From Alphaproteobacteria bacterium (GTDB lineage Bacteria > Pseudomonadota > Alphaproteobacteria > Elsterales > Elsteraceae): a stretch of DNA of 64,000 bases. The position numbers and the translations under genes were made by a program. The first letter of the stretch is position 1. Every line of letters starts with the position of its first letter. The stretch covers positions 1-64,000 of the forward strand of contig RDXE01000054.1 of assembly GCA_004292755.1 (NCBI GenBank). The letters are read 5' to 3'. Shown in pieces: positions 1-64,000 of this stretch. The notes beneath the pieces were generated by a model. That model was not told the origin of the DNA. It searched no databases and was given only the letters and a program-made list of their open reading frames with translations.

Positions 1-33
1 TAGGGGCTCCCATCCATTTCTGGAGTGAGAGTC

Positions 34-1365
34 ATGGCTACCGTGGACTTCAAGTTGCCGCCGACCTTCCGCCCGAAAAGCCTGGAAGAATGGCGCGCTC
101 AGGCGTCTAGCGCCCGTATCGCGTTTGCGCCATTCGGTGGCGGGCCCTACTTCGGCTACGAGGTTGGGGTGATGGATGCCATGGCCGAGCTGGGCATCCG
201 GCCGGATGTTTATCTGCCAGGCTGCATCGGCAACTTCATGGGCCTGTACCACCTGATGGCAGTGGCTGAGGGCAAGAAGCCGACCCACTATGTGGACGAG
301 TTCGCCTCCGTCGCACTGATGCAAGAGAAGGACTATCTGAAGGCGCCAATTGCGCCGTTCTTTGTCATGCGCGCTGCCCAGTGGGCCAAGGGTTTCGCGG
401 CCTACTATACCTCGCCAGAGGCATGGTCGAACCTGTTCGCGCCGGAATTGTTCCCGGCGGTGTTGACGGCGACCCAAACCTTCGCGATGGACCCGACGGA
501 GCGCAACCTTGGCAAGATGCTGCGGGCCATTGCAGTGTGGCATCCGATGTCGCGCTGGTTCCTGGGCGGCTACTACTTCGCGCCGATTGGCCCGTTCGCT
601 GAATTGTATGACTACAAGGATCCGTTGGGCTGGATTGATCCCTCGCCGCGGTGGGAATCGATCTACCAGCCGGACGCTCCAGTCTTCATGATGTCCTTGC
701 TGCCAGTGGGTGCGCGCGATGTGCGCATCGCCACCAACTGCCTGCAGGCCGAAGAAATTGAGGCGACCCGCAGCCAGGACGTGCATCTGCGCATCCGTGG
801 CCTGGTGGCGGAGGAGGGCACCTGCCTGCCGTTCCAGCCACTCGATGGCCGCCGTTTGGCGTCTGGTTCCAACCTGCCGTGGCTGTCTGCGGAGACGGAG
901 ATTGACGGCGTGTGGTATCGCGAAAGTGCAGTGCGCGACGCCGCCACCTTCGCGCCCGAAGCGCTGGAGCAATTGCCCAACCTGGAACTGATGATCGCGG
1001 TTCAGATTATGGACCCGCGCCAGGGCAACGTGCTGACCATCGACCAGGGCAACCACAACAACTACGCAACTCAAATCACCGAGTTGGTGGCAACCATTGG
1101 CGATGACGACATCGACTCGGCTCAGCAATACTTCCGCGACCGCAAGCAGGATGTCAGCTGGATCATCATTGAGGCCAGCGGCAACACCCAGCCATTCTGG
1201 TCGCTCGAGAACTTCGAGAAGTGCCGCGCCATCGGCCGCGCCTCTGCGCTGCCGAAGCTGAAGGCATGGTTGGAACAGCCGAAGCGCAATGGGGATGGCC
1301 CCACCCCCCCGGCGGCGGCGGCCAAGCCGGTTCCGTTGAAGCCGCGCCGTCCAGCGGCTGAGTAG
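34..1365 (+). CDS. patatin-like protein with Cys in the nucleophile elbow
   Basis: A protein of about 443 residues whose first 110 residues resemble a patatin-like phospholipase fold. A glycine-rich oxyanion loop (GGGPYFGYEVG, about residues 35-45) is followed by ELGIRPDV and then PGCIGN (about 62-67), where patatins have GxSxG. The Ser position aligns with Cys64. A later EIDGVWYRESA segment sits where patatins carry the catalytic Asp. The C-terminus is a Pro/Ala/Lys-rich tail of about 25 residues. I chose ATG 34 over GTG 25 because TGGAG lies 8 bases upstream of it. The stop is 11 bases from the convergent creatininase-family gene. The fold assignment is moderately sure; whether it is an active acyl hydrolase, a Cys-dependent enzyme or a non-catalytic homologue cannot be read from the sequence. 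Confidence 0.65.
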   Translation: MATVDFKLPPTFRPKSLEEWRAQASSARIAFAPFGGGPYFGYEVGVMDAMAELGIRPDVYLPGCIGNFMGLYHLMAVAEGKKPTHYVDEFASVALMQEKDYLKAPIAPFFVMRAAQWAKGFAAYYTSPEAWSNLFAPELFPAVLTATQTFAMDPTERNLGKMLRAIAVWHPMSRWFLGGYYFAPIGPFAELYDYKDPLGWIDPSPRWESIYQPDAPVFMMSLLPVGARDVRIATNCLQAEEIEATRSQDVHLRIRGLVAEEGTCLPFQPLDGRRLASGSNLPWLSAETEIDGVWYRESAVRDAATFAPEALEQLPNLELMIAVQIMDPRQGNVLTIDQGNHNNYATQITELVATIGDDDIDSAQQYFRDRKQDVSWIIIEASGNTQPFWSLENFEKCRAIGRASALPKLKAWLEQPKRNGDGPTPPAAAAKPVPLKPRRPAAE

Positions 1366-1376
1366 ACCCGTTTGTT

Positions 1377-2180
1377 TTAACCCCTGCGGCTGAGGCGGTT
1401 GAGGTCAAAGGCGGCCATCTCGGCCAGCAGGGTAACGAGGCGGGTGGCGGCGTGCTCTACCAGGGCACGCCCCCGCTCTGCATCGGCATCAGTCGCATTC
1501 CCAACGGCTCCGGTCGGGTTCAGGTCATCGGTCATCCAGCCGAAGCCCACGGCACCTTCTGGGGAGAGGATCGCGCACTCCTCAGCCAACTGCTCCGACA
1601 GCGAGGGAAAGGTGCTAGCGCGGTCCATCCGCACCCGATCAGGCGCCAGGTGCAGCATCATGGATGTTTCCACGCTGCCCGCATGAATGCCGTGGGTTAG
1701 CTCGTGCGCGCTGAACAATCCTGGCGGCAATCCCAGCTTCCACCAGCAACAGGTGACGGCGAACAGGCCCAGACGTACGCGCAAGTCGCGGGCCACCAAG
1801 TCCTGGATTTGCGGCTGGCCACCATGGGCGTTCCACAGCAACAGCCGCCGAACCCCAGCGCGCGCAACACTTTCCCCAATTTCGGTCCATAGCCGCAGGA
1901 TGGTTTCCACGCTCAAGCTGAGCGTTCCGGGAAACGCCAAGTGCTCGCTGGAAAGCCCCACGGCTTGGGTTGGCAGCACCAGCACCTCTGCCTCGGCGGG
2001 CAGCTGGGCGATGGCGCGATCCAAGATACCCTCGGCCAGAGTGGTGTCCACCGACACCGGCAGGTGCGGTCCGTGCTGCTCAATCGCAGCAACCGGCAAG
2101 ATCGCAATCGTGCGGTCAGTCACCAGGGATGCGAAGTCAACAGTCGATAAATCGGCCCAGCGATGGCTTGGCAGCGGCAT
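1377..2180 (-). CDS. creatininase-family amidohydrolase
   Basis: A protein of 267 residues belonging to the creatininase/formamide-hydrolase fold, cytoplasmic metal-dependent enzymes that open cyclic amides or cleave C-N bonds. Visible metal-site motifs are EQHGPHLP with a following SVDTTLAEGI Asp, WNAHGGQ (family N-x-H-G-G), and HAGSVETSMML near the middle. ATG 2180 is preferred over upstream in-frame starts because GGGAGG precedes it at normal spacing and the fold begins soon after. It is divergent from the ABC importer and purine-oxidation operon. A role on a purine-derived or hydantoin/creatinine-like ring is plausible from context only; members also act in unrelated pathways, so the substrate is open. 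Confidence 0.82.
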   Translation of the reverse strand: MPLPSHRWADLSTVDFASLVTDRTIAILPVAAIEQHGPHLPVSVDTTLAEGILDRAIAQLPAEAEVLVLPTQAVGLSSEHLAFPGTLSLSVETILRLWTEIGESVARAGVRRLLLWNAHGGQPQIQDLVARDLRVRLGLFAVTCCWWKLGLPPGLFSAHELTHGIHAGSVETSMMLHLAPDRVRMDRASTFPSLSEQLAEECAILSPEGAVGFGWMTDDLNPTGAVGNATDADAERGRALVEHAATRLVTLLAEMAAFDLNRLSRRG

Positions 2181-2434
2181 GGCACAGCTCCTCCCGTCCG
2201 GGTTGGGAGATGGCGGGTTCTGACGGACCTGTCCAGCCTGTTGAAAACCCCTGATTTGGCTGTGGGTCGCCCCAGGGCATGTGCCTAAAAAAGCAGCAGA
2301 GACAGATCGGGCAGTGCAGCGCGCGGCCTGTGCGACTGCCGGTCGCGTGACGGCACGGCGGTTGCAGTTCAAGTGTCAAGCTCACAGCGCCGAAGGCTGC
2401 GGCAGGCCTCTGGCTTTGCGGAAAGGATGATCGG

Positions 2435-3460
2435 ATGAAGCGTGGAGTGTTGGCGTCGGTGATGGCGCTGGGTGTGTCGATGGCGGCGGCGACGGCTGGT
2501 GCTCAAACTCCGACCAATGTTCGCTTCAGCCTGGATTGGGCCTTCCAGGGACCCCAGGCGCCGTTCCTGTTGGCGGTGGAGCGCGGCTATTTCCAGGCCG
2601 AAGGCATCAACATCACCATGGATCGCGGCTTTGGCTCCGGCGACGTGCCGTTGAAGATCCGTGCTGGCACCTATGACATCGGGTTCGCGGACATCAACCC
2701 GACCATTCGCCTGAAGGCGCAGGAGCCAGCGGTGGATCTGGTCGCTGTCGCGATCCTCTACGATGCCTCGCCCTTGGCGGTGATGACGTTGCGCCGTCAG
2801 AACATCACCCGCCCGCAAGACCTTGTGGGCAAAACCTTGGCCGCGCCGGAAGTGGACGCCGGGCGCCAGTTGTTTCCAGCCTTTGCTCGCGCCACCGGTC
2901 TGGCACTGGACAGCGTGCGCTGGATGAACGTTACCCCGCAGCTGCGCGAAACGATGCTGGCCCAGGGGCAGGCCAATGCGATCACTGGTTTCACCACCTC
3001 CGGCATTCTGTCGTTGCGGGCAGCCGGTGTGGCCGATGCTGACATTGTGACCCTGCGCTACCAGGATTTCGGCGTTGCGTTGTTGTCGTCCTCCATCATC
3101 ACCACGCGGGCGTGGGCGAATGCCAACCCGCGGGCGACTACGGGCGTGCTGCGCGCGGTGTTCAAGGCGCACCTGGATGCAATTGCCAATCCGGACGCTG
3201 CAATCCAGGCACTGGTTCGCCGCGACCCGCTGGTCGATCCGCGCATTGAGCGCGACCGCATGATGATGTCGCTGAACGAACTGATGTTGACCCCGCATGT
3301 CCGGGCCACGGGTATTTCTGAGGTTGATCCGGCCCGCCTGCAAGCGGCGATCGACACCGTGCGCACCTCCTTTGGCATTGAACGTGCGGTGCCGGCCGCG
3401 GAAATCTACACCCCGCAGTTTCTGCCGCCGCTCGCTGAGCGGGCCATCCCGCGTAGCTAA
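2435..3460 (+). CDS. ABC transporter periplasmic substrate-binding protein, NMT1/SsuA-like
   Basis: A protein of 341 residues with a Sec signal peptide (MKRG, hydrophobic core, cleavage probably after AGA, residue 23) and an NMT1/SsuA-type solute-binding domain. LDWAFQGPQAPFLLAVERGYF near the mature N-terminus is the family's ligand-pocket start, and later GxGxGDVPLKI and YDIGFADINP follow the NMT1 pattern. It acts in the periplasm and delivers substrate to the ATPase and permease encoded directly downstream (15-base gap). Being first in an operon that continues into urate- and xanthine-type enzymes, it most likely binds a purine or purine-derived ring; this is inference. AAAGGA precedes the ATG. 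The 254-base leader upstream deserves a search for a xanthine-responsive NMT1-motif riboswitch. Confidence 0.87.
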   Translation: MKRGVLASVMALGVSMAAATAGAQTPTNVRFSLDWAFQGPQAPFLLAVERGYFQAEGINITMDRGFGSGDVPLKIRAGTYDIGFADINPTIRLKAQEPAVDLVAVAILYDASPLAVMTLRRQNITRPQDLVGKTLAAPEVDAGRQLFPAFARATGLALDSVRWMNVTPQLRETMLAQGQANAITGFTTSGILSLRAAGVADADIVTLRYQDFGVALLSSSIITTRAWANANPRATTGVLRAVFKAHLDAIANPDAAIQALVRRDPLVDPRIERDRMMMSLNELMLTPHVRATGISEVDPARLQAAIDTVRTSFGIERAVPAAEIYTPQFLPPLAERAIPRS

Positions 3461-3474
3461 GAGGGGTCTCGGCC

Positions 3475-4308
3475 GTGACCCATCCCTTCGTTCATCTTCA
3501 TAGCGTAAGCCTCACCTATGCGGGAGCGGAGGGGGGATCCGGCACGCTTGCCCTGGATGGTTGCACCATGGGGGTTGGCCGCGGCGAGTTTGTCGCCGTG
3601 GTCGGCCCCTCGGGCTGCGGGAAGTCATCCCTGATGAAGCTGGTCACTGGTTTGGTGCCGCCCTCGCGCGGTTCCATCGAGGTTGCCAATGCCGAGGTGA
3701 CTGGACCACTGAAGATCGTGGGCATGGCGTTTCAGAACCCAACGCTGCTGCCATGGCGCACCACGCTGCAAAACGTGATGCTGCCGTTGGAGATTGTTGA
3801 GCCTCACCGCTCCCGTCTGAACCGCGACAAGGCGGCTTATGTGGAGCGTGCCAAGGCCTTGCTTGCCACCGTCGGCTTGGCGGGGTTTGAGGAGAAGCCG
3901 CCCTATCAACTGTCCGGTGGCATGCAGCAGCGGGCCTCGCTCTGCCGTTCACTGATCCACGAGCCCGACCTGTTGATGCTGGACGAGCCCTTCGGCGCCC
4001 TGGACGCGTTCACGCGCGAGGAGCTCTGGGGGGTGCTGCAGGAGGTGTGGATGGAGCGGCGCTTCACCTGCATCCTGGTCACCCACGACCTGCGGGAGGC
4101 CGTCTACCTCGCGGATCGGGTCTTGGTTATGTCCAACCGTCCCGGTCGCATCGTCAGCGAGCACACGGTGTCGCTGCCGCGTCCACGCACCCTGGAGACC
4201 ACGTTCTCCAAGGAGTTTGTTGAGATCACCCATCGCCTGCGCGATGAAATCAGCCGCGTGCGCAAGGGCTTGGACCCCGTTGCCGCGGCACCGGAGCAAG
4301 CAGCATGA
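3475..4308 (+). CDS. ABC transporter ATP-binding protein, NitT/TauT type
   Basis: A protein of 277 residues, the cytoplasmic ATPase of the importer. Walker A GPSGCGKSS is at about 44-52, the Q-loop in AFQNPTLLPW, signature LSGGMQQR from about 146, Walker B LLMLDEPFGALD from about 166 and the H-loop THDL at about 203-206. The TLLPWRT element after the Q-loop is typical of the nitrate/sulfonate/taurine ATPase family. It starts with GTG at 3475, 7 bases after a GAGGGG ribosome site; no ATG gives the complete domain. Its stop overlaps the permease start (ATGA), so translation is probably coupled. All ATPase motifs are intact. Confidence 0.93.
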   Translation: MTHPFVHLHSVSLTYAGAEGGSGTLALDGCTMGVGRGEFVAVVGPSGCGKSSLMKLVTGLVPPSRGSIEVANAEVTGPLKIVGMAFQNPTLLPWRTTLQNVMLPLEIVEPHRSRLNRDKAAYVERAKALLATVGLAGFEEKPPYQLSGGMQQRASLCRSLIHEPDLLMLDEPFGALDAFTREELWGVLQEVWMERRFTCILVTHDLREAVYLADRVLVMSNRPGRIVSEHTVSLPRPRTLETTFSKEFVEITHRLRDEISRVRKGLDPVAAAPEQAA

Positions 4309-5108
4309 GCTGGCGCAGCCTATCCCGCACCCGTCGGATCGAACTGGCCATGCCGTGGTTGGTGACCATCGGCATGCTGGTGGTTTGGGAGGTGGGTGTG
4401 ATCGCCTTCAAGGTGCCGAGCTTCATTCTGCCGGGGCCGGTGGAAGTGTGGCAGGCGCTGGTGCGGTTCAACGGCCCGATCTGGCAGCATGCGGGGCACA
4501 CGCTGTTCACCACCGTGCTGGGGTTTGCCTTCGCCGTGGTGTTTGGCGTGCTGCTGGGGGTGGCAATTGGGTCGTCGCGGCTGGTGTACAACGGGCTCTA
4601 TCCCGTGCTGATCGGCTTTAACTCCGTGCCGAAGGTGGCCGTGGTGCCGGTCTTGGTGGTTTGGTTCGGCATTGGCACGGTGCCAGCCGTGATCACCGCC
4701 TTCATGATCTCTTTCTTCCCGATCGTGGTGAATGTCGCGACGGGCTTGGCCACTGTGGAGCCGGAGTTGTCAGACGTGCTGCGCTCCCTCGGGGCCCGCC
4801 GCCGCGACATTCTGCTCAAGGTCGGCCTGCCGCGGGCGATGCCATATCTCTTTGCGTCCCTGAAGGTTGCCATCACTCTGGCGTTTGTCGGCTCGGTTAT
4901 CTCAGAGACGGTCGCCTCCAATGAGGGGATCGGCTATTTGATGATCCAGGCGTCAAGCCGCTTCCAGATACCGCTGGTGTTTGCAGGCTTGGTGGTGATC
5001 GCGGTGTTGGGGATCGTGATGTATGTGCTCTTCGCTCTGGTGGAACGGCGCTTCACCGGCTGGGCGATGCGCGGCACCCAGTCCGCGACTGTGACCACGG
5101 GCAGCTGA
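4305..5108 (+). CDS. ABC transporter permease, SsuC/TauC type
   Basis: A protein of 267 residues with about six hydrophobic transmembrane segments and a BPD-transp-1 domain. The EAA loop that docks to the ATPase is seen as ELSDVLRSLGARRRDILLKV (about residues 152-172) followed by LPRAMPYL. SEGIGYLM-like sequence (NEGIGYLMIQ) follows, as usual for this subfamily. It completes a binding protein-ATPase-permease importer and overlaps the ATPase gene by 4 bases. A 32-base gap with AGAGGGGG separates it from the FMO-like gene, consistent with one transcript. The transported compound is unknown; purine-type rings are suggested by the downstream enzymes. Confidence 0.92.
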   Translation: MSWRSLSRTRRIELAMPWLVTIGMLVVWEVGVIAFKVPSFILPGPVEVWQALVRFNGPIWQHAGHTLFTTVLGFAFAVVFGVLLGVAIGSSRLVYNGLYPVLIGFNSVPKVAVVPVLVVWFGIGTVPAVITAFMISFFPIVVNVATGLATVEPELSDVLRSLGARRRDILLKVGLPRAMPYLFASLKVAITLAFVGSVISETVASNEGIGYLMIQASSRFQIPLVFAGLVVIAVLGIVMYVLFALVERRFTGWAMRGTQSATVTTGS

Positions 5109-5140
5109 CACCTGTTGCCGATCAGACAGAGGGGGATGCG

Positions 5141-6586
5141 ATGACTGGCCTCGCCGCACTGGAACAAGCCGTCGCCCGCGAGCTTCAGCTGACCGCCTAT
5201 CCCAACAAGCCCTGGGTGCCGGAGCGCCGTCAAGACGGCCAGACCGTGCTGGACGTGCTGGTGGTTGGCGCCGGACAGGGTGGTCTTGCAACGGCATTCG
5301 CCTTGCTGCGCGACCGCATCGACCGGGTGCTGGTGGTGGACGACAACCCCCCAGGGGCGGAGGGGCCGTGGGCCACCTTCGCGCGCATGCATACGCTGCG
5401 TACGCCAAAGCATGTTACCGGCCCCGATCTTGGTCTGCCCTCGCTGACCCCTGAGGCGTGGTATACCGCCCGCTATGGTGGGGAGGCGTGGCAAGGGCTG
5501 GGCAAAATCTCGCGCCTGGACTGGCAAGCCTATCTGGACTGGTTCCGCACGGTCACCCGCCTGCCGATCCGTCACGAAACCAAAGTCGGCGGGCTGGAGC
5601 CGGTTGGCGATCTTTGGCGTGTCCCCCTGATCAGCTCCCGTGGGGAGGAGGTGGTCTGGGCGCGGCGCGTGGTGCTGGCGACCGGTATTGATGGGTCTGG
5701 TGCGTGGGAGGTGCCGGCCTGGGTCACCCGCGATCTGCCCCGTGAGCGCTGGGTCCACACCTCCGACCGCATCGACTATGCCCGCTTTCGGGGCAAACGG
5801 GTTGCCGTGCTGGGCGCCGGCGCTTCGGCCTTTGATTGTGCTGGCACAGCGTTGGAGGCTGGTGCTGCCGAGGTGCGCCTCTATGCGCGGCGGACCGACC
5901 TGCCGTTGGTCAACCCCTATCGGTGGATGGAGCAAACTGGCTTCCTGAAGCACTATTGGTCGCTGCCCGATGATGCCAAATGGCAGATGATGACCCGCAT
6001 CTGGACGATGAATCAGCCGCCAACCACCGACTCGATGGAGCGCTGCCGAAAACACGCCGTGTTTGCCCTCCACACCGGTTGCCAGTGGGAGGGGGCCGTG
6101 GTGGAGGGAGATGCAATCCACTTCCGTGGCACCGCGGCGCCGCCGGCGGATGTGTTGATCCTGGGCACTGGCTTTGTGATCGACCTGTCCCGCCGCCCTG
6201 AATTGGCCCATGTTCATCAGGACATCGCGGTTTGGCGGGATTGCTTCACCCCACCGGCTGAGCTTGCGCATCCGGTCCTCGCCAGTTTCCCCTACTTGGC
6301 GCCTGACTTCTCCCACCTCCCGAAACCGGGCCGCCATGCCCCGCATTTATCCCGGCTGCACACCTACACCTTTGGCGCTATGCCAAGCGCTGGGCTGTCC
6401 GGTGCCTCGATCAGTGGGATGAAGTTCGCGACCCGGCGGCTGGTGGACGGCATCGGCCAATCCCTATGGCTGGAGGATCAGGGTCACCATGTCGCCTCCC
6501 TCCTGGCCTATAACGATCCGGAGTTAGCGGTCGCGCTGGCCACCCCTGATCCACTGCCAGGGGGGACAGCATGGGCGGCCGATTGA
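5141..6586 (+). CDS. FMO-like FAD/NAD(P)H flavoprotein, candidate urate-oxidising enzyme
   Basis: A protein of 481 residues built like a class B flavin monooxygenase. An FAD Rossmann motif [12 protein letters not shown] lies at about 43-54 and a second, NAD(P)H-binding one ([12 protein letters not shown]) at about 222-233. Just before the second is [10 protein letters not shown], resembling the FMO/Baeyer-Villiger fingerprint that ends in H-x3-Y/W. A third nucleotide-type strand, [12 protein letters not shown], is near residue 345. It is not the 385-residue PHBH-like HpxO type. It lies between the importer and uraH, overlapping uraH by 16 bases, while no classical uricase is seen in the window. 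The simplest inference is urate to 5-hydroxyisourate oxidation or another ring hydroxylation. Family placement is firm, reaction is not. Confidence 0.82.
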
Positions 6587-6918
6587 CCACCCACGTTCTC
6601 GACACGGCGCGCGGCTGCCCTGCCAAGGGCGTGGTGGTGGAGTTGGCGCGCCTGGATCACGGCACGGTGATCCCGTTGAAGATGGTCGCCACCAATGCCG
6701 ATGGCCGCACCGATCAACCGCTGTTGAGCGGTGACGAGCTGGTGGCGGGCAGTTACCAGTTGCTGTTCCGCATCGGGGATTACTTCCAGGACACGGGCCT
6801 GACCAACGCCTTTCTGGATGAGGTGCCGATCCGGTTTCGGATCGCCGATGCCAGCGCGCACTATCATGTGCCGCTGCTGGCCAGTCCCTGGTCCTACACC
6901 ACCTATCGCGGAAGCTGA
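6571..6918 (+). CDS. uraH: 5-hydroxyisourate hydrolase (transthyretin-like)
   Basis: A protein of 115 residues, the full length of a bacterial HIU hydrolase, which opens 5-hydroxyisourate to OHCU after urate oxidation. The family landmarks are all present: N-terminal [14 protein letters not shown] with the active-site His, DGRTDQPLL in the middle, [18 protein letters not shown] at the end, with the diagnostic C-terminal YRGS tetrapeptide. No signal peptide is seen, so it is cytoplasmic. The ATG at 6571 follows AGGGGGG and lies inside the end of the FMO-like gene, and a GTG start for the next gene follows its stop by two bases. This is the strongest marker that the operon handles urate. Confidence 0.96.
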
Positions 6919-6920
6919 GC

Positions 6921-7703
6921 GTGGCCGACGGTCTGATTGCCCGGTCCCGGCATCGCATCGGCCCGTTTCATCTACACCGTCCCTCCAGCTTGGCCGAGGC
7001 TTTGGACCTGCTGCCGACAGCCGCCCCCATCGCTGGCGGCGTCGAGTGGGTGGAGGTGATGAAGCGCGGTGGTACCCCCGCGGCCCTGCAAGACATCACT
7101 AAGCTACCCGACCTTGCCACCATCCGTCAGGAGGGGGAGTGGTTGCGCCTGGGTGCGGCCGTGACCCATCGCCAGCTGTTGATTGATCCGATTGTGGAAG
7201 GCGCGGTTGGCGGCTTTCGCCACGTGTGGCGGGAGATTGGCAATCCGCGCATCCGCGCGCAAGGCACCCTCGGTGGCAATCTCGCGGCCAGCAATCCCGT
7301 CTATGACCTGCTGCCAGTGTTGCTGGCCCTGGAGGCGCAGTTGGAGGTTGCCGATGCCAGCGGTACCCAATGCCTGCCCATTCAAGCGCTGGCGCAACGC
7401 CCGCGGCACAGCTTGATCCTGGCTGTGCGGGTGCGCGCAGGCGCGCAACTGGTGTTTGACCGCAGCCTGCGTCCCGTTATCGGGATCGCCGCCGTGCGAC
7501 GGGAGTCGTCCATCCAAGCGGCCATTGTCTGGGCACAGGCGGAGGTGCGCGCCGCCCCCCTCGACGATCCGGCCGACTGGTGCGATCAGCTGCCCCACTG
7601 GGTTGATGATGCCCATGGTACGGCGATCTATCGCGCGGCTGTTGCACCGGTGCTGGCCGCGCGGGCGCGGGCGCGCCTGCTACTCCCCGTGGGTGCCGCA
7701 TGA
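6921..7703 (+). CDS. xanthine-dehydrogenase-type FAD-binding subunit (CoxM/XdhB-like)
   Basis: A protein of 260 residues, the FAD subunit of a three-subunit molybdenum hydroxylase. It passes electrons from the iron-sulfur subunit to FAD and onward. It starts with a FHLHRPSSLAEALDLL segment and IAGGVEWVEVMKRG (FAD-binding), followed by IGNPRIRAQGTLGGNLAAS, a strongly conserved FAD-binding stretch, and DLLPVLLALEA. It starts with GTG at 6921 two bases after the uraH stop and overlaps the 2Fe-2S subunit gene by 4 bases. In operon context it is read as part of a purine or xanthine hydroxylase. Confidence 0.88.
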   Translation: MADGLIARSRHRIGPFHLHRPSSLAEALDLLPTAAPIAGGVEWVEVMKRGGTPAALQDITKLPDLATIRQEGEWLRLGAAVTHRQLLIDPIVEGAVGGFRHVWREIGNPRIRAQGTLGGNLAASNPVYDLLPVLLALEAQLEVADASGTQCLPIQALAQRPRHSLILAVRVRAGAQLVFDRSLRPVIGIAAVRRESSIQAAIVWAQAEVRAAPLDDPADWCDQLPHWVDDAHGTAIYRAAVAPVLAARARARLLLPVGAA

Positions 7704-8170
7704 CCCAGCTGGTGCTGAATGGCCGCGCAGTTACGGCTCCGGCCGATCCCCAGCTGCTGCTGGGCCTCTGGCTACGGGACAGCCAGGGCCTCACTGGCTT
7801 GAAGCTCGCCTGTGACCAGGGCGTGTGCGGCGCTTGCACCGTGCTGGTGAACGACCAGCCGATGGGTGCCTGCCATCTGTTCGTCTGGCAGGTGGAGGGT
7901 CAGCGGGTTGAGACGATTGAGAGCCTTGGCTCGCCAACGCGTCTGCATCCGCTGCAGCAGGCCTTCCATGACCACGGCGCCTTGCAGTGCGGCTTTTGCA
8001 CGCCGGGAATGATCCTGGCAGCCCTTGCCCTGCTGCGCGTCAATCCCCACCCGACACGGGAGGAGGTGCAGGCGGCCCTGTCCGGCAATCTCTGTCGCTG
8101 TACGGGGTACCGGCCAATCATCGATGCCGTGCTGGCAGCGGCCGAGGCGATGGCGGAGAGTCCGCCATGA
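7700..8170 (+). CDS. xanthine-dehydrogenase-type 2Fe-2S subunit (CoxS-like)
   Basis: A protein of 156 residues with two [2Fe-2S] domains. The plant-ferredoxin-like N-terminal centre is ligated by the cysteines of CDQGVCGACTVLV plus a later Cys in GACHLF. The helical C-terminal domain has the second centre's ligands in CGFCTPGMIL and NLCRCTGY. It is the electron-transfer subunit between the molybdenum site and FAD. Length and motif order are standard for the CoxS/XdhA-type small subunit. It overlaps both flanking genes by 4 bases, so the three subunits are probably made together. All eight expected cysteines are present. Confidence 0.94.
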   Translation: MTQLVLNGRAVTAPADPQLLLGLWLRDSQGLTGLKLACDQGVCGACTVLVNDQPMGACHLFVWQVEGQRVETIESLGSPTRLHPLQQAFHDHGALQCGFCTPGMILAALALLRVNPHPTREEVQAALSGNLCRCTGYRPIIDAVLAAAEAMAESPP

Positions 8171-10434
8171 GCCACCCCAATCAGCTTGAGACCGTTGGGG
8201 TTCCTGTCGCCCAAGTCGGCGCAATGGCGCGGGTGCTGGGGGAGCAGCCGTATCCTTGCGACCTCGCAGCTGCTGGGCTGTTGCACGCGGCTGTGTTGCG
8301 CAGCCCACACGCCCATGCGCGCATCCGCTCGATCTCTACTGAGCTGGCGGCACAGCAGCCTGGCGTGGCAGTGGTGGCGACGGCTGCGGATTTGGATGGT
8401 CCCCACACCCGCTTTGGCGTGCGCGTGCGCGACCAGCCGGTGCTGGCCAGTGGTGTTGTGCGCCATGTGGGCGAGCCTGTGGCGGCAATCGCTGCTGCCA
8501 CACCCCAGCAAGCGCTGGCCGCCCTGGCGTTCATCCAGGTGGAGTATGAGGTGCTGGCGCCGGTGCCCACCATTGCCGCTGCGCTGGCCGCTGATGCCCC
8601 AGCCTTGTTCCCAGAAGCGTCCGCCACCAGCCTTCCCGTTTATGGCCCTGGTGCCGCCGCCTGTGCCGAGCCCAGCCCCAACATCCTGTGGGAGTTCACT
8701 CTCCGCGACCCGACCTTCGATGCCGTCTGGGCTGGTGCGGCACAGGTGTTTGAGGATCGCTACAGCTTTGCCCGCGCTTCCCACTATCACCTGGAGCCCT
8801 TTGCCTGCCTCGCCCGCTGGAGTGGGGAGGGGTTGAGCATCGACACCTGCAACCAGGATCCTTTCCTGTTGCGCCAGGACCTTGCGCGCATCTTTGCCCT
8901 GCCAGAGCATCGCGTCCGCGTGGCGGCCCATGCCACTGGCGCGGGGTTCGGCGCGAAATCCTATTGCAAACTGGAACCTCTGGCGGCGCTGCTCGCGCGT
9001 TTGGCCCGTCGACCCGTCCGTCTTGTCTCCAGCTTTGATGAGGAGATGCTGTCGGTCACCCAGCATGGGGCAGAGATCGTGGTGCGCACCGCCCTCAGCC
9101 GTGACGGCGCCCCGCTGGCGCGGGAGATGCTGATTGACCTGGACGGGGGCGCCTATGCCGATGCCTCCGCCCTGGTTGCGGACAAGGCGGGCTATCGCGG
9201 CTTTGGCCCCTATCGCTGGCAGGCCGTGGCCTGCCGGGTGCGGGTGGTGCGCACCACGACGGCCCCTGCTGGCAGCTATCGCGGCTTCGGCGGCACCCAG
9301 ACCAGCTGGGCGGGCGAGCGGCAGATCGACAGCCTGTGTCGCCGTCTCGCCCTTGACCCGATCGCGTGGCGTCGGGCGCATCTGCTGCGCGTTGGCGAGG
9401 CGTGGTGGCCCGGCGAGGCAGGGATGGACAGCGATTTGAGCGGCGGGCTAGCCGCCGTGGTGGCTGCCCTCGACCCGCCCGCCGCCCCACACGCAGCGCG
9501 GCCTCGCGGGGTGGGGGTGGCGATTGGCTTGAAGGATGGCGGCGGCGAGGCGCGCCCCGCCAATGCCGCGGTGCGTCTGACCGCTGACGGCACCGCCATT
9601 GTTCAAGCGGGCGTGGTGGAAATAGGACAGGGCGCCACCACGGCGCTGGCGCAAGTGGCGGCCGAGCGTCTGGGTCTGCCGCTGGATCGCGTTACGGTTG
9701 CAGCAGTCGACACCGATCTCTCCCCCCATGATCTTGGCACCCATGCCAGCTCCGGTATGGCGGTGACGGCCGCGGCGGTTGCCGCTGCAGCCGACGATGT
9801 GGTGGCACAGCTGCGCGCCCTCGCGGGCCGAGCCGAAGCCGTGGTGCACGCGGGCACCGTGGAGGGCGAGCCAGTGGCTAGTCTGCTCAAGCGCCGGTTT
9901 GGCCCCTATGGCGCTGACGTGATCGGTCGCGCCACGGTGCAAGCACCCCGAAGCGAGGGGCTGCCCCTGCGCAGCCAACGGCTGTACTGGATGCCGTCCT
10001 GGGCTGCGGCTGAAGTGGAGGTTGACCCGCTGACTGGTCAGGTGCGCGTGCTGCAGCTGGTGGTTGCAGGGGACCCTGGCACTGCTGTCAACGTCCTGGG
10101 CTGCATCGGCCAAGTGGAGGGGGCTGCAGTTCAGGGACTGGGCCAAGCCTTGTTTGAGCATCTGCGTGTGGACAGCGCGGGCCAACCGCTCAACGCCACC
10201 CCCTGGTCCTATCGCGCACCACGGGCAACCGACCTGCCACCGGTGTTCCGCACCTTGATTCTGGAAAGCGGCCTCGGCCCTGGTCCGTTTGGCGCCAAAG
10301 GCATCGGCGAAAGCGGCAACCTCGCCATCCCAGCCGCCATCGCGAACGCCATCGAAGCCGCCACCGGCGCAGCTCTTACCAGCCTACCCCTCACTCCGGA
10401 GGCAGTGTTTCGGGCGTTGCATGTGGATAGCTAA
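8167..10434 (+). CDS. molybdopterin-binding hydroxylase subunit, xanthine dehydrogenase family
   Basis: A protein of 755 residues, the molybdenum cofactor subunit. Family landmarks in order are LLHAAVLRSPHAHARI (N-terminal domain), GAGFGAKSYCKLEP, PAGSYRGFGGTQ, a GQGATTALAQ segment, and GPFGAKGIGESGN, where Glu715 aligns with the catalytic Glu of the KGxGE motif. It lacks the AYRCSFR loop of aerobic CO dehydrogenase, so it is not a CO oxidiser. The ATG at 8167 overlaps the small-subunit stop (ATGA); an apparent upstream extension in frame is rejected. With uraH upstream, xanthine or hypoxanthine to urate is the best substrate guess, but these trimeric enzymes also act on other N-heterocycles. 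No xdhC-like maturation gene is present in the window. Confidence 0.9.
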   Translation: MSHPNQLETVGVPVAQVGAMARVLGEQPYPCDLAAAGLLHAAVLRSPHAHARIRSISTELAAQQPGVAVVATAADLDGPHTRFGVRVRDQPVLASGVVRHVGEPVAAIAAATPQQALAALAFIQVEYEVLAPVPTIAAALAADAPALFPEASATSLPVYGPGAAACAEPSPNILWEFTLRDPTFDAVWAGAAQVFEDRYSFARASHYHLEPFACLARWSGEGLSIDTCNQDPFLLRQDLARIFALPEHRVRVAAHATGAGFGAKSYCKLEPLAALLARLARRPVRLVSSFDEEMLSVTQHGAEIVVRTALSRDGAPLAREMLIDLDGGAYADASALVADKAGYRGFGPYRWQAVACRVRVVRTTTAPAGSYRGFGGTQTSWAGERQIDSLCRRLALDPIAWRRAHLLRVGEAWWPGEAGMDSDLSGGLAAVVAALDPPAAPHAARPRGVGVAIGLKDGGGEARPANAAVRLTADGTAIVQAGVVEIGQGATTALAQVAAERLGLPLDRVTVAAVDTDLSPHDLGTHASSGMAVTAAAVAAAADDVVAQLRALAGRAEAVVHAGTVEGEPVASLLKRRFGPYGADVIGRATVQAPRSEGLPLRSQRLYWMPSWAAAEVEVDPLTGQVRVLQLVVAGDPGTAVNVLGCIGQVEGAAVQGLGQALFEHLRVDSAGQPLNATPWSYRAPRATDLPPVFRTLILESGLGPGPFGAKGIGESGNLAIPAAIANAIEAATGAALTSLPLTPEAVFRALHVDS

Positions 10435-10560
10435 AGTGGCATTGCCGGGGAAGGTTTAGGCAGCCCTTGTCAAGGAAATTTTTCATGATTCAGATAAGTC
10501 CCAGAAATATCTTGAAGAATCGGACTGGTGCCAGTACCTTTGTCCGGCATGGAGGCCGCG

Positions 10561-10944
10561 ATGTCGTATACCCAAGCGATGGGGGCGCCAGTTCGAGATC
10601 GGGACAGAGTGTTAACCGAGGCTGTGCTAAAGGCGGCAGGGTTGCTCGATCTTTCCGATCACGCGCTTGAGCAGATATTGCAACTGGATGCGGGTATCAT
10701 CGCCAGCGTACGCGATGGGCAAACCGTTTTCGCAGAGGGTAGCACGGCGTTCAGCCGTGGCACGTCCTTAGCACGTCTCTTTCGGTCATTAGATGCTCTC
10801 GTTGGCGGCAATGAAGACATCGCCCGACAGTGGCTCCGGACAAAAAACACGGTTCTAAAGGCAATTCCGCTGGAATTGATTCAAAGTGGCGATGGATTAG
10901 ATCATGTTATCGTCTATCTTGACTCCAGACGCGCTCAAATCTAA
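10561..10944 (+). CDS. RES/Xre-type antitoxin (DUF2384)
   Basis: A protein of about 127 residues of the Xre-like antitoxin family that pairs with RES toxins. It has an N-terminal helical region (DRVLTEAVLKAAGLLDLSD) and a C-terminal MbcA/ParS-type toxin-binding part (LFRSLDALVGGNEDIARQW, then a long helix ending LDSRRAQI). Start 10561 follows GGAGG by five bases; an in-frame ATG at 10528 would give 11 more residues. It overlaps the toxin gene by 41 bases. Such antitoxins neutralise the toxin and usually repress their own promoter; a weak TTGTCA/17 bp/TCAGAT promoter-like pair is at 10467-10495. Codon and base use is less GC-rich than the flanking xanthine dehydrogenase, suggesting acquisition. 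Confidence 0.86.
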   Translation: MSYTQAMGAPVRDRDRVLTEAVLKAAGLLDLSDHALEQILQLDAGIIASVRDGQTVFAEGSTAFSRGTSLARLFRSLDALVGGNEDIARQWLRTKNTVLKAIPLELIQSGDGLDHVIVYLDSRRAQI

Positions 10945-11671
10945 TCGAAGAGTATTCGAAGGATTGGTTTGGCGATCTGTTGAGGCGCAGCATAAAATAT
11001 CGACCAGAAAGCTGGTCGATTCGATAGAATCGCAAAGCCTGTTGGAAGAGATTTTGGAAAAGTATAAGCCATTAGTGCCAGTGCAGTGCCAACATCTACA
11101 TTACTTGTTGTCGACACCTTTTCGATATGACTCGACTCCACCCTTAGGGTCGCGCTTTCGCCGTGCCGGACAACGCGAGGCGGTGTTTTACGGTGCTGAG
11201 CGCTCAGAGACTGCCATAGTCGAGATGGCCTTCTATCGTCTTTTGTTCTTCGCGGAGTCGCCTGGGTTGAACCCGAGAGGCCAATACTCTGAATACACCG
11301 TCTTCTCGGCAAAGGTTAAAACAGGGTCATTGATTGATCTGAGTGAACCGCCGTATGCCGCTTACGAACAACACTGGTCACATTTGAGTGATTACCTCCC
11401 GTCCCAGACTCTCGCAGATCAACTGAGGCAGGAGCATGTGGACGGCATCCGATACAAATCAGTGAGGGATATCTCGGGTGGGCGGAATTTAGCCCTATTC
11501 TCATGTTCGGTTTTTGTTGAACCTAAGCCGGTTGACCAGCAAACCTGGAGATTGGTCATCGGTTCCACTACGATTACAGCCATCTGCGAATCAACACGGG
11601 ACTTCTATGAAATTCCGATTTCACAGTTCCACGCCGATCCGCGTTTAGCAGTCATCACCCAGCGCACATAG
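10904..11671 (+). CDS. RES-domain toxin
   Basis: A protein of 255 residues with a central RES domain. Members of this family are ADP-ribosyltransferase-like enzymes that deplete cellular NAD+ (known for the family). The motif Arg, Tyr and Glu can be recognised in SRFRRAGQREAVFYGAERSE and AIVEMAFYR (about 82-115), with a later GRNLALFSCS giving the Ser. It starts within the antitoxin gene, which is the normal antitoxin-first arrangement. The pair sits between the xanthine-dehydrogenase genes and the allantoate-hydrolase gene and is unrelated to purine breakdown; it is probably an inserted stabilising or anti-phage module. Its stop is 31 bases from the convergent hydrolase gene. Confidence 0.9.
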   Translation: MLSSILTPDALKSNRRVFEGLVWRSVEAQHKISTRKLVDSIESQSLLEEILEKYKPLVPVQCQHLHYLLSTPFRYDSTPPLGSRFRRAGQREAVFYGAERSETAIVEMAFYRLLFFAESPGLNPRGQYSEYTVFSAKVKTGSLIDLSEPPYAAYEQHWSHLSDYLPSQTLADQLRQEHVDGIRYKSVRDISGGRNLALFSCSVFVEPKPVDQQTWRLVIGSTTITAICESTRDFYEIPISQFHADPRLAVITQRT

Positions 11672-11701
11672 CGAACGGCATTGGGTTACGTCCATCAACG
11701 C

Positions 11702-12976
11702 TCACACCACCCCCGCCATCGCAAGCAGGGTGGCGGCCAGAACGCGGGTGCCGTTGGTGAGGTCCTGTGGCGTTGCGAATTCGGCTTCGTTGTGGCTGAC
11801 GCCACGCTCGCAGGGAATGAAGATCATGCCAGCTGGGGCGAGGCGGGCGACGTAGCCAGCGTCGTGACCGGCTCCGGACGGCATCACGAGGTAGGGCAGC
11901 CCAAGCGCCTTCGTCGCGGCCTCTACTCGATCAACCACCTGTTGGTCGAACACCATCGGTGCGCTGGCATTGGTGACCCGCACGGTTGCGGTGCAGGGGG
12001 CAACGGCGGCCGTGATGGTGGCTGGAATGGCATCGGCCAAACGGTCGAGGGTGGCTTTGTCCGGGTGGCGCATGTCGATGGTGAAGTGCACGCGGTTCGG
12101 CACCGTGTTCGGGCTGCCAGGGTCTACCAGAAAGCGGCCAATGGTGAAGCGCAGCGTGTCCTCTGGGTCACGCGTTACGTCGTACAGGGCGCTGACCACG
12201 GCGTGGGCCGATCGCAAGGCGTCGCGGCGCTGGCCAACGGGGCAGGTGCCTGCGTGGGCTGTCTCGCCGGTGATGTCCACCTCGAACCAGCGCATGCCCT
12301 GGATGCCGGTGACCACGCCGATGCGCGCTCCCGCTGCCTCCAGGCGTGGTCCCTGCTCAATGTGCGCTTCCACATACCCGCCCACGACGCCCGGCAGGGG
12401 CCGCGTGATCGGAGCAGGCGTGGCGGCCAGCGTCGCTGCCAGGGCGTCGGCAAAGCGCACGCCGCTGGTGTCGCGCACCTCGGCAAACGCCTCGACTGAT
12501 TTCTGACCGGCGAACACCATCGAGCCCATGGTGCCGGGCGCGAACCGACCGCCCTCCTCATTGGTCCAGGCAACCACCTCCACGGGAGCGACCGTGGCGA
12601 TGCCCGCGTCCTCCAAGGCTTCCAGCACCTCAAATCCAGCGAGCACGCCATAGATGCCATCAAACCGGCCACCGCGCGGTTGGGTGTCCATGTGGCTGCC
12701 TGTAACGATTGGCGCGCGGCTGGACTCCGTGCCGCGGCGGCGAATGTAGAGGTTGGCGATGGCGTCCTGGCTCACCTCAAACCCGCGGGCCGTGGCCCAG
12801 CCAACCAGCATCTGCCGGGCGGCGATATCCTCCGCCGTGAAGCAGGCGCGGTTGACGCCCGCGCGGTCGGGCCGCGGTCCAGGGATTGCGCCATGAGCCG
12901 CCATATCCGCGTGGCGCTGCCACAGGCGATCCTGGTTGATGCTGGCAAGCAGGGTGGCTGGCAGGGCAGCAGACAT
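11702..12976 (-). CDS. allC: M20-family amidohydrolase, probable allantoate amidohydrolase
   Basis: A protein of 424 residues of the Zn-dependent AllC/HyuC group, cytoplasmic. Metal ligands are visible in GSHMDTQPRGGRFDG (His95, Asp106), TNEEGGRF (Glu140/141), VEAHIEQGP (His205) and GVSHNEAEF (His395). The SGAGHDA motif near residue 365 is typical of the carbamoyl-amidase and allantoate branch. The start at 12976 follows TGGAG at 7 bases; an upstream in-frame extension lacks conservation and was dropped. Lying between the xanthine oxidation genes and puuE, it most likely hydrolyses allantoate to ureidoglycine/ureidoglycolate. N-carbamoyl-amino-acid hydrolase and beta-ureidopropionase are alternatives within the same family, so the symbol is provisional. 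Confidence 0.78.
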   Translation of the reverse strand: MSAALPATLLASINQDRLWQRHADMAAHGAIPGPRPDRAGVNRACFTAEDIAARQMLVGWATARGFEVSQDAIANLYIRRRGTESSRAPIVTGSHMDTQPRGGRFDGIYGVLAGFEVLEALEDAGIATVAPVEVVAWTNEEGGRFAPGTMGSMVFAGQKSVEAFAEVRDTSGVRFADALAATLAATPAPITRPLPGVVGGYVEAHIEQGPRLEAAGARIGVVTGIQGMRWFEVDITGETAHAGTCPVGQRRDALRSAHAVVSALYDVTRDPEDTLRFTIGRFLVDPGSPNTVPNRVHFTIDMRHPDKATLDRLADAIPATITAAVAPCTATVRVTNASAPMVFDQQVVDRVEAATKALGLPYLVMPSGAGHDAGYVARLAPAGMIFIPCERGVSHNEAEFATPQDLTNGTRVLAATLLAMAGVV

Positions 12977-13117
12977 GATGGCTCCACAGGTGCACAGATG
13001 ACGGTTGGAGGGAGGCTTGCGCCTACCGCCCACCAAGACTTGTTCCAAATCCAAATGTAAGCCTGCGGAACGGCGATGGCGTCCGTCAAGGCTGCCGAGC
13101 AGTCGACGGCGGAGGGA

Positions 13118-14410
13118 CTATGCCGGTTCCCGCTCCGGCATCAGACAGCCCGTCAGGTCCGCACCGCTGAGGTCCGCCCCTTCCAGCTTGGCGTCGGTCA
13201 GATTGGCATCGGTCAGCAAGGCCCGCCGAAGGATTGCACCAGCCAGATTGGTTGGCAGGGAATTCCCGGTGCTCTCCCCCGTCGCCAGATTGACGAGGGG
13301 CAGCGGCGACAAGTCAGCTTCTTCCAGATTGGCGTCGGTCAAATCCGCCTTCGAGAGATCGGTGCCAAGGAAACAGCCGCCGCGCAAGTCGGCCTCAATC
13401 ATCCGCGCGCCGGTCAAGTTGGCGGCCAGCAACCGTGCCCCGATCAACGTTGCCCGGCTGAGGTTGGCGCCGGACATGTCGGCGCACGCAAGGTCAAGAC
13501 CGGTCAAATCCAGCCCACTCAAATCAATGCCGTGGGCAACCATGCGCACGCCGTCGCGTCCCTCCGTGTGGAACCACAGCAGGTGCTGAAGGTAGGCATC
13601 TTGGAACGCCTTGGGCAGATGCTCAATCCGCGTGGCGACAAAGCTGCCCGAAGTGTTGGCATTGCGCAGGCGGGTGCCGGTGAGGTCGGCGCCCATCAAA
13701 TTTGTGCGGGTGAGCTGAGCGCCGTCGAGAGAGGCATCGCGCAGCTTCGCCCCCACCAGACTGGCGCCGTCCAGGCGGGAGCCGGACAGGTTCGCCCCTT
13801 CAAGGTCGGCGAAGGCAAGATCCACACCACTCAGATCAGCGCCCGCCAAGTCCACCGAACGCGCCTTCAGCCCCACCATCGAGGCGCCCGCGAGCTGCGC
13901 GCGCTGAAGGTTGGCATTGTCGAGCTTGGCCCCAACCAGCGTGGTGCGCAGCAATTCCTCCGGCTTGCCGACGGTTTGCAGGCGCCCAGCCGACAGGTTG
14001 GTATCCGACAGGTCAGCACCGCGCAGGTTGGCCAAGCGCAGACGGGCGCCGCGCAAATCTGCCCGGTGGAGAATCGAATCCGTCAGCACGGCCTGGGTGA
14101 GATCGCAACAGAACAAGTCCGCAAAGCTAAGATCGCAGGAGGCGATGGTTGCCTTGACCAAACTGGCGCCCGACAGCTTGATTTCCCGCAGCTGCAGATT
14201 GCGCAGCTTTAACCCCTTCAAATCCCGTCGCGACAGGTCAGCCCGGACACCTCCCGGCTGGCGATGCACATGACGACCATGGCGGGCAAGCATCGCCCGC
14301 AGATCATCGTGAGAGGGGGGAGGCTCAAGCGTTGACACGACTGCCAAGATTCCCTGACTTGTTGTTTCTGTCCAGTGGGTGCCACTGGGTGCGACGGTGG
14401 TGCTCACCAT
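13118..14410 (-). CDS. two-module pentapeptide-repeat protein
   Basis: A protein of about 430 residues made almost entirely of A(D/N)LxG-type pentapeptide repeats, which fold as a right-handed quadrilateral beta-helix. The first run spans about residues 56-252. It is followed by a helical linker at about 255-294 (HLPKAFQ through the LQHLLWFHTEGRDG segment) and a second run from about 295 to the end. A similar LARHGRHVHRQPGG lead-in precedes the first run, so the protein looks like two copies of a lead-in plus helix module. No signal peptide or enzyme domain is seen. It is encoded between allC and puuE, divergent from puuE. The ATG at 14410 has no good ribosome site; a GTG at 14338 is an alternative. 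Function unknown. Confidence 0.85.
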   Translation of the reverse strand: MVSTTVAPSGTHWTETTSQGILAVVSTLEPPPSHDDLRAMLARHGRHVHRQPGGVRADLSRRDLKGLKLRNLQLREIKLSGASLVKATIASCDLSFADLFCCDLTQAVLTDSILHRADLRGARLRLANLRGADLSDTNLSAGRLQTVGKPEELLRTTLVGAKLDNANLQRAQLAGASMVGLKARSVDLAGADLSGVDLAFADLEGANLSGSRLDGASLVGAKLRDASLDGAQLTRTNLMGADLTGTRLRNANTSGSFVATRIEHLPKAFQDAYLQHLLWFHTEGRDGVRMVAHGIDLSGLDLTGLDLACADMSGANLSRATLIGARLLAANLTGARMIEADLRGGCFLGTDLSKADLTDANLEEADLSPLPLVNLATGESTGNSLPTNLAGAILRRALLTDANLTDAKLEGADLSGADLTGCLMPEREPA

Positions 14411-14432
14411 GGGTTGGAGGCGAGGCAGTCCA

Positions 14433-15347
14433 ATGACACAAGCAGCGTATCCTCGCGATCTCGTCGGCTATGGCCGCACTCCACCCCATGCCGCTTGGCC
14501 GAACGATGCGCGTATCGCAATAAGCTTTGTCTTAAACTACGAAGAAGGTGGCGAGAACTGCATTTTGCACGGCGACCCCGCCAGCGAGGCATTCCTGTCA
14601 GAGATTGTGGGCGCACAGGCCTTGCCCGGTGTGCGCCACCTGAACATGGAATCAATCTATGAATACGGCAGCCGGGCTGGGTTCTGGCGCCTTCATCGCT
14701 TGTTCACCCAGCGCCAGTTGCCGGTCACCGTCTACGCCGTCGCGATGGCGTTGGAGCGTCACCCAGAGGCCGCCGCTGCCATGGTCGAGGCAGGCTGGGA
14801 GATTGCTTCCCACGGCTGGCGTTGGATCGAGCACCAGTACATGGATCAGGAGGAGGAGCGTCGCCACATCCACACCGCCATCGACAGTTTGACCCGCATC
14901 ACTGGGCGGCGTCCGGTCGGGTGGTACACGGGCCGGTGTTCACCCAACACCCGCGCGCTGGTGGTGGAGGCGGGGGGCTTTTTGTATGACAGCGACAGCT
15001 ACGCCGACGATCTGCCCTATTGGGAAACCGTGGCAGGCAAGCCGCATCTGGTGATCCCCTACACCCTCGACAGCAACGACATGCGCTTTGCAACCGCCCA
15101 GGGCTTCAATTCGGGTGACCAGTTCGAAGCCTATCTGCGCGACGCGTTCGACGTGCTGTATGCCGAGGGGGCGGACCAGCCAAAGATGCTCTCGATTGGT
15201 CTCCACTGCCGCCTGATCGGCCGCCCCGGGCGGATTGCCGCGTTGCAGCGGTTTCTGGATCACATCCAGTCCCATGATCGGGTGTGGGTGTGCACCCGAG
15301 AGCAGATCGCCCGCCACTGGCACGCCACCCATCCACCCCGCGGCTGA
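14433..15347 (+). CDS. puuE: allantoinase, PuuE (polysaccharide-deacetylase fold)
   Basis: A protein of 304 residues of the metal-independent allantoinase type found in uricolytic bacteria, which hydrolyses allantoin to allantoate. The N-terminus PRDLVGYGRTPPHAAWP and NYEEGGENC (about 35-43) are diagnostic of PuuE, and the NodB-like fold continues through EIASHGWRWIEHQ and GWYTGRCSPNTR. It ends in KMLSIGLHCRLIGRPGR. ATG 14433 matches the family N-terminus and is preceded by GGAGG 12 bases upstream; in-frame upstream ATGs only add non-conserved residues. Some relatives are fused to OHCU decarboxylase (UraD); this one is not. It completes the allantoin to allantoate step beside the AllC-type hydrolase. 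Confidence 0.95.
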   Translation: MTQAAYPRDLVGYGRTPPHAAWPNDARIAISFVLNYEEGGENCILHGDPASEAFLSEIVGAQALPGVRHLNMESIYEYGSRAGFWRLHRLFTQRQLPVTVYAVAMALERHPEAAAAMVEAGWEIASHGWRWIEHQYMDQEEERRHIHTAIDSLTRITGRRPVGWYTGRCSPNTRALVVEAGGFLYDSDSYADDLPYWETVAGKPHLVIPYTLDSNDMRFATAQGFNSGDQFEAYLRDAFDVLYAEGADQPKMLSIGLHCRLIGRPGRIAALQRFLDHIQSHDRVWVCTREQIARHWHATHPPRG

Positions 15348-15360
15348 CCAGACCGGGAGA

Positions 15361-15424
15361 CATCTGCGCAGGAACTCAGGGGTGCGCATCTGCGCACGAA
15401 CTCAGGGGTGCGCATCTGCGCACA
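15361..15424. repeat. 26-bp tandem repeat carrying 16-bp palindromes upstream of azlC
   Basis: Two and a half copies of a 26-bp unit are seen at 15361-15386, 15387-15412 and a partial copy from 15413. The unit boundaries create two identical perfect inverted repeats, GTGCGCATCTGCGCAC, at 15382-15397 and 15408-15423 (7-bp arms, 2-bp spacer), exactly 26 bp apart, or about two and a half helical turns. A further inverted repeat, TGGCTA-TGC-TAGCCA, is at 15445-15459, just before the azlC start. The layout resembles paired operator sites for a dimeric regulator, but no regulator gene is adjacent. Confidence 0.8.
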
Positions 15425-15465
15425 ACGCATGGAAGCGGCAGGGCTGGCTATGCTAGCCAACCCTC

Positions 15466-16197
15466 ATGATTGAGCCTGCATCCACTCCGTCCACCCCCGA
15501 CATTGCCGGACGAGGCTTCACGTGGGCTGGCTTTGTGGATGGTTGCCGGGTGGCGATGCCGTTCGTGATTGGGGCAGTGCCATTTGGCCTCGTGGTGGGT
15601 CTGACGGGCGCGGCCAAGGGTCTCAGCATGGCGGAGATCGGCTTGATGTCCGCCCTGGTGTTCGCTGGTGCCTCCCAGATGGCTGCGCTGGAGCTGTGGA
15701 CCAGTCCCCCCTCCCTGGTGGCCCTCGCGTTTGCGGCGTTCTGGATCAATCTGCGCTTCACCATGATGAGCGCGGCCCTGTACCCCAGCCTTGGGCGAAT
15801 TGGCGGCATTCGGGTTTGGGTTGGTCTCGCGATCCTGGTGGACCATGCCTGGGCTCTGTCCATGACCCGGTTTCAGACCCATCGCATCGATGCCGGGTTT
15901 TTCTTTGGTGTCGGCTTCGCGATCTGGGTTGTGTGGCTGCTCGCCACCCTGGCAGGCCATGCCAGTGGCAGCCTCGTGCGCGAGCCTGCGCGCTATGGTC
16001 TGGATTTCGCCGCGACAGCTGGTTTCATCGCGCTGCTGCTGCCCTCCTGGAAAAGCCGGGCACGAGATTTGATGCCTTGGCTGGTCGCTGCTGGCGCGGC
16101 TCTGGTTGCCAGCTGGTTGGTCGCAGGCGCCTGGCCGGTGGTGATCGGCGGACTGGCGGGCAGCATTGCGGGGGCCTTGCGCGATGCTCGGCGCTGA
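15466..16197 (+). CDS. azlC: AzlC-family branched-chain amino acid exporter, large subunit
   Basis: A protein of 243 residues with several hydrophobic transmembrane segments. The AzlC hallmarks are visible: GAVPFGLVVG in the first segment, SALVFAGASQMAALEL, and FWINLRFTMMSAALYPSLG. With the small AzlD partner it forms an inner-membrane exporter; characterised members export branched-chain amino acids, but the substrate here is not shown by sequence. It overlaps azlD by 14 bases. The palindromic tandem repeats just upstream are the likely place of control. It is separated from puuE by 118 bases and probably has its own promoter. Confidence 0.93.
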   Translation: MIEPASTPSTPDIAGRGFTWAGFVDGCRVAMPFVIGAVPFGLVVGLTGAAKGLSMAEIGLMSALVFAGASQMAALELWTSPPSLVALAFAAFWINLRFTMMSAALYPSLGRIGGIRVWVGLAILVDHAWALSMTRFQTHRIDAGFFFGVGFAIWVVWLLATLAGHASGSLVREPARYGLDFAATAGFIALLLPSWKSRARDLMPWLVAAGAALVASWLVAGAWPVVIGGLAGSIAGALRDARR

Positions 16198-16507
16198 TCT
16201 GTGGGAGATCGACCTAGCCACCCTGGCGGCGATCCTGGCGATGACCGCGGCCACGCTGGTGTGCCGTTTCGGCGGCTATCTGATCATCGCCCGCTTGCCG
16301 AAGAGCCGATTTCTCGATGCGTGGCTGTCGCATTTGCCAGGCGCGATGTTTGTCGCCCTGGTGGTACCAGCCCTTGCGCGCGGCGGGGTGGCGTTTTGGA
16401 TCGGGGCTGTCGCGGTGTTGGTCGCCGCACGGGCCAAGCTGCCCTTGATCGTGGCCCTGTGTGCTGGTGTCGGCGTGGTTGCCGCCATCCGGGCGTTGGG
16501 GTTCTAG
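16184..16507 (+). CDS. azlD: AzlD-family small exporter subunit
   Basis: A protein of 107 residues with about four hydrophobic segments, the usual size of AzlD. Typical sequence is TLVCRFGGYLIIARLP near the start, LSHLPGAMFVALVVPA and a final IVALCAGVGVVAAI helix. The ATG at 16184 lies inside the end of azlC, in another frame, which is the normal arrangement. It acts with AzlC as a two-component amino acid exporter in the inner membrane. Downstream, GATGCG/CGCATC arms at about 16528-16549 form a short stem between it and the convergent small gene. Confidence 0.9.
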   Translation: MLGADLWEIDLATLAAILAMTAATLVCRFGGYLIIARLPKSRFLDAWLSHLPGAMFVALVVPALARGGVAFWIGAVAVLVAARAKLPLIVALCAGVGVVAAIRALGF

Positions 16508-16561
16508 GGGATTGGACGGCGACCGGCTGATGCGCGCTGCCGTCGCATCACGGCACGGGTC

Positions 16562-16822
16562 TTACCAGGAAATCCGCTGGCCGACGTCCAAACGCAGGGG
16601 CAGGCGGTCTTCCACCGCGGGCAGTTCGCGCAAATCGAACGGCAGCCGACCATAGCGGCGCACGCCGTCGGACGCTGCTTCGTCCAAGGTGTTGTAAACC
16701 GCGATCAGTTCCCCCTGGTGGATCAGGGCGACCATGCCGGGATGCTCCTGCTCCAGCAGCGGGCGAACATCGTCATATCGGCAGGGCTCGAACTCAAGCA
16801 TGGCGCGCAGCATACACCTCAT
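16562..16822 (-). CDS. small hypothetical protein
   Basis: A protein of about 86 residues (start uncertain; M at 16822, 16813 or 16801 are in frame). It has a run resembling the small beta-rich DUF5678-type sequence: EHPGMVALIHQGELIAVYNT followed by a helix (LDEAASDGVRRYG) and LPFDLRELP. Such small proteins have no known enzymatic role. It lies 43 bases downstream of the Bax-like glucosaminidase gene on the same strand and may share its transcript. No signal peptide or membrane segment is seen. The GAGAG ahead of 16822 is the best ribosome site. Confidence 0.5.
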   Translation of the reverse strand: MRCMLRAMLEFEPCRYDDVRPLLEQEHPGMVALIHQGELIAVYNTLDEAASDGVRRYGRLPFDLRELPAVEDRLPLRLDVGQRISW

Positions 16823-16865
16823 CCGATCTCTCGGGAAGAGGGGATAACGGCTTGTTTCAAAAACC

Positions 16866-19085
16866 TTAGCGCGCCTCAGCCACAAGATTGGCGTCGGTCA
16901 GGCGGGCGTCATCATATTGGGTCAGATTGTTCATGCGGATCAGGGTTTGGATGGCGGCAACATAGTCGGGTCCGCGTTCGGAGTAGCGCAGCATGTGCTG
17001 GATCAAGCTGGCGCCATCAATCGGCAGTCCGGCTTGGCGCAATTGCGCGCGGCGGCGGCGCATGTCGGCATAGGCGGCGTGGGTGTTCAGGTTGCGGACA
17101 TAGGCCGCGACGGTCGAGGACAGATCCTCAAAGCGGCGGATCTGCCCAGCATCGGGGCCGCGGGCGACCATCTCGCCGAACAGCGCGTTCAAGTTGCGCG
17201 CGGCGTTGGAGGTGCCCCATCCGCTTTCCTCCGCCGCCTGAGCAAGGGCGAGCGAGGGCGGGATCGCGTCCAGGCGGCGCAACAATTCGGCTTCGTTCCA
17301 ACGGTCCAGCCGCGCTTCGCGCAGCAGACCTTCCACCTCTGCCTCATCATCGGCGTGCAGCGGCGCGCCAATTGCCATCAGCGGCGCCAACGCCTCCACG
17401 CGGGTGCGCAGTGCGAGCCAGCGCTCATTCACCTTGATCACCAGCGGCAGCAGCGTGCGCATGAACACGGCCTTGCGCTCTTCCGCCTGACGGATCGCTG
17501 TGATGTCACTGGGCAGGCGATACAGGAACAGGTCGGGCAGCACGGCGCCCGGTCGGATCTCGACATCCCGCGCACTCAACAGACGGCGCAGATCGTCCAC
17601 ACTGTCGACGGAGGCTAGGCGAACCGGGCGCGGGCGGGGAACGAACAGCGGCTCGCTGCCATGATCGGGCGCGGGTGCAGCCAAGCGAAGTGGTGGGGAG
17701 CGCGGCGGCAAAGCCGCCAGCCCCCGTGCTTCGCCAGCACCATCGGCTGCGATGCTTGGATCGAAGGCGGACGGGTAAAGGCCGCTGCCGTCATCCAGAG
17801 GCGCGGCCTCCGGTGCGGCGCGAGCCACGGCCCAGCCGAGTGCGGTTGCGGTCGCCTCAGCACTCAACCAGGCCGTTGCGGGCAGCGGTTGTTCGGCCAC
17901 GGTAAGCGGGTTTCTGAGGGTTGTGGCGATGGCGTCCGGCGCCACACTGGCAATCCCAACCGGCAGGTCGGTGGCAGTCGCGAGACCCGCCAGTGGGGCG
18001 TGAGAGGTGGTGTCGGACAGCCAGACTCCCAGCGCTTGGTCCTGGGGTGCTTCCGCCAGTGTCACCCGGTCGGTCGCGTGGATCGGCAGCGCTGCCAACC
18101 CCTGGGCGCTGGGGATCGGTCGGACCACCATGCCTTCTGCCGTGCGGATCGGCAGGGTGGTGACCTCGGACTGGGTGGGTGCAGGCTTGGCGATGACGCG
18201 GTCGCTGGCCGTGGGTGTGCCCGTCGGCAGCGCCAAGTGCGGCTCTGCAGCTTCGGCCAGGGCAGGATCGGCCAGGGGTGGATCGTCCTCCACCGCCGCT
18301 GGCAGACTGGCGAGGGCCGGGATGGTCGCCACGGGAGCTTCGGGAATCGCGAGCAGTCCATCCAGGGTCGGCGCTGCAATGGCAAGGGTCTCTGCCCGCC
18401 ACAGGGTCAACAGCTGGTCCGCGAAAGCGCTCTCGCGCGGTGAGAGGGCGGGGCGAAGCACCGCCACCTCCCGCGCCTCGGCCAGCCGCCCTGCATCCGC
18501 CAGAACGTGACTGCGTGCTTCGGTCAACGAGCGGACGATCGCGAGATCGGCCAGCCCAATCACCTCAGGCTGCGGTAACGGACGGGCGGACCAGTCGGTC
18601 AACCCCATGGGCGTTGGTGGTGGCGCCGGTGGGATTGGCCGAACCGGGACAATGGCGACGACCACGGGCTGCTGTCCCGGCTCACGCCGCTCAGCCGGTG
18701 CAGGAACGCCGGTGGCACGGGAGGCGGCGGTGGTCGTCGGCTCAACTCGGATCGGCAGAGACTGGCGTGCTGGCGCCGGTGGGCTCTGGATGACCACGGG
18801 TGCCGGGGCCGATGGCGGCTGCGGTGCAGCGGGGCTGATTGCGATCCGCACCTCCTGCCCACCGGAGGCTCTTGCCGGGGTCTCGGTTGCGGGGGGCGCC
18901 GTCGCCCCGCCGATGCCAATGCGCACTTCGCTAGGTGCCGGCGGCCACAGCAGCCACAAGGCACCGATGCCCGCCACGACGCCCACGGCTCCAATTGGCA
19001 ATGGGCGTGCGGGGCGGCCCTGCTGGCCCGCACCTGAACCCCGCCGTCGCGACGGTGGGGAGGAGGAGGGGCCAGAGGTGGTCAT
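16866..19085 (-). CDS. membrane-anchored Bax-like glucosaminidase
   Basis: A protein of 739 residues. A cytoplasmic Ser/Arg/Gly-rich N-terminus is followed by one membrane helix (IGAVGVVAGIGALWLLW, about 31-47) and a long low-complexity Pro/Ala/Thr-rich region of more than 400 residues. A C-terminal Bax/GH73-type domain is at about 500-715. In that domain IRQAEERKAVFMRTLLPLVI and LALAQAAEESGWGTSNAARN are recognisable, with Glu of AAEESGWG the likely catalytic acid. Bax-type enzymes cleave beta-1,4 GlcNAc links in peptidoglycan. The long disordered linker is unusual in length and would let the domain reach across the periplasm. The stop lies 10 bases past the NifU gene direction boundary and 43 before the small gene. 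Confidence 0.83.
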   Translation of the reverse strand: MTTSGPSSSPPSRRRGSGAGQQGRPARPLPIGAVGVVAGIGALWLLWPPAPSEVRIGIGGATAPPATETPARASGGQEVRIAISPAAPQPPSAPAPVVIQSPPAPARQSLPIRVEPTTTAASRATGVPAPAERREPGQQPVVVAIVPVRPIPPAPPPTPMGLTDWSARPLPQPEVIGLADLAIVRSLTEARSHVLADAGRLAEAREVAVLRPALSPRESAFADQLLTLWRAETLAIAAPTLDGLLAIPEAPVATIPALASLPAAVEDDPPLADPALAEAAEPHLALPTGTPTASDRVIAKPAPTQSEVTTLPIRTAEGMVVRPIPSAQGLAALPIHATDRVTLAEAPQDQALGVWLSDTTSHAPLAGLATATDLPVGIASVAPDAIATTLRNPLTVAEQPLPATAWLSAEATATALGWAVARAAPEAAPLDDGSGLYPSAFDPSIAADGAGEARGLAALPPRSPPLRLAAPAPDHGSEPLFVPRPRPVRLASVDSVDDLRRLLSARDVEIRPGAVLPDLFLYRLPSDITAIRQAEERKAVFMRTLLPLVIKVNERWLALRTRVEALAPLMAIGAPLHADDEAEVEGLLREARLDRWNEAELLRRLDAIPPSLALAQAAEESGWGTSNAARNLNALFGEMVARGPDAGQIRRFEDLSSTVAAYVRNLNTHAAYADMRRRRAQLRQAGLPIDGASLIQHMLRYSERGPDYVAAIQTLIRMNNLTQYDDARLTDANLVAEAR

Positions 19086-19095
19086 GCCGAGTGGC

Positions 19096-19650
19096 TCACG
19101 CGACTGCGCGGACTTCGGTCACTTCCGGCACATAATGCCGGAGCATGTTCTCGATGCCCATCTTCAAGGTCGCGGTGGAGGAGGGGCAGCCCGCGCACGA
19201 GCCCTGCATGTGCAGCAGCACGACACCCTTTTCAAAGCCCTTGAAGATGATGTCCCCACCATCTTGTGCCACGGCCGGGCGCACGCGGGTTTCCAGCAGT
19301 TCCTTGATGGTGCCGACGATCTGTGCGTCGGCTTCGTCATACACTTCGTCGGTGGCAGCACCTTCACCCAGCACCATCGGCTGGCCGGAGGTGTAGTGCT
19401 CCATGATGGCGCCCAGCACTTCTGGCTTCAGCACCGACCAATCGCGATCCGGCGCCTTGGTGATGGTGACGAAGTCGCTGCCGAGGAACACTCCTTCGAC
19501 CCCGCCAATGGCAAACAGCCGTGCTGCGAGCGGTGAACGCTCCGCGTCAGCGGCACTCACCAAATGCAACGTGCCAGTGCCCATGACATCCCGCCCCGGC
19601 AAAAACTTCAGCGTTTGGGGATTGGGGGTGTGCTCGGTCTGGATGAACAT
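19096..19650 (-). CDS. NifU-family Fe-S cluster scaffold protein
   Basis: A protein of 184 residues. The N-terminal Nfu_N domain begins MFIQTEHTPNPQTLKFLPG, the usual start for the alphaproteobacterial and mitochondrial Nfu type. The C-terminal NifU domain has GSCAGCPSS (Cys152, Cys155), the CxxC that binds a bridging [4Fe-4S] cluster between two monomers. It helps load Fe-S clusters onto client enzymes in the cytoplasm. The ATG at 19650 follows GAGGA by 9 bases; four upstream in-frame codons were excluded. It lies immediately upstream of the glucosaminidase gene on the same strand, which implies co-transcription but not a shared function. Confidence 0.96.
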   Translation of the reverse strand: MFIQTEHTPNPQTLKFLPGRDVMGTGTLHLVSAADAERSPLAARLFAIGGVEGVFLGSDFVTITKAPDRDWSVLKPEVLGAIMEHYTSGQPMVLGEGAATDEVYDEADAQIVGTIKELLETRVRPAVAQDGGDIIFKGFEKGVVLLHMQGSCAGCPSSTATLKMGIENMLRHYVPEVTEVRAVA

Positions 19651-19820
19651 GATGCGGGTCCTCACGTGTGGGGCCCAGCAATGGCTGAGCCTGTGACTCT
19701 GGCATGTGGGCTGTCACTCTGCCATCGCCAAGTCCGCACAGCACCGCGCGGCGCATGGGCGCCCGGCAGAATCACAGAATCAAGGGGTTCGCGCAACGCT
19801 GAACCGATTCGCAGGCCGGT

Positions 19821-20309
19821 TCACGCAATCATGCGCAGTTGCTCGTCCGACAAGATGCCGGGCACCAGCACGATGGGAATCCGCAGCCGTCCAGACATTT
19901 TTCCGGCCAGATGGCTGACCAGCGGACCCGGCCCCTCTTTGCCAGTACCGGCGCCCAGCACCAGGACGGAGATTGCCGCCTCCTGTTCAATCAGTGCCAG
20001 CAGCTCATCGCGCACATTGCCTTCGCGGATGAACAGGATCGGCTGACGACCTGACCAATCCAGCGCCTCCGCCCCGCGCTTGGACAGCACGGCCTCCGCC
20101 TCGGCCCGGCGCTCGGCGCGCATCAACTCCTCAACGGCCATCCATTGCTGGTTTTCAACCGGCTCAACCACATGCAGCAGTGCTATCCGACCGCCGGTGT
20201 GGGCGGCGCGCAAGCCAGCCCAGTGCAGAGCCTGGGTCACCTCCGGCGTGTCGTCGACCACCACCAAGAACACCCGTTCCGGAGCGACGTCTGGCTTGGG
20301 ATCGCTCAT
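19821..20309 (-). CDS. universal stress protein, UspA family
   Basis: A protein of 162 residues with one Usp domain. FLVVVDDTPEVTQALHWA at the start and VLVLGAGTGKEGPGPLVSHLAGK near the end carry the Usp beta-strand and nucleotide-loop pattern (G-x2-G-x9-G-S/T type, here degenerate), and it closes with IPIVLVPG. It is probably a cytoplasmic stress-response protein; ATP binding cannot be assured because the loop is altered from the consensus. The gene ends a minus-strand group with the TIGR02186-like and TauE-like genes (3-base gap to the former). Confidence 0.9.
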   Translation of the reverse strand: MSDPKPDVAPERVFLVVVDDTPEVTQALHWAGLRAAHTGGRIALLHVVEPVENQQWMAVEELMRAERRAEAEAVLSKRGAEALDWSGRQPILFIREGNVRDELLALIEQEAAISVLVLGAGTGKEGPGPLVSHLAGKMSGRLRIPIVLVPGILSDEQLRMIA

Positions 20310-20312
20310 GGC

Positions 20313-21041
20313 TCACCTCTTTCGGAACACAAGGTCTGCCAGCCAACCGGCCAGAACTGCAAACGCGACGGCCAACAGGCCATACAGAATGGCATACTCG
20401 CGGGCAAATTCTACAATCTCAGCGCTTGCGCCGACTTTGGACACGATCACCGGCGTCTGTTGGGCGCCAACCACTTGGCCATTGCGAAACAGGAACACAT
20501 TGGCCTGATAGGTGCCGACGGGCGTGTTGGCTGGCAGGACCAGGGTGGCGCGAAACAACCGCGGGCCGCGCATTAACACGCTGTCCACCCCGGTGGGGAA
20601 CAAGCCTGCGGCCTGCTTGGTGCGGATCAACGCCGCACGAAAAGCGGCCCCATCGCTGCCAGGGCTGCGGCTTTCCAGGACCAGATTGTCGAGGCCCAGG
20701 CGATGCCGGGCAAGGGTTTCGGGACGCGCAATCTCCTCCACCGGGCGGGTGGCGGCAATCGCGTAATAGCCTGGAACAGCAGGGTATTCGACTGCTTCGC
20801 GATTGAGCCATAGGCCCAGCACCCGCGCTTTGCGCCGAACCGTGACCCGTTGGTCCGGCGCCCGCAAGGTCACGATCAAGTCACCCTCGCTATCGATCGC
20901 ACCGAACACCACCACTTCTGCGCCCGTGAAGCCTGTGGTGACGGCGATCAACGGCGCTGTGATGTCAAAGGCCAGGGATTGAGCGCGCGCGGCGACGGGC
21001 AGACACAGCAGCAGTGCCAAGACCCACAGCAATCGGCTCAT
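20313..21041 (-). CDS. TIGR02186-like membrane-anchored protein
   Basis: A protein of 242 residues with a signal peptide (MSRLLWVLALLLCLPVAARA), a beta-rich periplasmic portion beginning LAFDITAPLIAVTTGFTGAEV, and a single C-terminal membrane helix (YGLLAVAFAVLAGWLADLVF). This matches the alphaproteobacterial family TIGR02186, of unknown function. Family members are commonly encoded beside TauE/SafE permeases, as here, where the two genes overlap by 4 bases (ATGA). A joint role in export or in an envelope complex with the permease is inferred. Confidence 0.88.
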   Translation of the reverse strand: MSRLLWVLALLLCLPVAARAQSLAFDITAPLIAVTTGFTGAEVVVFGAIDSEGDLIVTLRAPDQRVTVRRKARVLGLWLNREAVEYPAVPGYYAIAATRPVEEIARPETLARHRLGLDNLVLESRSPGSDGAAFRAALIRTKQAAGLFPTGVDSVLMRGPRLFRATLVLPANTPVGTYQANVFLFRNGQVVGAQQTPVIVSKVGASAEIVEFAREYAILYGLLAVAFAVLAGWLADLVFRKR

Positions 21042-21958
21042 TTCGCCCCCGGCAGCGACAGGCTGTAAAGATCATCAGGCGTGATGATCAAGTCGGCGAA
21101 CAGCTTCAAGCACACCAGCAGCACGATCACGGCCAGTGCAAAGCGCATCTGCTCGCCGCGCAAGCGCCCCCCGATGCGTCCCCCAAACTGTGCTCCAACC
21201 ACTCCGCCGATCAGCAGCAGCAGGGCCAGCATGACATCCACTGTCTGTGTGGCGACGGCGTGCAGCAGTGTGGTTGCAGCCGTCACAAAGATGATCTGGA
21301 ACAAGGAGGTGCCCGGCACGGCCGAGGTTGGCATGCCCAGCACATAGATCATTGCGGGCACCATGAAGAACCCGCCGCCCACGCCCATAATCGCGACCAG
21401 AATGCCCGCCATCAAGCCTAACCCGAGCGGCGCCAGGGCTGAAATATACAGCCGCGATTTCGGAAAACGCATCTTCAGCGGTAGACCATGCAGCCAGGTG
21501 TGCTGATGCAACTTGCCCTGGGCGGAGTTGTCCTTGCGGCGCTTCAAGATCGCCCGCAGGCTTTCATTCAGCATCAAGGCGCCAACTGACCCCAGCATCA
21601 CGACATAGGTGACTGAGATCACAAAATCGATCTGCCCAAACTGCTTGGCGACAGAAAAAAGCCACACGCCGATGACGGAGCCAACCAAGCCACCGGCAAC
21701 CAGCACCCCACCCATTTTGAAGTCAACACCACCGCGTTTCAAATTCGCCAGCACACCCGACACCGACGCGCCGACCAGCTGGTTTGCCTGGGTCCCGACG
21801 GCCACAGTTGGCGGCACGCCAACAAAGATCAGCAGCGGCGTCATCAGAAACCCGCCGCCCACGCCAAACAAGCCCGATAGAAACCCAACCAGCCCGCCCA
21901 TGCCCAAGATCAGCAGGACATTGACCGACATTTCGGCGATGGGAAGATACAACTGCAC
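21038..21958 (-). CDS. TauE/SafE-family membrane permease
   Basis: A protein of 306 residues with about eight hydrophobic segments. Two family repeats are seen: VGFLSGLFGVGGGFLMTPLL near the N-terminus and LVAIMGVGGGFFMVPAMIY in the second half, the glycine-rich GxGGG segments typical of the TauE sulfite/organosulfur exporters. It starts at GTG 21958, preceded by AGGGG; the stop overlaps the start of the TIGR02186-like gene. It is an inner-membrane anion or organosulfur transporter by family; the substrate is unproved. Confidence 0.92.
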   Translation of the reverse strand: MQLYLPIAEMSVNVLLILGMGGLVGFLSGLFGVGGGFLMTPLLIFVGVPPTVAVGTQANQLVGASVSGVLANLKRGGVDFKMGGVLVAGGLVGSVIGVWLFSVAKQFGQIDFVISVTYVVMLGSVGALMLNESLRAILKRRKDNSAQGKLHQHTWLHGLPLKMRFPKSRLYISALAPLGLGLMAGILVAIMGVGGGFFMVPAMIYVLGMPTSAVPGTSLFQIIFVTAATTLLHAVATQTVDVMLALLLLIGGVVGAQFGGRIGGRLRGEQMRFALAVIVLLVCLKLFADLIITPDDLYSLSLPGAK

Positions 21959-22038
21959 GGCAAAACCCCTACCCGCTGCCCAAGACTAAGCCCGGCCTCA
22001 GCAGAAGGGAACTGTCCGCGGTGGGGTTTGGTGGTGAA

Positions 22039-23043
22039 TTACCCCGGCGGCAGGCCGATGAGGGCCTTGGCCTCGGTCCAGATCGGGCGTGCGATGGCGT
22101 TGGCACGGGCCGCACCATCGTCCAGCACCGCGTCGATGGCTGCGGGATCGGCCAGCAATCGCTGCATCTCCACCCCAATCGGGCCAAGCACCGCAACCGC
22201 CAGGTCAGTCAATTCCTTCTTGAATTCAGAGAATTGCCGACCGGCCCAGGTGGTGATCACCTCATCCCGGCTTTGGTCGCTCAAGGCCGCGTAGATGCCG
22301 ATCAGGTTGGCGGCTTCCGGCCGCTCCTTCTCAAACTCCTGGCCGGGCTCGGGCAGTGGCAGTGGATCGGTCTTGGCTTTGCGCAGCTTCAAGGCAACTG
22401 TGTCGGCACTGTCAGTCATCACCAAGCGGCTGTAGTCCGAGGGGTCGGACTTGGACATTTTCTTGGTGCCATCGCGCAGGCTCATCACCCGCGTCGCTGC
22501 GCCGAAGATCACCGGCTCTGGCAGGGGGAAGAAGTCGCGCTGATAGAAGCGGTTGAACGCTCCAGCAATGTCGCGCGCCAATTCCAGATGTTGTTTTTGG
22601 TCTTCGCCAACCGGCACGTGGGTGCCGTGATAGGCCAGAATATCGGCCGCCATCAGGACGGGGTAGGTGTAAAGACCCGTCAGTGCGTTCTCCCGATCCT
22701 TGCCTGCCTTTTCCTTGAACTGGGTCATCCGGTTCAACCAGCCCAGCGGCGTGTGGCAGCTTAACACCCAAGCCAGTTCGGCATGCACGCTGCATCGGCT
22801 TTGCGCGAAGATCACCGCGCGCTTGGGATCAATGCCAGAGGCGATGTAGGCAGCCGTGACTTCCCGGATGTTCTGGCGCAATTCGGCTGGATCGGGCGCT
22901 TGGGTCAGCGCGTGCAGGTCAACGATGCAGAACACCGTCTCCATGCGATCCTGAAAGCCGACCCAATTGCGGATCGCCCCCAGATAGTTGCCGAGATGAA
23001 GGTTGCCGGTTGGCTGAATGCCAGAGAAAACGCGCTGGTGCAT
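22039..23043 (-). CDS. trpS: tryptophanyl-tRNA synthetase
   Basis: A protein of 334 residues, the class I synthetase that charges tRNA-Trp. The HIGH-type motif is HLGN (residues 16-19) in a typical [20 protein letters not shown] start, and KMSKS follows at about residue 196 in the [13 protein letters not shown] stretch. ATG 23043 gives the standard length and N-terminus; a TTG 36 bases upstream is possible but adds unconserved residues. It lies 45 bases after murJ on the same strand. This is an essential housekeeping gene with no unusual features. Confidence 0.97.
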
Positions 23044-23088
23044 GGGCGGCGGGGTACGGCACTTGCTTGGTGGCGTCAAGCCTTGCCA

Positions 23089-24636
23089 TCACTGCTTGCG
23101 GCGTCGTTGAAACACCCGCCGCATCTCGCCGAGGTCAATCGCACCAAGACGCACGGCGACGAGTCCAAAGACTGCGGCCCCCGCGCCGATTTCTCCGGCC
23201 AGCGCTGCGAGGCGGAGGAGGGCAGGCCACTCCCGTGGCACCCCGATGAGGTGCGAGAGACCCAACAGCACGGCCGCCATCGCCAGAGTGGCGCCGATCA
23301 GCCCCAGAAGCGTGCGACGCAACGGGGCATCGGCCTGGAACAAACCGCGCCGGTGCAACAGCCACCCCAGCGTCGCGGCATTGAACAGGCCAGCAATCGC
23401 AGTGGACAGGGCAAGGCCAACATGCCCAATCACTCCCATTAGGCTGAGGTTCAGAACTACATTGATAACCAGGGCCGCCACGGCCACGCGCACCGGTGTC
23501 GCCGTATCCTGGCGGGCGAAAAAGGCTGTGGCGAACACCTTCACCAGCACATAGCCCGGCAAACCAACAGCGAAGGCGGCCAGCGCGGCCGCCGTCGCTT
23601 CAGCCTCCACCACGCCGAAGGCGCCGCGGCGGAACAACAGATCGATGATGGGCTCCGCCAGGATGATCAGGCCGACGGCAGCAGGCACGGTCAGAATCAA
23701 GGCGTATGCCGTGGAGCGGTTCTGGCTGTTGATTGCTGCTGCCAGATCGCCCGCGCGGATTTGGCGGGACAGGACCGGCAGCAACGCCGTGCCAATCGCC
23801 GCCCCGACAATGCCCAGCGGCAGCTGATTCACCCGGTCAGCATAGTACAAGTAGCTGACGGCACCCGTCGGCAACAGCGAGGCCAGCATCACATCGACCA
23901 ACAGATTGACCTGGGTAATGCCTGCCCCAAGCGCCCCCGGCACCATCAGCCGCAGCAAGGTCTTGACATCATCTGACAGGTGCGGCCGCGGCAGACGCAA
24001 TCGCATGCCAGCGCGGGCCAAACTCTGCTGCAGCCACACCATTTGCAGCAGTCCCGCAACGAACACGCCCCAGACAAGCCCGTGCGCCAAGGTTGGCAGA
24101 CCCAGCCACGGGCTGATCGCCACAGCGGTGAGCATCGCGAGGTTCAACAGGATCGGGGCAGCCGCGGCAGCAGCAAAACGATCCAGCGAATTCAACATGC
24201 CGGACATCAGCGCCGTGATGCAGATGAACAGCAGGTAGGGGAAGGTGATCCGGGTCAGTTCAACAGCCACATCAAACCGCGCCGGTTCGTCGGCGAAGCC
24301 AGGTGCCAGCACCAGCATCAGCCAAGGCATGGCGGCCAGCGCCAGCACCATCAAGGCGGTGACCAAGGCCGCCAGGGCCTGTTCGGCGAATCCCAACGCG
24401 ATAAGGCGGCCTTGGGTCGCTGTCATGCCCGCGAACAACGGCACGAAGGCGCTGTTGAACGCCCCCTCCCCAAACAAGCGCCGGAAAAAGTTGGGGAACT
24501 TGAATGCGACGAAGAACGCATCCGCAATCGGCCCGGCCCCCAGCGCTGCCGCCACGGCAATGTCGCGTGCGAAGCCCAGGACTCGGCTGACCATGGTCAA
24601 CCCACCGACCGTCAGCATCGCGCGCATCAGGGACAT
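23089..24636 (-). CDS. murJ: lipid II flippase MurJ
   Basis: A protein of 515 residues with 14 or so membrane helices (MVN/MviN family). It opens with MSLMRAMLTVGGLTMVSRVLGFARDIAVA and has FGEGAFNSAFVPLFA in the first helices, which are family hallmarks. It flips the peptidoglycan precursor lipid II across the inner membrane. ATG 24636 matches the conserved N-terminus and has GGAGG upstream. It is followed by trpS on the same strand. Length is standard for MurJ. Confidence 0.96.
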   Translation of the reverse strand: MSLMRAMLTVGGLTMVSRVLGFARDIAVAAALGAGPIADAFFVAFKFPNFFRRLFGEGAFNSAFVPLFAGMTATQGRLIALGFAEQALAALVTALMVLALAAMPWLMLVLAPGFADEPARFDVAVELTRITFPYLLFICITALMSGMLNSLDRFAAAAAAPILLNLAMLTAVAISPWLGLPTLAHGLVWGVFVAGLLQMVWLQQSLARAGMRLRLPRPHLSDDVKTLLRLMVPGALGAGITQVNLLVDVMLASLLPTGAVSYLYYADRVNQLPLGIVGAAIGTALLPVLSRQIRAGDLAAAINSQNRSTAYALILTVPAAVGLIILAEPIIDLLFRRGAFGVVEAEATAAALAAFAVGLPGYVLVKVFATAFFARQDTATPVRVAVAALVINVVLNLSLMGVIGHVGLALSTAIAGLFNAATLGWLLHRRGLFQADAPLRRTLLGLIGATLAMAAVLLGLSHLIGVPREWPALLRLAALAGEIGAGAAVFGLVAVRLGAIDLGEMRRVFQRRRKQ

Positions 24637-24749
24637 CTTGAAACGTGCCTCCGGCTTTGGCACAGACACTGGTCACCGCTGATGGCTGGTGACGGGGGAC
24701 GCCGCCATGGGGCGGCGGCGGATGAAACGGCGCAATGTGGGAAACGGCA

Positions 24750-24965
24750 ATGCCCAAGTTTGAGATCGGCATCTACAATCAGGCAGTGATCGACCTGCAG
24801 AAGCAGGGTAAATTCCATCGGGAGCTAGACGATAGCTGGGCTGAAGTGCGCTATATTGAGCTTGATGCGCCCAACGCGCAGGAAGCCAAGCGGAAGGCGC
24901 AGGTCCGCTATCCCGTGACCAAGGGGTTTGTGATCACTGCGGTGGATGAAGTTCAGCGCGACTAG
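24750..24965 (+). CDS. small conserved hypothetical protein
   Basis: A protein of 71 residues with no signal peptide or membrane helix. It begins MPKFEIGIYNQAVIDLQKQG, then has a beta/alpha pattern (VRYIELDAPNAQEAKRKAQV, VTKGFVITAVDEVQ). It is divergent from murJ and 23 bases upstream of the intradiol dioxygenase gene on the same strand. I do not recognise the family; the length, codon use and GGGAAACGGCA leader make it a likely real gene. A few residues upstream are in frame but were not included. Confidence 0.65.
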   Translation: MPKFEIGIYNQAVIDLQKQGKFHRELDDSWAEVRYIELDAPNAQEAKRKAQVRYPVTKGFVITAVDEVQRD

Positions 24966-24988
24966 CGCTGCGGGTTTAGGAGGGGGCG

Positions 24989-25585
24989 ATGACCACACGA
25001 CGGCGCGTACTGGCAGGTGTGGTGGGCGTTGGTGTGGCTCCAGGCCCCTTGCTGTGCGGCTCTGGAGCGGCGCAGGCAGCCCTTGCTCCCACGCCAGCTG
25101 ATGCAGAGGGGCCATTCTTCCCCACCACTCTGCCAAGCGACACTGACGCTGACCTCACTCAAAGCGGCACCAGCCGCCCAGCTGAGGGGCAGCGGTTGAT
25201 CGTCACGGGTCGCGTGCTCACCACGGCCGGGCAGCCGCTGGTTGGTGCCGTGCTGGAGCTGTGGCAGACCGACGCGCGCGGCAACTACCTCCATCCCCAG
25301 GGGGCGATCACCGGGCAGCGAGATCCCGGTTTTCAAGGCTATGGCCGCACGGTCAGCGATAGCGCGGGCGCCTACCAGTTCCGCACCGTGATGCCGGTGG
25401 CGTACCGCGGTCGCCCACCACACCTGCACCTCAAGATCACCGCGGGTTCGCGTCGGCTGATCACCCAGCTTTACCTCGGCATCCCTCGCACCGGGGGCCG
25501 CCGCGATGGTTTGATCCTCGACACCACGCAAGGCCCCGAGCCTGACACGCGCCTTGGTCGGTTTGAGTTTGTGCTGGCCGGATGA
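24989..25585 (+). CDS. Tat-exported intradiol ring-cleavage dioxygenase-like protein
   Basis: A protein of 198 residues. The N-terminus is a Tat signal (MTTRRRVLAGVVGVGVAPG, twin Arg, cleavage near AAQA). The mature part is a short intradiol-dioxygenase fold as in protocatechuate 3,4-dioxygenase beta chains. Non-haem Fe(III) ligands fit Tyr100 (GNYLHP), Tyr139 (PVAYRGR), His145 and His147 (RPPHLHLK). PTPADAEGPFFP near residue 34 is the usual N-terminal strand. These periplasmic dioxygenase-like proteins are common, and their substrate is often unknown. The neighbour upstream is the small conserved protein. Confidence 0.86.
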   Translation: MTTRRRVLAGVVGVGVAPGPLLCGSGAAQAALAPTPADAEGPFFPTTLPSDTDADLTQSGTSRPAEGQRLIVTGRVLTTAGQPLVGAVLELWQTDARGNYLHPQGAITGQRDPGFQGYGRTVSDSAGAYQFRTVMPVAYRGRPPHLHLKITAGSRRLITQLYLGIPRTGGRRDGLILDTTQGPEPDTRLGRFEFVLAG

Positions 25586-25673
25586 GCTGCAGGCCCAGAT
25601 GTCTTACGAACGCCGTCAACGGGGCTCTCACCTCAAACAAGAACGGTTTGGAAATCGCTATTGTCTTTAGGGT

Positions 25674-26339
25674 TCAATCAGCAGCGCTGTTGCACCACGC
25701 GACGATTTCCATTGGTTTGCCCGGCAAGGTGGCATTGATCAGGGCGCGGGTCAGGCGATAGAGGGGTGGGTGGATCGCCAACAGACCAGTGGTGCGATGG
25801 AACAAGCGGCCGTTGACTAAGTCCACGCTCGTGAGACACCAGCCGGTGGTCAGCAGCAGGTTCTTCAAGGTCTCCGGTGTCCAGGCGAACAAGTGCTGAT
25901 GGCCGGTGATCTCGCTTAAGGGACCGGGCGATAGGTTGGTCTCCACGGGCACAACGCACACGAATTGGCCGTTGGGGGCGAGGCGCGCCTTCAAAGCCCG
26001 CAAGATTGCAGCGGGGTCGGGGGTGTGTTCCAGGCTGTGGATCGCCAGGATCAAGTCAAACCGACCGGGGACCGCGTCCAGCGCGGGGTACCAGTGGAAC
26101 CCCCGCTCCCGACAGGCGTGGTGCGACTGGTCGGAGACGTCGACAGCCACCCGCTCAGTGGCATCAATGCTGGCCAGCACAGTGCCGAGGCCTGCCCCAA
26201 AGTCGAGCACGCGCTTGGCCGAGCGACCGCGCAACTGGCGGGCCTCTAGGCAGGCGGCAAGATAGCGAATGCTGGCAGCGCTCTCGCCCCAATTGGGATA
26301 ATAAGTGGCGTAGTAGCCTTGATCATAGCCCGACGCCAT
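25674..26339 (-). CDS. SAM-dependent methyltransferase, class I
   Basis: A protein of 221 residues with a Rossmann methyltransferase fold. Motif I is VLDFGAGLGTVLASID (about 44-59), followed by AVDVSD for the ribose-binding acidic residue, and DLILAIHSLEHTPDPAAILR as motif II. The N-terminal MASGYDQGYYATYYPNWGES has features of sugar or lipid-linked methyltransferases. It lies 18 bases after the CapD-like gene and is likely co-transcribed with the polysaccharide genes, suggesting methylation of a glycan or precursor; the acceptor is unproved. Confidence 0.85.
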   Translation of the reverse strand: MASGYDQGYYATYYPNWGESAASIRYLAACLEARQLRGRSAKRVLDFGAGLGTVLASIDATERVAVDVSDQSHHACRERGFHWYPALDAVPGRFDLILAIHSLEHTPDPAAILRALKARLAPNGQFVCVVPVETNLSPGPLSEITGHQHLFAWTPETLKNLLLTTGWCLTSVDLVNGRLFHRTTGLLAIHPPLYRLTRALINATLPGKPMEIVAWCNSAAD

Positions 26340-26357
26340 TGGCGACCCACCTCGCGA

Positions 26358-28223
26358 TTATCCCCGCCGAAACTCTGGCACCAAGCGGTGGAGCAGGTCG
26401 AGGGCGGCGTCGGTATCCCGCGCCCGTGCCAAGCCCTCGATCTCATCAAGAGCAGCGGCCAAGCCAGCGAACTCCACGGTGCGCGGCTCCGCCAGTTGAA
26501 TCGCGGGATGGGCGGAGGGCAGCAAAGGCTCGGCGCTGTGGAACAGCTCCTCATACAGCTTTTCACCCGGGCGCAGACCAGTGACGGTGATCGCCACGTC
26601 CTGGTCCGGGCGCAACCCGGCAAGGCGGATCATCTGGCGCGCCAGATCGATGATCTTCACCGGCTCGCCCATGTCCAGGACGTGGATGGCCCCGCGCGGC
26701 GCGGCGGGCTGGCTGCCCAGCACGCTGGCTTGCAGCACCAGTTCCACAGCCTCGCGCACGCTCATGAAATAGCGCGTGATGTCTGGGTGGGTGACCGTTA
26801 GCGGGCCACCCCGCGCCAGTTGGCGTTGAAACAGCGGCACCACCGAGCCAGTTGAGCCCAAAACATTGCCAAACCGCACCGTCACATAGCGCGTGCTGCC
26901 GCCTTGGCGGTCGAGCGCTTGGCAATAGGCTTCGGCCAAGCGTTTGGTGGCCCCCATCACATTGGTTGGATTGACGGCTTTGTCGGAGCTGATCAGCACC
27001 ATTGCCGTCACCCCATGAGCGCGCGCGCGGTCAGCGACATTGCGGGACCCTGAGGCATTGGTGAGGATGCCGTCGGCTGGGTTCGCCTCAACCATCGGGA
27101 CATGCTTGAGGGCTGCTGCGTGGAACACAAGATCCGGGCGTTCCTCGGCAAACACGCGGTCAACATGGGCGCGGTCGCGCACATCCAGCAGGCGGGCGGC
27201 GCGATTGAGGTCGGCAAAGCGCTCTGCCAACTCCAAGTCGATCAAATAAAGCGCGTATTCTGAGTGATCGACCAACGTCAATCGGGCCGGACCGAAGGCG
27301 GCGATCTGGCGGACCAACTCGCCCCCGATCGTGCCGCCTGCCCCGGTCACCAGCACGCGCCGACCACCGATCAGGGTCGCCATCGCCTCGCGATCCAACT
27401 CCGCCTGCGGGCGACCCAACAAATCGTCAATCGAGATGGGCTTGGGATCGATGCGGGTCTCGCCACCTTTGAGGTCAGCCAGCCGCGGCAGCCGGACCAG
27501 CGGGAGGCTCACCTGCTCTGACAGGGCCAACAGCGTTTCCCAATCCTGGGGTGCGATGGCGGATTGGGTCAGCAGCAGTTGCTGCGGCAGGACACCATCC
27601 CGGCGGCGATGCAAAATATCTGGCACCTCATCCACTGTGCCGAGGACCGGAATGCCGCGAATCGAGCGGCCAACCCGCCGGTCCTTCCAGTCGACAATGC
27701 CAATCGGTCGGTAGGGCGCATCGGTCCGCCGCGTCATCTCGCGGATGAACACCTCAGCTTCATCACCGGAGCCGATCAGCAAGACAGGCAGGCGCCCCGC
27801 CTCTTGCGTGCGGCGCAACAGGTTGGCCATGTGGCCATCCTTGACAACGCGGTAGAGGAACCGCGGCACCGACAAGAACACCACGAGCAGACCCCAGGCG
27901 ATCACCAGCGAGCCGCGTGGCAGCGCCTCGCCCCGCATCACCAGGAACAGGATCGCAAGCGTGACCAGCACCGTCACCGTGGCGGCCTTCACAATGGCAA
28001 AGACATCCTCCAGCGAGGCGTAGCGCCACACGCCGCGGTAAAGGCCCGTGGCGCGGAAGGTGATGGCGGCAACAGCCGTGAACACAGGCGTGCCCAGGGT
28101 GAGCGCGTCGTCGGCCATCTCCCAGGCGTCAGTGCCCCAGCGCAGCAGCACAGCCGCCAGAAAGGCCGCCGCAGCCATCGCGGTGTCGTGGACCAGGGCA
28201 ACATGGGCAGGGTTCAAACGCAT
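26358..28223 (-). CDS. polysaccharide biosynthesis CapD/WbpM-like nucleotide-sugar dehydratase
   Basis: A protein of 621 residues. Four or so hydrophobic helices occupy the first 110 residues, then a CoA-binding-like region, then an extended SDR domain at about 290-560 with TGAGGTIGGEL and SSDKAVNPTNVMGATKR. The catalytic position carries Met (M-x3-K) in place of Tyr, as is known for the large membrane-anchored WbpM/PglF-type 4,6-dehydratases. It converts UDP-GlcNAc to the 4-keto-6-deoxy sugar for exopolysaccharide or O-antigen. It is followed by the methyltransferase and preceded by a WecA-like transferase gene, 22 bases upstream. Confidence 0.93.
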   Translation of the reverse strand: MRLNPAHVALVHDTAMAAAAFLAAVLLRWGTDAWEMADDALTLGTPVFTAVAAITFRATGLYRGVWRYASLEDVFAIVKAATVTVLVTLAILFLVMRGEALPRGSLVIAWGLLVVFLSVPRFLYRVVKDGHMANLLRRTQEAGRLPVLLIGSGDEAEVFIREMTRRTDAPYRPIGIVDWKDRRVGRSIRGIPVLGTVDEVPDILHRRRDGVLPQQLLLTQSAIAPQDWETLLALSEQVSLPLVRLPRLADLKGGETRIDPKPISIDDLLGRPQAELDREAMATLIGGRRVLVTGAGGTIGGELVRQIAAFGPARLTLVDHSEYALYLIDLELAERFADLNRAARLLDVRDRAHVDRVFAEERPDLVFHAAALKHVPMVEANPADGILTNASGSRNVADRARAHGVTAMVLISSDKAVNPTNVMGATKRLAEAYCQALDRQGGSTRYVTVRFGNVLGSTGSVVPLFQRQLARGGPLTVTHPDITRYFMSVREAVELVLQASVLGSQPAAPRGAIHVLDMGEPVKIIDLARQMIRLAGLRPDQDVAITVTGLRPGEKLYEELFHSAEPLLPSAHPAIQLAEPRTVEFAGLAAALDEIEGLARARDTDAALDLLHRLVPEFRRG

Positions 28224-28244
28224 GGGCGGGCGGACGCTACTCCC

Positions 28245-29252
28245 TCACGCGGCGCTCCGGAAGACCAGGATCAAGGCACCTGTCCCCGCTGCGGCTGCGG
28301 CAAGTGCGATCAACAGCATCACGCCACCGGACAGGGACAGCCAAGCAAGGCCGATCAACACCACGCCCCATCCCGCCAGTGTGCGCACCACCTCGTCGGG
28401 GCGTTGACCATGTTGCACAGCCCGTTGATAGGCGTGCTGGCGGTGCGGACGCCACACTTTCTCCCCCCGCAGCAGGCGCAGCAGCAAGGTGGAGGTGGCA
28501 TCCCCCCAATAAAACGCGGGTAGGATCAATGCTGCGGCCCAGGCACCGTCGGCAGCCGCGAGGATCAACAACCATCCGGTCAGGTAGCCAAGCGGGATGG
28601 AGCCAACATCCCCCAGGAACAGCTTGGCCGGGTGCCAGTTCCAGATCAGGAAGCCCAGCGCCGCCCCAGCCACGGCCAACCCCCAGCCAATCTGGGCATA
28701 GCTGCCGCTAGCCCAGGCAATCAGCGCGAGGCCAAGCCCAATCAGAGCTGCGTGGCTGCCAGAGATACCGTCGATGCCATCCATGAAGTTGGTCAGATTG
28801 ACGAGCCAGAGCCAGAGGAACCACGCCAGCGCGCGGTCGAGCCACCAGGGGAGTATGCCCTGGGCGATCAGCGCATCGTCTGGCAGCGCCGCGAGGCCAA
28901 GCGCCACGGCGAGCATTTGGACCAGGAACCGCGGTGCTGGCCCCAGCCCGTGTCGGTCATCCCAGAAGGACAGGGCAGCCAGCGCCACTGCGGCGGCAGG
29001 GATCAGCCACCAGCCGGGGGCAGCACCGGGCAACAGCAGGGCTGCCACCAGCCAGCCCGGCACGAGAGCGGTCAGCACGCCTAAGCCACCACCGCGGGGC
29101 ACTGCAACATGATGCATGCCGCGGTCGGTGGGCTGATCCAGGATCTGCCGAGCCAGCAGCCACAGTCGCACCCGGCCAACCGCCCACCAGGAGAGCACGC
29201 CCACCCCAAGGCCAAGGGCACCAGCGATCAGGAGGGCGGACAGCGGGGTCAT
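28245..29252 (-). CDS. WecA/WbpL-like polyprenyl-phosphate sugar-phosphate transferase
   Basis: A protein of 335 residues with about ten membrane helices (MraY/WecA/WbpL, GT4 family). Conserved cytoplasmic motifs are visible: DDRHGL, NLTNFMDGIDGISG, LFLGDVGSIPLG and HRQHAYQR near the C-terminal loop. These bind Mg and the nucleotide sugar. It transfers a sugar-phosphate from a UDP sugar to undecaprenyl phosphate to begin a glycan. It is the first gene of a minus-strand group with the CapD-like dehydratase and methyltransferase. HRQHAYQR rather than the WecA HRxHIHH-type ending suggests a WbpL-like substrate. Confidence 0.93.
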   Translation of the reverse strand: MTPLSALLIAGALGLGVGVLSWWAVGRVRLWLLARQILDQPTDRGMHHVAVPRGGGLGVLTALVPGWLVAALLLPGAAPGWWLIPAAAVALAALSFWDDRHGLGPAPRFLVQMLAVALGLAALPDDALIAQGILPWWLDRALAWFLWLWLVNLTNFMDGIDGISGSHAALIGLGLALIAWASGSYAQIGWGLAVAGAALGFLIWNWHPAKLFLGDVGSIPLGYLTGWLLILAAADGAWAAALILPAFYWGDATSTLLLRLLRGEKVWRPHRQHAYQRAVQHGQRPDEVVRTLAGWGVVLIGLAWLSLSGGVMLLIALAAAAAGTGALILVFRSAA

Positions 29253-29402
29253 CGCGGCAGCGGTGCCTGCAATAGGCCGCCCTTGTCAATCTTGCCGATA
29301 CTGAACCAACTGCAGTTGATTGGTAACACTGGCAGTCCCGCGAATCAGGCGCGCTGATGCCGATGGCTTTCGGCTGCTGGTGCAGCCTTGCGACCCTGCC
29401 AA

Positions 29403-29444
29403 ATTGGCGGAACCCGTGACGAATCTGCTGGTCCTCCCGCCAAT
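29403..29444. other. 8-bp inverted repeat in the leader of the small gene
   Basis: ATTGGCGG at 29403-29410 and CCGCCAAT at 29437-29444 are perfect complements with 26 bases between. They lie in the 260-base stretch between the polysaccharide gene and the small extended-SD gene at 29513, where I see no other coding sequence. The element could be a regulatory hairpin or an operator. No T-run follows, so it is not a typical terminator. Confidence 0.4.
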
Positions 29445-29497
29445 CATTGCCGTGACGGTCAGTCGCGGCTAGGGTGCCGCCGTTGGCGCAACAACCG

Positions 29498-29511
29498 AAA
29501 GGAGGTGATCC
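29498..29511 (+). promoter_or_regulatory. 14-nt perfect anti-16S Shine-Dalgarno
   Basis: AAAGGAGGTGATCC is an exact reverse complement of the canonical bacterial 16S rRNA 3' end (5'-GGATCACCTCCTTT). It ends one base before the GTG of a 35-codon reading frame; GGAGG is 7 bases from that GTG. Usual Shine-Dalgarno sites have 4-7 matches, so this is exceptionally long and probably selected. Confidence 0.85.
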
Positions 29512-29512
29512 T

Positions 29513-29620
29513 GTGTCTACCCTTGGAACGGTGCATCAGACCCTGGATATGGGGTCGGCGAAGATCCGGGTGCAACTGGTAGCGGTTGGTGCGCTCTACG
29601 AGCTTCATCAACAGCCTTAA
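29513..29620 (+). CDS. 35-residue small protein with extended Shine-Dalgarno
   Basis: A GTG-initiated frame of 35 codons ending TAA, which begins VSTLGTVHQTLDMGSAKIRV and continues with QLVAVGALYELHQQP. The evidence for expression is unusual: a 14-base ideal ribosome site directly upstream, and an intrinsic terminator 37 bases after the stop, so the whole forms a short independent transcript of roughly 200 bases. No homology is claimed. It may make a small peptide, or its translation may serve as a ribosome-status sensor or sponge for 30S subunits. The composition is amphipathic but has no clear membrane helix. Confidence 0.6.
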   Translation: MSTLGTVHQTLDMGSAKIRVQLVAVGALYELHQQP

Positions 29621-29656
29621 CCGGCCACGGATCAGCCATGCGCTGATCGCTAGGGG

Positions 29657-29684
29657 GAGGGCCGCGCGAGCGGCCCTCTTTTGC
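29657..29684 (+). terminator. intrinsic terminator of the small extended-SD gene
   Basis: A perfect 9-bp GC-rich stem, GAGGGCCGC (29657-29665) and GCGGCCCTC (29670-29678) around a GCGA tetraloop, followed by TTTT. It is 37 bases beyond the stop of the 35-codon gene on the plus strand. This is a textbook rho-independent terminator. Confidence 0.85.
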
Positions 29685-29747
29685 GTTCTGGGTGTATTGT
29701 CTTCAGCGGACGTTCTCGCCTGCAGATCAGCCTTGTGTGACAATTGG

Positions 29748-29775
29748 TTGACTTGCTTTGGTCCGAATGTATGGT
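29748..29775 (+). promoter_or_regulatory. sigma-70-like promoter of the EAL-protein gene
   Basis: TTGACT at 29748-29753 and TATGGT at 29770-29775 with a 16-base spacer. If used, the transcript would start near 29782, so the in-frame ATG at 29771 would not be in the RNA and translation would begin at ATG 29813, which has GGAAG upstream. It is downstream of the small gene's terminator. Confidence 0.5.
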
Positions 29776-31438
29776 CCGGCCCAACAATTTGCCTTCGGAA
29801 GCCGACCTGCGGATGCCCCCGATCACTGATCTGTTCCAGCGTCTGCCGATGGGGATTGTGATCCTGGACTTCGCCCCCGGCGATGGCACAGCCCGCATTC
29901 ACTCCATCAATCAAGCCTTCGAGGTTGCAACGGGGTGGAATGCCGCGAGGTTGGTAGGCCACCCTGCTGGCGTGTTGTTGGGCGAACAAGGGCATCACTT
30001 GGTGATCCGCCAAATCCACCAGGGCCTCGCGACGGCTGGGCAGTGGTCGGGCAGCGTGGTGGTGACAACGCCAAGTGGTCAGCCGGCCTTGCACGATTGG
30101 GCTGTGGCGACGTTATCGGCGGAGCAGCCAAACCTTGCGGTGGTGGCGGTGCAAAGCAACGCAGGCGCTCAGCTTGTGGACTTTGTCCAACGCGTGACCC
30201 GCGAGCCAATCACTGGCTTGCTGACCAAGACAGCCGTGGTGGATGTGCTGGCCCAGCGCGTACGCCGCGCTGATCAAGGCGAGCGGCCCTACCCGATGGT
30301 CGCCCACATCGACATCGACCGCTTTGCCTCGCTGCGCTCCCTCATGCCGAACGAGGCAGTGGATCGTCTGTTGCGCATGATTGCGGAATTGATCATCCAA
30401 GCAGTTGGGCCGGATTGTGCGGGCTATGTTGAGCCTGACCGCTTTTTGATCGTCACCAACGACCTGCATGCGCTGGAGCAAGTGCTTGACGCCTTTGGGC
30501 GGCGGTTCGATGTCGCGGGCTCATCGGTCTATCTCACGGCAACTGCTGGCTTGGCTCTTTATCCGGGTGACGGTCGGACGGCTGACGAGTTGCTACGAGC
30601 CGCTGTGGTCGCCACCCAGGATGGCAAGCGCGCTGGTGGCGATGGCTTGTTCTTTTATCACGAGACATCAGCCGCCAGGATTGAGCGCATCCGCCGGATT
30701 GAAGATGGCCTGCGCGATCCGAATTGGCCCTCGGGTGCCCACCTTCTGTTCCAGCCGAAGATCATACTGGCGACGGGTCGGCTGGCTGGTGTGGAGGCGC
30801 TGTTGCGCTGGTCGCATCCAGTGTTGGGGCCGATCAGCCCGTCTGAGTTTATTCCCATCGCGGAGCAGACACGCCTGATTGGGCGGATCGGGTCCTGGGT
30901 TGCGGAAACTGCGCTCAATCAGTTCGGTCGCCGGTTCGGTGCCTCGGATATCTCCTTGTGCATCAACGTGTCGCCGCAGCAGTTGCTGGAGTCCAACACC
31001 GACTTCGATGCCCAGGTGTTGTCCCAAGCCGACGCTGCAGGTCTGGTGCCAAGCCAAGTGATTCTGGAACTGACCGAAGGCATGTTCTCGGACCGCACCG
31101 TGCTCGCGCGTGCTGGGCAGTTGCGTGCCTCGGGTCTTGGCATCGCGATTGATGATTTTGGACGGGAGTACTCCAGCCTCGCGCTGTTGACACAATTGCC
31201 TGCCACCAAGCTGAAACTGGATAAGAGCCTGTCAGACGGCGTTGCCTTGGATGTGCGCAAGGCCCGTGTGGTCCGCCGCGTGGTGGACCTTGCCCATGAT
31301 CTTGGCATGCGCGTGGTCGCGGAGGGGGTGGAGCATCAGGACCAACTGCCCCCCTTGGCTGAGATGGGCTGCGATGAAGTGCAGGGATATGTCTTCGCAC
31401 GACCAATGGCGCTAGCCGAGGTGCCGCTGGTGGTGTAA
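29771..31438 (+). CDS. PAS-GGDEF-EAL protein, probable c-di-GMP phosphodiesterase with degenerate GGDEF
   Basis: A protein of 541-564 residues depending on start. An N-terminal PAS-like domain (FQRLPMGIVILDF, about 25-120) is followed by a GGDEF-like domain whose signature is lost (YVEPDRF in place of GGDEF), so cyclase activity is unlikely. The EAL domain is at about 320-555 and looks active: GVEALLRW near 340, ELTEGM near 433, DDFGREYSSL near 461, and LKLDKSL. The PAS domain probably senses a small ligand or redox signal and sets phosphodiesterase output. No membrane helices are seen, so it is cytoplasmic. Starts at 29744 (TTG), 29771 and 29813 are all in frame; a promoter-like pair argues for 29813. 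Confidence 0.85.
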   Translation: MVRPNNLPSEADLRMPPITDLFQRLPMGIVILDFAPGDGTARIHSINQAFEVATGWNAARLVGHPAGVLLGEQGHHLVIRQIHQGLATAGQWSGSVVVTTPSGQPALHDWAVATLSAEQPNLAVVAVQSNAGAQLVDFVQRVTREPITGLLTKTAVVDVLAQRVRRADQGERPYPMVAHIDIDRFASLRSLMPNEAVDRLLRMIAELIIQAVGPDCAGYVEPDRFLIVTNDLHALEQVLDAFGRRFDVAGSSVYLTATAGLALYPGDGRTADELLRAAVVATQDGKRAGGDGLFFYHETSAARIERIRRIEDGLRDPNWPSGAHLLFQPKIILATGRLAGVEALLRWSHPVLGPISPSEFIPIAEQTRLIGRIGSWVAETALNQFGRRFGASDISLCINVSPQQLLESNTDFDAQVLSQADAAGLVPSQVILELTEGMFSDRTVLARAGQLRASGLGIAIDDFGREYSSLALLTQLPATKLKLDKSLSDGVALDVRKARVVRRVVDLAHDLGMRVVAEGVEHQDQLPPLAEMGCDEVQGYVFARPMALAEVPLVV

Positions 31439-31570
31439 CCCACCCCGGCATACCTCCGCAGGGTACACGCTGATGTGCTGCACGGTTTGCGCCGCAGGGA
31501 GCGTCGCCCTATGGTGGGGGCTCCCAGGTACTCCCATCTGATCTGTGTGTTCCGATTGACGAGGCCCGCC

Positions 31571-32200
31571 ATGTTCCGCCGCCGCAAGAAGCCTTCTGAG
31601 GAGCCAATGCCCGCCTCCCCGCCGATCACCAGCAGCGAGACCGAGGAACCGGTAGCCCGTCGCGTGCCGACGCCTCCCACTGGCCTTGCAGCCCGTGCGG
31701 AGCCCAGCCGCACTGATCTCAACCGTCGCTTCCCCGACTTGGGTGCCGTGCAGCCTGCGTCGGTTGCCCGCCGCATGGCCCAGGGCGCGCAGCGCAGCGA
31801 TGCGATTGAGGGTAAGCGGCTGACGGTCGGTCGCGATATCTCGATGGCGGGTGAGATCGCCTCCTGCGATGTGCTGACGGTTGAAGGCACCGTGGACGCC
31901 ACCTTGTCGCAAACCCGTGCGATTGAAGTCTCGGAAACCGGTCTGTTTCGCGGCGTGGCCGAGGTGGAACTGGCGGACATTGCCGGCCGCTATTCGGGCA
32001 CCTTGACGGTGCGCGACCGCTTGATCATCCGCGGCACGGGTCGGGTTACTGGGACGATCCGGTATGCCCGGCTGGAGATTGAATTGGGCGGTGAGATCGC
32101 AGGTGACATCCAGTCCTTGACGGTCACGACACCCAGCGAACCGCCGCCGCAACTCGGGACCTTTGGGGAGCCCTCGGACGAACCACACGTGGTTGCGTGA
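31571..32200 (+). CDS. bactofilin
   Basis: A protein of 209 residues. An N-terminal Arg/Lys-rich tag (MFRRRKKPSEE) and a Pro/Ser/Thr-rich linker of about 65 residues are followed by a DUF583/bactofilin beta-helix core (about 75-165). The core carries repeating strands such as LTVGRDISMAGEIASCDVLT, VEGTVDATL and GRYSGTLTVRDRL, with a Pro-rich end. Bactofilins polymerise without nucleotide and organise cell-envelope or motility functions. The ATG at 31571 has GAGG upstream. The downstream lipoprotein gene begins within a few bases, so they may be co-expressed. Confidence 0.92.
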   Translation: MFRRRKKPSEEPMPASPPITSSETEEPVARRVPTPPTGLAARAEPSRTDLNRRFPDLGAVQPASVARRMAQGAQRSDAIEGKRLTVGRDISMAGEIASCDVLTVEGTVDATLSQTRAIEVSETGLFRGVAEVELADIAGRYSGTLTVRDRLIIRGTGRVTGTIRYARLEIELGGEIAGDIQSLTVTTPSEPPPQLGTFGEPSDEPHVVA

Positions 32201-32204
32201 CGTC

Positions 32205-32705
32205 GTGGGGCGGAGGGGTGCGCAGCAGGTTGCCATCAACTGGGTCAGATGGGCGTTGGCCGGTGCATGGCAGCGGTCAGTGACTGTCGTCGCCTTGCTG
32301 GCGCTGGCCGGTTGCGCCCGGCCTGGGCCTACGAACGAAGGTCCCTCAGCCTCCGCTGAACTGGATGCCGCCGCTTGGGTGGAGTTTCTGCCGCGTCGCT
32401 TGGTTGGTGTGGAGCCGCAGGTGGTGGAGCGCTGGTTTGGCCCACCCGAGTTGCGTCGGCGAGAGAGTGCGGCCGAGGTCTGGAGCTATCGCGCCGGTCC
32501 GTGTTGGCTCACTTTGTTTTTGTTTCCGTTGCCCTCCGGACAGGTAGCGGTTGCGCATGCCGAATGGCGGCGCGATGGCACCCCGGTCGATGGGCGGGCC
32601 TGCTTGCCGCCGCCTGCGCTGCGCCGGGACTTGGAGCGCAGCGACACGGCAGACGTGCTCACCCTTGCTCCCAGCACAAAAGTCCTTCAGAGGCCTGGGG
32701 CTTAG
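32205..32705 (+). CDS. small probable lipoprotein
   Basis: A protein of about 166 residues with a lipobox. The start is uncertain: GTG 32205 gives an n-region with Arg residues, a hydrophobic stretch (VTVVALLALAGC), and a lipobox LAGC with Cys37; GTG 32280 gives a much shorter signal without positive charge. The mature region includes FLPRRLVGVEPQVVERWFG, RESAAEVWSYR and a Cys-bearing PCWLTLFLFPL. I do not recognise the family, though the WFGPPELRRRESAAEVWSYR pattern resembles small outer-membrane-assembly type lipoproteins (SmpA/OmlA-like). It is transcribed directly after bactofilin and may be part of an envelope complex. Confidence 0.65.
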   Translation: MGRRGAQQVAINWVRWALAGAWQRSVTVVALLALAGCARPGPTNEGPSASAELDAAAWVEFLPRRLVGVEPQVVERWFGPPELRRRESAAEVWSYRAGPCWLTLFLFPLPSGQVAVAHAEWRRDGTPVDGRACLPPPALRRDLERSDTADVLTLAPSTKVLQRPGA

Positions 32706-32760
32706 ACGCCACGACTGCTGAGTGTCATACAGGCCGCTCTGGTTTGAGGAGCCCGTAATC

Positions 32761-33534
32761 ATGCCGAGCCTGTTTGTCTCTCACGGATCGCCAATGGTCG
32801 CCCTGGACGGCAGCCCGGCGCACCACTTTTTCACCCAGGCCGGGTCTCTGCTGCCGCGACCGCGGGCGATCATCGTGGTGTCCGCCCATCATCAGGGGCG
32901 CCCGATTGAGGTAACAGCATCCGCCAACCCACCGACGATTTACGATTTCGGGCCGTTTGATCATCGCTTGTTCAAGCTGTCCTACCCAGCCCCCGGTGAA
33001 CCCGCGCTGGCGCAGCGCTGTGTTGAGCTGTTGCTGGATGCGGGCCTGCCCGCCCGCCTGTCGATGTCGCGCGGGTTTGACCACGGCGCGTGGATTCCCT
33101 TGATGCTGATGTATCCCGCAGCCGACATTCCTGTGGTGCAGGTCTCATTGCCGGTGGATGCAGACCCGACAGTGTCCTGGCGTCTCGGCCAAGCGTTGGC
33201 TCCACTCGCGGTTGAGCCAGATGTGCTGGTGATCGGCTCAGGTGCGGTGACCCATGACCTCCGGCGGGTGTTCGGGCAACCCATGGACGCCCCGGTTCCA
33301 GTCGACACGGAGCGGTTTGCGACTTGGATTGGGGAGCGGGTTGTTGGCGGAGAGGTTGACACGGCTCTCAACTATCGTGCCTTAAACCCGGATGGGGTGC
33401 GCAACCATCCAACGGAAGAGCATTTGATGCCGTTGTTCGTCGCCTGGGGGGCTGCGGGGCGTCCAGAAGGCCAAATTGCACACCAGAGCGCTGCCTATGG
33501 AGGGCTGCGCATGGATGCCTACTTCTGGGTGTGA
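32761..33534 (+). CDS. extradiol ring-cleavage dioxygenase, LigB/YgiD class
   Basis: A protein of 257 residues of the LigB superfamily. It opens MPSLFVSHGSPMVALDGSP (His8), continues with VVSAHHQG (His43/44), FDHGAWIPLMLMYP, and ends with NHPTEEHLMPLFVAWG and YGGLRMDAY. The His set fits the divalent metal site of the DODA/YgiD enzymes, which cleave 3,4-dihydroxyphenyl rings such as L-DOPA. ATG 32761 has GAGGAG 10 bases upstream; a longer frame upstream adds non-conserved residues. The biological substrate is unproved. It lies 50 bases before a GntR-type regulator gene on the same strand. Confidence 0.9.
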   Translation: MPSLFVSHGSPMVALDGSPAHHFFTQAGSLLPRPRAIIVVSAHHQGRPIEVTASANPPTIYDFGPFDHRLFKLSYPAPGEPALAQRCVELLLDAGLPARLSMSRGFDHGAWIPLMLMYPAADIPVVQVSLPVDADPTVSWRLGQALAPLAVEPDVLVIGSGAVTHDLRRVFGQPMDAPVPVDTERFATWIGERVVGGEVDTALNYRALNPDGVRNHPTEEHLMPLFVAWGAAGRPEGQIAHQSAAYGGLRMDAYFWV

Positions 33535-33584
33535 GTCGAATGGTTTGATAGGCTAACATTAACCTCGACAGCAATTCCTTCAAA

Positions 33585-34535
33585 ATGGTATTGCAATTAA
33601 CTACGCCAGTTCAGAACAAATTGGTCGGTGTGATGCAAACCAGTAACCCAGAACAAAGCGGACTAGATCCCAGCCCACTACAACTGCGGCTTGCCCGTTC
33701 CATTCTCGAGCATGGATTGGAGTTGTTAGCTGCACATGAGTCAAAGCTATCAGAAGCGGCGCTGGCCCAGCGTCTGGGCGTCTCCCGAACGCCAATCCGT
33801 GCCGCTTTGATTTATCTTTCCAAGAGTGGCCTGATCAAGCCGCTCGCTGGAAGGGGATATAAGCTCGAGTCGAACGCAACCGTTATCCGCAGTGCCCTCT
33901 CCACCATGGCGCGCTCTGACGAGGACGTGTTGACCGAGCGGTTGCTGGCGGACCGGGCCTCGGGCCGCCTGGCCGAGGAGGTTTCTGAGACCGAGCTGAT
34001 CCAACAGTATGGGGTGCCGCGCGGGGTGATCCGGCGCGTGCTGATGCGCCTTGCTTCGGAAGGTGTGACCGAGCGGGCCACAGGTCATGGCTGGCGATTC
34101 GCAGCCGTTCTGTCTGACCGCCGCGCCTTGCAGGAGAGTTACCGGTTTCGCCTGCTGATTGAGACGTCGGTGTTCGGTCAGCCGGAGTTTCGCTTGCCCG
34201 CGCGGGAGGTGATCCGCCTGCGTCTGGTGCAAGAGGATCTGGCCGCCCGGGCGTCCTCGGTAACCCATGCGGAGTACTTTGAAACCAACCGCATGTTCCA
34301 CGATCGGCTGGCCGCTGCGGGCAACAACCGGTTCCTCTATCAAGCAGTGCGCCAGCAACTCAATCTCAGGCGCTTGTTGGAGTTTGCATGGCCGCAGCCG
34401 ATCACGGCAGAGGTGATTGCGCGGCAGTGCCACGAACACATTGCCATTCTAGCAGCGCTTGAAGCCAATGACCGGCCCGCGGCCGCCCGGTTCATGCAGT
34501 CCCACTTGGCCGACGCGATCGGCGCGCAGTCCTAA
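33585..34535 (+). CDS. GntR/FCD-type regulator with two winged-helix domains
   Basis: A protein of 316 residues. It has two winged helix-turn-helix units in tandem: the first at about 32-95 (LSEAALAQRLGVSRTPIRAA) and a second at about 115-175 (VSETELIQQYGVPRGVIRRV). An FCD-type helical ligand-binding domain follows at about 180-305 (FETNRMFHDRLAAAGNN). Typical FadR/FCD regulators have only one winged helix. ATG 33585 has no clear ribosome site; M17 (33633) is a possible start. The regulator may control the adjacent dioxygenase gene, based on proximity only. Confidence 0.82.
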   Translation: MVLQLTTPVQNKLVGVMQTSNPEQSGLDPSPLQLRLARSILEHGLELLAAHESKLSEAALAQRLGVSRTPIRAALIYLSKSGLIKPLAGRGYKLESNATVIRSALSTMARSDEDVLTERLLADRASGRLAEEVSETELIQQYGVPRGVIRRVLMRLASEGVTERATGHGWRFAAVLSDRRALQESYRFRLLIETSVFGQPEFRLPAREVIRLRLVQEDLAARASSVTHAEYFETNRMFHDRLAAAGNNRFLYQAVRQQLNLRRLLEFAWPQPITAEVIARQCHEHIAILAALEANDRPAAARFMQSHLADAIGAQS

Positions 34536-34635
34536 CACACCGCCCGCGACCCAAGGGTCCTAGCGGATTTCGTCATACGCCATGTGCGCGTTGAGCTGGG
34601 GATGGCAGGGGCCCTACGCTCGTACCGTTGTGGTG

Positions 34636-35223
34636 ATGACCGATCAGCCTTTCACAGCTGCTGACCTTGCCCCGCTGGTTGCCGGGGTACCTGGAGCGTG
34701 GCGTCGCTTTGTCGACCGATACGCCGGCGTGATTCACGCAGCCGTCCGCGGTGTCGTCCAGGACCGCGCCCCCACCCTTGATGTCGCAGACTTATGCCAG
34801 GATGTATTCTTGCGCCTGTGCAAGGATGAGTATCGCTTGCTGCGCAGCTTTGATCCCACGCGCGCCTCGCTGGTCACGTGGTTGACGCTGGTCGCCCGGT
34901 CCACTGCCTTGGACCGCGTGCGCCGCAAACACCACCCAACGGTCGAGTATGATGCCGTGCCGGAGGCTGCCATGGCCGTGCCCCCCGATGTGCGCGAGCG
35001 TGTTGAGATTCCCCCCGGACTGCTCACACCCCGTCAAGCCCTGGTGCTGGCACTGCTGTATGATCGTGACCTTGACCCGCAGGAGGCGGCGGAGCACTTG
35101 GGCGTCGATGCACAAACCATCCGCTCCACCCATCACAAGGCGTTGACACGATTGCGGCAACATTTCGGCGCGGAGGGGGATGGCCGGGCAGCCACCACCG
35201 TACAACCGGGCAGGAGGTCATGA
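34636..35223 (+). CDS. ECF-type RNA polymerase sigma factor
   Basis: A protein of 195 residues. Region 2 (DVADLCQDVFLRLCKDEYRL, LVTWLTLVARSTALDRVRRK) and region 4 (LTPRQALVLALLYDRDLDPQEAAEHLGVDAQTIRSTHHKALTRLRQHF pattern) are clear; regions 1.1 and 3 are absent as in all ECF factors. It directs RNA polymerase to a stress or metal regulon. Its stop is overlapped by the next gene's start (4 bases), and a membrane anti-sigma-like protein follows, the standard control pair. The 5' end is chosen at ATG 34636, with a longer frame upstream rejected. Confidence 0.92.
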   Translation: MTDQPFTAADLAPLVAGVPGAWRRFVDRYAGVIHAAVRGVVQDRAPTLDVADLCQDVFLRLCKDEYRLLRSFDPTRASLVTWLTLVARSTALDRVRRKHHPTVEYDAVPEAAMAVPPDVRERVEIPPGLLTPRQALVLALLYDRDLDPQEAAEHLGVDAQTIRSTHHKALTRLRQHFGAEGDGRAATTVQPGRRS

Positions 35224-35654
35224 TGAGCGATCCCATTGATCCAACTGGCGACCGCCGCCTGTGGCAGAGGGTCCGCCTGAGCCTACCGGAGCCGCCCGAG
35301 CCCGATCTGATGACCCTGGCCGCGTATGCGGAGGGTCGATTGGCGGATGCTGAGGCGGAAGCTGTGGAGGCGTGGCTGATCCACCATCCCGAGGCCTTGG
35401 CGGACATCGCCGCGGCGCGAAGCAGCCTTGGCGCAGCACCCGCGCCGGTGCCGCTGCCGGTGGTGCGCGCAGCACGCACCCTTGCCCCCTCGGCCCAGCG
35501 CGCGGTGTGGCCGCAGGCGATGCGGTGGAGTTCATTCGCTGCCGCCGTCGTGTTGGTGGCGTTCCTGGGCTTTCAGATGGGCGTCGCCACGGCGACCAGC
35601 CTGATCGATCCTGGGCTGGAGGATTTGAGCGTGGAGGAGGAGGTATTCCTGTGA
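35220..35654 (+). CDS. membrane anti-sigma-like protein
   Basis: A protein of 144 residues, with a cytoplasmic N-terminal helical segment resembling the anti-sigma domain (LAAYAEGRLADAEAEAVEAW, then LIHHPEALADI) and one membrane helix (FAAAVVLVAFLGFQMGVATA, about 100-120). It has no zinc-binding HxxxCxxC motif. It overlaps the sigma gene by 4 bases and the next gene by 4 (GTGA). By analogy with CnrY-type partners it would hold the ECF factor inactive at the membrane; this is inference from operon structure and topology. Confidence 0.8.
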   Translation: MMSDPIDPTGDRRLWQRVRLSLPEPPEPDLMTLAAYAEGRLADAEAEAVEAWLIHHPEALADIAAARSSLGAAPAPVPLPVVRAARTLAPSAQRAVWPQAMRWSSFAAAVVLVAFLGFQMGVATATSLIDPGLEDLSVEEEVFL

Positions 35655-36250
35655 GCGCGCCAGATCGCCCTGAGGATCGTCCCGACGACCAACCGTCGGC
35701 TGCTTCGCACCAGCCAAAACGGTCACGGCGCCGCCTTTGGCTGTGGGGGGCGCTGGCTCTCTCGGTCACGCTCAACGTCGCGGTGCTGGGCGGGTTTCTG
35801 TACTGGCGTGGCAAAGCCGATGGGGTGCGGTTCGCGGATCGTCAACGGCTGTCGGAGAGTGTGCGCGATCTCGGCCTGACCCAGACCGAAATGGAAGGCT
35901 TGATGGCCTTCCGCCGCCAGATGGGGGAGACCGCGCGCGCAGCCGGGCGGGCCAGCCGCCCCTTCCTCAATCAACTGTCCGAGGAATTGCAAAGTCCAAA
36001 TCCAGATCTCGCGCGTATTGCCGAATTGCAGGAGCGGGTGGTGGTCATCCGGTCCGATCAGCAACGTGCGGTGAGTGCGGCATTCTCGACATTCGTCTTG
36101 AGTGTCGCGCCGGAGCGAAGGGCCGGTGTGATTGCGGCCCTGCGCCACCGTCTGGCTCAAGTTGGCCCTCCTGGCGACGGGGGTGCCCGCGAGCCGGGCG
36201 CCCGGGACTTCGGTGTCCGACCGCGGCCAGGAGAGGGACCCAATCGATGA
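35651..36250 (+). CDS. periplasmic metal-sensor-like protein (CnrX/Spy/CpxP-like)
   Basis: A protein of 199 residues beginning at GTG 35651. A basic cytoplasmic segment (KRSRRRL), then one membrane helix (LWGALALSVTLNVAVLGGFLYW, about 30-52), then a helical periplasmic domain (residues 60-165; RQRLSESVRDLGLTQTEMEG, LQERVVVIRSDQQRAV). This layout matches heavy-metal-sensing proteins of the CnrX/Spy/CpxP type. In the CnrYXH model a sensor protein releases the sigma factor through the anti-sigma protein. The acidic/His/Met ligands of a known metal site are not evident, so the sensed signal is open. Confidence 0.78.
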   Translation: MSAPDRPEDRPDDQPSAASHQPKRSRRRLWLWGALALSVTLNVAVLGGFLYWRGKADGVRFADRQRLSESVRDLGLTQTEMEGLMAFRRQMGETARAAGRASRPFLNQLSEELQSPNPDLARIAELQERVVVIRSDQQRAVSAAFSTFVLSVAPERRAGVIAALRHRLAQVGPPGDGGAREPGARDFGVRPRPGEGPNR

Positions 36251-36510
36251 TGCCAGACCCAGCGGGTGAGTTGGTGCCGACCCTTGATCCGGCCAGTTGC
36301 CGGATCGCCAAACGCTCCGTGATGATTGCCGGGCACAAAACCTCGGTCTCTCTAGAAGCAGCGTTTTGGGAGCGGTTGCGCCAAGCCTCATGGTCGCTGG
36401 GGGTTAGCATTAACGAGTTGGTGACCCTGATCGACAGCCGACGCAGTGGGAACCTGTCCAGTGCGATCCGGGTGTATCTGCTGCAGCATACGGATCGCCC
36501 TCAGCCGTAA
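36247..36510 (+). CDS. ribbon-helix-helix DNA-binding protein
   Basis: A protein of 87 residues. The RHH_4-type core is KRSVMIAGHKTSVSLEAAFW followed by ERLRQASWSLGVSINELVTL and LSSAIRVYLLQ. These small dimeric proteins bind operator DNA. The start overlaps the sensor gene by 4 bases, making it the fourth member of the sigma operon. Unlike most such families it carries about 22 extra residues before the ribbon. It overlaps the convergent aldehyde dehydrogenase gene by 10 bases at its end. Confidence 0.86.
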   Translation: MMPDPAGELVPTLDPASCRIAKRSVMIAGHKTSVSLEAAFWERLRQASWSLGVSINELVTLIDSRRSGNLSSAIRVYLLQHTDRPQP

Positions 36511-37859
36511 AGCCAGCGCAGGGCACGGCTGAACAGGGCCGCAGCGTCGGCGCGTTCTGGCTCCAGGTGCGGCAGCATGCGGCCGGACCGGGTGATCACC
36601 ACCTTCGGACGGGTCAGCGCCAGCAACCCCTCCACCCCGCGGGTGACACCTTGGCCGGAGCCTTGGCGACCACCGAAGGGCAGGCGGGGGTCGGCTGTTG
36701 GCACGATCAGATCATTGATCGTCACCACGCCGGCGGGCACTGCGGCGGCCAGCTGCGCGGCAGCAGCCGGATTGCCAAAGATCGCCGCCCCCAATTGCTC
36801 TGGCGCCGCTACAAGAGTGGCGACTGCCTCAGCCATGGTCGCAACTGGGATCAACCCGGCAACGGGGCCGAAAATGTCGGCTGTCATTTGATCGGCCGAT
36901 GCGGGCAGGATCACCGCTGGTGCCATGCGATCCCCCTCTGGCGCAGGACCGTGCCAGGCGGCCCCAGCCTCACGGTGCAGTCGATGCATCCGCTCAATCG
37001 CGGGAGGGTGCAGCGGCACCGGCGTCGTTGGTAGGGCAAGGCGGGTGACTAGCGCGTCCAACTGCGTCGCTGTGCCAAAAATCCGCCGCGGCGCGATACA
37101 GGTCGCTCCGCCATTGAGGGTGAGGCCATAGGCGATGGCGCGGGCGGCACGCTCCAGGTCGGCATCGGGTAGCAGCAGCACGGCATCGGCACCCGACAAC
37201 TCCTCAATCACAGGAATTCCGCGCGGTGCCAGCTGCCGGCGCACCGCGCGCCCGGTGGCGGCCGACCCCGTCAGCACCACCAAGTCGATGGGACCCTCAA
37301 GGGCCGCGGCACCGGTCTCGTGGCTGTCTGGCAGCAGGTGTAGGGCGCCCATCGGCACCCCCGCCTTGTGTCCTGCGTCAACAAAGCGCTGCAGAGTTGC
37401 CGCGGTGCCTGGTGCTGGCTTGACGGCGACGGCGTTGCCCGCTGCCAGGGCCTGCACCATCTGCACGCCCGCCAGCAGCAAGGGATAGTTGGCGGGCGCC
37501 AGGATCAGCACGAGGCCAAACGGCTCCCGCACGACAGTGCTACGCACGCCGGGCAGCCACAGCGGCCTGCCGATCACGCCCCGGCGCTGCGGCGCCAGCA
37601 GGGACGGGGCAGCACGCTCCAGCCATGCCATGGCGGCTGCCAGCGGCATCACCTCGGCCACCAGCGTGTCGGCATGACTGCGCCCGTGATACCCCACCAG
37701 GTCTTCGGCATAGGCTGGCGCGGTGCGGGCAAGGGTCTTGCGCCATTGGCGCAGGCGCGACACGCGCTCGGCAACGGGGATTGCGTGCCACTCTGGCGCC
37801 GTTGCCTTCAGCTGCGCGAGGGTAGTTCTGATGCCGAACGCGGTGATCACGGTGCGCAT
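36501..37859 (-). CDS. aldehyde dehydrogenase of the carotenoid cluster
   Basis: A protein of 452 residues, NAD(P)-dependent aldehyde dehydrogenase fold. Landmarks are LILAPANYPLLLAGVQMVQA, GNAVAVKPAPG, VVLTGSAATGRAV, VIEELSGADAVLL (general base Glu), and TLNGGATCIAP with the catalytic Cys. PRLPFGGRQGSGQGVTRG closes the active site. It is divergent from, and shares an 85-base gap with, the two CrtI-type desaturase genes. In C30 carotenoid pathways an aldehyde dehydrogenase oxidises a terminal carotenal to the acid; that role is inferred from neighbours. The NAD-binding motif is of the short-chain-aldehyde subfamily rather than a housekeeping enzyme. Confidence 0.85.
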   Translation of the reverse strand: MRTVITAFGIRTTLAQLKATAPEWHAIPVAERVSRLRQWRKTLARTAPAYAEDLVGYHGRSHADTLVAEVMPLAAAMAWLERAAPSLLAPQRRGVIGRPLWLPGVRSTVVREPFGLVLILAPANYPLLLAGVQMVQALAAGNAVAVKPAPGTAATLQRFVDAGHKAGVPMGALHLLPDSHETGAAALEGPIDLVVLTGSAATGRAVRRQLAPRGIPVIEELSGADAVLLLPDADLERAARAIAYGLTLNGGATCIAPRRIFGTATQLDALVTRLALPTTPVPLHPPAIERMHRLHREAGAAWHGPAPEGDRMAPAVILPASADQMTADIFGPVAGLIPVATMAEAVATLVAAPEQLGAAIFGNPAAAAQLAAAVPAGVVTINDLIVPTADPRLPFGGRQGSGQGVTRGVEGLLALTRPKVVITRSGRMLPHLEPERADAAALFSRALRWLYG

Positions 37860-37944
37860 ACCTTTCCGAAAGCGCCAATCAACCTAAGTCGCAGAAGGTC
37901 GCGGCCTAGAGCCGCCCGTCTTCCAGGCCGGAGAACAGCCTTTC

Positions 37945-39540
37945 ATGCCCTGGTTTCGACAGTCGAAGCGGTCCGTCACCACGCCCCACACGGTGATCAT
38001 CGGCGCGGGCCCTGGCGGCTTGGCGGCGGCAATGCTGCTGGCCGCCCGCGGTGTCCGTGTCACCATCGTTGAGCGGTTGGACCATGTCGGTGGCCGCAGC
38101 GGTGCCATTGAGACGCCCGAGGGGTACCGGTTCGACCGCGGACCAACCTTTTTCCTTTACCCGCAAATCCTGCGCGAGATTTTCGCCGCCTGTGGCCGCT
38201 CGCTCGACACGGAAGTTGATCTGCGCCGGGTTGACCCCCTCTATCGGTTGATGTTCGAGGATGGCGGCACACTGGACGTCGCCTCCGACCCAGGGCGGCT
38301 GCGCGCTGCTGTCGCGACCTTGTCGCCCGGCGATGCTGCGAACATCGACCGCTACATGACGGACAACCGTCAGAAGCTGGCCGCGTTCGCGCCGATCCTG
38401 CAGCGGCCGATGCAGTCGGTGTTCGACTTGATGCACCCGACAATGCTGGCGGCTTTGCCAAAGCTGCGCCCGCATCGCACTGTTGATGGGGACCTTGCGC
38501 GCTATTTCAGTGACGAGCGGGTCCGTTTGGCGTTCTCGTTTCAGTCAAAATACCTTGGCATGTCGCCGTTCAAGTGCCCAAGTCTGTTCACCATCCTGTC
38601 GTTCATGGAGCATGAGCACGGCATCTGGCACCCAATTGGCGGGTGCAATGCTGTCGTTCAGGCCATGGCGCGGGTCGCCCGCTCAATGGGGGTGGACATC
38701 CGCCTGTCCGACCCCGTTGAGGCGATCCAATTCGAGGGGCGCCGCGCTGTCGGGGTGAAAACCGCCACGGCCGAAATTGCGTGCGACGCCTTGGTGGTCA
38801 ACGCTGATTTCGCCAACACCATGGCGCAACTGGTGCCGAATGCGCTGCGCCGCCGGTGGACCAACCAGCGCCTGAACCGGGCGAAGTTTTCCTGCTCCAC
38901 CTACATGCTCTATCTCGGGCTGGAGGGGCGCGAAGAGGGATTGGCCCACCACACAATCCGCTTGGCAGCTGACTATCGCGACAACATCCGCGCCATTGAG
39001 GACGGGGACCGGCTGCCGGACAATCCGTCTTTCTATGTGCAGAACGCCTGTGTCACCGATCCGAGCCTCGCGCCGCCAGGCCATAGCGCCCTGTATCTGC
39101 TGATCCCGGTCGGGAACTTGTCCGGTGGGTTGGACTGGACAGCGTTAGGGGATCGCTATCGCTCGGTCGCGATCCGGTGTCTCGAGAGTGTTGGCGTGCG
39201 CGATGTGGAACGGCGCATTCGTGCCGAGCGTCGGCTGACCCCGCTGGATTGGCAGACAGACCTTTCCGTGCACCACGGCGCCACCTTCAACCTTGCCCAC
39301 ACCATGGATCAGATGCTGCTGTTCCGGCCGCGCAACCGCTTTGATGACCTGGACGGCGTATATCTGGTCGGTGGCGGCACTCATCCCGGCAGTGGCTTGC
39401 CGGTGATCTTTGAAAGTGCCCGCATCACCACCAGTTTGATGGCAAAGGATTTCGGCCTCGCCAATCTGCCGGATGCGTCATCCCATCCTGTGACCGACCA
39501 TGACCGATCGCCCATCGCCGCCACTCAGGGAGCCGAGTGA
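37945..39540 (+). CDS. CrtI/CrtN-type carotenoid desaturase
   Basis: A protein of 531 residues with an N-terminal FAD Rossmann motif VVIIGAGPGG-like (TVIIGAGPGGLAAAM, about 17-31), then VEYDHVGGRSG region and GYRFDRGPTFF, typical of phytoene/diapophytoene desaturases. Its C-terminal motif LVGGGTHPGSGLPVI is the FAD/carotenoid-binding signature. It uses FAD to introduce double bonds or an oxygen function into a carotenoid backbone. It is followed, one base later, by a second member of the same family. The relative order CrtN versus CrtP cannot be told from sequence alone. Confidence 0.88.
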   Translation: MPWFRQSKRSVTTPHTVIIGAGPGGLAAAMLLAARGVRVTIVERLDHVGGRSGAIETPEGYRFDRGPTFFLYPQILREIFAACGRSLDTEVDLRRVDPLYRLMFEDGGTLDVASDPGRLRAAVATLSPGDAANIDRYMTDNRQKLAAFAPILQRPMQSVFDLMHPTMLAALPKLRPHRTVDGDLARYFSDERVRLAFSFQSKYLGMSPFKCPSLFTILSFMEHEHGIWHPIGGCNAVVQAMARVARSMGVDIRLSDPVEAIQFEGRRAVGVKTATAEIACDALVVNADFANTMAQLVPNALRRRWTNQRLNRAKFSCSTYMLYLGLEGREEGLAHHTIRLAADYRDNIRAIEDGDRLPDNPSFYVQNACVTDPSLAPPGHSALYLLIPVGNLSGGLDWTALGDRYRSVAIRCLESVGVRDVERRIRAERRLTPLDWQTDLSVHHGATFNLAHTMDQMLLFRPRNRFDDLDGVYLVGGGTHPGSGLPVIFESARITTSLMAKDFGLANLPDASSHPVTDHDRSPIAATQGAE

Positions 39541-39541
39541 C

Positions 39542-41062
39542 ATGACCTCTACCGCACATATCATCGTCATCGGATCGGGGTTGGGTGGTTTGGCTGCTGC
39601 CTGCACCGCCGCAGCCCGCGGCCATCGCGTGACCTTGCTGGAGAAGAACGACTGGGTTGGCGGCAAGGCGGCCCCCTTGGCGGAGGACGGGTACCGGTTC
39701 GACATGGGGCCAACCATCCTAACCGTGCCGCGAGTGCTGCACCGCATTTACGAGGAAGCAGGGCGGAAGCTGGAGGATCACCTGGATTTGATCCGCTTGG
39801 ACCCGCAATGGCGTTGCTTTTTCGACGATGGGTCTGTGCTTGACCTCGTCGAGGACGTCAACGCGATGGCCTCCGCTCTGGAGCGCTACGCCCCCGGGAC
39901 CGGCGAGGGGTATCGCACCTTCATGGCACTGTCGGAGCGGTTGCACCGGATCTCCGACCGGTTCTTCTTCTGGAAGAGCGTCGAGGGGATGCGGGACACC
40001 ATCGACGTCAAGACCAACCTGAAAGCCTCCACTCTGTCCGACATCATGGCGTTGCGCATGGGGCAAACCGTGGCGGGCACCATCCGCAGCCGGGTGAAGG
40101 ATGATCGTGTCGCCCAGATGCTGGATCACTTCGTTCAGTATGTCGGCTCCTCGCCTTACGGTGCGCCTGCAGTGCTGTGCTCGATTGCGCACATGCAGAC
40201 CGAAGGTGGTGTGTGGTACCCGCGGGGTGGCACACGCGCGGTTCCCGTCGCCCTCGCCAAGCTGGCGGAGGATTTGGGCGTTCATATCCGAACCAATGCC
40301 CTAGTGGATCGCTTGCTGGTGGAGCGGGACCGCGTGGTCGGCGTTGCCCTGGCGGGGGGTGAAGAGCTGCGCTGCGATGCCGTCATCTCCAACATGGACA
40401 GTGTGCGCACCCATGGGGAGTTGATCGGCGGTGATGTGGATGCCCGGTTCCGCCGCCGTCGGGAGTACGAACCCGCCTGCTCCGGCGTGGTGCTGTATCT
40501 CGGCCTGGATCGCCGCTACGACCACTTGCTGCACCATGATTTTGTGTTCAGCCGCGATCCAGAAGAAGAGTTTGACGCGATCTACACCAAGGGCGAGCCA
40601 GCGCCCGATCCCACTTGTTATCTCGCCGCGACAGCAACCACCGAGCCAGAGACCGCCCCACCGGGAGGCGAGGCGCTTTACGTGCTGGTGCACACCCCGT
40701 ATCTGCGCCCGCATCATGACTGGGGCGAGATGCTGCCGCGCTATCGCAAGGTGATCCTGGACAAGTTGAAGCGCACGGCGGGTCTGACCGACATCGAAGA
40801 CCGCATCCGCTATGAGCGGGTCTTGACCCCGATGGACATCCACACCCGCTATCACGTGCTGAACGGCGCGATTTACGGTCTGGCCAGTCACGGGCGGTTC
40901 CTGGGGGCGTTCAAGCCCGGCAACCGCAGCCGTGACATTGCAGGGCTGTATCTTGCTGGTGGCTCCGCCCATCCGGGTCCTGGCATGCCCATGGTGATGA
41001 TGTCCGGCTGGATTGCGGCCGACACGATGGATCAGGACCTCGGTTCGCGTCAGGCCGCATGA
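39542..41062 (+). CDS. second CrtI/CrtN/CrtP-type carotenoid oxidoreductase
   Basis: A protein of 506 residues in the same flavoprotein family, with GSGLGGLAAA at about 11-20, EDGYRFDMGPTILTVPRVL and a C-terminal LYLAGGSAHPGPGMPMVM. Its STLSDIMALRMGQTVAG and GGVWYPRGGTRAVPVALA segments fit the desaturase/diapocarotene-oxygenase group. The ATG at 39542 has GGGAG upstream and starts one base after the preceding stop; an upstream in-frame start overlapping that gene was rejected. Two paralogues in tandem suggest sequential steps: desaturation, then terminal oxidation (CrtP-like) to feed the neighbouring aldehyde dehydrogenase. Confidence 0.88.
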   Translation: MTSTAHIIVIGSGLGGLAAACTAAARGHRVTLLEKNDWVGGKAAPLAEDGYRFDMGPTILTVPRVLHRIYEEAGRKLEDHLDLIRLDPQWRCFFDDGSVLDLVEDVNAMASALERYAPGTGEGYRTFMALSERLHRISDRFFFWKSVEGMRDTIDVKTNLKASTLSDIMALRMGQTVAGTIRSRVKDDRVAQMLDHFVQYVGSSPYGAPAVLCSIAHMQTEGGVWYPRGGTRAVPVALAKLAEDLGVHIRTNALVDRLLVERDRVVGVALAGGEELRCDAVISNMDSVRTHGELIGGDVDARFRRRREYEPACSGVVLYLGLDRRYDHLLHHDFVFSRDPEEEFDAIYTKGEPAPDPTCYLAATATTEPETAPPGGEALYVLVHTPYLRPHHDWGEMLPRYRKVILDKLKRTAGLTDIEDRIRYERVLTPMDIHTRYHVLNGAIYGLASHGRFLGAFKPGNRSRDIAGLYLAGGSAHPGPGMPMVMMSGWIAADTMDQDLGSRQAA

Positions 41063-41850
41063 CGCCGCCTGCCGCAACCAAACGGTCTGACCGCTGGTTC
41101 CGCGTGTTCGCAGCCTATTGCGCGTGGTACCTGCCGCGGCACTTTCATCGCCTGCTGGTGGCGGAGGCGCCAGTCCTCCCGCCGGACCGACCGGTGATCG
41201 TCTATTCCAATCATCCGGGTTGGTGGGACCCGCTGATCTACATCCTGCTGGCCGACCGGCTGTTCGCCGGTCGCCCCAGCTATGGCCCGATGGACGCAGC
41301 CGGACTTGCGCAGTATCCGTTTTTGGACCGGGTTGGCATCTTTGGCATCGATACCAACAGCCGCGCGGGCGCGGTCCAGTTTCTGCGCACGGCTGATCAG
41401 GTGCTGAGCAATCCTGCGGCCATGCTGTGGATCACGGCCGAGGGGGCCTTCACCGATCCGCGCCAGCGCCCGCTAACGCTGCGCAGTGGGATCGCCCATC
41501 TGGCACGGCGGCACCCCGGTGCGATCCTGCTGCCGCTCGCCATCGAGTATCCCTTCTGGCTGCAATCCAAACCCGAAGCGCTGATGCGCTTCGGTGCGCC
41601 GCTGGTCGCCTCTCCTGATTGGAGTGTCGTGGAATGGGGGCAGGAATTGACGGCTGCTCTCACCACCACGCTCGATCACTTGGCCGCTCAATCCATCGCG
41701 CGCGAGGATGCTGGGTTTCAGCCCCTGCTAGCCGGGCGGGCCGGGGTTGGCGGCTTGTATGACATGTGGCGGGCGGGTCGGGCTGCGCTGAGCGGTCGAT
41801 CGTTCGATCCACGCCATCGCCTTTCCACCAAACAGGAGCCGCAGCCATGA
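41059..41850 (+). CDS. PlsC-type acyltransferase of the carotenoid cluster
   Basis: A protein of 263 residues with a lysophospholipid-acyltransferase fold. The catalytic NHPGWWD is an H-x4-D motif (His52, Asp57); ITAEGAFTDPRQRP resembles the later substrate loop. It overlaps the preceding gene by 4 bases and the next by 4. In staphyloxanthin-type pathways an acyltransferase (CrtO) attaches a fatty acid to a glycosylated carotenoid; that is the likely role. It is probably associated with the inner membrane. Confidence 0.85.
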   Translation: MTPPAATKRSDRWFRVFAAYCAWYLPRHFHRLLVAEAPVLPPDRPVIVYSNHPGWWDPLIYILLADRLFAGRPSYGPMDAAGLAQYPFLDRVGIFGIDTNSRAGAVQFLRTADQVLSNPAAMLWITAEGAFTDPRQRPLTLRSGIAHLARRHPGAILLPLAIEYPFWLQSKPEALMRFGAPLVASPDWSVVEWGQELTAALTTTLDHLAAQSIAREDAGFQPLLAGRAGVGGLYDMWRAGRAALSGRSFDPRHRLSTKQEPQP

Positions 41851-42944
41851 TGATCGCCCTGTTGGTGCTGGTGCTGCTGCCAGCCGTCCTGACCGTCATC
41901 AATCTATTGGTCCTGCGGCGCTTGGGCATGGCGGGCGACGGGCAGCCGATCTCTGTGTTGATCCCCGCGCGCGACGAGGCCGCGACCATTGGTGCGTGCC
42001 TGGACGCCATTCTTGCCAATCATGGTGTGGTGTTCGAGGTGGTGGTGCTGGACGACCACTCCAGCGACGCCACTGCTGCCATTGTGGAAGCCTATGCCGC
42101 GCGCGATGGGCGGGTGCGGCTGGAGCGGGCACCGGCCTTGCCGCCGGGCTGGTCGGGCAAGCAACACGCCTGTCAGGTTCTGGCGGGTCACGCGCGGTTT
42201 GATCATCTGGTGTTTCTGGATGCCGATGTGCGTCTGGCACCAACGGCACTGGTGCGCTTGTCCTCAGCCTTGACGCGCGCGGACCTAGTGTCTGGCGTAC
42301 CGCAGCAGATCACCCAGTCGCTGGCGGAGCGGGCGGTGATCCCGCAAATCCTGGTGCTGTTGCTGGGTTATCTGCCGATGCCGTTCATGCAGCTGTTCTG
42401 GCGCAGCCCTGCCTTCGCGGCTGGCTGCGGGCAAGTGATGGCAGTGACGCGGATCGGCTATCGTGCAGCCGGGGGACACCGGGCGATTGCCACCTCCTTG
42501 CATGATGGCGTGCAGTTGCCGCGCGCCTTCCGTCGGGCGGGACGAAAGACGGCGCTGGTCGACGCAACCGACCTTGCGTCCTGCCGGATGTATCACGGTG
42601 CGCGGGCGGTGCATCAGGGCTTCTTGAAGAACGCCCACGAGGGCATGGCCAGCCCAAGGGCACTGCCGGTTTGGACCGTGCTGTTGGCCGGTGGTCATCT
42701 GCTGCCTTGGTTGGTGTTGCCCTGGCTCGCCGTTGCGGGAGACCCGCTGCCACTGTCCCTCGCCTTGGCGGGCCAGATTGCAGCGCGCGGGATGATCGCG
42801 TGGCGGTTTCGGCAGGGCTGGCGCGCGGTTCTGCTGCATCCCATCGGCGTCGCTTGGGTGCTGGTGATCCAGTGGCACGCTTTGATTCGTCGGCTGGCCG
42901 GGCGAGCGCCCGTGTGGCGGGGGCGGGCCTATGCGGGGGGGTGA
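41847..42944 (+). CDS. glycosyltransferase family 2 (CrtQ-like)
   Basis: A protein of 365 residues. An N-terminal membrane helix precedes a GT2 domain: SVLIPARDEAATIGACL (about 36-53), VVLDDHSSDATA (about 64-75), VFLDADVRL (about 118-126), and a later MYHG region. Two or three C-terminal hydrophobic helices occur near WTVLLAGGHLLPWLVLPWLA. It starts within the acyltransferase gene stop (ATGA). By analogy with CrtQ it would glucosylate the carotenoid acid, giving the substrate for the acyltransferase. Confidence 0.86.
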   Translation: MMIALLVLVLLPAVLTVINLLVLRRLGMAGDGQPISVLIPARDEAATIGACLDAILANHGVVFEVVVLDDHSSDATAAIVEAYAARDGRVRLERAPALPPGWSGKQHACQVLAGHARFDHLVFLDADVRLAPTALVRLSSALTRADLVSGVPQQITQSLAERAVIPQILVLLLGYLPMPFMQLFWRSPAFAAGCGQVMAVTRIGYRAAGGHRAIATSLHDGVQLPRAFRRAGRKTALVDATDLASCRMYHGARAVHQGFLKNAHEGMASPRALPVWTVLLAGGHLLPWLVLPWLAVAGDPLPLSLALAGQIAARGMIAWRFRQGWRAVLLHPIGVAWVLVIQWHALIRRLAGRAPVWRGRAYAGG

Positions 42945-44239
42945 GGCTCCTCCCGGCTCAAGGCTTCGCGCAGGTGCTTGACCCCTCTCCAGACCGACAG
43001 CAACACCAAGGGCAGGGCAAGCCCAGCGGCCAGTTCTGGATCAATCGGCAGCCCAGCCGCCTTCGCCGCCTTGCCGAGATAGAGGATCAGCCCGACAAGG
43101 TAGTAACTGATCGCCACCACGGACAGCCCCTCGACAGTTTGCTGCAAGCGCAGTTGCGCATCGGCCCGGCGATCCATGGACTGGAGAAGATGCTGGTTCT
43201 GCTGCTCCAACGCCACATCCACGCGCGTGCGCAGGAGGGTGGAGGCCCGCTGAACCCGGTCTGCCAGTTGCGTCTGCCGGGAGGCCACGGCTTCCACCGT
43301 ACGCATTGCGGGGCCGAAGCGACGGTCTAGGAACTCGCCGATGGTTTGCCATTCGGCTAGGCGCTGTTCCCGCAATTCCTCCACCCGCCGATCCACCAGG
43401 GCGCGGTAGGCGCGGGTTGCGGCGAAGCGATAGCTGCGGTCGGCTGCGATCTGCTCCACTTCCGCGGCCAGCTCGGTCAAGCGGGTGAGGGTATCGCGGT
43501 CGACTTCCGGGGAGCCCGGCTGGGTCATCGCCGTGGTCAGCTTCGCCAACTCGCGTTCCAGGTACGACAGGCGCGGGCCAAGGCTGCGCGCTTCGGAGAA
43601 GCCCATCATCGCTAACGTACGATAGGTTTCGATCTCCGTCAGGCGTTGCACCAGCCGACCGGCCTGCCGTGGCTTCAAGCCGTGATCAGCAACCAGAATG
43701 CGCACAGCACCATCGGGGCGGATGCGAAAATCCGTGTAGACCGACGCAGCCCCGCCGGACACCCGCGCGGCAGCAGTGTTCTCCAATTCCAGCAGCTGGC
43801 CGTCTGGTCCGCCGTCGGGCATCGCCTCAGGTGCCAGCACCGCCACTTGAGTGGCCACGATCACCCGGCCTGGACAGGCGGCAAGCCACGCTTCGGGCAC
43901 CTGGTCCAGCACGCTGTCGCCAAAAGGGGCACTAGGGTCGACCATCCCGCCAGAAAACAGCGTGTAGGAGGTGAATTCGGTGTGGCGCTCCCACCGGACG
44001 CGCAGCTGATCGTCGCCAAAGATCGCGAAGTCGCGCGCGTCCCCAGGCCAAGCCTGGCCCAGCTCATCAGCGAGGCGCATGGCGTGCAGCCGGTCGGCCT
44101 CGGCGCTTGTCTCCCCCGTTAGAAATGCAAGGTAGCTGGCCCGCACCGGTGTGCGAAGTTGGGCGAATGGACGAGCATGCAGCTCATCGTTCAGACGATG
44201 CCGGTCTGGGTGATCGATGAGAAGATCACGATGAGGCAT
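42929..44239 (-). CDS. DUF3422 family protein
   Basis: A protein of 436 residues with a long N-terminal cytoplasmic domain starting MPHRDLLIDHPDRHRLNDEL and HARPFAQLRTPVRASYLAFL, and two C-terminal hydrophobic helices (SVVAISYYLVGLILYLG and LALPLVLLSVW, about 375-420). A long helical segment with repeated Arg/Glu precedes them (about 280-360). The start, length and order match DUF3422, a conserved membrane-attached family of unknown function in alphaproteobacteria. It overlaps the glycosyltransferase stop by 16 bases in the convergent arrangement. Confidence 0.85.
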   Translation of the reverse strand: MPHRDLLIDHPDRHRLNDELHARPFAQLRTPVRASYLAFLTGETSAEADRLHAMRLADELGQAWPGDARDFAIFGDDQLRVRWERHTEFTSYTLFSGGMVDPSAPFGDSVLDQVPEAWLAACPGRVIVATQVAVLAPEAMPDGGPDGQLLELENTAAARVSGGAASVYTDFRIRPDGAVRILVADHGLKPRQAGRLVQRLTEIETYRTLAMMGFSEARSLGPRLSYLERELAKLTTAMTQPGSPEVDRDTLTRLTELAAEVEQIAADRSYRFAATRAYRALVDRRVEELREQRLAEWQTIGEFLDRRFGPAMRTVEAVASRQTQLADRVQRASTLLRTRVDVALEQQNQHLLQSMDRRADAQLRLQQTVEGLSVVAISYYLVGLILYLGKAAKAAGLPIDPELAAGLALPLVLLSVWRGVKHLREALSREEPHPPA

Positions 44240-44342
44240 GACCGCGACTTAAGCCTTTGCCCCGTGCCCCACGCACCGAGCGGTGGCCCATCATGAAGCC
44301 TTTGCGGCACAAGGCCCCGCGACACGGTGCCTCTGTTGGATT

Positions 44343-44900
44343 ATGACTCTGACTATGGCGATTGAGACGCTCACTGCGCCGACGTGTCGGGTTGAACAGG
44401 TCCCGTTGGACAGCGAGCCGGACCCAGGGATTCGGTTGTTGCTGACGTGGTACCGCGCTGTTGGTGGTGGCGAGCCACCGCCACGGCGTTTGATTGATGC
44501 AGCGACCTTCGCCCCTGTGGTGGGCGCCGTCAGCTTGGTGCATTGGGAGGCGGGGCGCTGGCGGTTCGGGTTGACCGCACAGTTCGTGTTGCAGGCAGAG
44601 TCGAACCCCAGCGACCCTGAGTATCTCGACCAGCTGGAGCCTGCTCCCTATCGGGCGCTGGTTAAGGAGGCCTACGATGCTGTGCGGGTTGGGCGTACAC
44701 CCTCATTGTCCCGGGTGACCTTCCTCAGCAGTCGGATGGAGGATAGCTACCGCCGCTTGGCCCTCCCGTTGGCCGATCCCGATGGATCGATCAACACGCT
44801 GTTGGTCTACAACGCGGACAGTTTGGACCGCGCGCGCCGACGTCGGATGGGCCTTGCCTATCGGGCCTATCGCGATGAAGTGCTGCGGGGCAGACCATGA
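44343..44900 (+). CDS. PAS_5-like protein, copy 1 of 3
   Basis: A protein of 185 residues. It shares the pattern of the next two proteins: a short helix (LLLTWYRAVGG), then PPPRRLIDAATFAPVVGAVSLV, and LVYNADSLDRARRRRMGLAYRAY near the end. The central part is an antiparallel beta, PAS_5-like fold. The alternative start MAIETL (44355) is also possible. It overlaps the second copy by 4 bases. The copy is the most divergent; it keeps the strand order but has lost the FDPV motif. Sensor function is inferred from the fold, ligand unknown. Confidence 0.68.
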   Translation: MTLTMAIETLTAPTCRVEQVPLDSEPDPGIRLLLTWYRAVGGGEPPPRRLIDAATFAPVVGAVSLVHWEAGRWRFGLTAQFVLQAESNPSDPEYLDQLEPAPYRALVKEAYDAVRVGRTPSLSRVTFLSSRMEDSYRRLALPLADPDGSINTLLVYNADSLDRARRRRMGLAYRAYRDEVLRGRP

Positions 44901-45457
44901 GCAGACCCGCCGCTTTTATTGAGTCGATCCAAATCCCGGTGGATCTCGAAGGTCACCCAGCTGCGCGCCGGCTGCTGGACTGGTGGTCCAATGCCTGCGG
45001 CGATGGCGGCGGTCGCCCGCTCAAACGGGCATTTGACCCTGTTTCCTTTGCTCCGCTGTTGGGTGCCTTCATTCTGGTGGAGCGGGACGCACACGGTGGG
45101 CTGCGTTTGCGCATCAAGGGGGAACGCATCTTCGCCACCTACACGGTGCCCGGCATGGACGACCCAACCGATGTTCGGGAGTTGAAGCCACTCCCCTATC
45201 GCGAACTGGTCACCCGTGACTATGGGCAGGCCATGGCGGCCGATGGACCATTGGGTTGGCGGGTAACGCTGTCTGTGCCGCATCAACCGGTCGTCTCCTA
45301 TCGTCGCCTCACCTTGCCGATGGAGAACGCACCGGGTGCCGCTGATCTTCTGCTGGTGTTCAATCCCGATGCGTTGGAGCCAGGGTTTCGCCGCCTAACC
45401 TCTCAGGTCTTCAGTGCCTTCATCGCCGCCTACGAGAGCGACTCCAAGGCATTGTGA
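44897..45457 (+). CDS. PAS_5-like protein, copy 2 of 3
   Basis: A protein of 186 residues. It has LLDWWSNACGD, RAFDPVSFAPLLGAFILVER, GLRLRIKGERIFATY, LPYRELVTRDYGQAMA, PVVSYRRLTLPM and LLLVFNPDALEP, with FSAFIAAYES at the end. It matches copy 3 closely, residue block by block. The start overlaps copy 1 (ATGA). No signal peptide, helical output domain or kinase is joined to it, so the fold stands alone. Role unproved. Confidence 0.72.
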   Translation: MSRPAAFIESIQIPVDLEGHPAARRLLDWWSNACGDGGGRPLKRAFDPVSFAPLLGAFILVERDAHGGLRLRIKGERIFATYTVPGMDDPTDVRELKPLPYRELVTRDYGQAMAADGPLGWRVTLSVPHQPVVSYRRLTLPMENAPGAADLLLVFNPDALEPGFRRLTSQVFSAFIAAYESDSKAL

Positions 45458-45530
45458 TTGAACCCGCTGGCAGGGGAGTGATACCCACTGCCTGGGGGCG
45501 TCGTGACCGAGCTTGGTCGGAGGAGCGGGA

Positions 45531-46094
45531 ATGAGGCCGGAGCTGTGTTCCATCATGTCGGAACGGATCGACGGCGATCTTGGCCAGCATCCCTGGGCGA
45601 CCACGCTGCTGGGGTGGTGGCATCAGGCCCGCGGCGCTGCCCCCCGACCGCTCCGGCGTGCCTTTGACCCCGTCGACTTTGCGCCGATCCTGGGGGCCTT
45701 CAACTTGATCGACCGTGCCCCCTGCGGAACCTTACGCTTTCGCATTCGTGGGGAGCGCATCTTTGCAACCGACTTGTCGGTTGACCCGCACGAGCCGGTG
45801 TCGCTGGAGATGCTTCAGCCATCGCCGTACAGCGCGCTGGTGATCCGCGACTACCACGAAGCGATGGCGTCTGATCACCCGATTGGGTGGCGCGTCACTG
45901 TCACGGTGCCGGAGTTCCAACCGCTGATTTACCGTCGCCTAACGCTGCCCTTGAGCAGCACTGAAGGGGCGTCGGACATGCTGTTGGTCTTCAATCCAGA
46001 CGCACTCGACCCGGCCGTGCGTCGCATCACCACCATGGTGTTTCGCGCCTATATTGCAGCCTATGAAAACAAACCCGACGGGCTGGGGCGCTGA
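45531..46094 (+). CDS. PAS_5-like protein, copy 3 of 3
   Basis: A protein of 187 residues, closest to copy 2: LLGWWHQARGA, RRAFDPVDFAPILGAFNLID, RFRIRGERIFATD, SPYSALVIRDYHEAMAS, FQPLIYRRLTLPLS, MLLVFNPDALDPAVRR and FRAYIAAYE. The ATG at 45531 has GGAGGAG upstream. It is 73 bases downstream of copy 2 with no terminator between, so all three are probably on one transcript. No enzyme motif is seen. Confidence 0.74.
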   Translation: MRPELCSIMSERIDGDLGQHPWATTLLGWWHQARGAAPRPLRRAFDPVDFAPILGAFNLIDRAPCGTLRFRIRGERIFATDLSVDPHEPVSLEMLQPSPYSALVIRDYHEAMASDHPIGWRVTVTVPEFQPLIYRRLTLPLSSTEGASDMLLVFNPDALDPAVRRITTMVFRAYIAAYENKPDGLGR

Positions 46095-46157
46095 GCCACA
46101 CCGTGCTGGCCTCGAATCGCCAACCGACGTGATGAGCGCCTTGCGGCGTCAAGCTGC

Positions 46158-46889
46158 TTAGGCGCGCAGCACCTTTGGGGAGAAGCGATAGCCCTGACCG
46201 CGCTCCGTCATGATCATTTCCGGGTGGCTGGGATCGGTTTCCAGCCGTCGCCGCAGCCGGAAAATCTGCACATCGATCGACCGATCAAACACCTCGCCCG
46301 CATCATCGCGGCTGGCTTCCAGCAGCTGATCGCGCGACAGGGTTTTGCCGGGGTTGCGCAGGAACGCCAGCAGCAGGTTGAACTCGGCCGAGGGGAGGGT
46401 GTGGGAGGTGCCGTCCGGCCCTTCCAGACGCCGACCCACCACATCCAGCGTCCAGCCAGCAAACCGCAGCCGCTCGCCCCCACCGGTGAGGGTGGACCCA
46501 GCACGGCGCAGCACGGCGCGGACCCGAGCGAGCAATTCACGCGGGTTAAAGGGCTTGGCGATGTAGTCGTCAGCGCCCAGCTCCAACCCGACCACGCGAT
46601 CCACGTCGGAGGACGCTCCGGTCAACAGGATAACGGGAAGGTTGCCCGTCTGGCGGGCCTCCCGCAGCAGGGCGAGACCGTCGGGTCCTGGCAGCCGGAT
46701 GTCGAGCAGCAGCAGCGCTATGTCAGCCGAGCGCAGGACATCGGCCAAACCGCGCCCGTCTTCATAGGCCGAGACCTGGAACCCGTTTTCTGACAAATAC
46801 CCCGACACCAGCGTGCGCAAGTCGGGGTCGTCATCCACGAGGACGATGTGCGGCAGAGTATCAAACGTGTCGGCCAAGGCGGCAGGCAT
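46158..46889 (-). CDS. OmpR-family response regulator
   Basis: A protein of 243 residues. The receiver domain has the acidic pair (Asp20-Asp21), phospho-acceptor Asp63 in LLLLDIRLPGPDG, Thr90 and Lys112 (KPFNPREL). A winged-helix DNA-binding domain at about 140-240 has DRSIDVQIFRLRRRLE and MTERGQGYRF. ATG 46889 is preferred, giving the standard N-terminus; a longer upstream frame is discounted. No histidine kinase gene is adjacent, making it an orphan regulator; the three PAS-like proteins are its neighbours but convergent, and any link is speculation. Confidence 0.92.
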   Translation of the reverse strand: MPAALADTFDTLPHIVLVDDDPDLRTLVSGYLSENGFQVSAYEDGRGLADVLRSADIALLLLDIRLPGPDGLALLREARQTGNLPVILLTGASSDVDRVVGLELGADDYIAKPFNPRELLARVRAVLRRAGSTLTGGGERLRFAGWTLDVVGRRLEGPDGTSHTLPSAEFNLLLAFLRNPGKTLSRDQLLEASRDDAGEVFDRSIDVQIFRLRRRLETDPSHPEMIMTERGQGYRFSPKVLRA

Positions 46890-47048
46890 CCCAGCCCTAT
46901 GATAGAGACAGGCGCAGATGGTGGCGCACCCGTGGGGCGTCCGCAACGGTTTGATGAAGCTGGAGGAAACTGCGTGCCTTGATGTCGAAGCTGCAACGGT
47001 TTGCGGCCGTGCAAGCACGCCTGTGCAGAAACGAGGAGTGGAGGCGAA

Positions 47049-47073
47049 AACAGGGGCCACCAGGGCCCCTGTT
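47049..47073 (-). terminator. intrinsic terminator of asd
   Basis: Arms CAGGGGCC (47051-47058) and GGCCCCTG (47064-47071) form an 8-bp GC-rich stem with a short loop; read on the minus strand they are followed by TTTT. The hairpin lies 27-50 bases beyond the asd stop, and 160 bases upstream of the regulator gene. Confidence 0.85.
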
Positions 47074-47097
47074 CGCACAGTCTATCGATACCCGATG

Positions 47098-48120
47098 TTA
47101 CGCGGCGGCTTTGCCTGCAGGCAGGCGGCCCTGGGCCATTGCTGCCTCGGCGATCTGCACCGCGTTCAGGGCAGCACCCTTCAGCAGTTGGTCGCCACAC
47201 AAGAACAAGTCGATCCCACGGTCGCCGAACACCTCGTTGCGGCGAATACGACCGACTTCGACATTGTCCTTGCCTGTGGCGCCAATCGGCATGGGATAGC
47301 GATTGTTGGCAGGGTCATCCACCACATCCACCCCTGGTGCAGTCGTCAACACGGCCCGCACGGCGTCGGGTGTGGCGACGTCCTTGGTCTCGATGGTGAC
47401 GGCCTCGGAGTGGACGCGCAGGGTCGGCACACGCACCGCAGTGCAGGAGATCTTGAGGTCTGGCAGACCCATGATCTTCCGGCTCTCCCAGGTCACCTTC
47501 ATCTCCTCCTTCGTGTAGCCATTGGGCTGGAACACGTCGATGTGAGGGATCAAGTTGAATGCAATCGGGTGGGCGAACACTTGGCGACTGGCGGTTTCGC
47601 CGGCCAGAACGCGCGCAGTTTCGCGGGTCAACTCCTCCATGCCTTCCTTCCCGGCGCCGGAGGTCGCCTGATAGGACGACACAATCACCCGCTCGAGCCC
47701 AAAGGCGCGGGCGATGGGTGCCAGTGCGACCACCAAGACAGCCGTGGTGCAGTTCGGGTTGGCGATCAGCGATGCTTGCCCGATGGCGTCGGCATTGATT
47801 TCCGGCACCACCAACGGCACCTCTGGCCGGTACCGGAAGGCGGAGGAGTTGTCGATCACCAGGGTGGTCTTCGCCAACTCTGGCGCGTACTGCTCAGCAA
47901 AACTGCCGGAAACAGCGAGGAACACCACATCGCACCGGCCAGCCGCCTCAACCGAGAACTCGGTCAAGGTTTTCTCACCGAAGGGAGTAGTCACGGTTTT
48001 GCCGGCAGAGCGCTCAGACGCGAACAGGTCGAGACGAGTGACGGGGAACCGGCGGCGCGCGAGCACGGAAATCAGCTCAGCTCCGACAGCGCCCGTGGCG
48101 CCCACAATACCGACATGCAT
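47098..48120 (-). CDS. asd: aspartate-semialdehyde dehydrogenase
   Basis: A protein of 340 residues of the lysine/threonine/methionine pathway. It begins MHVGIVGATGAVGAELI, has the catalytic Cys in ANPNCTTAVLV (about residue 132), and HSEAVTIET near residue 242 with the general-base His. DNSSAFRY, VPEINADAI and SSYQATSGAGKEG are also conserved. It reduces aspartyl phosphate to the semialdehyde using NADPH in the cytoplasm. Two AAGGAGACC units precede the start and one of them serves as ribosome site; a strong terminator follows it. Confidence 0.97.
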   Translation of the reverse strand: MHVGIVGATGAVGAELISVLARRRFPVTRLDLFASERSAGKTVTTPFGEKTLTEFSVEAAGRCDVVFLAVSGSFAEQYAPELAKTTLVIDNSSAFRYRPEVPLVVPEINADAIGQASLIANPNCTTAVLVVALAPIARAFGLERVIVSSYQATSGAGKEGMEELTRETARVLAGETASRQVFAHPIAFNLIPHIDVFQPNGYTKEEMKVTWESRKIMGLPDLKISCTAVRVPTLRVHSEAVTIETKDVATPDAVRAVLTTAPGVDVVDDPANNRYPMPIGATGKDNVEVGRIRRNEVFGDRGIDLFLCGDQLLKGAALNAVQIAEAAMAQGRLPAGKAAA

Positions 48121-48180
48121 GACCTTGGTCTCCTTGGTCTCCTTGCTCCCGGAAACAGTCCGGACAAAAGGTCGTAACTG

Positions 48181-48705
48181 TTAGCCGTGAATGCGCCGAT
48201 ACTCAAGGCACTGCGACACTGCAGCCACTGGGCTGAGGCGTTTGCCCAAATTGACAGATGTCGGGTGTTCGCTTGGCTCAGACCAGACGACTGGGTGAAA
48301 CCCAAGCTTCTGGTAGAAGCCTTCCGAGCCCGCGACCGCGTGTAAAAGCACAACGTCGGCGCCATCGGCACTGGCCAAAGCCTCGGCCAACTGGATCAGC
48401 ACGGCACCATGGCCCGCCCCCCGCTTGGAGGCGTCGACGCAGACCCGGCGGAAGGCGACGGTGCTGTCGTCCAGCCGGTCCATCCTCAGGGTGCCCACCC
48501 GTTCGCCACGGTACCACAGCAGCAACACCTGGCGTGCCGGGTCCGCGTGGCGCGCCTCGACGGGATAGGCAGACCCCGTGCGGGTGCGCAGACTCTGGCG
48601 CTGCATCCGATCCACCGCCGCCCAATCGGCAGCAGACGCTGGTGGCTTCAAGTGGTGGGACATCAGGCTGACGCCTGCTGCGATGGGGGCGATCACGTCG
48701 GTCAT
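48181..48705 (-). CDS. GNAT-family N-acetyltransferase
   Basis: A protein of 174 residues with the GNAT fold. It has VLLLWYRGERVGTLRMDRLD, FRRVCVDASKRGAGHGAVLI with the acetyl-CoA pyrophosphate loop (RGAGHG), and VLLHAVAGSEGFYQKLGFHPV near the end. The acyl acceptor is unknown. It lies upstream of asd on the same strand with 60 bases between. The start at 48705 is the longest; an inner Met at residue 15 is possible. Confidence 0.86.
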   Translation of the reverse strand: MTDVIAPIAAGVSLMSHHLKPPASAADWAAVDRMQRQSLRTRTGSAYPVEARHADPARQVLLLWYRGERVGTLRMDRLDDSTVAFRRVCVDASKRGAGHGAVLIQLAEALASADGADVVLLHAVAGSEGFYQKLGFHPVVWSEPSEHPTSVNLGKRLSPVAAVSQCLEYRRIHG

Positions 48706-49190
48706 GGGCGTGCCCTACTGCGAACCGGAGTGGCAGGGCGATGACGAACCGCGTTCAGCAGGCACTCCCGGCGCGCTGCAAGGGCGGGGGTGGTGCCAGC
48801 GGCACCCAGTCATCACCAAGCGGGGGGTCAACACATCGGCGCGTCACAGGCGCCGGAACAGCCGGTTCGGCCTAGGGCAGACGGCGCACCGATGCGCGCA
48901 CGTCAGCGCTGCGGCCGAAGCCGGCGCCAAGTCGTCGCTCAAGGGTGCGAATGGTCATTGCGCGTCTCCACACGTTGCTGTCGAACGACGCGCAACGCCG
49001 GTCGTAGCTAAGGCAAACCGTCCCGGTGCAGAAGGGCGTTTTTGGGAGATTGGTATGCGTTGTGTGCAGAGGTGTTGGCGTCTGTCGTTTGGCTGACGCT
49101 TCATCGTCTCAACATGGACATATTTCGCTTCCCATTTAGACAAAATGTGCGCAAATTGTCTTCATACGGTCCGCGTGGGGAGAGTGAGCA
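48706..49190. other. 485-base intergenic stretch
   Basis: No gene is supported here. Frames in it have irregular composition and no ribosome site. Near the right end, GACAA at 49139-49143 and TTGTC at 49156-49160 form a short inverted repeat, and AGAGTGAGCA follows, which is the ribosome site of the chemoreceptor. The GNAT gene's promoter must lie in the left end. I see no RNA gene. Confidence 0.55.
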
Positions 49191-51266
49191 ATGGCGCACA
49201 ATCAGCTTCCAGCAGCAGGGCGGCGGCACCGGTTGCCGTTGGTGTGGGTGCTCGGCTTCGGTTTGGCGCCGCTGGTCGCGATCCTGGCCGGACTGGCCTG
49301 GGTTGGCGCAGGGGCGCTCAGCAGCAGCGCCGATGGTTTGGCCCGCACGCGCACGCTCGCCGATGCCCGTGCCGACTCACTTAAGCTTGCCGCTGCCCTT
49401 GATGAGGCGCGGCGCGCTGCGACCCAATGGCTGCTGGCGGGTGCAGTGGATCGCGAGGGCACCGATGCCGCCGGGATCGCCCGTGCCATTGCCGAGGCGA
49501 CCACCAGTGCCGACCGGCTGGCTGCTGCCCCATCAGGCCAGGGGGCGACCGGCGCTCGCAGTCTTGGTGCCGCGGGTCTGGCCCAGGAAGCTGCCGCCGC
49601 CGCCGCAGGGATCGAGCAGTTTCGCACCACCCTGGCCCGCATCTATCCGATGGCCGAGGCTGACCGCAATTTGCTGCGCCGCCAGATCGAGCCGCTGGCT
49701 GACCGGATGGAGACGCAGCTGACCGACCTTGTCCGCGACGCCTATGCTGACGGTGCGCTGGCTCCCGCCTACACCCTGGGGGAGGCGCTGCGCGCCTTCC
49801 TCTCTGCCCGGCGATTCCTATTGAGCCATGAGACCGGTGGCTCGATGGATACCGACCGCATGCTGACTGACCTGGAGGATGTCGCCTTCCTGCTCACCCG
49901 CTTCCGCGGCTTCAGCGAGGCTGGCGCGTGGCAGGAGACCGCCACAACTCTGCTGCGCGACCTGGTTGACCTGCGCACGGCGATGGAACGCAAGATTGAG
50001 AGTCGCCAACACCTGCGCACCAGCATCGAAACCGATCTCGCAGCCGCCTCCCGCGTGATTGCCACCGCCGCCCAGGCGCTGGCCGCAGCGGCTGAGGCCG
50101 CGATGGTCGCCACAGCCGATCAGGCGAGTGCTGAGGTGGCCAGCACACAGCGCCTGAACCTCGTGGCGGCGGGTCTTGCTCTGGTGCTCGCGCTGGGGGT
50201 GATTCTCGCAGCTGTCCGCGTGGTCGGCCAGCCCGTCGCCCAGATGGCGAAGGCGTTGAGCCAGCTTGCGGCAGGTGATTTGGCCGTCAGCGTGCCACGC
50301 ACCCGCACGCGCGAACTGGCTTTGCTGGCCGATGCGTTCGGTCGCTTTCGCGATGGCCTGGCTGCCGCCCGGCACCTGGAGGCAGAGCGCCTTGAGCAAG
50401 CGCAACGCCAAGCCGCCCGAACCGCGGCGCTGGAGGAGGCAACAGCCCGCTTTGATGCCGCGATTGATGGCCTGATTGCGCAAATCGCCGCTGCCCGCGG
50501 CGATCTCAGCCACGCGGCTGCTGCTGCTGCTGCTGCCACAGCCACAGTGGAGGCAGGCACCGGGGCTGCCCGCGCCGATGCCAGCCGGATGGCCGAACTG
50601 GTCGCCTCCGTCGCGGGGGCCACCAACCAACTCTCGGCATCGGGTGCAGAGATTGCGCGCAGCGGAGCGGCCTCGCTTGCGGCTGTCCGCTCGGCGCTGG
50701 CCGCAGGCGAGCGGTCTGGCCTCACCATCGCCGCCTTGTCGGACACCGCAGCGCAGATCGGCACGATCCTCGATACCATCAGCGAGATAGCGGGCCGCAC
50801 CAACCTGCTGGCCCTCAACGCCGCCATTGAGGCGAGCCGAGCCGGTGAGGCTGGGCGCGGCTTCCAGGTGGTTGCCAGTGAGGTGAAGGCCTTGGCGGTG
50901 CGCACCGTGCAAGCCACGGGAGACATCGCATCCCGCATCGCCGACATGCAGCGGGCCGCCGGTGACAGCGCGCGCGCGTTGGGCGATGTGCTGGACGCCG
51001 TCGGCGCACTCGATCTGCAAGCCTCGGCCGTCACTGCGGCCACCGAACAGCAAGATGCCGCGACTCGCGAGATCGCCGTCCAACTGGAAGCCGCCGCTGG
51101 GACAGCGGCCGCGCTGTCCGCCCATTTGGTCGACGTGGCTGAGACCGCAGGCTCCACGGCCACCCTGGGCCGCACCGTCGACCGCGCCGTCGAAAGCCTC
51201 GCCACCGCCACTGACCGTCTGGGCGAGCGGGTGCATGGCTTCCTTGCGACCGTGCGGGTGGGGTAG
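49191..51266 (+). CDS. methyl-accepting chemotaxis protein, membrane
   Basis: A protein of 691 residues. TM1 is near residues 16-42, then a long helical periplasmic region (about 43-320), TM2 ([15 protein letters not shown], about 325-345), HAMP (about 345-400; [15 protein letters not shown]), and a cytoplasmic signalling domain to about 680. The hairpin tip that binds CheA/CheW is [20 protein letters not shown] followed by [20 protein letters not shown]. It detects an unidentified ligand and controls flagellar or type IV pilus behaviour. No CheA or CheW gene is in the window. The protein is Ala-rich and has a normal MCP length. Confidence 0.93.
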
Positions 51267-51455
51267 GAGTTTGGAGATAGAAAATAGCATGAAAGCCGCT
51301 ACGAGCTTCTTTTTCGGAGGAACCCTTGATTGATTTATGTAAATTCTTGACAGTTAATTGCACTGTGTCCACGCTCTGGCGAAACGCAGGCAGGCGGGCC
51401 ACGCACCCGACCACACTTTCTTAGGCGGTTCCTGATTCGAGAGGAAGGTACGGTC

Positions 51456-52703
51456 ATGAAGGCCATTACGGAAGTCGGAGATAAGCTTGACTTGGAAGAA
51501 GAGCAGGAAACACTGGATCGAGTTGATGACACTGGTTGGTTTGTGGATGATGCAGATATAGATGAAGATTTTGATGTAAGTTATAAAAATTATGACATTA
51601 CATCGTCGCCGAATGATTTCAACATCAGTACTATCGTAGACTTCATCGAGAAAGGGGTATTTCACATTCCTGGTTTTCAACGAAACTATGTCTGGGATAT
51701 CAAAAGGGCGTCTAAGCTTATTGAGTCAATACTCATCGGACTACCAATACCACAAATTTTTTTATACGAAGAGAAGAGGAATCGTTATGCTGTCGTGGAT
51801 GGACAGCAAAGGCTTATGTCTATCTACTTTTTTAGGAAAATGCGTTTTCCGCGGTCTGCAAAGCGATCTGAGATTCGCCAAAAGATTGCAAGAGAAGGGC
51901 AGCTTTCAGTTGATCTGATAAATGATGATCGGTATTTTGCGCCGTTCAACCTAAAGCTAACTAAAAGAGATGGTTCCTCTAACTCCAAATTCAATAGACT
52001 TAACTACGACACGTTAGGCGAACTTAAAGGAGTGTTCGACCTTAGAACTATCAGGAATGTAATAGTTCGGCAGAATGCGCCGGAGGAAGAGAGCGACTCG
52101 TCTGTATTTGAGATCTTTAGTCGGCTGAACTCTGGAGGGGTCAACCTTCGGCCTCAGGAAATACGCAATAGTCTTCATCACTCGCAATTTATGGAAATGC
52201 TTGCGAAAGTAAATACCAACAAGATCTGGCGTAAATTGCTTGGTAAGCAAGATCTTGATCTTCATGAGAAAGATGTAGAGATACTGTTGAGATGCGTGGG
52301 TCTACTTGTTCATGGTGAGGCATATCGTGAACCCATGAGTCGCTTTTTGAACGATTTCGCGCGAAGGAGCGCAAAACTTGATTCAGCCGACGTCCGCTTT
52401 ATCGAAGACTTGCTGACCAAATTTTTCGATTCTGTGAGTGGTTTGAAGTCAGACTCATTCAAGGTTGGCGGAAAAGCTAGCAGGTTTGGGATTGCAATGT
52501 TTGAGGCGGTCTTCAGAGTAGCTTGTCAAGACGCATATGCCAAAAAAACAGACAAGATTAGAGTCATAACTGACGATAGTCTAGCACTGATCAGAAAACA
52601 CAAGGAGTTCGGGATCGCTACTAGAGCTGGTGCTGGTCATACAAGTAATGTCAATAAGAGATTTGAGATCGTGAGAGATATACTAGATCAAGCAGAGGTA
52701 TGA
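51456..52703 (+). CDS. DUF262 (ParB-like) protein of an AT-rich two-gene island
   Basis: A protein of 415 residues. After an acidic N-terminal stretch (about 1-50) a DUF262 domain shows IPGFQRNYVW (about 71-80), LIESILIGLPIPQIFLYE and VVDGQQRLMSI (about 113-123; DGQQR is the family's ParB-like nucleotide-binding signature). The second half is helical, with a LNSGGVNLRPQEIRNS segment. I see no HNH/DUF1524 nuclease domain, unlike GmrD, GmrSD or SspE. Base composition is AT-rich against a GC-rich genome, and the codon use is unlike all neighbours. Ribosome site AGAGGAAGG. It stands 4 bases from a HEPN gene. Defence role is inferred. Confidence 0.88.
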   Translation: MKAITEVGDKLDLEEEQETLDRVDDTGWFVDDADIDEDFDVSYKNYDITSSPNDFNISTIVDFIEKGVFHIPGFQRNYVWDIKRASKLIESILIGLPIPQIFLYEEKRNRYAVVDGQQRLMSIYFFRKMRFPRSAKRSEIRQKIAREGQLSVDLINDDRYFAPFNLKLTKRDGSSNSKFNRLNYDTLGELKGVFDLRTIRNVIVRQNAPEEESDSSVFEIFSRLNSGGVNLRPQEIRNSLHHSQFMEMLAKVNTNKIWRKLLGKQDLDLHEKDVEILLRCVGLLVHGEAYREPMSRFLNDFARRSAKLDSADVRFIEDLLTKFFDSVSGLKSDSFKVGGKASRFGIAMFEAVFRVACQDAYAKKTDKIRVITDDSLALIRKHKEFGIATRAGAGHTSNVNKRFEIVRDILDQAEV

Positions 52704-52707
52704 TCAC

Positions 52708-53265
52708 ATGGATACTGCATTGATCGCTCGTCTATGCGATGACAACCGCGACTTGGTCAAATTTCTTGTTGATAAAGGCGAAGTGACATTTGCATCGAAT
52801 GTTTCCGATAACTTTAAGCGCACTCTTGTCTTGGCAATTGCGAGCTTTTTCGAGTATGAGATCTCAGAAATTATAATAAAAGCTGCTCAAGCTCATTCAC
52901 AAGATAGCCAGTTCATAGAGTCGCTTATTAGAAATAAGGTTCTTGCTCGGCAGTATCACACATTTTTCGACTGGGACAGGGAGAACGCAAATAAATTTTA
53001 CTCTATGTTTGGTGATGTCATCAAAGATAGAGTTAAAATTATAGCGACTCCAGAGGTTCTAGAAGGAACTAAAAACTTTTTGGATCTCGGTAGAACACGA
53101 AATTCTCTCGTCCACGGTAACTTCGCCAGTTATGAAATAAACAAAACTGTAGAAGATATAATGCTTCAATTCTCCAGTGCATGCAAATTTGTGGAATTTG
53201 CACGTGTAATTCTCACAGAAAAAACTACAACAGCAGAAGTCGTGGCTGAGCCAGTGTGTGACTGA
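52708..53265 (+). CDS. HEPN-domain protein, probable RNase effector
   Basis: A protein of 185 residues, an all-helical HEPN domain of the MAE_28990/RiboL-PSP type. The core motif RNSLVH is R131-x4-H136 (R-x4-6-H, the RNase active site of HEPN enzymes); FFDWDRENANKFYSMFG and the terminal ARVILTE are features of this branch. HEPN proteins are frequent tRNA or mRNA cleaving toxins and defence effectors. It is encoded 4 bases after the DUF262 gene and shares its low GC. A perfect 15-bp palindrome follows its stop by 7 bases. The target is unknown. Confidence 0.86.
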   Translation: MDTALIARLCDDNRDLVKFLVDKGEVTFASNVSDNFKRTLVLAIASFFEYEISEIIIKAAQAHSQDSQFIESLIRNKVLARQYHTFFDWDRENANKFYSMFGDVIKDRVKIIATPEVLEGTKNFLDLGRTRNSLVHGNFASYEINKTVEDIMLQFSSACKFVEFARVILTEKTTTAEVVAEPVCD

Positions 53266-53272
53266 ACTCAAG

Positions 53273-53287
53273 GTTATCTCAGATAAC
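53273..53287. repeat. perfect palindrome at the right edge of the AT-rich island
   Basis: GTTATCT-C-AGATAAC is a perfect 7-bp-arm inverted repeat with a one-base centre, 8 bases after the HEPN stop. A second, longer imperfect pairing follows (AACAAAGG...ACC at 53285 with GGTCTTTGTT at 53318-53327). It could be a boundary or operator, or a weak attenuator; a one-base loop excludes a normal terminator hairpin. Confidence 0.55.
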
Positions 53288-53377
53288 AAAGGAGACCCTC
53301 AGATCTATCATAGTCTTGGTCTTTGTTAAAAATCAAAACGTAAGTTTCTCATCAACAGCCCAATGCGAAACGATAGG

Positions 53378-53965
53378 TCACACCACCCAGTACGCGTCGC
53401 CGATCACGCCGAGGGGCCAGCGGCCGCCGAGGAACAGGCGGTGGCGGGTGGCGAAGGGGTGGCTGCTGTCGAGGCCTGCGGCCTCAACCAGACCGGCGCG
53501 ATAGCAACTCTCGGTCGCAGCACCGGCTGCGGCACGGCTGAGGCCGGGATCGGCGAGGCCAGTCCGGGCAAGCGCGATAGACGCCGCACCATGGACAGTG
53601 TCCGAGGCGACTTCCGTGATCCGGGTCAGTGCTTCCAGCATCGGGGTGCTGCCGTGGCGCGCCTCGGCCAGTGCGGCCAGACGGCGGCGTTCTGCTTCTT
53701 CACCGTCCCACCACGCGATGCTCCAACTGCTGCCGGTCAGTAGGGATTTGGCCTGAGACCAGCTATCGACGGCCCGGATCGACAGGGGTTGGTGGTGAAA
53801 GCCGTGCAGAACCGACACAGCGTCGGCCTGATCCGCCAGGGTGAGCGGCTCCAGCGTGGCTGCAAACCAGGAGGCATGGGCGATCTCGCCCGTGTGGCGC
53901 TCGGCCAGTCCAGCCAAGCTGGCGCCGATGCCTGCGGACGCAGCCGGGAAGGGCAGCACGCTCAC
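53378..53965 (-). CDS. unknown 195-residue protein of the aromatic operon
   Basis: A protein of 195 residues starting GTG 53965, overlapping the bicupin gene by 4 bases (GTGA), so it is the fifth gene of the operon. It is Ala-rich and mostly helical, without a signal peptide or membrane helix. Segments are LAERHTGEIAHASWFAATL, HQPLSIRAVDSWSQAKS, a middle ASDTVHGAASIALAR helix, and a final FLGGRWPLGVIGDAYWVV, which reads as a conserved C-terminus. I do not recognise the family. Conserved coupling to the dioxygenase suggests an accessory, assembly or substrate-activation role. This is the part of the pathway most in need of identification. Confidence 0.62.
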   Translation of the reverse strand: MSVLPFPAASAGIGASLAGLAERHTGEIAHASWFAATLEPLTLADQADAVSVLHGFHHQPLSIRAVDSWSQAKSLLTGSSWSIAWWDGEEAERRRLAALAEARHGSTPMLEALTRITEVASDTVHGAASIALARTGLADPGLSRAAAGAATESCYRAGLVEAAGLDSSHPFATRHRLFLGGRWPLGVIGDAYWVV

Positions 53966-55008
53966 GCTGCCATCCTTTCCTCCCGCCACAGTCCAAGCAC
54001 CTCCTGCACCGGACGGTCGGAGAAGCTGAACAGCACCGCATCCTTTGTGGTGGCGTGATGGCGGGCAGGGGTCCAGGCCGGGATCACGAAGATGTCGCGC
54101 GGACCCCATTGAAAGTCCTGGTCGCCGATCTGGGAGACACCCTCGCCCTCGATCACCGAGACCACCGTGCCATCGGTGCTGCGATAGGGCAGGGTCTCAT
54201 AACCGGCCGGTAACAGGCTCAACACCGTGCCGATGGTGGGCATGGCCCAGCCGCCAGTCTCAGGATTGACGTAGCGGAGGGCAAGGCCGCGGTGCGGGTC
54301 GATCGGGCCACCGGCGAGTGCCATCAACGCCTCGCGGCTGCGCCGATAGGGGTAATTGAACACGGGCGAGGTGCGCGAGCGCGGCGGATGGTCGAGCGGC
54401 GCCAGACCAGAGCCATAGCGGGCCAGACTGTCGCCGACGGGCCGCGTCACGGGTTGGCGATCCGCGGGGTACATCTCAGCAAAGCTGGCATCCAAGGCCT
54501 GGATCAGCGGGATGTCCAAGCCATCCAGCCAGACCATCGGCTGGTCACTGTCATTGCCATGGTCATGCCAGGTCCAGGACGGGGTGATCACAAAGTCGCC
54601 GGGCTGCATGATTGTGCGTTCGCCATCGACAGCGGTGAACGCGCCCGACCCCTCCACAACAAACCGCAGGGCGGACTGGGTGTGGCGATGCGCTGGCGCA
54701 ACCTCGCCCGGCAGGATCAGTTGCAGGCCCGCATAGAGGGTTCGGGTGATGGAGGATTTGCCTGCAAGGCCTGGATTCTCCAGGATCAACACCCGGCGCT
54801 CCGCCTCCTTGGCGGTGATTAGGTCACCGGCCTCCAGAATGTAGGGGCGGATGTCCTCATACCGCCAAAGGTGCGGGATGGCGGGGCTGGCAGGCTGTGG
54901 GATCACCAGCCCGCGCAGCACTTCCCACAAGGGCGCCATGTCGTGGCGGGCGATGCGCTCATAATAGTCCAGACGCGCGTTCGACCGGGCTGGGGCTGGG
55001 CCTTGCAT
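53962..55008 (-). CDS. gentisate 1,2-dioxygenase-type bicupin
   Basis: A protein of 348 residues with two cupin domains. The N-terminal cupin has VAPAHRHTQSALRFVVEG (His107, His109), then GDFVITPSWTWHDHG (His148 and His150), the Fe(II) ligand set for the gentisate dioxygenase family. The C-terminal cupin (GTVVSVIEGEGVSQIGDQDF) is degraded. The family includes gentisate, salicylate and 1-hydroxy-2-naphthoate ring-cleaving enzymes; gentisate to maleylpyruvate is the most likely activity. A TTG 6 bases upstream may be the true start, overlapping the diiron gene stop. Confidence 0.9.
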   Translation of the reverse strand: MQGPAPARSNARLDYYERIARHDMAPLWEVLRGLVIPQPASPAIPHLWRYEDIRPYILEAGDLITAKEAERRVLILENPGLAGKSSITRTLYAGLQLILPGEVAPAHRHTQSALRFVVEGSGAFTAVDGERTIMQPGDFVITPSWTWHDHGNDSDQPMVWLDGLDIPLIQALDASFAEMYPADRQPVTRPVGDSLARYGSGLAPLDHPPRSRTSPVFNYPYRRSREALMALAGGPIDPHRGLALRYVNPETGGWAMPTIGTVLSLLPAGYETLPYRSTDGTVVSVIEGEGVSQIGDQDFQWGPRDIFVIPAWTPARHHATTKDAVLFSFSDRPVQEVLGLWREERMAA

Positions 55009-55010
55009 GG

Positions 55011-55718
55011 TCAAGCCGCAACAGCAATCGACGGCAGGCTGAGCTTCAAGTGATCCTCCACCAGTGCGCGGGCGCGGCCAAGGTAGTCGGCCAGCATATC
55101 CTCATTGCTGCGCTGTTTGATCCCCCAGCGCCGATAGGCTTCGTTGTTCTTCGACCCAGCCCGGCCAAAGAACGCGGGCAGCAGCGGGAAATACTGGTTG
55201 ATGGCTGCTTGCACGCGGCTGCGCCCCTCTTCGGTCGCGCACAATTCGGTGCAGAAATCCTTGCCGAATTGAGCGTGGAAGCGCTCCTCCGGCATGGTCA
55301 TGCGAGCCAGATTGCGCAAGGGGTGGAAGGTGCAGGTCAACAAGTCTTCGACTTGCAGAATTTCTGCCAGATCAGCCAGCAGCTTGATCACACAGAACTG
55401 CTCCCAGTTTGCCAGGGGAAACTCGAAAATCGACAGAGGGCGTTTCGCGTCGGGCGTCATGCGCTCGGCTGAAATGCCAAGCTGTTCCCCCAACTCCCGA
55501 AAGCGAACATGGTGCCCGTACTCCTCCATCGCCACCCGGCAAGTGAGCCACTTGGCGTAGGGCGTGGGCGCGAAGGCAATCGCAGGCTCGTCAAACACCT
55601 GCGCACCGTAGAGTTCATTGACGGCGTGGCTGATGATGATCTTCTCGATCAGCGTCCGGTACTCTTCCGGCTGCTGAGCCAACTCGTCGATGGTCTTCAC
55701 TTGGATCGCTTGGGTCAT
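55011..55718 (-). CDS. PaaA-like diiron oxygenase
   Basis: A protein of 235 residues with a ferritin-like four-helix bundle of the phenylacetyl-CoA/benzoyl-CoA epoxidase class (PaaA). Carboxylate-His diiron ligands fit Glu35, E66-Y-G-H69 in AMEEYGHHVRF, Glu119 or Glu124 in LAEILQVEDLL, and E145-R-F-H148 in MPEERFHAQFG. It is shorter than PaaA (about 310) and lacks PaaB, C and D neighbours. Between a dedicated ferredoxin reductase and a gentisate-type dioxygenase it probably hydroxylates or epoxidises an aromatic ring that then becomes the dioxygenase substrate. The start has AGGAG upstream. Activity on a CoA ester is open because no CoA ligase is seen. Confidence 0.82.
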   Translation of the reverse strand: MTQAIQVKTIDELAQQPEEYRTLIEKIIISHAVNELYGAQVFDEPAIAFAPTPYAKWLTCRVAMEEYGHHVRFRELGEQLGISAERMTPDAKRPLSIFEFPLANWEQFCVIKLLADLAEILQVEDLLTCTFHPLRNLARMTMPEERFHAQFGKDFCTELCATEEGRSRVQAAINQYFPLLPAFFGRAGSKNNEAYRRWGIKQRSNEDMLADYLGRARALVEDHLKLSLPSIAVAA

Positions 55719-55730
55719 GGCACAGCGCTC

Positions 55731-56651
55731 CTACACAAGGGGGTCGCCTGAGAAGGCGTCCAGGTCGGTTTCAAGGGGAACCAGATGCTCGGTCAGGCCG
55801 CTCAACTGCGGGCCAAGCGGCGTGCCGCGGCGCACCACGGCGCGCGCGATCGGGCGACTTTGCGAGAACAGCATCACCTCACGCCCGCGCACGCCAAAGA
55901 TTTGGCCCGTGATGCCTGCGGCCTCGTCGCGGCACAGCCACTCCACCAGGGTGCCGACATCGCCGGCGGGAACAGACAGCGCGGATGCCTTGTAGGCTTC
56001 CTGTTGGGGTGATTGCGGGCGGATGCTTTCAGTCACGCGGGTGGCGCCGAAGGGTGCGATGGCGTTGGCGGTTGCACCCAGCCGATGCAGGTCCAGGGCT
56101 GCGACGCGGGTCAGCCCCACCAAACCGGCCTTGGCGGCGGCATAGGCGGCCTGACCATAGTTGCCGTACAGACCCGCAGTTGAGATCAGATGCACGATCC
56201 GCGCGCTGGGCCAGCGGCCGTCCGCTGCTTTCGCCTGGGTGCGAAACCGCTCGGCTGCAGCCCGCGACAAGTGGATGCCGCCGCTCAGGCTGGTGCGCAG
56301 CACAGCCTCAACATCGAATGCGTCAGACTTGAACAATAAGCCATCGCGCAGGATGGCGGCGGCGTGGACGAGAATGTCGAACCGCTCACCAACCGCCGCC
56401 ACGGCCGCCGCCGCCCCCTCCGGTGTGGCGATGGAGGTGGTCAGCGCGCGCACGCCCATCTCAGCCGCGGCAGCGTGCACGAAGGCTGGGTCTGGCGTGC
56501 TGCCGTCAATGGCGACGCCGGTATCGGCGATCAGCACGTCCGCTCCGGCAGATGTCAGCGCCTGGGCAATGGCGCGACCCAGTCCGCGCGCGCCACCGGT
56601 GACCAGGGCTGCGCGCCCGACCAGCGGCCCTTGAGTGGTCGCGCCGGTCAC
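55731..56651 (-). CDS. short-chain dehydrogenase of the aromatic operon
   Basis: A protein of 306 residues. The cofactor motif is TGGARGLGRA (about 18-27), then NxxAAI-like HAAAIL, catalytic Ser in ISTAGLYGNYG and Tyr/Lys in YAAAKAG (about 168-174). The C-terminal 70 residues add a tail after the SDR core. The start is GTG 56651, overlapping the reductase stop by 4 bases. It could rearomatise a diol or oxidise an alcohol formed by the diiron oxygenase. NAD versus NADP preference is not clear. Confidence 0.88.
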   Translation of the reverse strand: MTGATTQGPLVGRAALVTGGARGLGRAIAQALTSAGADVLIADTGVAIDGSTPDPAFVHAAAAEMGVRALTTSIATPEGAAAAVAAVGERFDILVHAAAILRDGLLFKSDAFDVEAVLRTSLSGGIHLSRAAAERFRTQAKAADGRWPSARIVHLISTAGLYGNYGQAAYAAAKAGLVGLTRVAALDLHRLGATANAIAPFGATRVTESIRPQSPQQEAYKASALSVPAGDVGTLVEWLCRDEAAGITGQIFGVRGREVMLFSQSRPIARAVVRRGTPLGPQLSGLTEHLVPLETDLDAFSGDPLV

Positions 56652-57652
56652 GACGCCGCCACCGCGGGCCGGTCCGCACTGGTGTAGAACGCATCGGCAT
56701 GGATGTCGGCCTGGGCAAGGCCGAGGCTGTGCAGAACGGCACTCACCGCGTCCACCATCGCAGGTGGCCCAGCGACATAGGCTTTCGCACCGGCGGGCAG
56801 GCCAGCGGCGAAATCAGCAGCGATGCGCTGGTGCAGCATCAAGCCGTCTGCGGCGACTTCCACATGGGTGGTCACATGATCGGAGCGGGTGAGATCGGCC
56901 AGCCAAGCGGAACCATAGGCATCGGCTGGTGTCCGCACGCCGTGATAGAGAAAGACAGCCCGCTGCGGGTCACTGGCCAGCAGGCTGGTGACGATTGACT
57001 GGATCGGGGCCAGACCGGAGCCGCCAGCAATCGCCAGCACGGGTCCAGTATGGTCGCTGCGCAGGTGTGCGGTGCCGAAGGGTCCCTCGACGGTGACCAT
57101 CGTGCCCGGTGTCAGCGCCTGGGTGGCATAGACGCTGACGGCGCCACCCGGTACCCGCCGGATGTGGAAGCGCAAAACGGCCTCATCCGGGGCGTTGGCC
57201 ATCGAATAGTCGCGCGGCGGCAATCCGGGGAAGCTGAGACTGGCGTATTGACCCGCCGTGAAGGTGAACGGGCCGCCCGCGTCGATTGCCAGCGCCACCT
57301 CGACCGTGTCGTGGGTGAGGGGAGTAACCGATTGGACGCGCGTCTCTAACCGGCACAGGCGATGCAGGGCGACGGCATCAGCCTCCAGCCATGCAAGACT
57401 GCAATCCTCCCATGCAAGGGAGCGACAGGCCAACACCAAGCCTGCCTGCCGTTCGGCATCACTCAGCGCATACTCGGACACCGGGGCAAGGTCCACCTCG
57501 CCTGACAGAACACGCGATTTGCACGCACCACAATTGCCCGAGCGGCAGCCGTGGGGAAACGGAACGCCCGCCGCAAGTGCAGCATCCAGAATGGTTTCAC
57601 CTGCTTCGACTGTGATCGGCTGCGGCCAACCCGTCAGTGTGACAATCGCCAT
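56648..57652 (-). CDS. ferredoxin-NAD(P)H oxidoreductase
   Basis: A protein of 334 residues in the PaaE/BenC style. The N-terminal [2Fe-2S] domain has Cys36, Cys41, Cys44 (HGCRSGNCGACKS) and Cys76 (LACRS). The FAD domain has RDYSMANAPDE and GPFGTAHL, and the NAD(P) domain has AIAGGSGLAPIQSIV. It transfers electrons from NAD(P)H to the diiron oxygenase. It is the first gene of the operon; ATG 57652 has GGGGAAG at 6 bases. It is divergent from the MarR gene with 189 bases between. Confidence 0.93.
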   Translation of the reverse strand: MAIVTLTGWPQPITVEAGETILDAALAAGVPFPHGCRSGNCGACKSRVLSGEVDLAPVSEYALSDAERQAGLVLACRSLAWEDCSLAWLEADAVALHRLCRLETRVQSVTPLTHDTVEVALAIDAGGPFTFTAGQYASLSFPGLPPRDYSMANAPDEAVLRFHIRRVPGGAVSVYATQALTPGTMVTVEGPFGTAHLRSDHTGPVLAIAGGSGLAPIQSIVTSLLASDPQRAVFLYHGVRTPADAYGSAWLADLTRSDHVTTHVEVAADGLMLHQRIAADFAAGLPAGAKAYVAGPPAMVDAVSAVLHSLGLAQADIHADAFYTSADRPAVAAS

Positions 57653-57841
57653 GACCGCTTCCCCCTGACCAACCAAATCCTATGGGTAATGTTGGACGCC
57701 CAAACTAATAGTGACAGAGTGTCGCGGCAAAGAGCAAGACACCAGTGACGGCCTGTCGCAGGCAAAGTGCCTTGGCCAGCCTTGCCCGCGACCAAATAGG
57801 CACTATTTCAGTGCGGTCTTTTATGCCCCTGTCCGGTCGCC

Positions 57842-58312
57842 ATGTCAGCCTTTCCTCGCTTCCCCGCTCGCGTTCAACCAGCCTCTCGTGAGGCTTTGTC
57901 TGAAGGGCTTTTGCCCGACCTTTTGGGCTATCGGCTCAGACGGGCGCAGGTTGCTGTGTTCAACGACTTCGTACGCACGATGACGGAGTTGCAGCTGACC
58001 CCCGGCCAATTCGGCACGCTGGTCCTGGTGGACGCCAATCCGGGCCTAAGCCAAACGGCGCTTGGGGGTCTGTTGGGCATCGATCGCTCCACGGTCGTGC
58101 CGCTGATTGACCGGCTGGAGGGGCGCGGCTTGTTGCGGCGGGAGGCGTCGCCTACCGATCGTCGAACACACGCATTGATCCTCACCGATGCCGGGTATAG
58201 TTTGTTAGCCGAAGCAGTGGCTCGGGTTCGTGCTCACGAGAACCGCATTGCCAGCAGCCTGTCCCCCCAGGAGCGGACGCAGCTGATCGAACTGCTGGCG
58301 CAGATCGGGTGA
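57842..58312 (+). CDS. MarR-family regulator
   Basis: A protein of 156 residues with a winged helix-turn-helix: LSQTALGGLLGIDRSTVVPLI (recognition helix) and the wing RREASPTDRRTHALILT, typical of MarR. Divergent transcription from the aromatic operon implies it represses that operon until an aromatic ligand is present. GCACT-ATTTC-AGTGC at 57800-57814 is a short perfect inverted repeat in the shared promoter region and a possible operator. A TTGG-ACGC-CCAA motif also lies nearer the reductase gene. Confidence 0.9.
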   Translation: MSAFPRFPARVQPASREALSEGLLPDLLGYRLRRAQVAVFNDFVRTMTELQLTPGQFGTLVLVDANPGLSQTALGGLLGIDRSTVVPLIDRLEGRGLLRREASPTDRRTHALILTDAGYSLLAEAVARVRAHENRIASSLSPQERTQLIELLAQIG

Positions 58313-58461
58313 TCGCTGCGCTCAGAGTCATTGGCTAAAACGTTTCAAATGTGACATGACGCGAGGCCTCCTGGCCCCGAGTGAATTTTTGCCCGATCAT
58401 CGGCCTTGCCATCGCTAGGCCACGAACCATTCTCACAGGTCTCGCTGTGGGAGGTTTCGTC

Positions 58462-59931
58462 ATGCAGAATGTCAGAATAGTAATTGGGAGCGCCCTGGTG
58501 CCCATCGCCTGTGCAGCCGGGATCGCAGGTCTGGTGAGTGCGGGTGTGGCCTCGCCCTGGCTGGCCGCATTGGTGGTTGGCAGTGGGTTGGCGCTGGTCG
58601 CCGTGGTGTTGACCCGGCAGGTCATTGGAGCCGTTGACGCATTGCGTCGCATTGCAGCAGGGGATCTGACCCAGCCAGCGGCCAGTGCAACCTTCGGCCT
58701 TGCCGGTGATCTCAACGCTGTGGCGGATCAGATGCGCCAAGTTGCGCAGGATGCGTTCCGCATGGCGCAGATGGTGGACACCATGCCAACCAACGTGATG
58801 ACGGCTGACCCAAACACCGGTGTCATCACCTATGCCAACGCCACATCGGTTGATACCCTCAGCCGGATCGAGCAGCACCTGCCGATCAAGGCCAAGGATT
58901 TGGTTGGCACCTCGATCGACGTGTTTCACCGGCACCCACAGCATCAACGCTCAATCATCGCGGATGGCAGCCGCCTGCCCTGGTCGACGCGGATCAAGGT
59001 CGGTCCGGAAACCCTGGCTCTGCGGATTACGGCGATTCGCGACCAAGCGGGTGCCTATGTTGCCCCGATGCTCACCTGGTCGGTGATCACCCGCGAGGTG
59101 CAAGTGGCTGATCAGTTCGAATCCACCGTCAAAGCTGTCGCGGATCGGGTCAGTGCTGCGGTGGGCGATATGCAGCAGGCGGCCCGCGTGATGGCCGGTG
59201 CCGTCGAAATCTCCAGCCGCGAGGCTGCAACCGTTTCCAGCGCGTCGGAACAGGCCACCGCCAATGTTCAGACCGTCGCCACGGCGACCGAGGAATTGAC
59301 CGCCTCGATCCAGGAGATCGGTCGCCAAGTGGAAGAATCGGCTCAGATGGCCGGCGATGCTGTTGGTCAGGCGCGGGTCGCCAATGAGCGCATCACAGGT
59401 CTGGCAGAGACAGCCCAGCGGATCGGCGCTGTGGTCGATCTGATCAACCAGATCGCAGCCCAAACCAACCTGCTGGCGCTCAACGCAACCATCGAAGCTG
59501 CCCGCGCCGGCGAGGCGGGCAAGGGCTTTGCCGTGGTCGCGGGAGAGGTGAAGAACCTCGCAAGCCAGACTGAACGCGCGACCAGCGATATCGCGCGGCA
59601 AGTATCGGCGATCCAATCGGAAACCGCTGGAGTGGTGGACACGATCCGCGACATCGGCTCGATGATCGAGCGGATGAGCGGCATCGCCTCCGGCATCGCC
59701 AGCGCTGTCGAAGAACAGGGCGCCGCCACCCGCGAGATCAGCCGCAACATCCAAGAAGCCGCTGGCGGCACCACCCAGGTGAGCCGGACCATTGCCGACG
59801 TCACAACGGCGATTGCGCGCGCTGATGCCAGCTCCGACAGCGTGTTGTCGGTTGCCGATGTGTTGGGCAGCGAAGCGGCGACCCTGCGCACAGAAGTAGA
59901 CACGCTGCTCACTGCCATCCGCGCCTCCTGA
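58462..59931 (+). CDS. methyl-accepting chemotaxis protein with PAS domain
   Basis: A protein of 489 residues. Two N-terminal hydrophobic segments (about 5-25 and 32-50) with almost no periplasmic loop are followed by HAMP ([14 protein letters not shown]), a PAS-like domain (about 95-215; [20 protein letters not shown]) and a MCP signalling domain to the C-terminus with the [20 protein letters not shown] tip. It therefore senses an intracellular signal by PAS. GGGAGG lies upstream of ATG 58462; a longer in-frame start is rejected. It is downstream of the MarR gene on the same strand with 149 bases between. Confidence 0.92.
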
Positions 59932-59948
59932 TCCAACTCTGCCACGGG

Positions 59949-59988
59949 GCACGCCACCGGGCTGTTCCCTCCCCCCCGGTTGGCGTGC
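59949..59988 (+). terminator. long hairpin after the chemoreceptor gene
   Basis: GCACGCCA (59949-59956) and CCGGG pair with CCCGG (59975-59979) and TGGCGTGC (59981-59988), giving a stem of about 13 bp with a 13-base loop and one bulged T. No T-run follows, so it may be a rho-assisted terminator for the chemoreceptor gene. Its right arm abuts the cobalamin riboswitch. Confidence 0.45.
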
Positions 59989-60150
59989 TAGGCACTGAGG
60001 TGGATTGAGACAGGGAAGCCGGTGCGAGACCGGCGCTGCCCCCGCAACTGTCAGCGGCGAGGTTGGGTCCATCAGCCACTGGGGGCACTGTGCCCCTGGG
60101 AAGGCGGGCCGAGCCGACGACCCCGAGCCAGGAGACCTCCTCAGTCCGAG
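59985..60150 (+). ncRNA. cobalamin riboswitch
   Basis: The core GGGAAGCCGGTGCGAGACCG, the CCCCGCAACTGT stretch and the B12 box GAGCCAGGAGACCTCC (60125-60140) match the cobalamin riboswitch consensus. Outer pairing between CACTGAGG and CCTCAGTC-type arms is seen. It lies immediately before cobU and is expected to turn expression of cobU-cobW-cobN down when adenosylcobalamin is abundant. The 3' region is close to the cobU GGAGGGAGG ribosome site, so translational control is likely. Confidence 0.93.
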
Positions 60151-60181
60151 TGTCTGTCCAACACCTCGGAGGGAGGCGGCC

Positions 60182-60775
60182 GTGGACTTGATCAAGGCGG
60201 CGGCACCAGGTTTGGTGGCGCCGGGTAGACGCCATGCCGTTGTGCTGGTGCTGGGGGGTGCGCGCTCCGGCAAGTCGGCCTATGCCGAGCGCTTGGTGCT
60301 GCAAGCGGGCCGCGGCAGCTATCTGGCGACGGCTGAACCCCTCGATGCTGAAATGGACGACCGCATCCGCCATCATCGCGCGCGGCGGGGGGCGGACTGG
60401 CACACGATTGAAGAGCCCCTTGCGCTGGCTGACACGCTGGTGCGTATCAGCGCACCCGACCGCCCCGTCCTGGTGGACTGCCTTACCCTCTGGCTGTCCA
60501 ATCTGATGCACGCCAATCGCCCGATCGCGGCGGAGACAGCGGGGCTGGTTGCGGCGTTCGATCGCCTCAATGGACCAGTTGTCCTGGTCTCAAACGAAGT
60601 CGGCGGCGGCCTTGTGCCGGACACACCGCTTGGCCGCGCGTTTCGTGACCAGGCTGGTCGCCTGCATCAAGCAATCGCTGCAGCTGCCGATGGTGTGGTG
60701 CTGGTCACCGCTGGGCTGCCACAGATCCTGAAATCACCCACACACAGCTCATCAACCCCAGGGGGTTTTGCCTGA
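60182..60775 (+). CDS. cobU: adenosylcobinamide kinase/guanylyltransferase
   Basis: A protein of 197 residues (CobU/CobP), which phosphorylates adenosylcobinamide and transfers GMP in the nucleotide-loop stage of B12 synthesis. The P-loop is GGARSGKS (about 25-32), followed by ATAEPLDAEM, HRARRGADW and LVDCLTLWLSN. GTG 60182 follows GGAGGGAGG. It contains the conserved VLVSNEVGGGLVP. It overlaps cobW by one base. Directly downstream of the cobalamin riboswitch. Confidence 0.95.
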   Translation: MDLIKAAAPGLVAPGRRHAVVLVLGGARSGKSAYAERLVLQAGRGSYLATAEPLDAEMDDRIRHHRARRGADWHTIEEPLALADTLVRISAPDRPVLVDCLTLWLSNLMHANRPIAAETAGLVAAFDRLNGPVVLVSNEVGGGLVPDTPLGRAFRDQAGRLHQAIAAAADGVVLVTAGLPQILKSPTHSSSTPGGFA

Positions 60776-61791
60776 TGGCCCAGAAGATTCCTGCCACTAT
60801 CATCACTGGTTTTCTTGGAGCGGGCAAAACCTCGCTGTTGCGGCATCTGTTGAGTCACACCGATCGGCGGCTTGCTGTGATCATCAATGAATTCGGCGAT
60901 CTTGGCATCGATAAGTCCATTGTTGATGGCTGCACGGAGGCTGTCTGTGAGATTAGGGAGCTCGCCAATGGCTGCATTTGCTGCACCGTGGCCGATGACT
61001 TCCTACCGACGCTTGAAGCGCTGCTGGCACTGCCGCAACCGCCAGACCATATCGTCATTGAGACCTCAGGCCTCGCCCTGCCGAAGCCGTTGGTGCAGGC
61101 ATTCCAATGGCCGGATGTCGCGGCCCGTGTGACGGTGGATGGTGTGCTGACGGTCGTCGACGCCCCGGCCGTGGCAGCTGGCCGGTTCGCGGACGACCCA
61201 GCCGCCCTCGCCCAGCAAGCGGCTGCCGACCCATCCCTCGACCATGACAATCCCTTGGCCGAGGTGTTTGAGGATCAACTGGCCTGCGCTGACTTGGTCA
61301 TCGTCAACAAGCGCGATCTGGTGGGGGCCGCCGACTGGTCGGCCACCCTGGCGCGGCTAGAGACCCAGTTGCGGCCCGGTGTGCGCATGGTCACCGCCGA
61401 ACACGGACGGGTGCCGGTTGCCGTTGCACTTGGCCTGGGTGCAGCTGTGGAGTCGGACTTGGCCGGGCGCCCCTCCCACCATGATGGCGAGGATGGGCAT
61501 GATCACGAGGATTTCGACGCGTTCTCTGTGGTGTGTCCACCGGTTGCCAATCTGGATGCCTTCGCCGGGCGCTTGGCGGAGCTTGCCACCCAGCACCAGG
61601 TCTTGCGGCTCAAGGGGTTCGTGTCCGTCGCGGGGGCCAGTCGGCGCTGCGTGATCCAGGGGGTTGGGCCGCGCATTGATCGCTATTTCGATCGCCCCTG
61701 GCAGCCGGGCGAGGGGGCAGCGGGCGAGTTGGTGGTGATCGGTCTGAAGGGCCTCGACCGCGCTGCGATCACGGCAGCCTTGGCCGCCTGA
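60775..61791 (+). CDS. cobW: CobW-family GTPase/metal chaperone
   Basis: A protein of 338 residues of the G3E GTPase group. The P-loop is GFLGAGKTS (about 12-20), with NEFGDLGID as switch region, the CxCC metal-binding motif in NGCICCTV (Cys67, Cys69, Cys70) and NKRD for the guanine base. A His-rich loop (HHDGEDGHDHED, about 233-246) may bind metal. By position between cobU and cobN it probably supplies cobalt to the CobN chelatase. The start overlaps cobU (TGATG). Confidence 0.95.
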   Translation: MAQKIPATIITGFLGAGKTSLLRHLLSHTDRRLAVIINEFGDLGIDKSIVDGCTEAVCEIRELANGCICCTVADDFLPTLEALLALPQPPDHIVIETSGLALPKPLVQAFQWPDVAARVTVDGVLTVVDAPAVAAGRFADDPAALAQQAAADPSLDHDNPLAEVFEDQLACADLVIVNKRDLVGAADWSATLARLETQLRPGVRMVTAEHGRVPVAVALGLGAAVESDLAGRPSHHDGEDGHDHEDFDAFSVVCPPVANLDAFAGRLAELATQHQVLRLKGFVSVAGASRRCVIQGVGPRIDRYFDRPWQPGEGAAGELVVIGLKGLDRAAITAALAA

Positions 61792-64000
61792 TGCACCTGC
61801 TGGCGGCGGACCTGGAGGCTGCGTCGGATGGAGTGGCCGTCGACCTTGGTCAAACACCGGGGGAGATTGTGCTGCTCTCGGCGGCAGAAACGGACCTTGC
61901 CTGCTGGGCTGCGGCGGCGCATCGCCTTGGCGGCAGCCCCACGCTGCGCTTGGCCAATCTGCTGCAGTTGTCTCACCCATACTCGGTTGATCTCTACACC
62001 GACCAAGTGTTGAGCCACGCAAAGCTGGTGATTGTTCGCCTGCTGGGTGGCATCGGCTATTGGACCTATGGCATGGAGCGTCTGGCGCGGCTTGCCTGTC
62101 CGGTCGTGGTGCTGCCGGGCGATGGACGCGATGATCCGACCTTGGCTGCAGCCTCCACAGCGTCCCCGGCGCTGCGCCAGCACCTCCTGGCCGCCTTCAC
62201 CGAGGGGGGCGTCGATAATGCCGATCAAGCGCTGCGCGCTGCGGCTGCCAGCCTTGGCTACCCGCTCACATGGGGTGCACCAGCGCCATTGCCGCGGGCC
62301 TGGGCGCTGCCGCGCCGCGGCACCGGACCGCTGGTGCCGATCCTGGTCTATCGCGCCCTGATCCAGGCGGGCGATACCGCACCGTTGGAGGCATTGAGCG
62401 AGGCGCTTGCCGCCCGCGGCCTGACCGCAGCACCTCTGGCAGTTGCCAGCCTGAAGGACCCAGCCGCCATCGCTCTGTTGCAACAGGTTGCAGCGGAGCG
62501 GCCAGCCCTGACCATCGCGGCGACGGGGTTTGCGGTGGGCGATCCAGCGCATCCATTGGCTACACCAGATGGCCCGGTGCTGCAGGTAGCCTTCGCTCAG
62601 GACAGTCCTGGGAGCTGGCAGGCAGGCAAGCGGGGCCTCGGGCCGCGGGACATCGCCATGCATGTCGCCTTACCGGAGGTGGACGGACGGGTATTCACCC
62701 GTGCGATCGCCTTCAAGGCGGATGGCGTCCGCTGCCCCCTTACACAAGTGGTGCTGCGGCGCCTGTCGCCGGTGCCGGACCGCGTGGAGTTCGTCGCAGA
62801 GCTTGCCCAAGCCTGGGTCCGGCTCGGGCTGTTGTCCGTGGCGGAGCGGCGGGTCGCGCTGGTGCTGGCCAATTATCCCAGTCGCGACGGGCGTATTGGC
62901 AATGGCGTGGGGCTGGATGTGCCGGAGTCTGCCGCTGTCATTCTGCGCGCGATGGCGCAGGCGGGCTATGCGATCGCCAACGCGCCTGCCGATGGCGCCA
63001 CGCTGATGGCCGCCTTGTTGGCGGGTCCCAGCAATCAGCGCCGCAGCGCGGTTGGGGGTGAACTGGTCAGTGCTGCGGACTATCACGCGGGCTTTCAGCG
63101 CCTGCCGAAGGCGGTGGAAGCCGCGGTGATCGAGCGCTGGGGCCCACCAGAAGCGGACCCCGGCTGGGTGGGCGATGGGTTTCGCGTGCCAGCGCTGCGG
63201 TTCGGCGCTGTCACTGTCATGGTGCAACCGGCGCGCGGCTATGGGGTGGACCCGTTGCGCAGCGCCCACGACCCCGATTTGGTGCCCCCCCATGGGTATC
63301 TGGCAGCGTATCTGTGGGTGCGCGCCCAGGCGGACTGCGTGGTCCATTTGGGCAAGCATGGCACCGCCGAGTGGTTGCCGGGCAAGTCCGTCGCCCTCTC
63401 GACGACCTGTTGGCCTGAGGTGGTGCTGGGCCCAACGCCGCAGCTTTACCCCTTCATAGTCAACGACCCAGGCGAGGGGACGCAGGCCAAGCGGCGGGGG
63501 GCGGCCGTGATCATCGATCACCTGACCCCACCGCTGACCAGGGCAGAGACTTACGGCCCTTTGAAAGATCTGGAACAACTGGTCGATGAGTACCATCAGG
63601 CAACCAGCCTGGATGCCCGTCGTCGCGATTGGTTGGCGCGGGAAATCACGGACCGGGTGGCGCGCGCTGGTCTCGGCGCCGATTGCGGCATCGAACCGGA
63701 TGACTCGCTGCAGCAGCGGCTGACCAAGCTTGATGGCTTCCTGTGTACGGTGAAGGAACTGCAAATCCGCGATGGGTTGCACGTGTTTGGCCGCTCGCCC
63801 ACTGGATCGCAGGCGACGGATTTGCTGGTTGCACTGACCCGCATTCCGCGTGGGCAGAACGCCTCGCTGCTGCGCGCGTTGGCAGCCGATCTCGGCCTTG
63901 CGCTGGATCCATTGACTGCCTCGCTCGCCGACCCTGCGCCGCCGGTCGCGCCGCCGCTCCAGCCCGCTCGGTTGATCGGCGATGTGGTGGAGCAATTGGA
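61791..64000 (+). CDS. cobN: cobaltochelatase large subunit CobN (3' truncated by window)
   Basis: The first 736 codons of a CobN-like protein, which inserts cobalt into hydrogenobyrinic acid a,c-diamide using ATP with CobS and CobT. Typical motifs are present: VALVLANYPSRDGRIGNGVGLD, HGYLAAYLWVRAQADCVVHLGKHGTAEWLPGK and PFIVNDPGEGTQAKRR. The start overlaps cobW by one base. A full-length CobN has about 1100-1400 residues, so the rest lies outside. No frameshift was seen in the visible part. Confidence 0.95.
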   Translation, partial: MHLLAADLEAASDGVAVDLGQTPGEIVLLSAAETDLACWAAAAHRLGGSPTLRLANLLQLSHPYSVDLYTDQVLSHAKLVIVRLLGGIGYWTYGMERLARLACPVVVLPGDGRDDPTLAAASTASPALRQHLLAAFTEGGVDNADQALRAAAASLGYPLTWGAPAPLPRAWALPRRGTGPLVPILVYRALIQAGDTAPLEALSEALAARGLTAAPLAVASLKDPAAIALLQQVAAERPALTIAATGFAVGDPAHPLATPDGPVLQVAFAQDSPGSWQAGKRGLGPRDIAMHVALPEVDGRVFTRAIAFKADGVRCPLTQVVLRRLSPVPDRVEFVAELAQAWVRLGLLSVAERRVALVLANYPSRDGRIGNGVGLDVPESAAVILRAMAQAGYAIANAPADGATLMAALLAGPSNQRRSAVGGELVSAADYHAGFQRLPKAVEAAVIERWGPPEADPGWVGDGFRVPALRFGAVTVMVQPARGYGVDPLRSAHDPDLVPPHGYLAAYLWVRAQADCVVHLGKHGTAEWLPGKSVALSTTCWPEVVLGPTPQLYPFIVNDPGEGTQAKRRGAAVIIDHLTPPLTRAETYGPLKDLEQLVDEYHQATSLDARRRDWLAREITDRVARAGLGADCGIEPDDSLQQRLTKLDGFLCTVKELQIRDGLHVFGRSPTGSQATDLLVALTRIPRGQNASLLRALAADLGLALDPLTASLADPAPPVAPPLQPARLIGDVVEQL

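Follow-up and report, generated by a model that had tools for sequence, protein, structure and literature searches.

A predicted HpyO-type urate hydroxylase gene overlapping uraH in an alphaproteobacterium of the Elsteraceae

The window, meaning here the whole 64,000 nt stretch that was analysed (positions 1 to 64,000 of contig RDXE01000054.1, assembly GCA_004292755.1), contains a flavoprotein gene that overlaps a downstream uraH gene by 16 bases. Open reading frame calls bear out this arrangement as originally predicted, with 5141-6586 (+) encoding 481 aa and uraH lying at 6571-6918. The features of the region are as follows.

1377-2372, - strand: creatininase-family amidohydrolase (PF02633), pathway membership not certain
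2435-3460, + strand: NMT1/SsuA-like ABC substrate-binding protein (PF09084), possible purine importer
3475-4308, + strand: ABC transporter ATPase (taurine/nitrate-type NCBIfam matches)
4305-5108, + strand: ABC transporter permease (PF00528)
5141-6586, + strand: HpyO-type FAD/NAD(P)H flavoprotein, predicted urate hydroxylase, 481 aa (ORF, Pfam, uraH/uraD linkage in many lineages, signature residues, tree, AF2 model)
5267-5284, + strand: first Rossmann motif GAGQGG, predicted FAD site, residues 43-48 (sequence; glycines 43, 45 and 48 invariant in 41 relatives)
5813-5830, + strand: second Rossmann motif GAGASA, predicted NAD(P)H site, residues 225-230 (sequence; G225, G227 and A228 invariant in 41 relatives)
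6571-6918, + strand: uraH, 5-hydroxyisourate hydrolase, C-terminus YRGS (TIGR02962, PF00576)
6921-7703, + strand: molybdenum hydroxylase FAD subunit (PF00941; under the NCBIfam xanthine dehydrogenase cut-offs)
7700-8170, + strand: molybdenum hydroxylase [2Fe-2S] subunit (Fer2, Fer2_2)
7987-10434, + strand: molybdenum hydroxylase large subunit (longest ORF; homology from about 8188)
11702-13054, - strand: M20-family allantoate amidohydrolase-like protein (hydantase TIGR01879 above cut-off)
14379-15347, + strand: puuE allantoinase (TIGR03212, 547 bits, cut-off 425)

With regard to the pathway genes, the presence of uraH in the operon is upheld by a score of 133 bits against the 87.5-bit cut-off of the NCBIfam hydroxyisourate hydrolase equivalog and by the YRGS end of the product, and PuuE, expected to act later in the pathway, likewise clears its cut-off. 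The M20 amidohydrolase scores 426 bits with the PRK09290 allantoate amidohydrolase model (cut-off 452). The suggestion that xanthine dehydrogenase-type genes supply urate stands only in part: a trio of the XDH superfamily is indeed present, but none of its members exceeds a xanthine dehydrogenase cut-off, and the top NCBIfam match of the large subunit, to pucD, scores 335 bits where 784 are required. Because no gene meets such a cut-off, urate formation by this trimer is proposed conditionally; it may act as a xanthine dehydrogenase, just as the NMT1-type ABC transporter may act as a purine importer. A genus mate also keeps ABC genes beside its flavoprotein gene, and upstream of that gene (L044, 1080-6672) lie LysR, allophanate hydrolase and ABC transporter genes, the transporter following the allophanate hydrolase gene, which suggests a connection with urea or allophanate use. 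At 10528-11671 an Xre/MbcA/ParS-type antitoxin gene is paired with a RES-domain toxin gene, likely a toxin-antitoxin module, and this pair separates the molybdenum hydroxylase genes from that of the allantoate amidohydrolase. At 13118-14410 a 430-residue protein consisting chiefly of pentapeptide repeats is encoded divergently from puuE and overlaps its start.

The flavoprotein itself is named by no NCBIfam model, and its family-model matches are limited to broad FAD/NAD(P) families, with NAD_binding_9, Pyr_redox_3 and Lys_Orn_oxgnase above their Pfam cut-offs; annotated relatives carry only the labels 'NAD(P)/FAD-dependent oxidoreductase' or 'hypothetical protein'. Both Rossmann motifs anticipated in the original prediction are found, but the H-x3-Y fingerprint claimed alongside them is not: the protein contains only HTYTF at 407-411 and a conserved His206 followed by TSDRIDY, and the canonical FMO fingerprint FxGxxxHxxx(Y/F) is absent between its Rossmann motifs. 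An AF2 model (pLDDT 90.7) displays a class B monooxygenase fold, for which the best Foldseek matches are ornithine, putrescine and cadaverine N-hydroxylases. The proposal of a fold unlike that of known uricases holds against Uox and PuuD, and against HpxO by the literature; it presumably does not hold against HpyO.

The assembly, rated 99.9 % complete, was searched family by family for other urate oxidases. Neither uricase (PF01014) nor PuuD (PF06181) has a match anywhere in the genome, and the best match to HpxO (NF033623) scores 43 bits, well short of the 500-bit cut-off, with the flavoprotein itself not among the matches to that model; the impression from the window that uricase and HpxO are lacking thus extends to the whole genome. 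By comparison, uraH is present in all seven family genomes outside the genus and PuuD in six of these (in one case split into two pieces), the seventh having PF06181 only as a short 35-bit match. Short PF06181 matches of 34-36 bits in other genomes were not counted as PuuD, as they cover only part of the model. Since PuuD is absent here, yet found in 6/7 of these relatives, the flavoprotein occupies in this genus the place that PuuD holds in most related genera. In the genus mate uraH was not found in an assembly that is 88 % complete and whose contig stops within the flavoprotein gene.

Beyond the family, 80 relatives were recovered from named genomes in a single scan; in 59 of their 80 loci uraH or uraD is present within the stretch fetched, versus none of 14 outgroup paralogues. 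Eight Xanthomonas loci share the order allC-pucG-puuE-uraD-FMO-uraH, Niveispirillum has uraD-FMO-uraH, and the gene is clustered with uraD and uraH, in most cases also with puuE or pucG, in Acetobacteraceae, Sphingomonadaceae (Sphingomonas), Phenylobacterium, Parvibaculum and Niveispirillum and, amongst the Bacillota, in Anaerobacillus and Sporolactobacillus. The original prediction called for a check on whether genomes with this gene lack other urate oxidases; the representative carriers examined have no Uox, no full-length PuuD and no HpxO above its cut-off. Two near relatives (L045 and L063), on contigs that do not contain uraH, adjoin an 8-oxoguanine deaminase gene scoring above its cut-off; the product of this enzyme is urate. 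Relatives on plasmids of Rhizobium, Agrobacterium, Thioclava, Aminobacter and others were inspected and excluded as paralogues outside purine metabolism. Non-purine paralogues at L015, L018, L137, L138 and L139 recur within a distinct cassette conserved in rhizobia, alongside genes for a peroxidase-related protein, a CMD-domain or hypothetical protein, an octopine/nopaline dehydrogenase-like enzyme and an ABC transporter.

A urate oxidase of Xanthomonas, described in PMC4562309 as isofunctional with but non-homologous to HpxO, has been named HpyO. The same source gives its cofactors as FAD and NAD(P)H and places hpyO in a large family with many paralogues. HpyO is the FAD-dependent urate hydroxylase published for Xanthomonas campestris by Michiel et al. 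in 2012 (cited via PMC4562309; EC 1.14.13.113). Because the flavoprotein gene of Xanthomonas is flanked by uraD and uraH, and Uox, PuuD and HpxO are lacking there, its product is almost certainly the published HpyO, the two being equated by synteny and exclusion rather than by sequence. K22879, the term for a FAD-dependent urate hydroxylase, turned up only in one Caballeronia, where it annotates a COG2072 flavoprotein. Since HpyO is already published, and the same family sits between the Xanthomonas uraD and uraH genes, the new kind of enzyme implied by the original prediction falls away. The window flavoprotein shares 44 % identity with its X. euvesicatoria counterpart across 469 residues and is probably a divergent HpyO-type member, which makes for a sound identification but not for a novel type of enzyme.

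As a means to tell urate-linked members from the many paralogues, a signature was defined from five groups linked to uraH/uraD (the window protein excluded): 19 positions that these groups conserve and that are rare in the 14 outgroup paralogues. The window flavoprotein keeps 16 of the 19, the genome's own paralogue 10, and the outgroup rows 0-3. In the tree, a superclade of all purine-linked rows together with the window protein is split from ten non-purine paralogues at 100/100. The window protein and that of its genus mate (73-74 % identical) share a long stem of about 1.1 changes per column. Topology tests inside the superclade reject neither a single purine-linked clade (p-AU 0.19) nor a grouping with the lineage of the genome's own paralogue (p-AU 0.42). 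The tree alone was therefore set aside as proof of orthology with Xanthomonas HpyO, and the assignment of the window protein is one of context and signature residues, not of phylogeny.

Taken together, 5141-6586 is predicted to encode an HpyO-type urate hydroxylase converting urate to 5-hydroxyisourate ahead of UraH, a reading to which we assign a probability of roughly 0.88. The analysis establishes the gene, the fold predicted for its product, the linkage and a genome without other urate oxidases; substrate and chemistry are inferred, the latter from the family. Gene context across many lineages supports the urate role well, and because the genome is without uricase, PuuD or an over-cut-off HpxO, whilst most of its family relatives possess PuuD, this part of the original prediction is likely right. 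In the proposed mechanism, the flavoprotein would be a single-component class B monooxygenase in which NAD(P)H reduces FAD, O2 would react with the reduced FAD to give C4a-hydroperoxy-FAD, and urate would be hydroxylated at C5. The resulting 5-hydroxyisourate would then be hydrolysed by UraH from the overlapping next gene. OHCU decarboxylates spontaneously, without an enzyme, so that this step could proceed without UraD, to be followed by PuuE and then the M20 amidohydrolase. In this manner, the flavoprotein would supply the urate oxidation step, for which the curated family models detect no enzyme in this genome.

UraD and a canonical XdhB are absent from the genome, as is any PF00860 xanthine/urate permease, the last being present in 11 of 14 control genomes. 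Because UraD, a canonical xanthine dehydrogenase and the permease are all lacking, a variant purine route is conceivable, in which the window protein and that of its genus mate, on their long branch, would represent a functionally shifted HpyO that hydroxylates another 8-oxopurine. Were this so, supply of the 8-oxopurine would fall to the ABC transporter together with the non-canonical molybdenum hydroxylase; we regard it as unlikely. It is quite unlikely, too, that the protein, as a class B monooxygenase from this superclade, hydroxylates some other purine or N-heterocycle, rather than urate, and feeds the UraH/PuuE pathway. The long stem branch with 3 of 19 signature residues changed, the departure of the molybdenum hydroxylase genes from canonical XDH and the occurrence of wider-family paralogues in unrelated operons all lend this some weight; however, the established substrate of UraH is 5-hydroxyisourate, and no other enzyme to make it was found in the genome.

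There is also the prospect that the urate oxidase is a different protein, either the own paralogue or an unknown enzyme, and that 5141-6586 has another role in the operon. The paralogue is 44 % identical to the flavoprotein, is encoded on contig 67 at 72952-74346 (L003, about 6968-8347), and is not firmly parted from it by the tree. It lies, however, near a molybdenum hydroxylase cluster with a CoxG-domain gene, has no uraH, uraD or puuE match within 16 kb and keeps only 10 of the 19 signature residues, which renders this reading very unlikely. That the operon is decayed or repurposed, its uraH a remnant and its flavoprotein without a urate role, might account for the missing UraD, canonical XdhB and PF00860 permease, but is scarcely credible given intact overlapping reading frames, UraH and PuuE above their cut-offs, and an OHCU decarboxylation that needs no enzyme.

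Amongst characterized proteins, the predicted fold of the HpyO-type flavoprotein finds its best structural matches in the class B enzymes PvdA, SidA, DfoA and putrescine N-hydroxylase, although these N-hydroxylating monooxygenases are only 13-18 % identical, act on amines and reside in other gene contexts. PuuD (PF06181), a membrane cytochrome c urate oxidase, serves the same pathway step and is used by most sister genera, but is a membrane protein unrelated to the flavoprotein and absent from the window genome. HpxO of Klebsiella (NF033623) shares the predicted reaction and the use of FAD and NAD(P)H, whilst belonging, by the literature, to a distinct hydroxylase family whose model the flavoprotein does not match. 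The closest likeness is to HpyO: both are flavoproteins non-homologous to HpxO that serve, or are predicted to serve, a uraH/uraD pathway in the absence of Uox, PuuD and HpxO. The window protein differs from HpyO in its separate long branch and three changed signature residues, and its genome in the lack of uraD and the placement of the gene beside an NMT1-type ABC transporter and an XDH-superfamily trimer. In this way, the known HpyO solution would extend to a divergent branch of the Alphaproteobacteria, in which it occupies the position of PuuD.

Follow-up and report, generated by a model that had tools for sequence, protein, structure and literature searches.

The enzymes known to act upstream of gentisate are of flavin and Rieske types, and the salicylyl-CoA 5-hydroxylase of the known CoA route to gentisate is a flavoprotein; such a salicylyl-CoA 5-hydroxylase route is reportedly encoded by the sdg genes of Streptomyces WA46. 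In Bacillus halodurans a gentisyl-CoA thioesterase cluster has been described, whose thioesterase, like 4HBT, has two Asp residues 15 apart (PMC516016). As for the diiron enzymes acting on CoA esters, the iron ligands of PaaA are E42, E72, H75, D126, E155 and H158, and BoxB acts as a monomer, being a diiron enzyme that epoxidises benzoyl-CoA (PMC4498308).

In the window, i.e. the whole stretch of 64,000 nucleotides analysed here, a diiron protein related to PaaA is encoded together with a gentisate 1,2-dioxygenase (GDO). The five-gene coupled operon and the divergent MarR gene of the original prediction were all found in place, and the kinds assigned to the reductase, the SDR, the diiron protein and the bicupin were confirmed with Pfam and NCBIfam. 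The minus strand carries, in order of reading, a [2Fe-2S]/FAD/NAD(P)H reductase that is a BenC/PaaE-type class IA electron-transfer component (about 56648..57655), an SDR dehydrogenase whose closest type is (3R)-hydroxyacyl-CoA dehydrogenase / MFE-2 (55731..56651), a putative PF05138 diiron oxygenase that belongs to a clade of its own (55011..55718), the bicupin GDO (53962..55014, starting at TTG 55014 or ATG 55008) and a conserved all-alpha protein of 195 aa that matched no Pfam or NCBIfam family (53378..53965). Three of the junctions are 4-bp overlaps, and the gap between the SDR and diiron genes is 12 bp. Right beside the 3' end of the operon lies an AT-rich insert (51456-53265, plus strand; 42-44% GC versus 60-70% GC in the surroundings), which encodes a candidate defence pair, formed by a GmrSD_N (DUF262) protein with NsnA as its best PADLOC match plus a RiboL-PSP-HEPN protein.

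The reductase bears the Pfam domains Fer2, FAD_binding_6 and NAD_binding_1, its best NCBIfam match is BenC (180 bits, under the cut-off of that family), its PDB matches are 5ogx, 7c3a and 1krh, and the C-x4-C-x2-C motif is kept in 70 of 71 relatives. For the SDR, the best PDB match is 2et6, a (3R)-hydroxyacyl-CoA dehydrogenase, and S-x12-Y-x3-K is kept in all relatives (71/71). The divergent regulator (57842..58312, plus strand) belongs to Pfam MarR and is best matched in NCBIfam by the Saro_0803 family (120 bits, under its cut-off); it is probably the repressor of the operon, and a search of 16 intergenic regions found no common MarR operator dyad. A reductase homologue, 47% to the operon type, was also seen in one of the genomes that lack the diiron clade (L143 4638-5666), where it sits between lolA and a pair formed by the gene of the 195-residue protein and xth.

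Among 84,980 species genomes scanned, at least 218 stretches encode relatives of the diiron protein, mostly in Alphaproteobacteria, with Iodidimonas muriae and Reyranella massiliensis as examples of cultured carriers; the best 80 of the 218 were kept, which are 66-80% identical to the protein of the window, and 87 loci were compared with the window included. Of these 87, 71 have a recognisable reductase, 70 the SDR, 49 the GDO and 75 the 195-residue protein, and several of the absences are explained by the end of a contig or by decay of the copy. The core of the operon consists of the reductase, the SDR, the diiron protein and the 195-residue protein, and in most loci the SDR gene stands between those of the reductase and the diiron protein. 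The survey of gene order proposed with the original prediction bore it out, since the order is kept in dozens of independent loci and the operon is thereby far beyond chance. Most loci come from metagenome-assembled genomes (MAGs) and carry the organism labels of those MAGs, the gene calls are mechanical, contig ends restrict how many linked genes could be counted, and genomes that are related do not represent independent samples. No phage or viral copies were found.

The diiron protein scores 84 bits against PF05138, the PaaA/PaaC superfamily, above the gathering score of 28.5, while against TIGR02156 (PaaA) it reaches 78.5 bits with a cut-off of 280, and against TIGR03225 (BoxB) 15.6 bits with a cut-off of 499. 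The six PaaA ligands align to E35, E66, H69, D116, E145 and H148, among which are the two predicted ExxH motifs, E66-x2-H69 and E145-x2-H148; all six are invariant in 53 relatives, so that a loss of the ligands in homologues, which would have spoken against a diiron enzyme, is not seen. In contrast, the lysine bridge of PaaA is not kept, as K68 aligns to V62. An AF2 model (pLDDT 95.7) has the PaaA fold with a TMq of 0.87 and matches SSO1313 and BoxB as well, i.e. the fold of the PaaA/BoxB aroyl-CoA epoxidases. In the tree a supported branch (97/96) separates the family from PaaA, PaaC and the other PF05138 rows, with several outgroup rows on long branches. From the ligands, the model fold and the change of K68 to V62, we infer that the protein is built like an oxygen-activating member of the PaaA/BoxB group, yet is not PaaA. 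Plain PaaA membership was rejected both on the score and on the missing partners: PaaB is absent from 15 of the 17 operon genomes, and in the two that have it, canonical paaA and paaC adjoin it; in the genome of the window itself no second PF05138 protein (PaaC) was found besides the single one of the operon. The predicted absence of PaaB and PaaC from this PaaA-like operon is supported to this extent, whereas the view that a single-subunit diiron enzyme is unusual is weakened by the monomeric BoxB.

The tie between this operon and gentisate cleavage is supported by several lines. The bicupin scores 541.6 bits against TIGR02272, over the curated cut-off of 442.1, and matches PDB 2d40 with an E value of 2e-125, which upholds the gentisate type first read from its sequence and makes gentisate 1,2-dioxygenase its predicted activity. 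Of 18 operon genomes checked, 17 have a GDO orthologue, whether inside the operon or at another place, the exception being a genome that is 75% complete; in Reyranella-type genomes, for example, the GDO is present and unlinked to the operon. Among 96 genomes of the class, GDO occurs in 7 of 8 with the diiron gene versus 8 of 88 without it (p = 4e-6, with no phylogenetic correction). Moreover, in four loci (L072, L060, L099 and L102) the genes for GDO, fumarylpyruvate hydrolase and a maleylpyruvate-isomerase-type protein stand in one run. In the genome of the window, a maleylpyruvate-isomerase-type gene lies on contig C67, and the end of contig C38 carries a fumarylpyruvate hydrolase fragment, xth and an ADP-forming-ligase-like gene, a trio also found 3' of the operon in L018, L024 and L037. 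The placement of xth, the 195-residue protein and even GDO beside lolA/ftsK is seen also in genomes without the diiron gene, and therefore a part of the operon linkage may be neighbourhood inertia. In addition, a Peptidase_C26 (gamma-glutamyl hydrolase-like) gene repeatedly adjoins GDO or the operon (L018 4085-4873, L117, L120, L123, L132), from which it might be that gamma-glutamylated aromatic substrates are involved.

In relatives, the operon is linked to genes for CoA esters. Within about 10 kb, such a gene is found in 70 of the 87 loci, of ligase type in 57 and a thioesterase in 43; these are benzoate-type or ADP-forming CoA ligases and hotdog thioesterases. An ADP-forming CoA-ligase alpha-like gene is linked in 46 of the 87, and its family keeps the HTG histidine in 43 of 43 clustered members, while no ATP-grasp partner was noticed in the neighbourhoods seen; L116 8321-9757 encodes one such acyl-CoA synthetase (NDP-forming) alpha-like protein. 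Genes like benzoate/3-hydroxybenzoate-CoA ligases are linked in L062, L063, L065 and L072, with those of L062 and L072 in the benzoate/anthranilate/3-hydroxybenzoate-CoA family, and a further acyl-CoA ligase stands divergently beside marR in L021, L022 and L058; the linked ligases vary between lineages. The thioesterase of the type found in L091 matches 4-hydroxybenzoyl-CoA thioesterases and, like 4HBT and the gentisyl-CoA thioesterase, has two catalytic Asp at a distance of 15 residues. Near the locus of the window itself there is no CoA gene, and the ADP-forming-ligase-like gene is on another contig. The original prediction had seen no CoA ligase and took a linked one in relatives as a refutation; because CoA ligases are indeed linked there, the CoA-free reading fails in relatives. 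A benzoate-CoA-ligase-like gene on contig C26 of the same genome was considered and not assigned to the pathway, as beta-oxidation-type genes surround it; the cluster in question (L115 4602-10206), with genes for MarR, an enoyl-CoA hydratase, an acyl-CoA dehydrogenase, an old-yellow-enzyme-like protein and the ligase-like protein, appears by its gene content to be another aroyl-CoA pathway.

Taken with the evidence of relatives, the operon most likely acts on a CoA-activated aromatic acid, and we hold it to be somewhat more probable than not that it serves to turn an aromatic acid into gentisate through CoA esters and by way of the diiron enzyme. In such a route, the starting acid (most probably benzoate or one of the monohydroxybenzoates, for instance 3-hydroxybenzoate or salicylate) would be converted into its CoA ester by a ligase whose gene lies elsewhere; the reductase would pass electrons from NAD(P)H to the diiron protein, which would insert one oxygen into the aroyl-CoA ring to give gentisyl-CoA; gentisate would then be released by a hotdog thioesterase or through conversion by the ADP-forming-ligase-like protein; and GDO would open its ring, after which maleylpyruvate isomerase and fumarylpyruvate hydrolase would complete the pathway. 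One oxygen would have to be added if the substrate is 3-hydroxybenzoyl-, salicyloyl- or 4-hydroxybenzoyl-CoA, and two if it is benzoyl-CoA. The route is favoured by the GDO score, the ligands and modelled fold, the co-occurrence, the linked CoA enzymes and the hydroxyacyl-CoA-type SDR; against it count the own locus without a CoA gene, the varying ligases, neighbourhood inertia and the lost lysine. Its weakest point is the step of the SDR, perhaps the oxidation of a beta-hydroxyacyl-CoA-like ring intermediate: a single hydroxylation needs no SDR, so that an upstream or ring-dearomatised intermediate is possible.

Another reading, though unlikely, is that the diiron enzyme takes an earlier step on some other CoA ester, at a side chain or on an alicyclic or amino-aromatic ring, followed by the SDR, with GDO co-regulated and several steps away. 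The position of the gene for the SDR, whose part in a one-step hydroxylation is not evident, and the use of beta-hydroxyacyl-CoA by the relatives of this SDR both fit such a step, as do the Reyranella-type loci, which have GDO elsewhere and in which an alpha/beta hydrolase and an M81-type protein follow; however, the operons of L060, L072 and L099 consist of the module, the gentisate-pathway genes and CoA enzymes, and nothing else. Quite improbable in our estimate is that the diiron protein makes gentisate by hydroxylation of free salicylate, 3-hydroxybenzoate or benzoate, with no CoA ester at all, as the copy in the window, lacking a ligase or thioesterase nearby, the free gentisate required by GDO and the absence of the lysine bridge would allow, but which is opposed by the CoA-ligase, ADP-forming-ligase or thioesterase genes of so many related loci, by the CoA esters used by the nearest solved fold relatives, PaaA and BoxB, and by the hydroxyacyl-CoA type of the SDR. 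Finally, the reading of the enzyme as an epoxidase of the BoxB or PaaABCE kind, with a ring opened non-oxygenolytically and the gentisate genes as mere neighbours, has the fold and ligands of epoxidases and the partly common neighbourhood of diiron-free genomes on its side, yet is very improbable, since BoxC/BoxD- or PaaG/PaaZ-like genes are not seen among the recurrent neighbours and the gentisate genes both recur nearby and co-occur genome-wide.

Besides the enzymes of this favoured CoA route, the 195-residue protein merits attention. It is present as predicted; rather than an orphan, however, it represents a conserved family, with its gene 3' of the diiron gene in most loci, including those of Betaproteobacteria and Polyangiaceae MAGs. 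It occurs in 16 of 18 operon genomes, in that of L060 away from the operon. Its AF2 model is all-alpha with a pLDDT of 94.2, and a fold search against the PDB gave nothing significant, the best being 8cm0, an Rhs immunity protein (E 0.11). The idea of a dedicated, obligate oxygenase subunit was downgraded because 13 genomes of the class carry the protein without the diiron gene, several of them between lolA and xth and two beside GDO. In Alphaproteobacteria without the diiron operon (L136, L137, L139, L141, L142, L143, L144), the protein is single-copy and its gene adjoins xth, often with lolA and ftsK, and therefore a more general role may be considered.

If the proposed CoA route is true, a way of degrading aromatic acids that is currently annotated merely as 'phenylacetic acid catabolic protein' operates in hundreds of Alphaproteobacteria, most of which are uncultured and many marine. 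It would also make a diiron oxygenase of CoA esters a supplier of gentisate, joining the CoA-epoxidase family to oxygenolytic aromatic catabolism, and would mean that a PaaA-type enzyme functions without PaaB and PaaC; this reading of the operon yields a clear and testable set of substrates. We put forward more tentatively, and with somewhat more doubt than belief, that these proteins are an undescribed and widespread class of compact diiron aroyl-CoA hydroxylases, which make gentisyl-CoA for a ring-cleaving dioxygenase and in which the helical accessory protein replaces PaaB, PaaC and PaaD.

With the CoA route to gentisate and the single-subunit diiron aroyl-CoA oxygenase each already known separately, what appears new is their combination, together with a PF05138 clade and an accessory protein that are both new; the open-access literature searched, with subscription papers outside the search, held no report of a diiron enzyme linked to gentisate or of this combination. 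The unusual element would be a diiron enzyme, not a flavin or Rieske enzyme, supplying the gentisate pathway. Compared with the PaaABCE phenylacetyl-CoA epoxidase, the operon has the PaaA fold, six identical iron ligands and a PaaE-like class IA reductase alongside, whereas its diiron protein is some 60-75 residues shorter than PaaA chains, its coupling is to gentisate genes instead of paaG/Z, PaaB is missing from 15 of 17 genomes and PaaC from the genome of the window, and the lysine bridge is lost. With BoxB, a diiron aroyl-CoA oxygenase that needs no structural subunit, it has the fold in common, but its diiron protein is half the BoxB length, its reductase is BenC-like instead of BoxA, and BoxC/BoxD are not seen. 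SSO1313 of Sulfolobus (PDB 4mud) is a similarly compact and stand-alone PaaA-like diiron fold (TM 0.83/0.88), at 23% identity. The sdg and B. halodurans routes resemble the one proposed here in leading from an aromatic acid through aroyl-CoA and gentisyl-CoA to gentisate with a thioesterase and GDO, while the candidate hydroxylase of the operon, unlike that of the sdg route, would be a diiron protein, accompanied by a distinct reductase and by an SDR.
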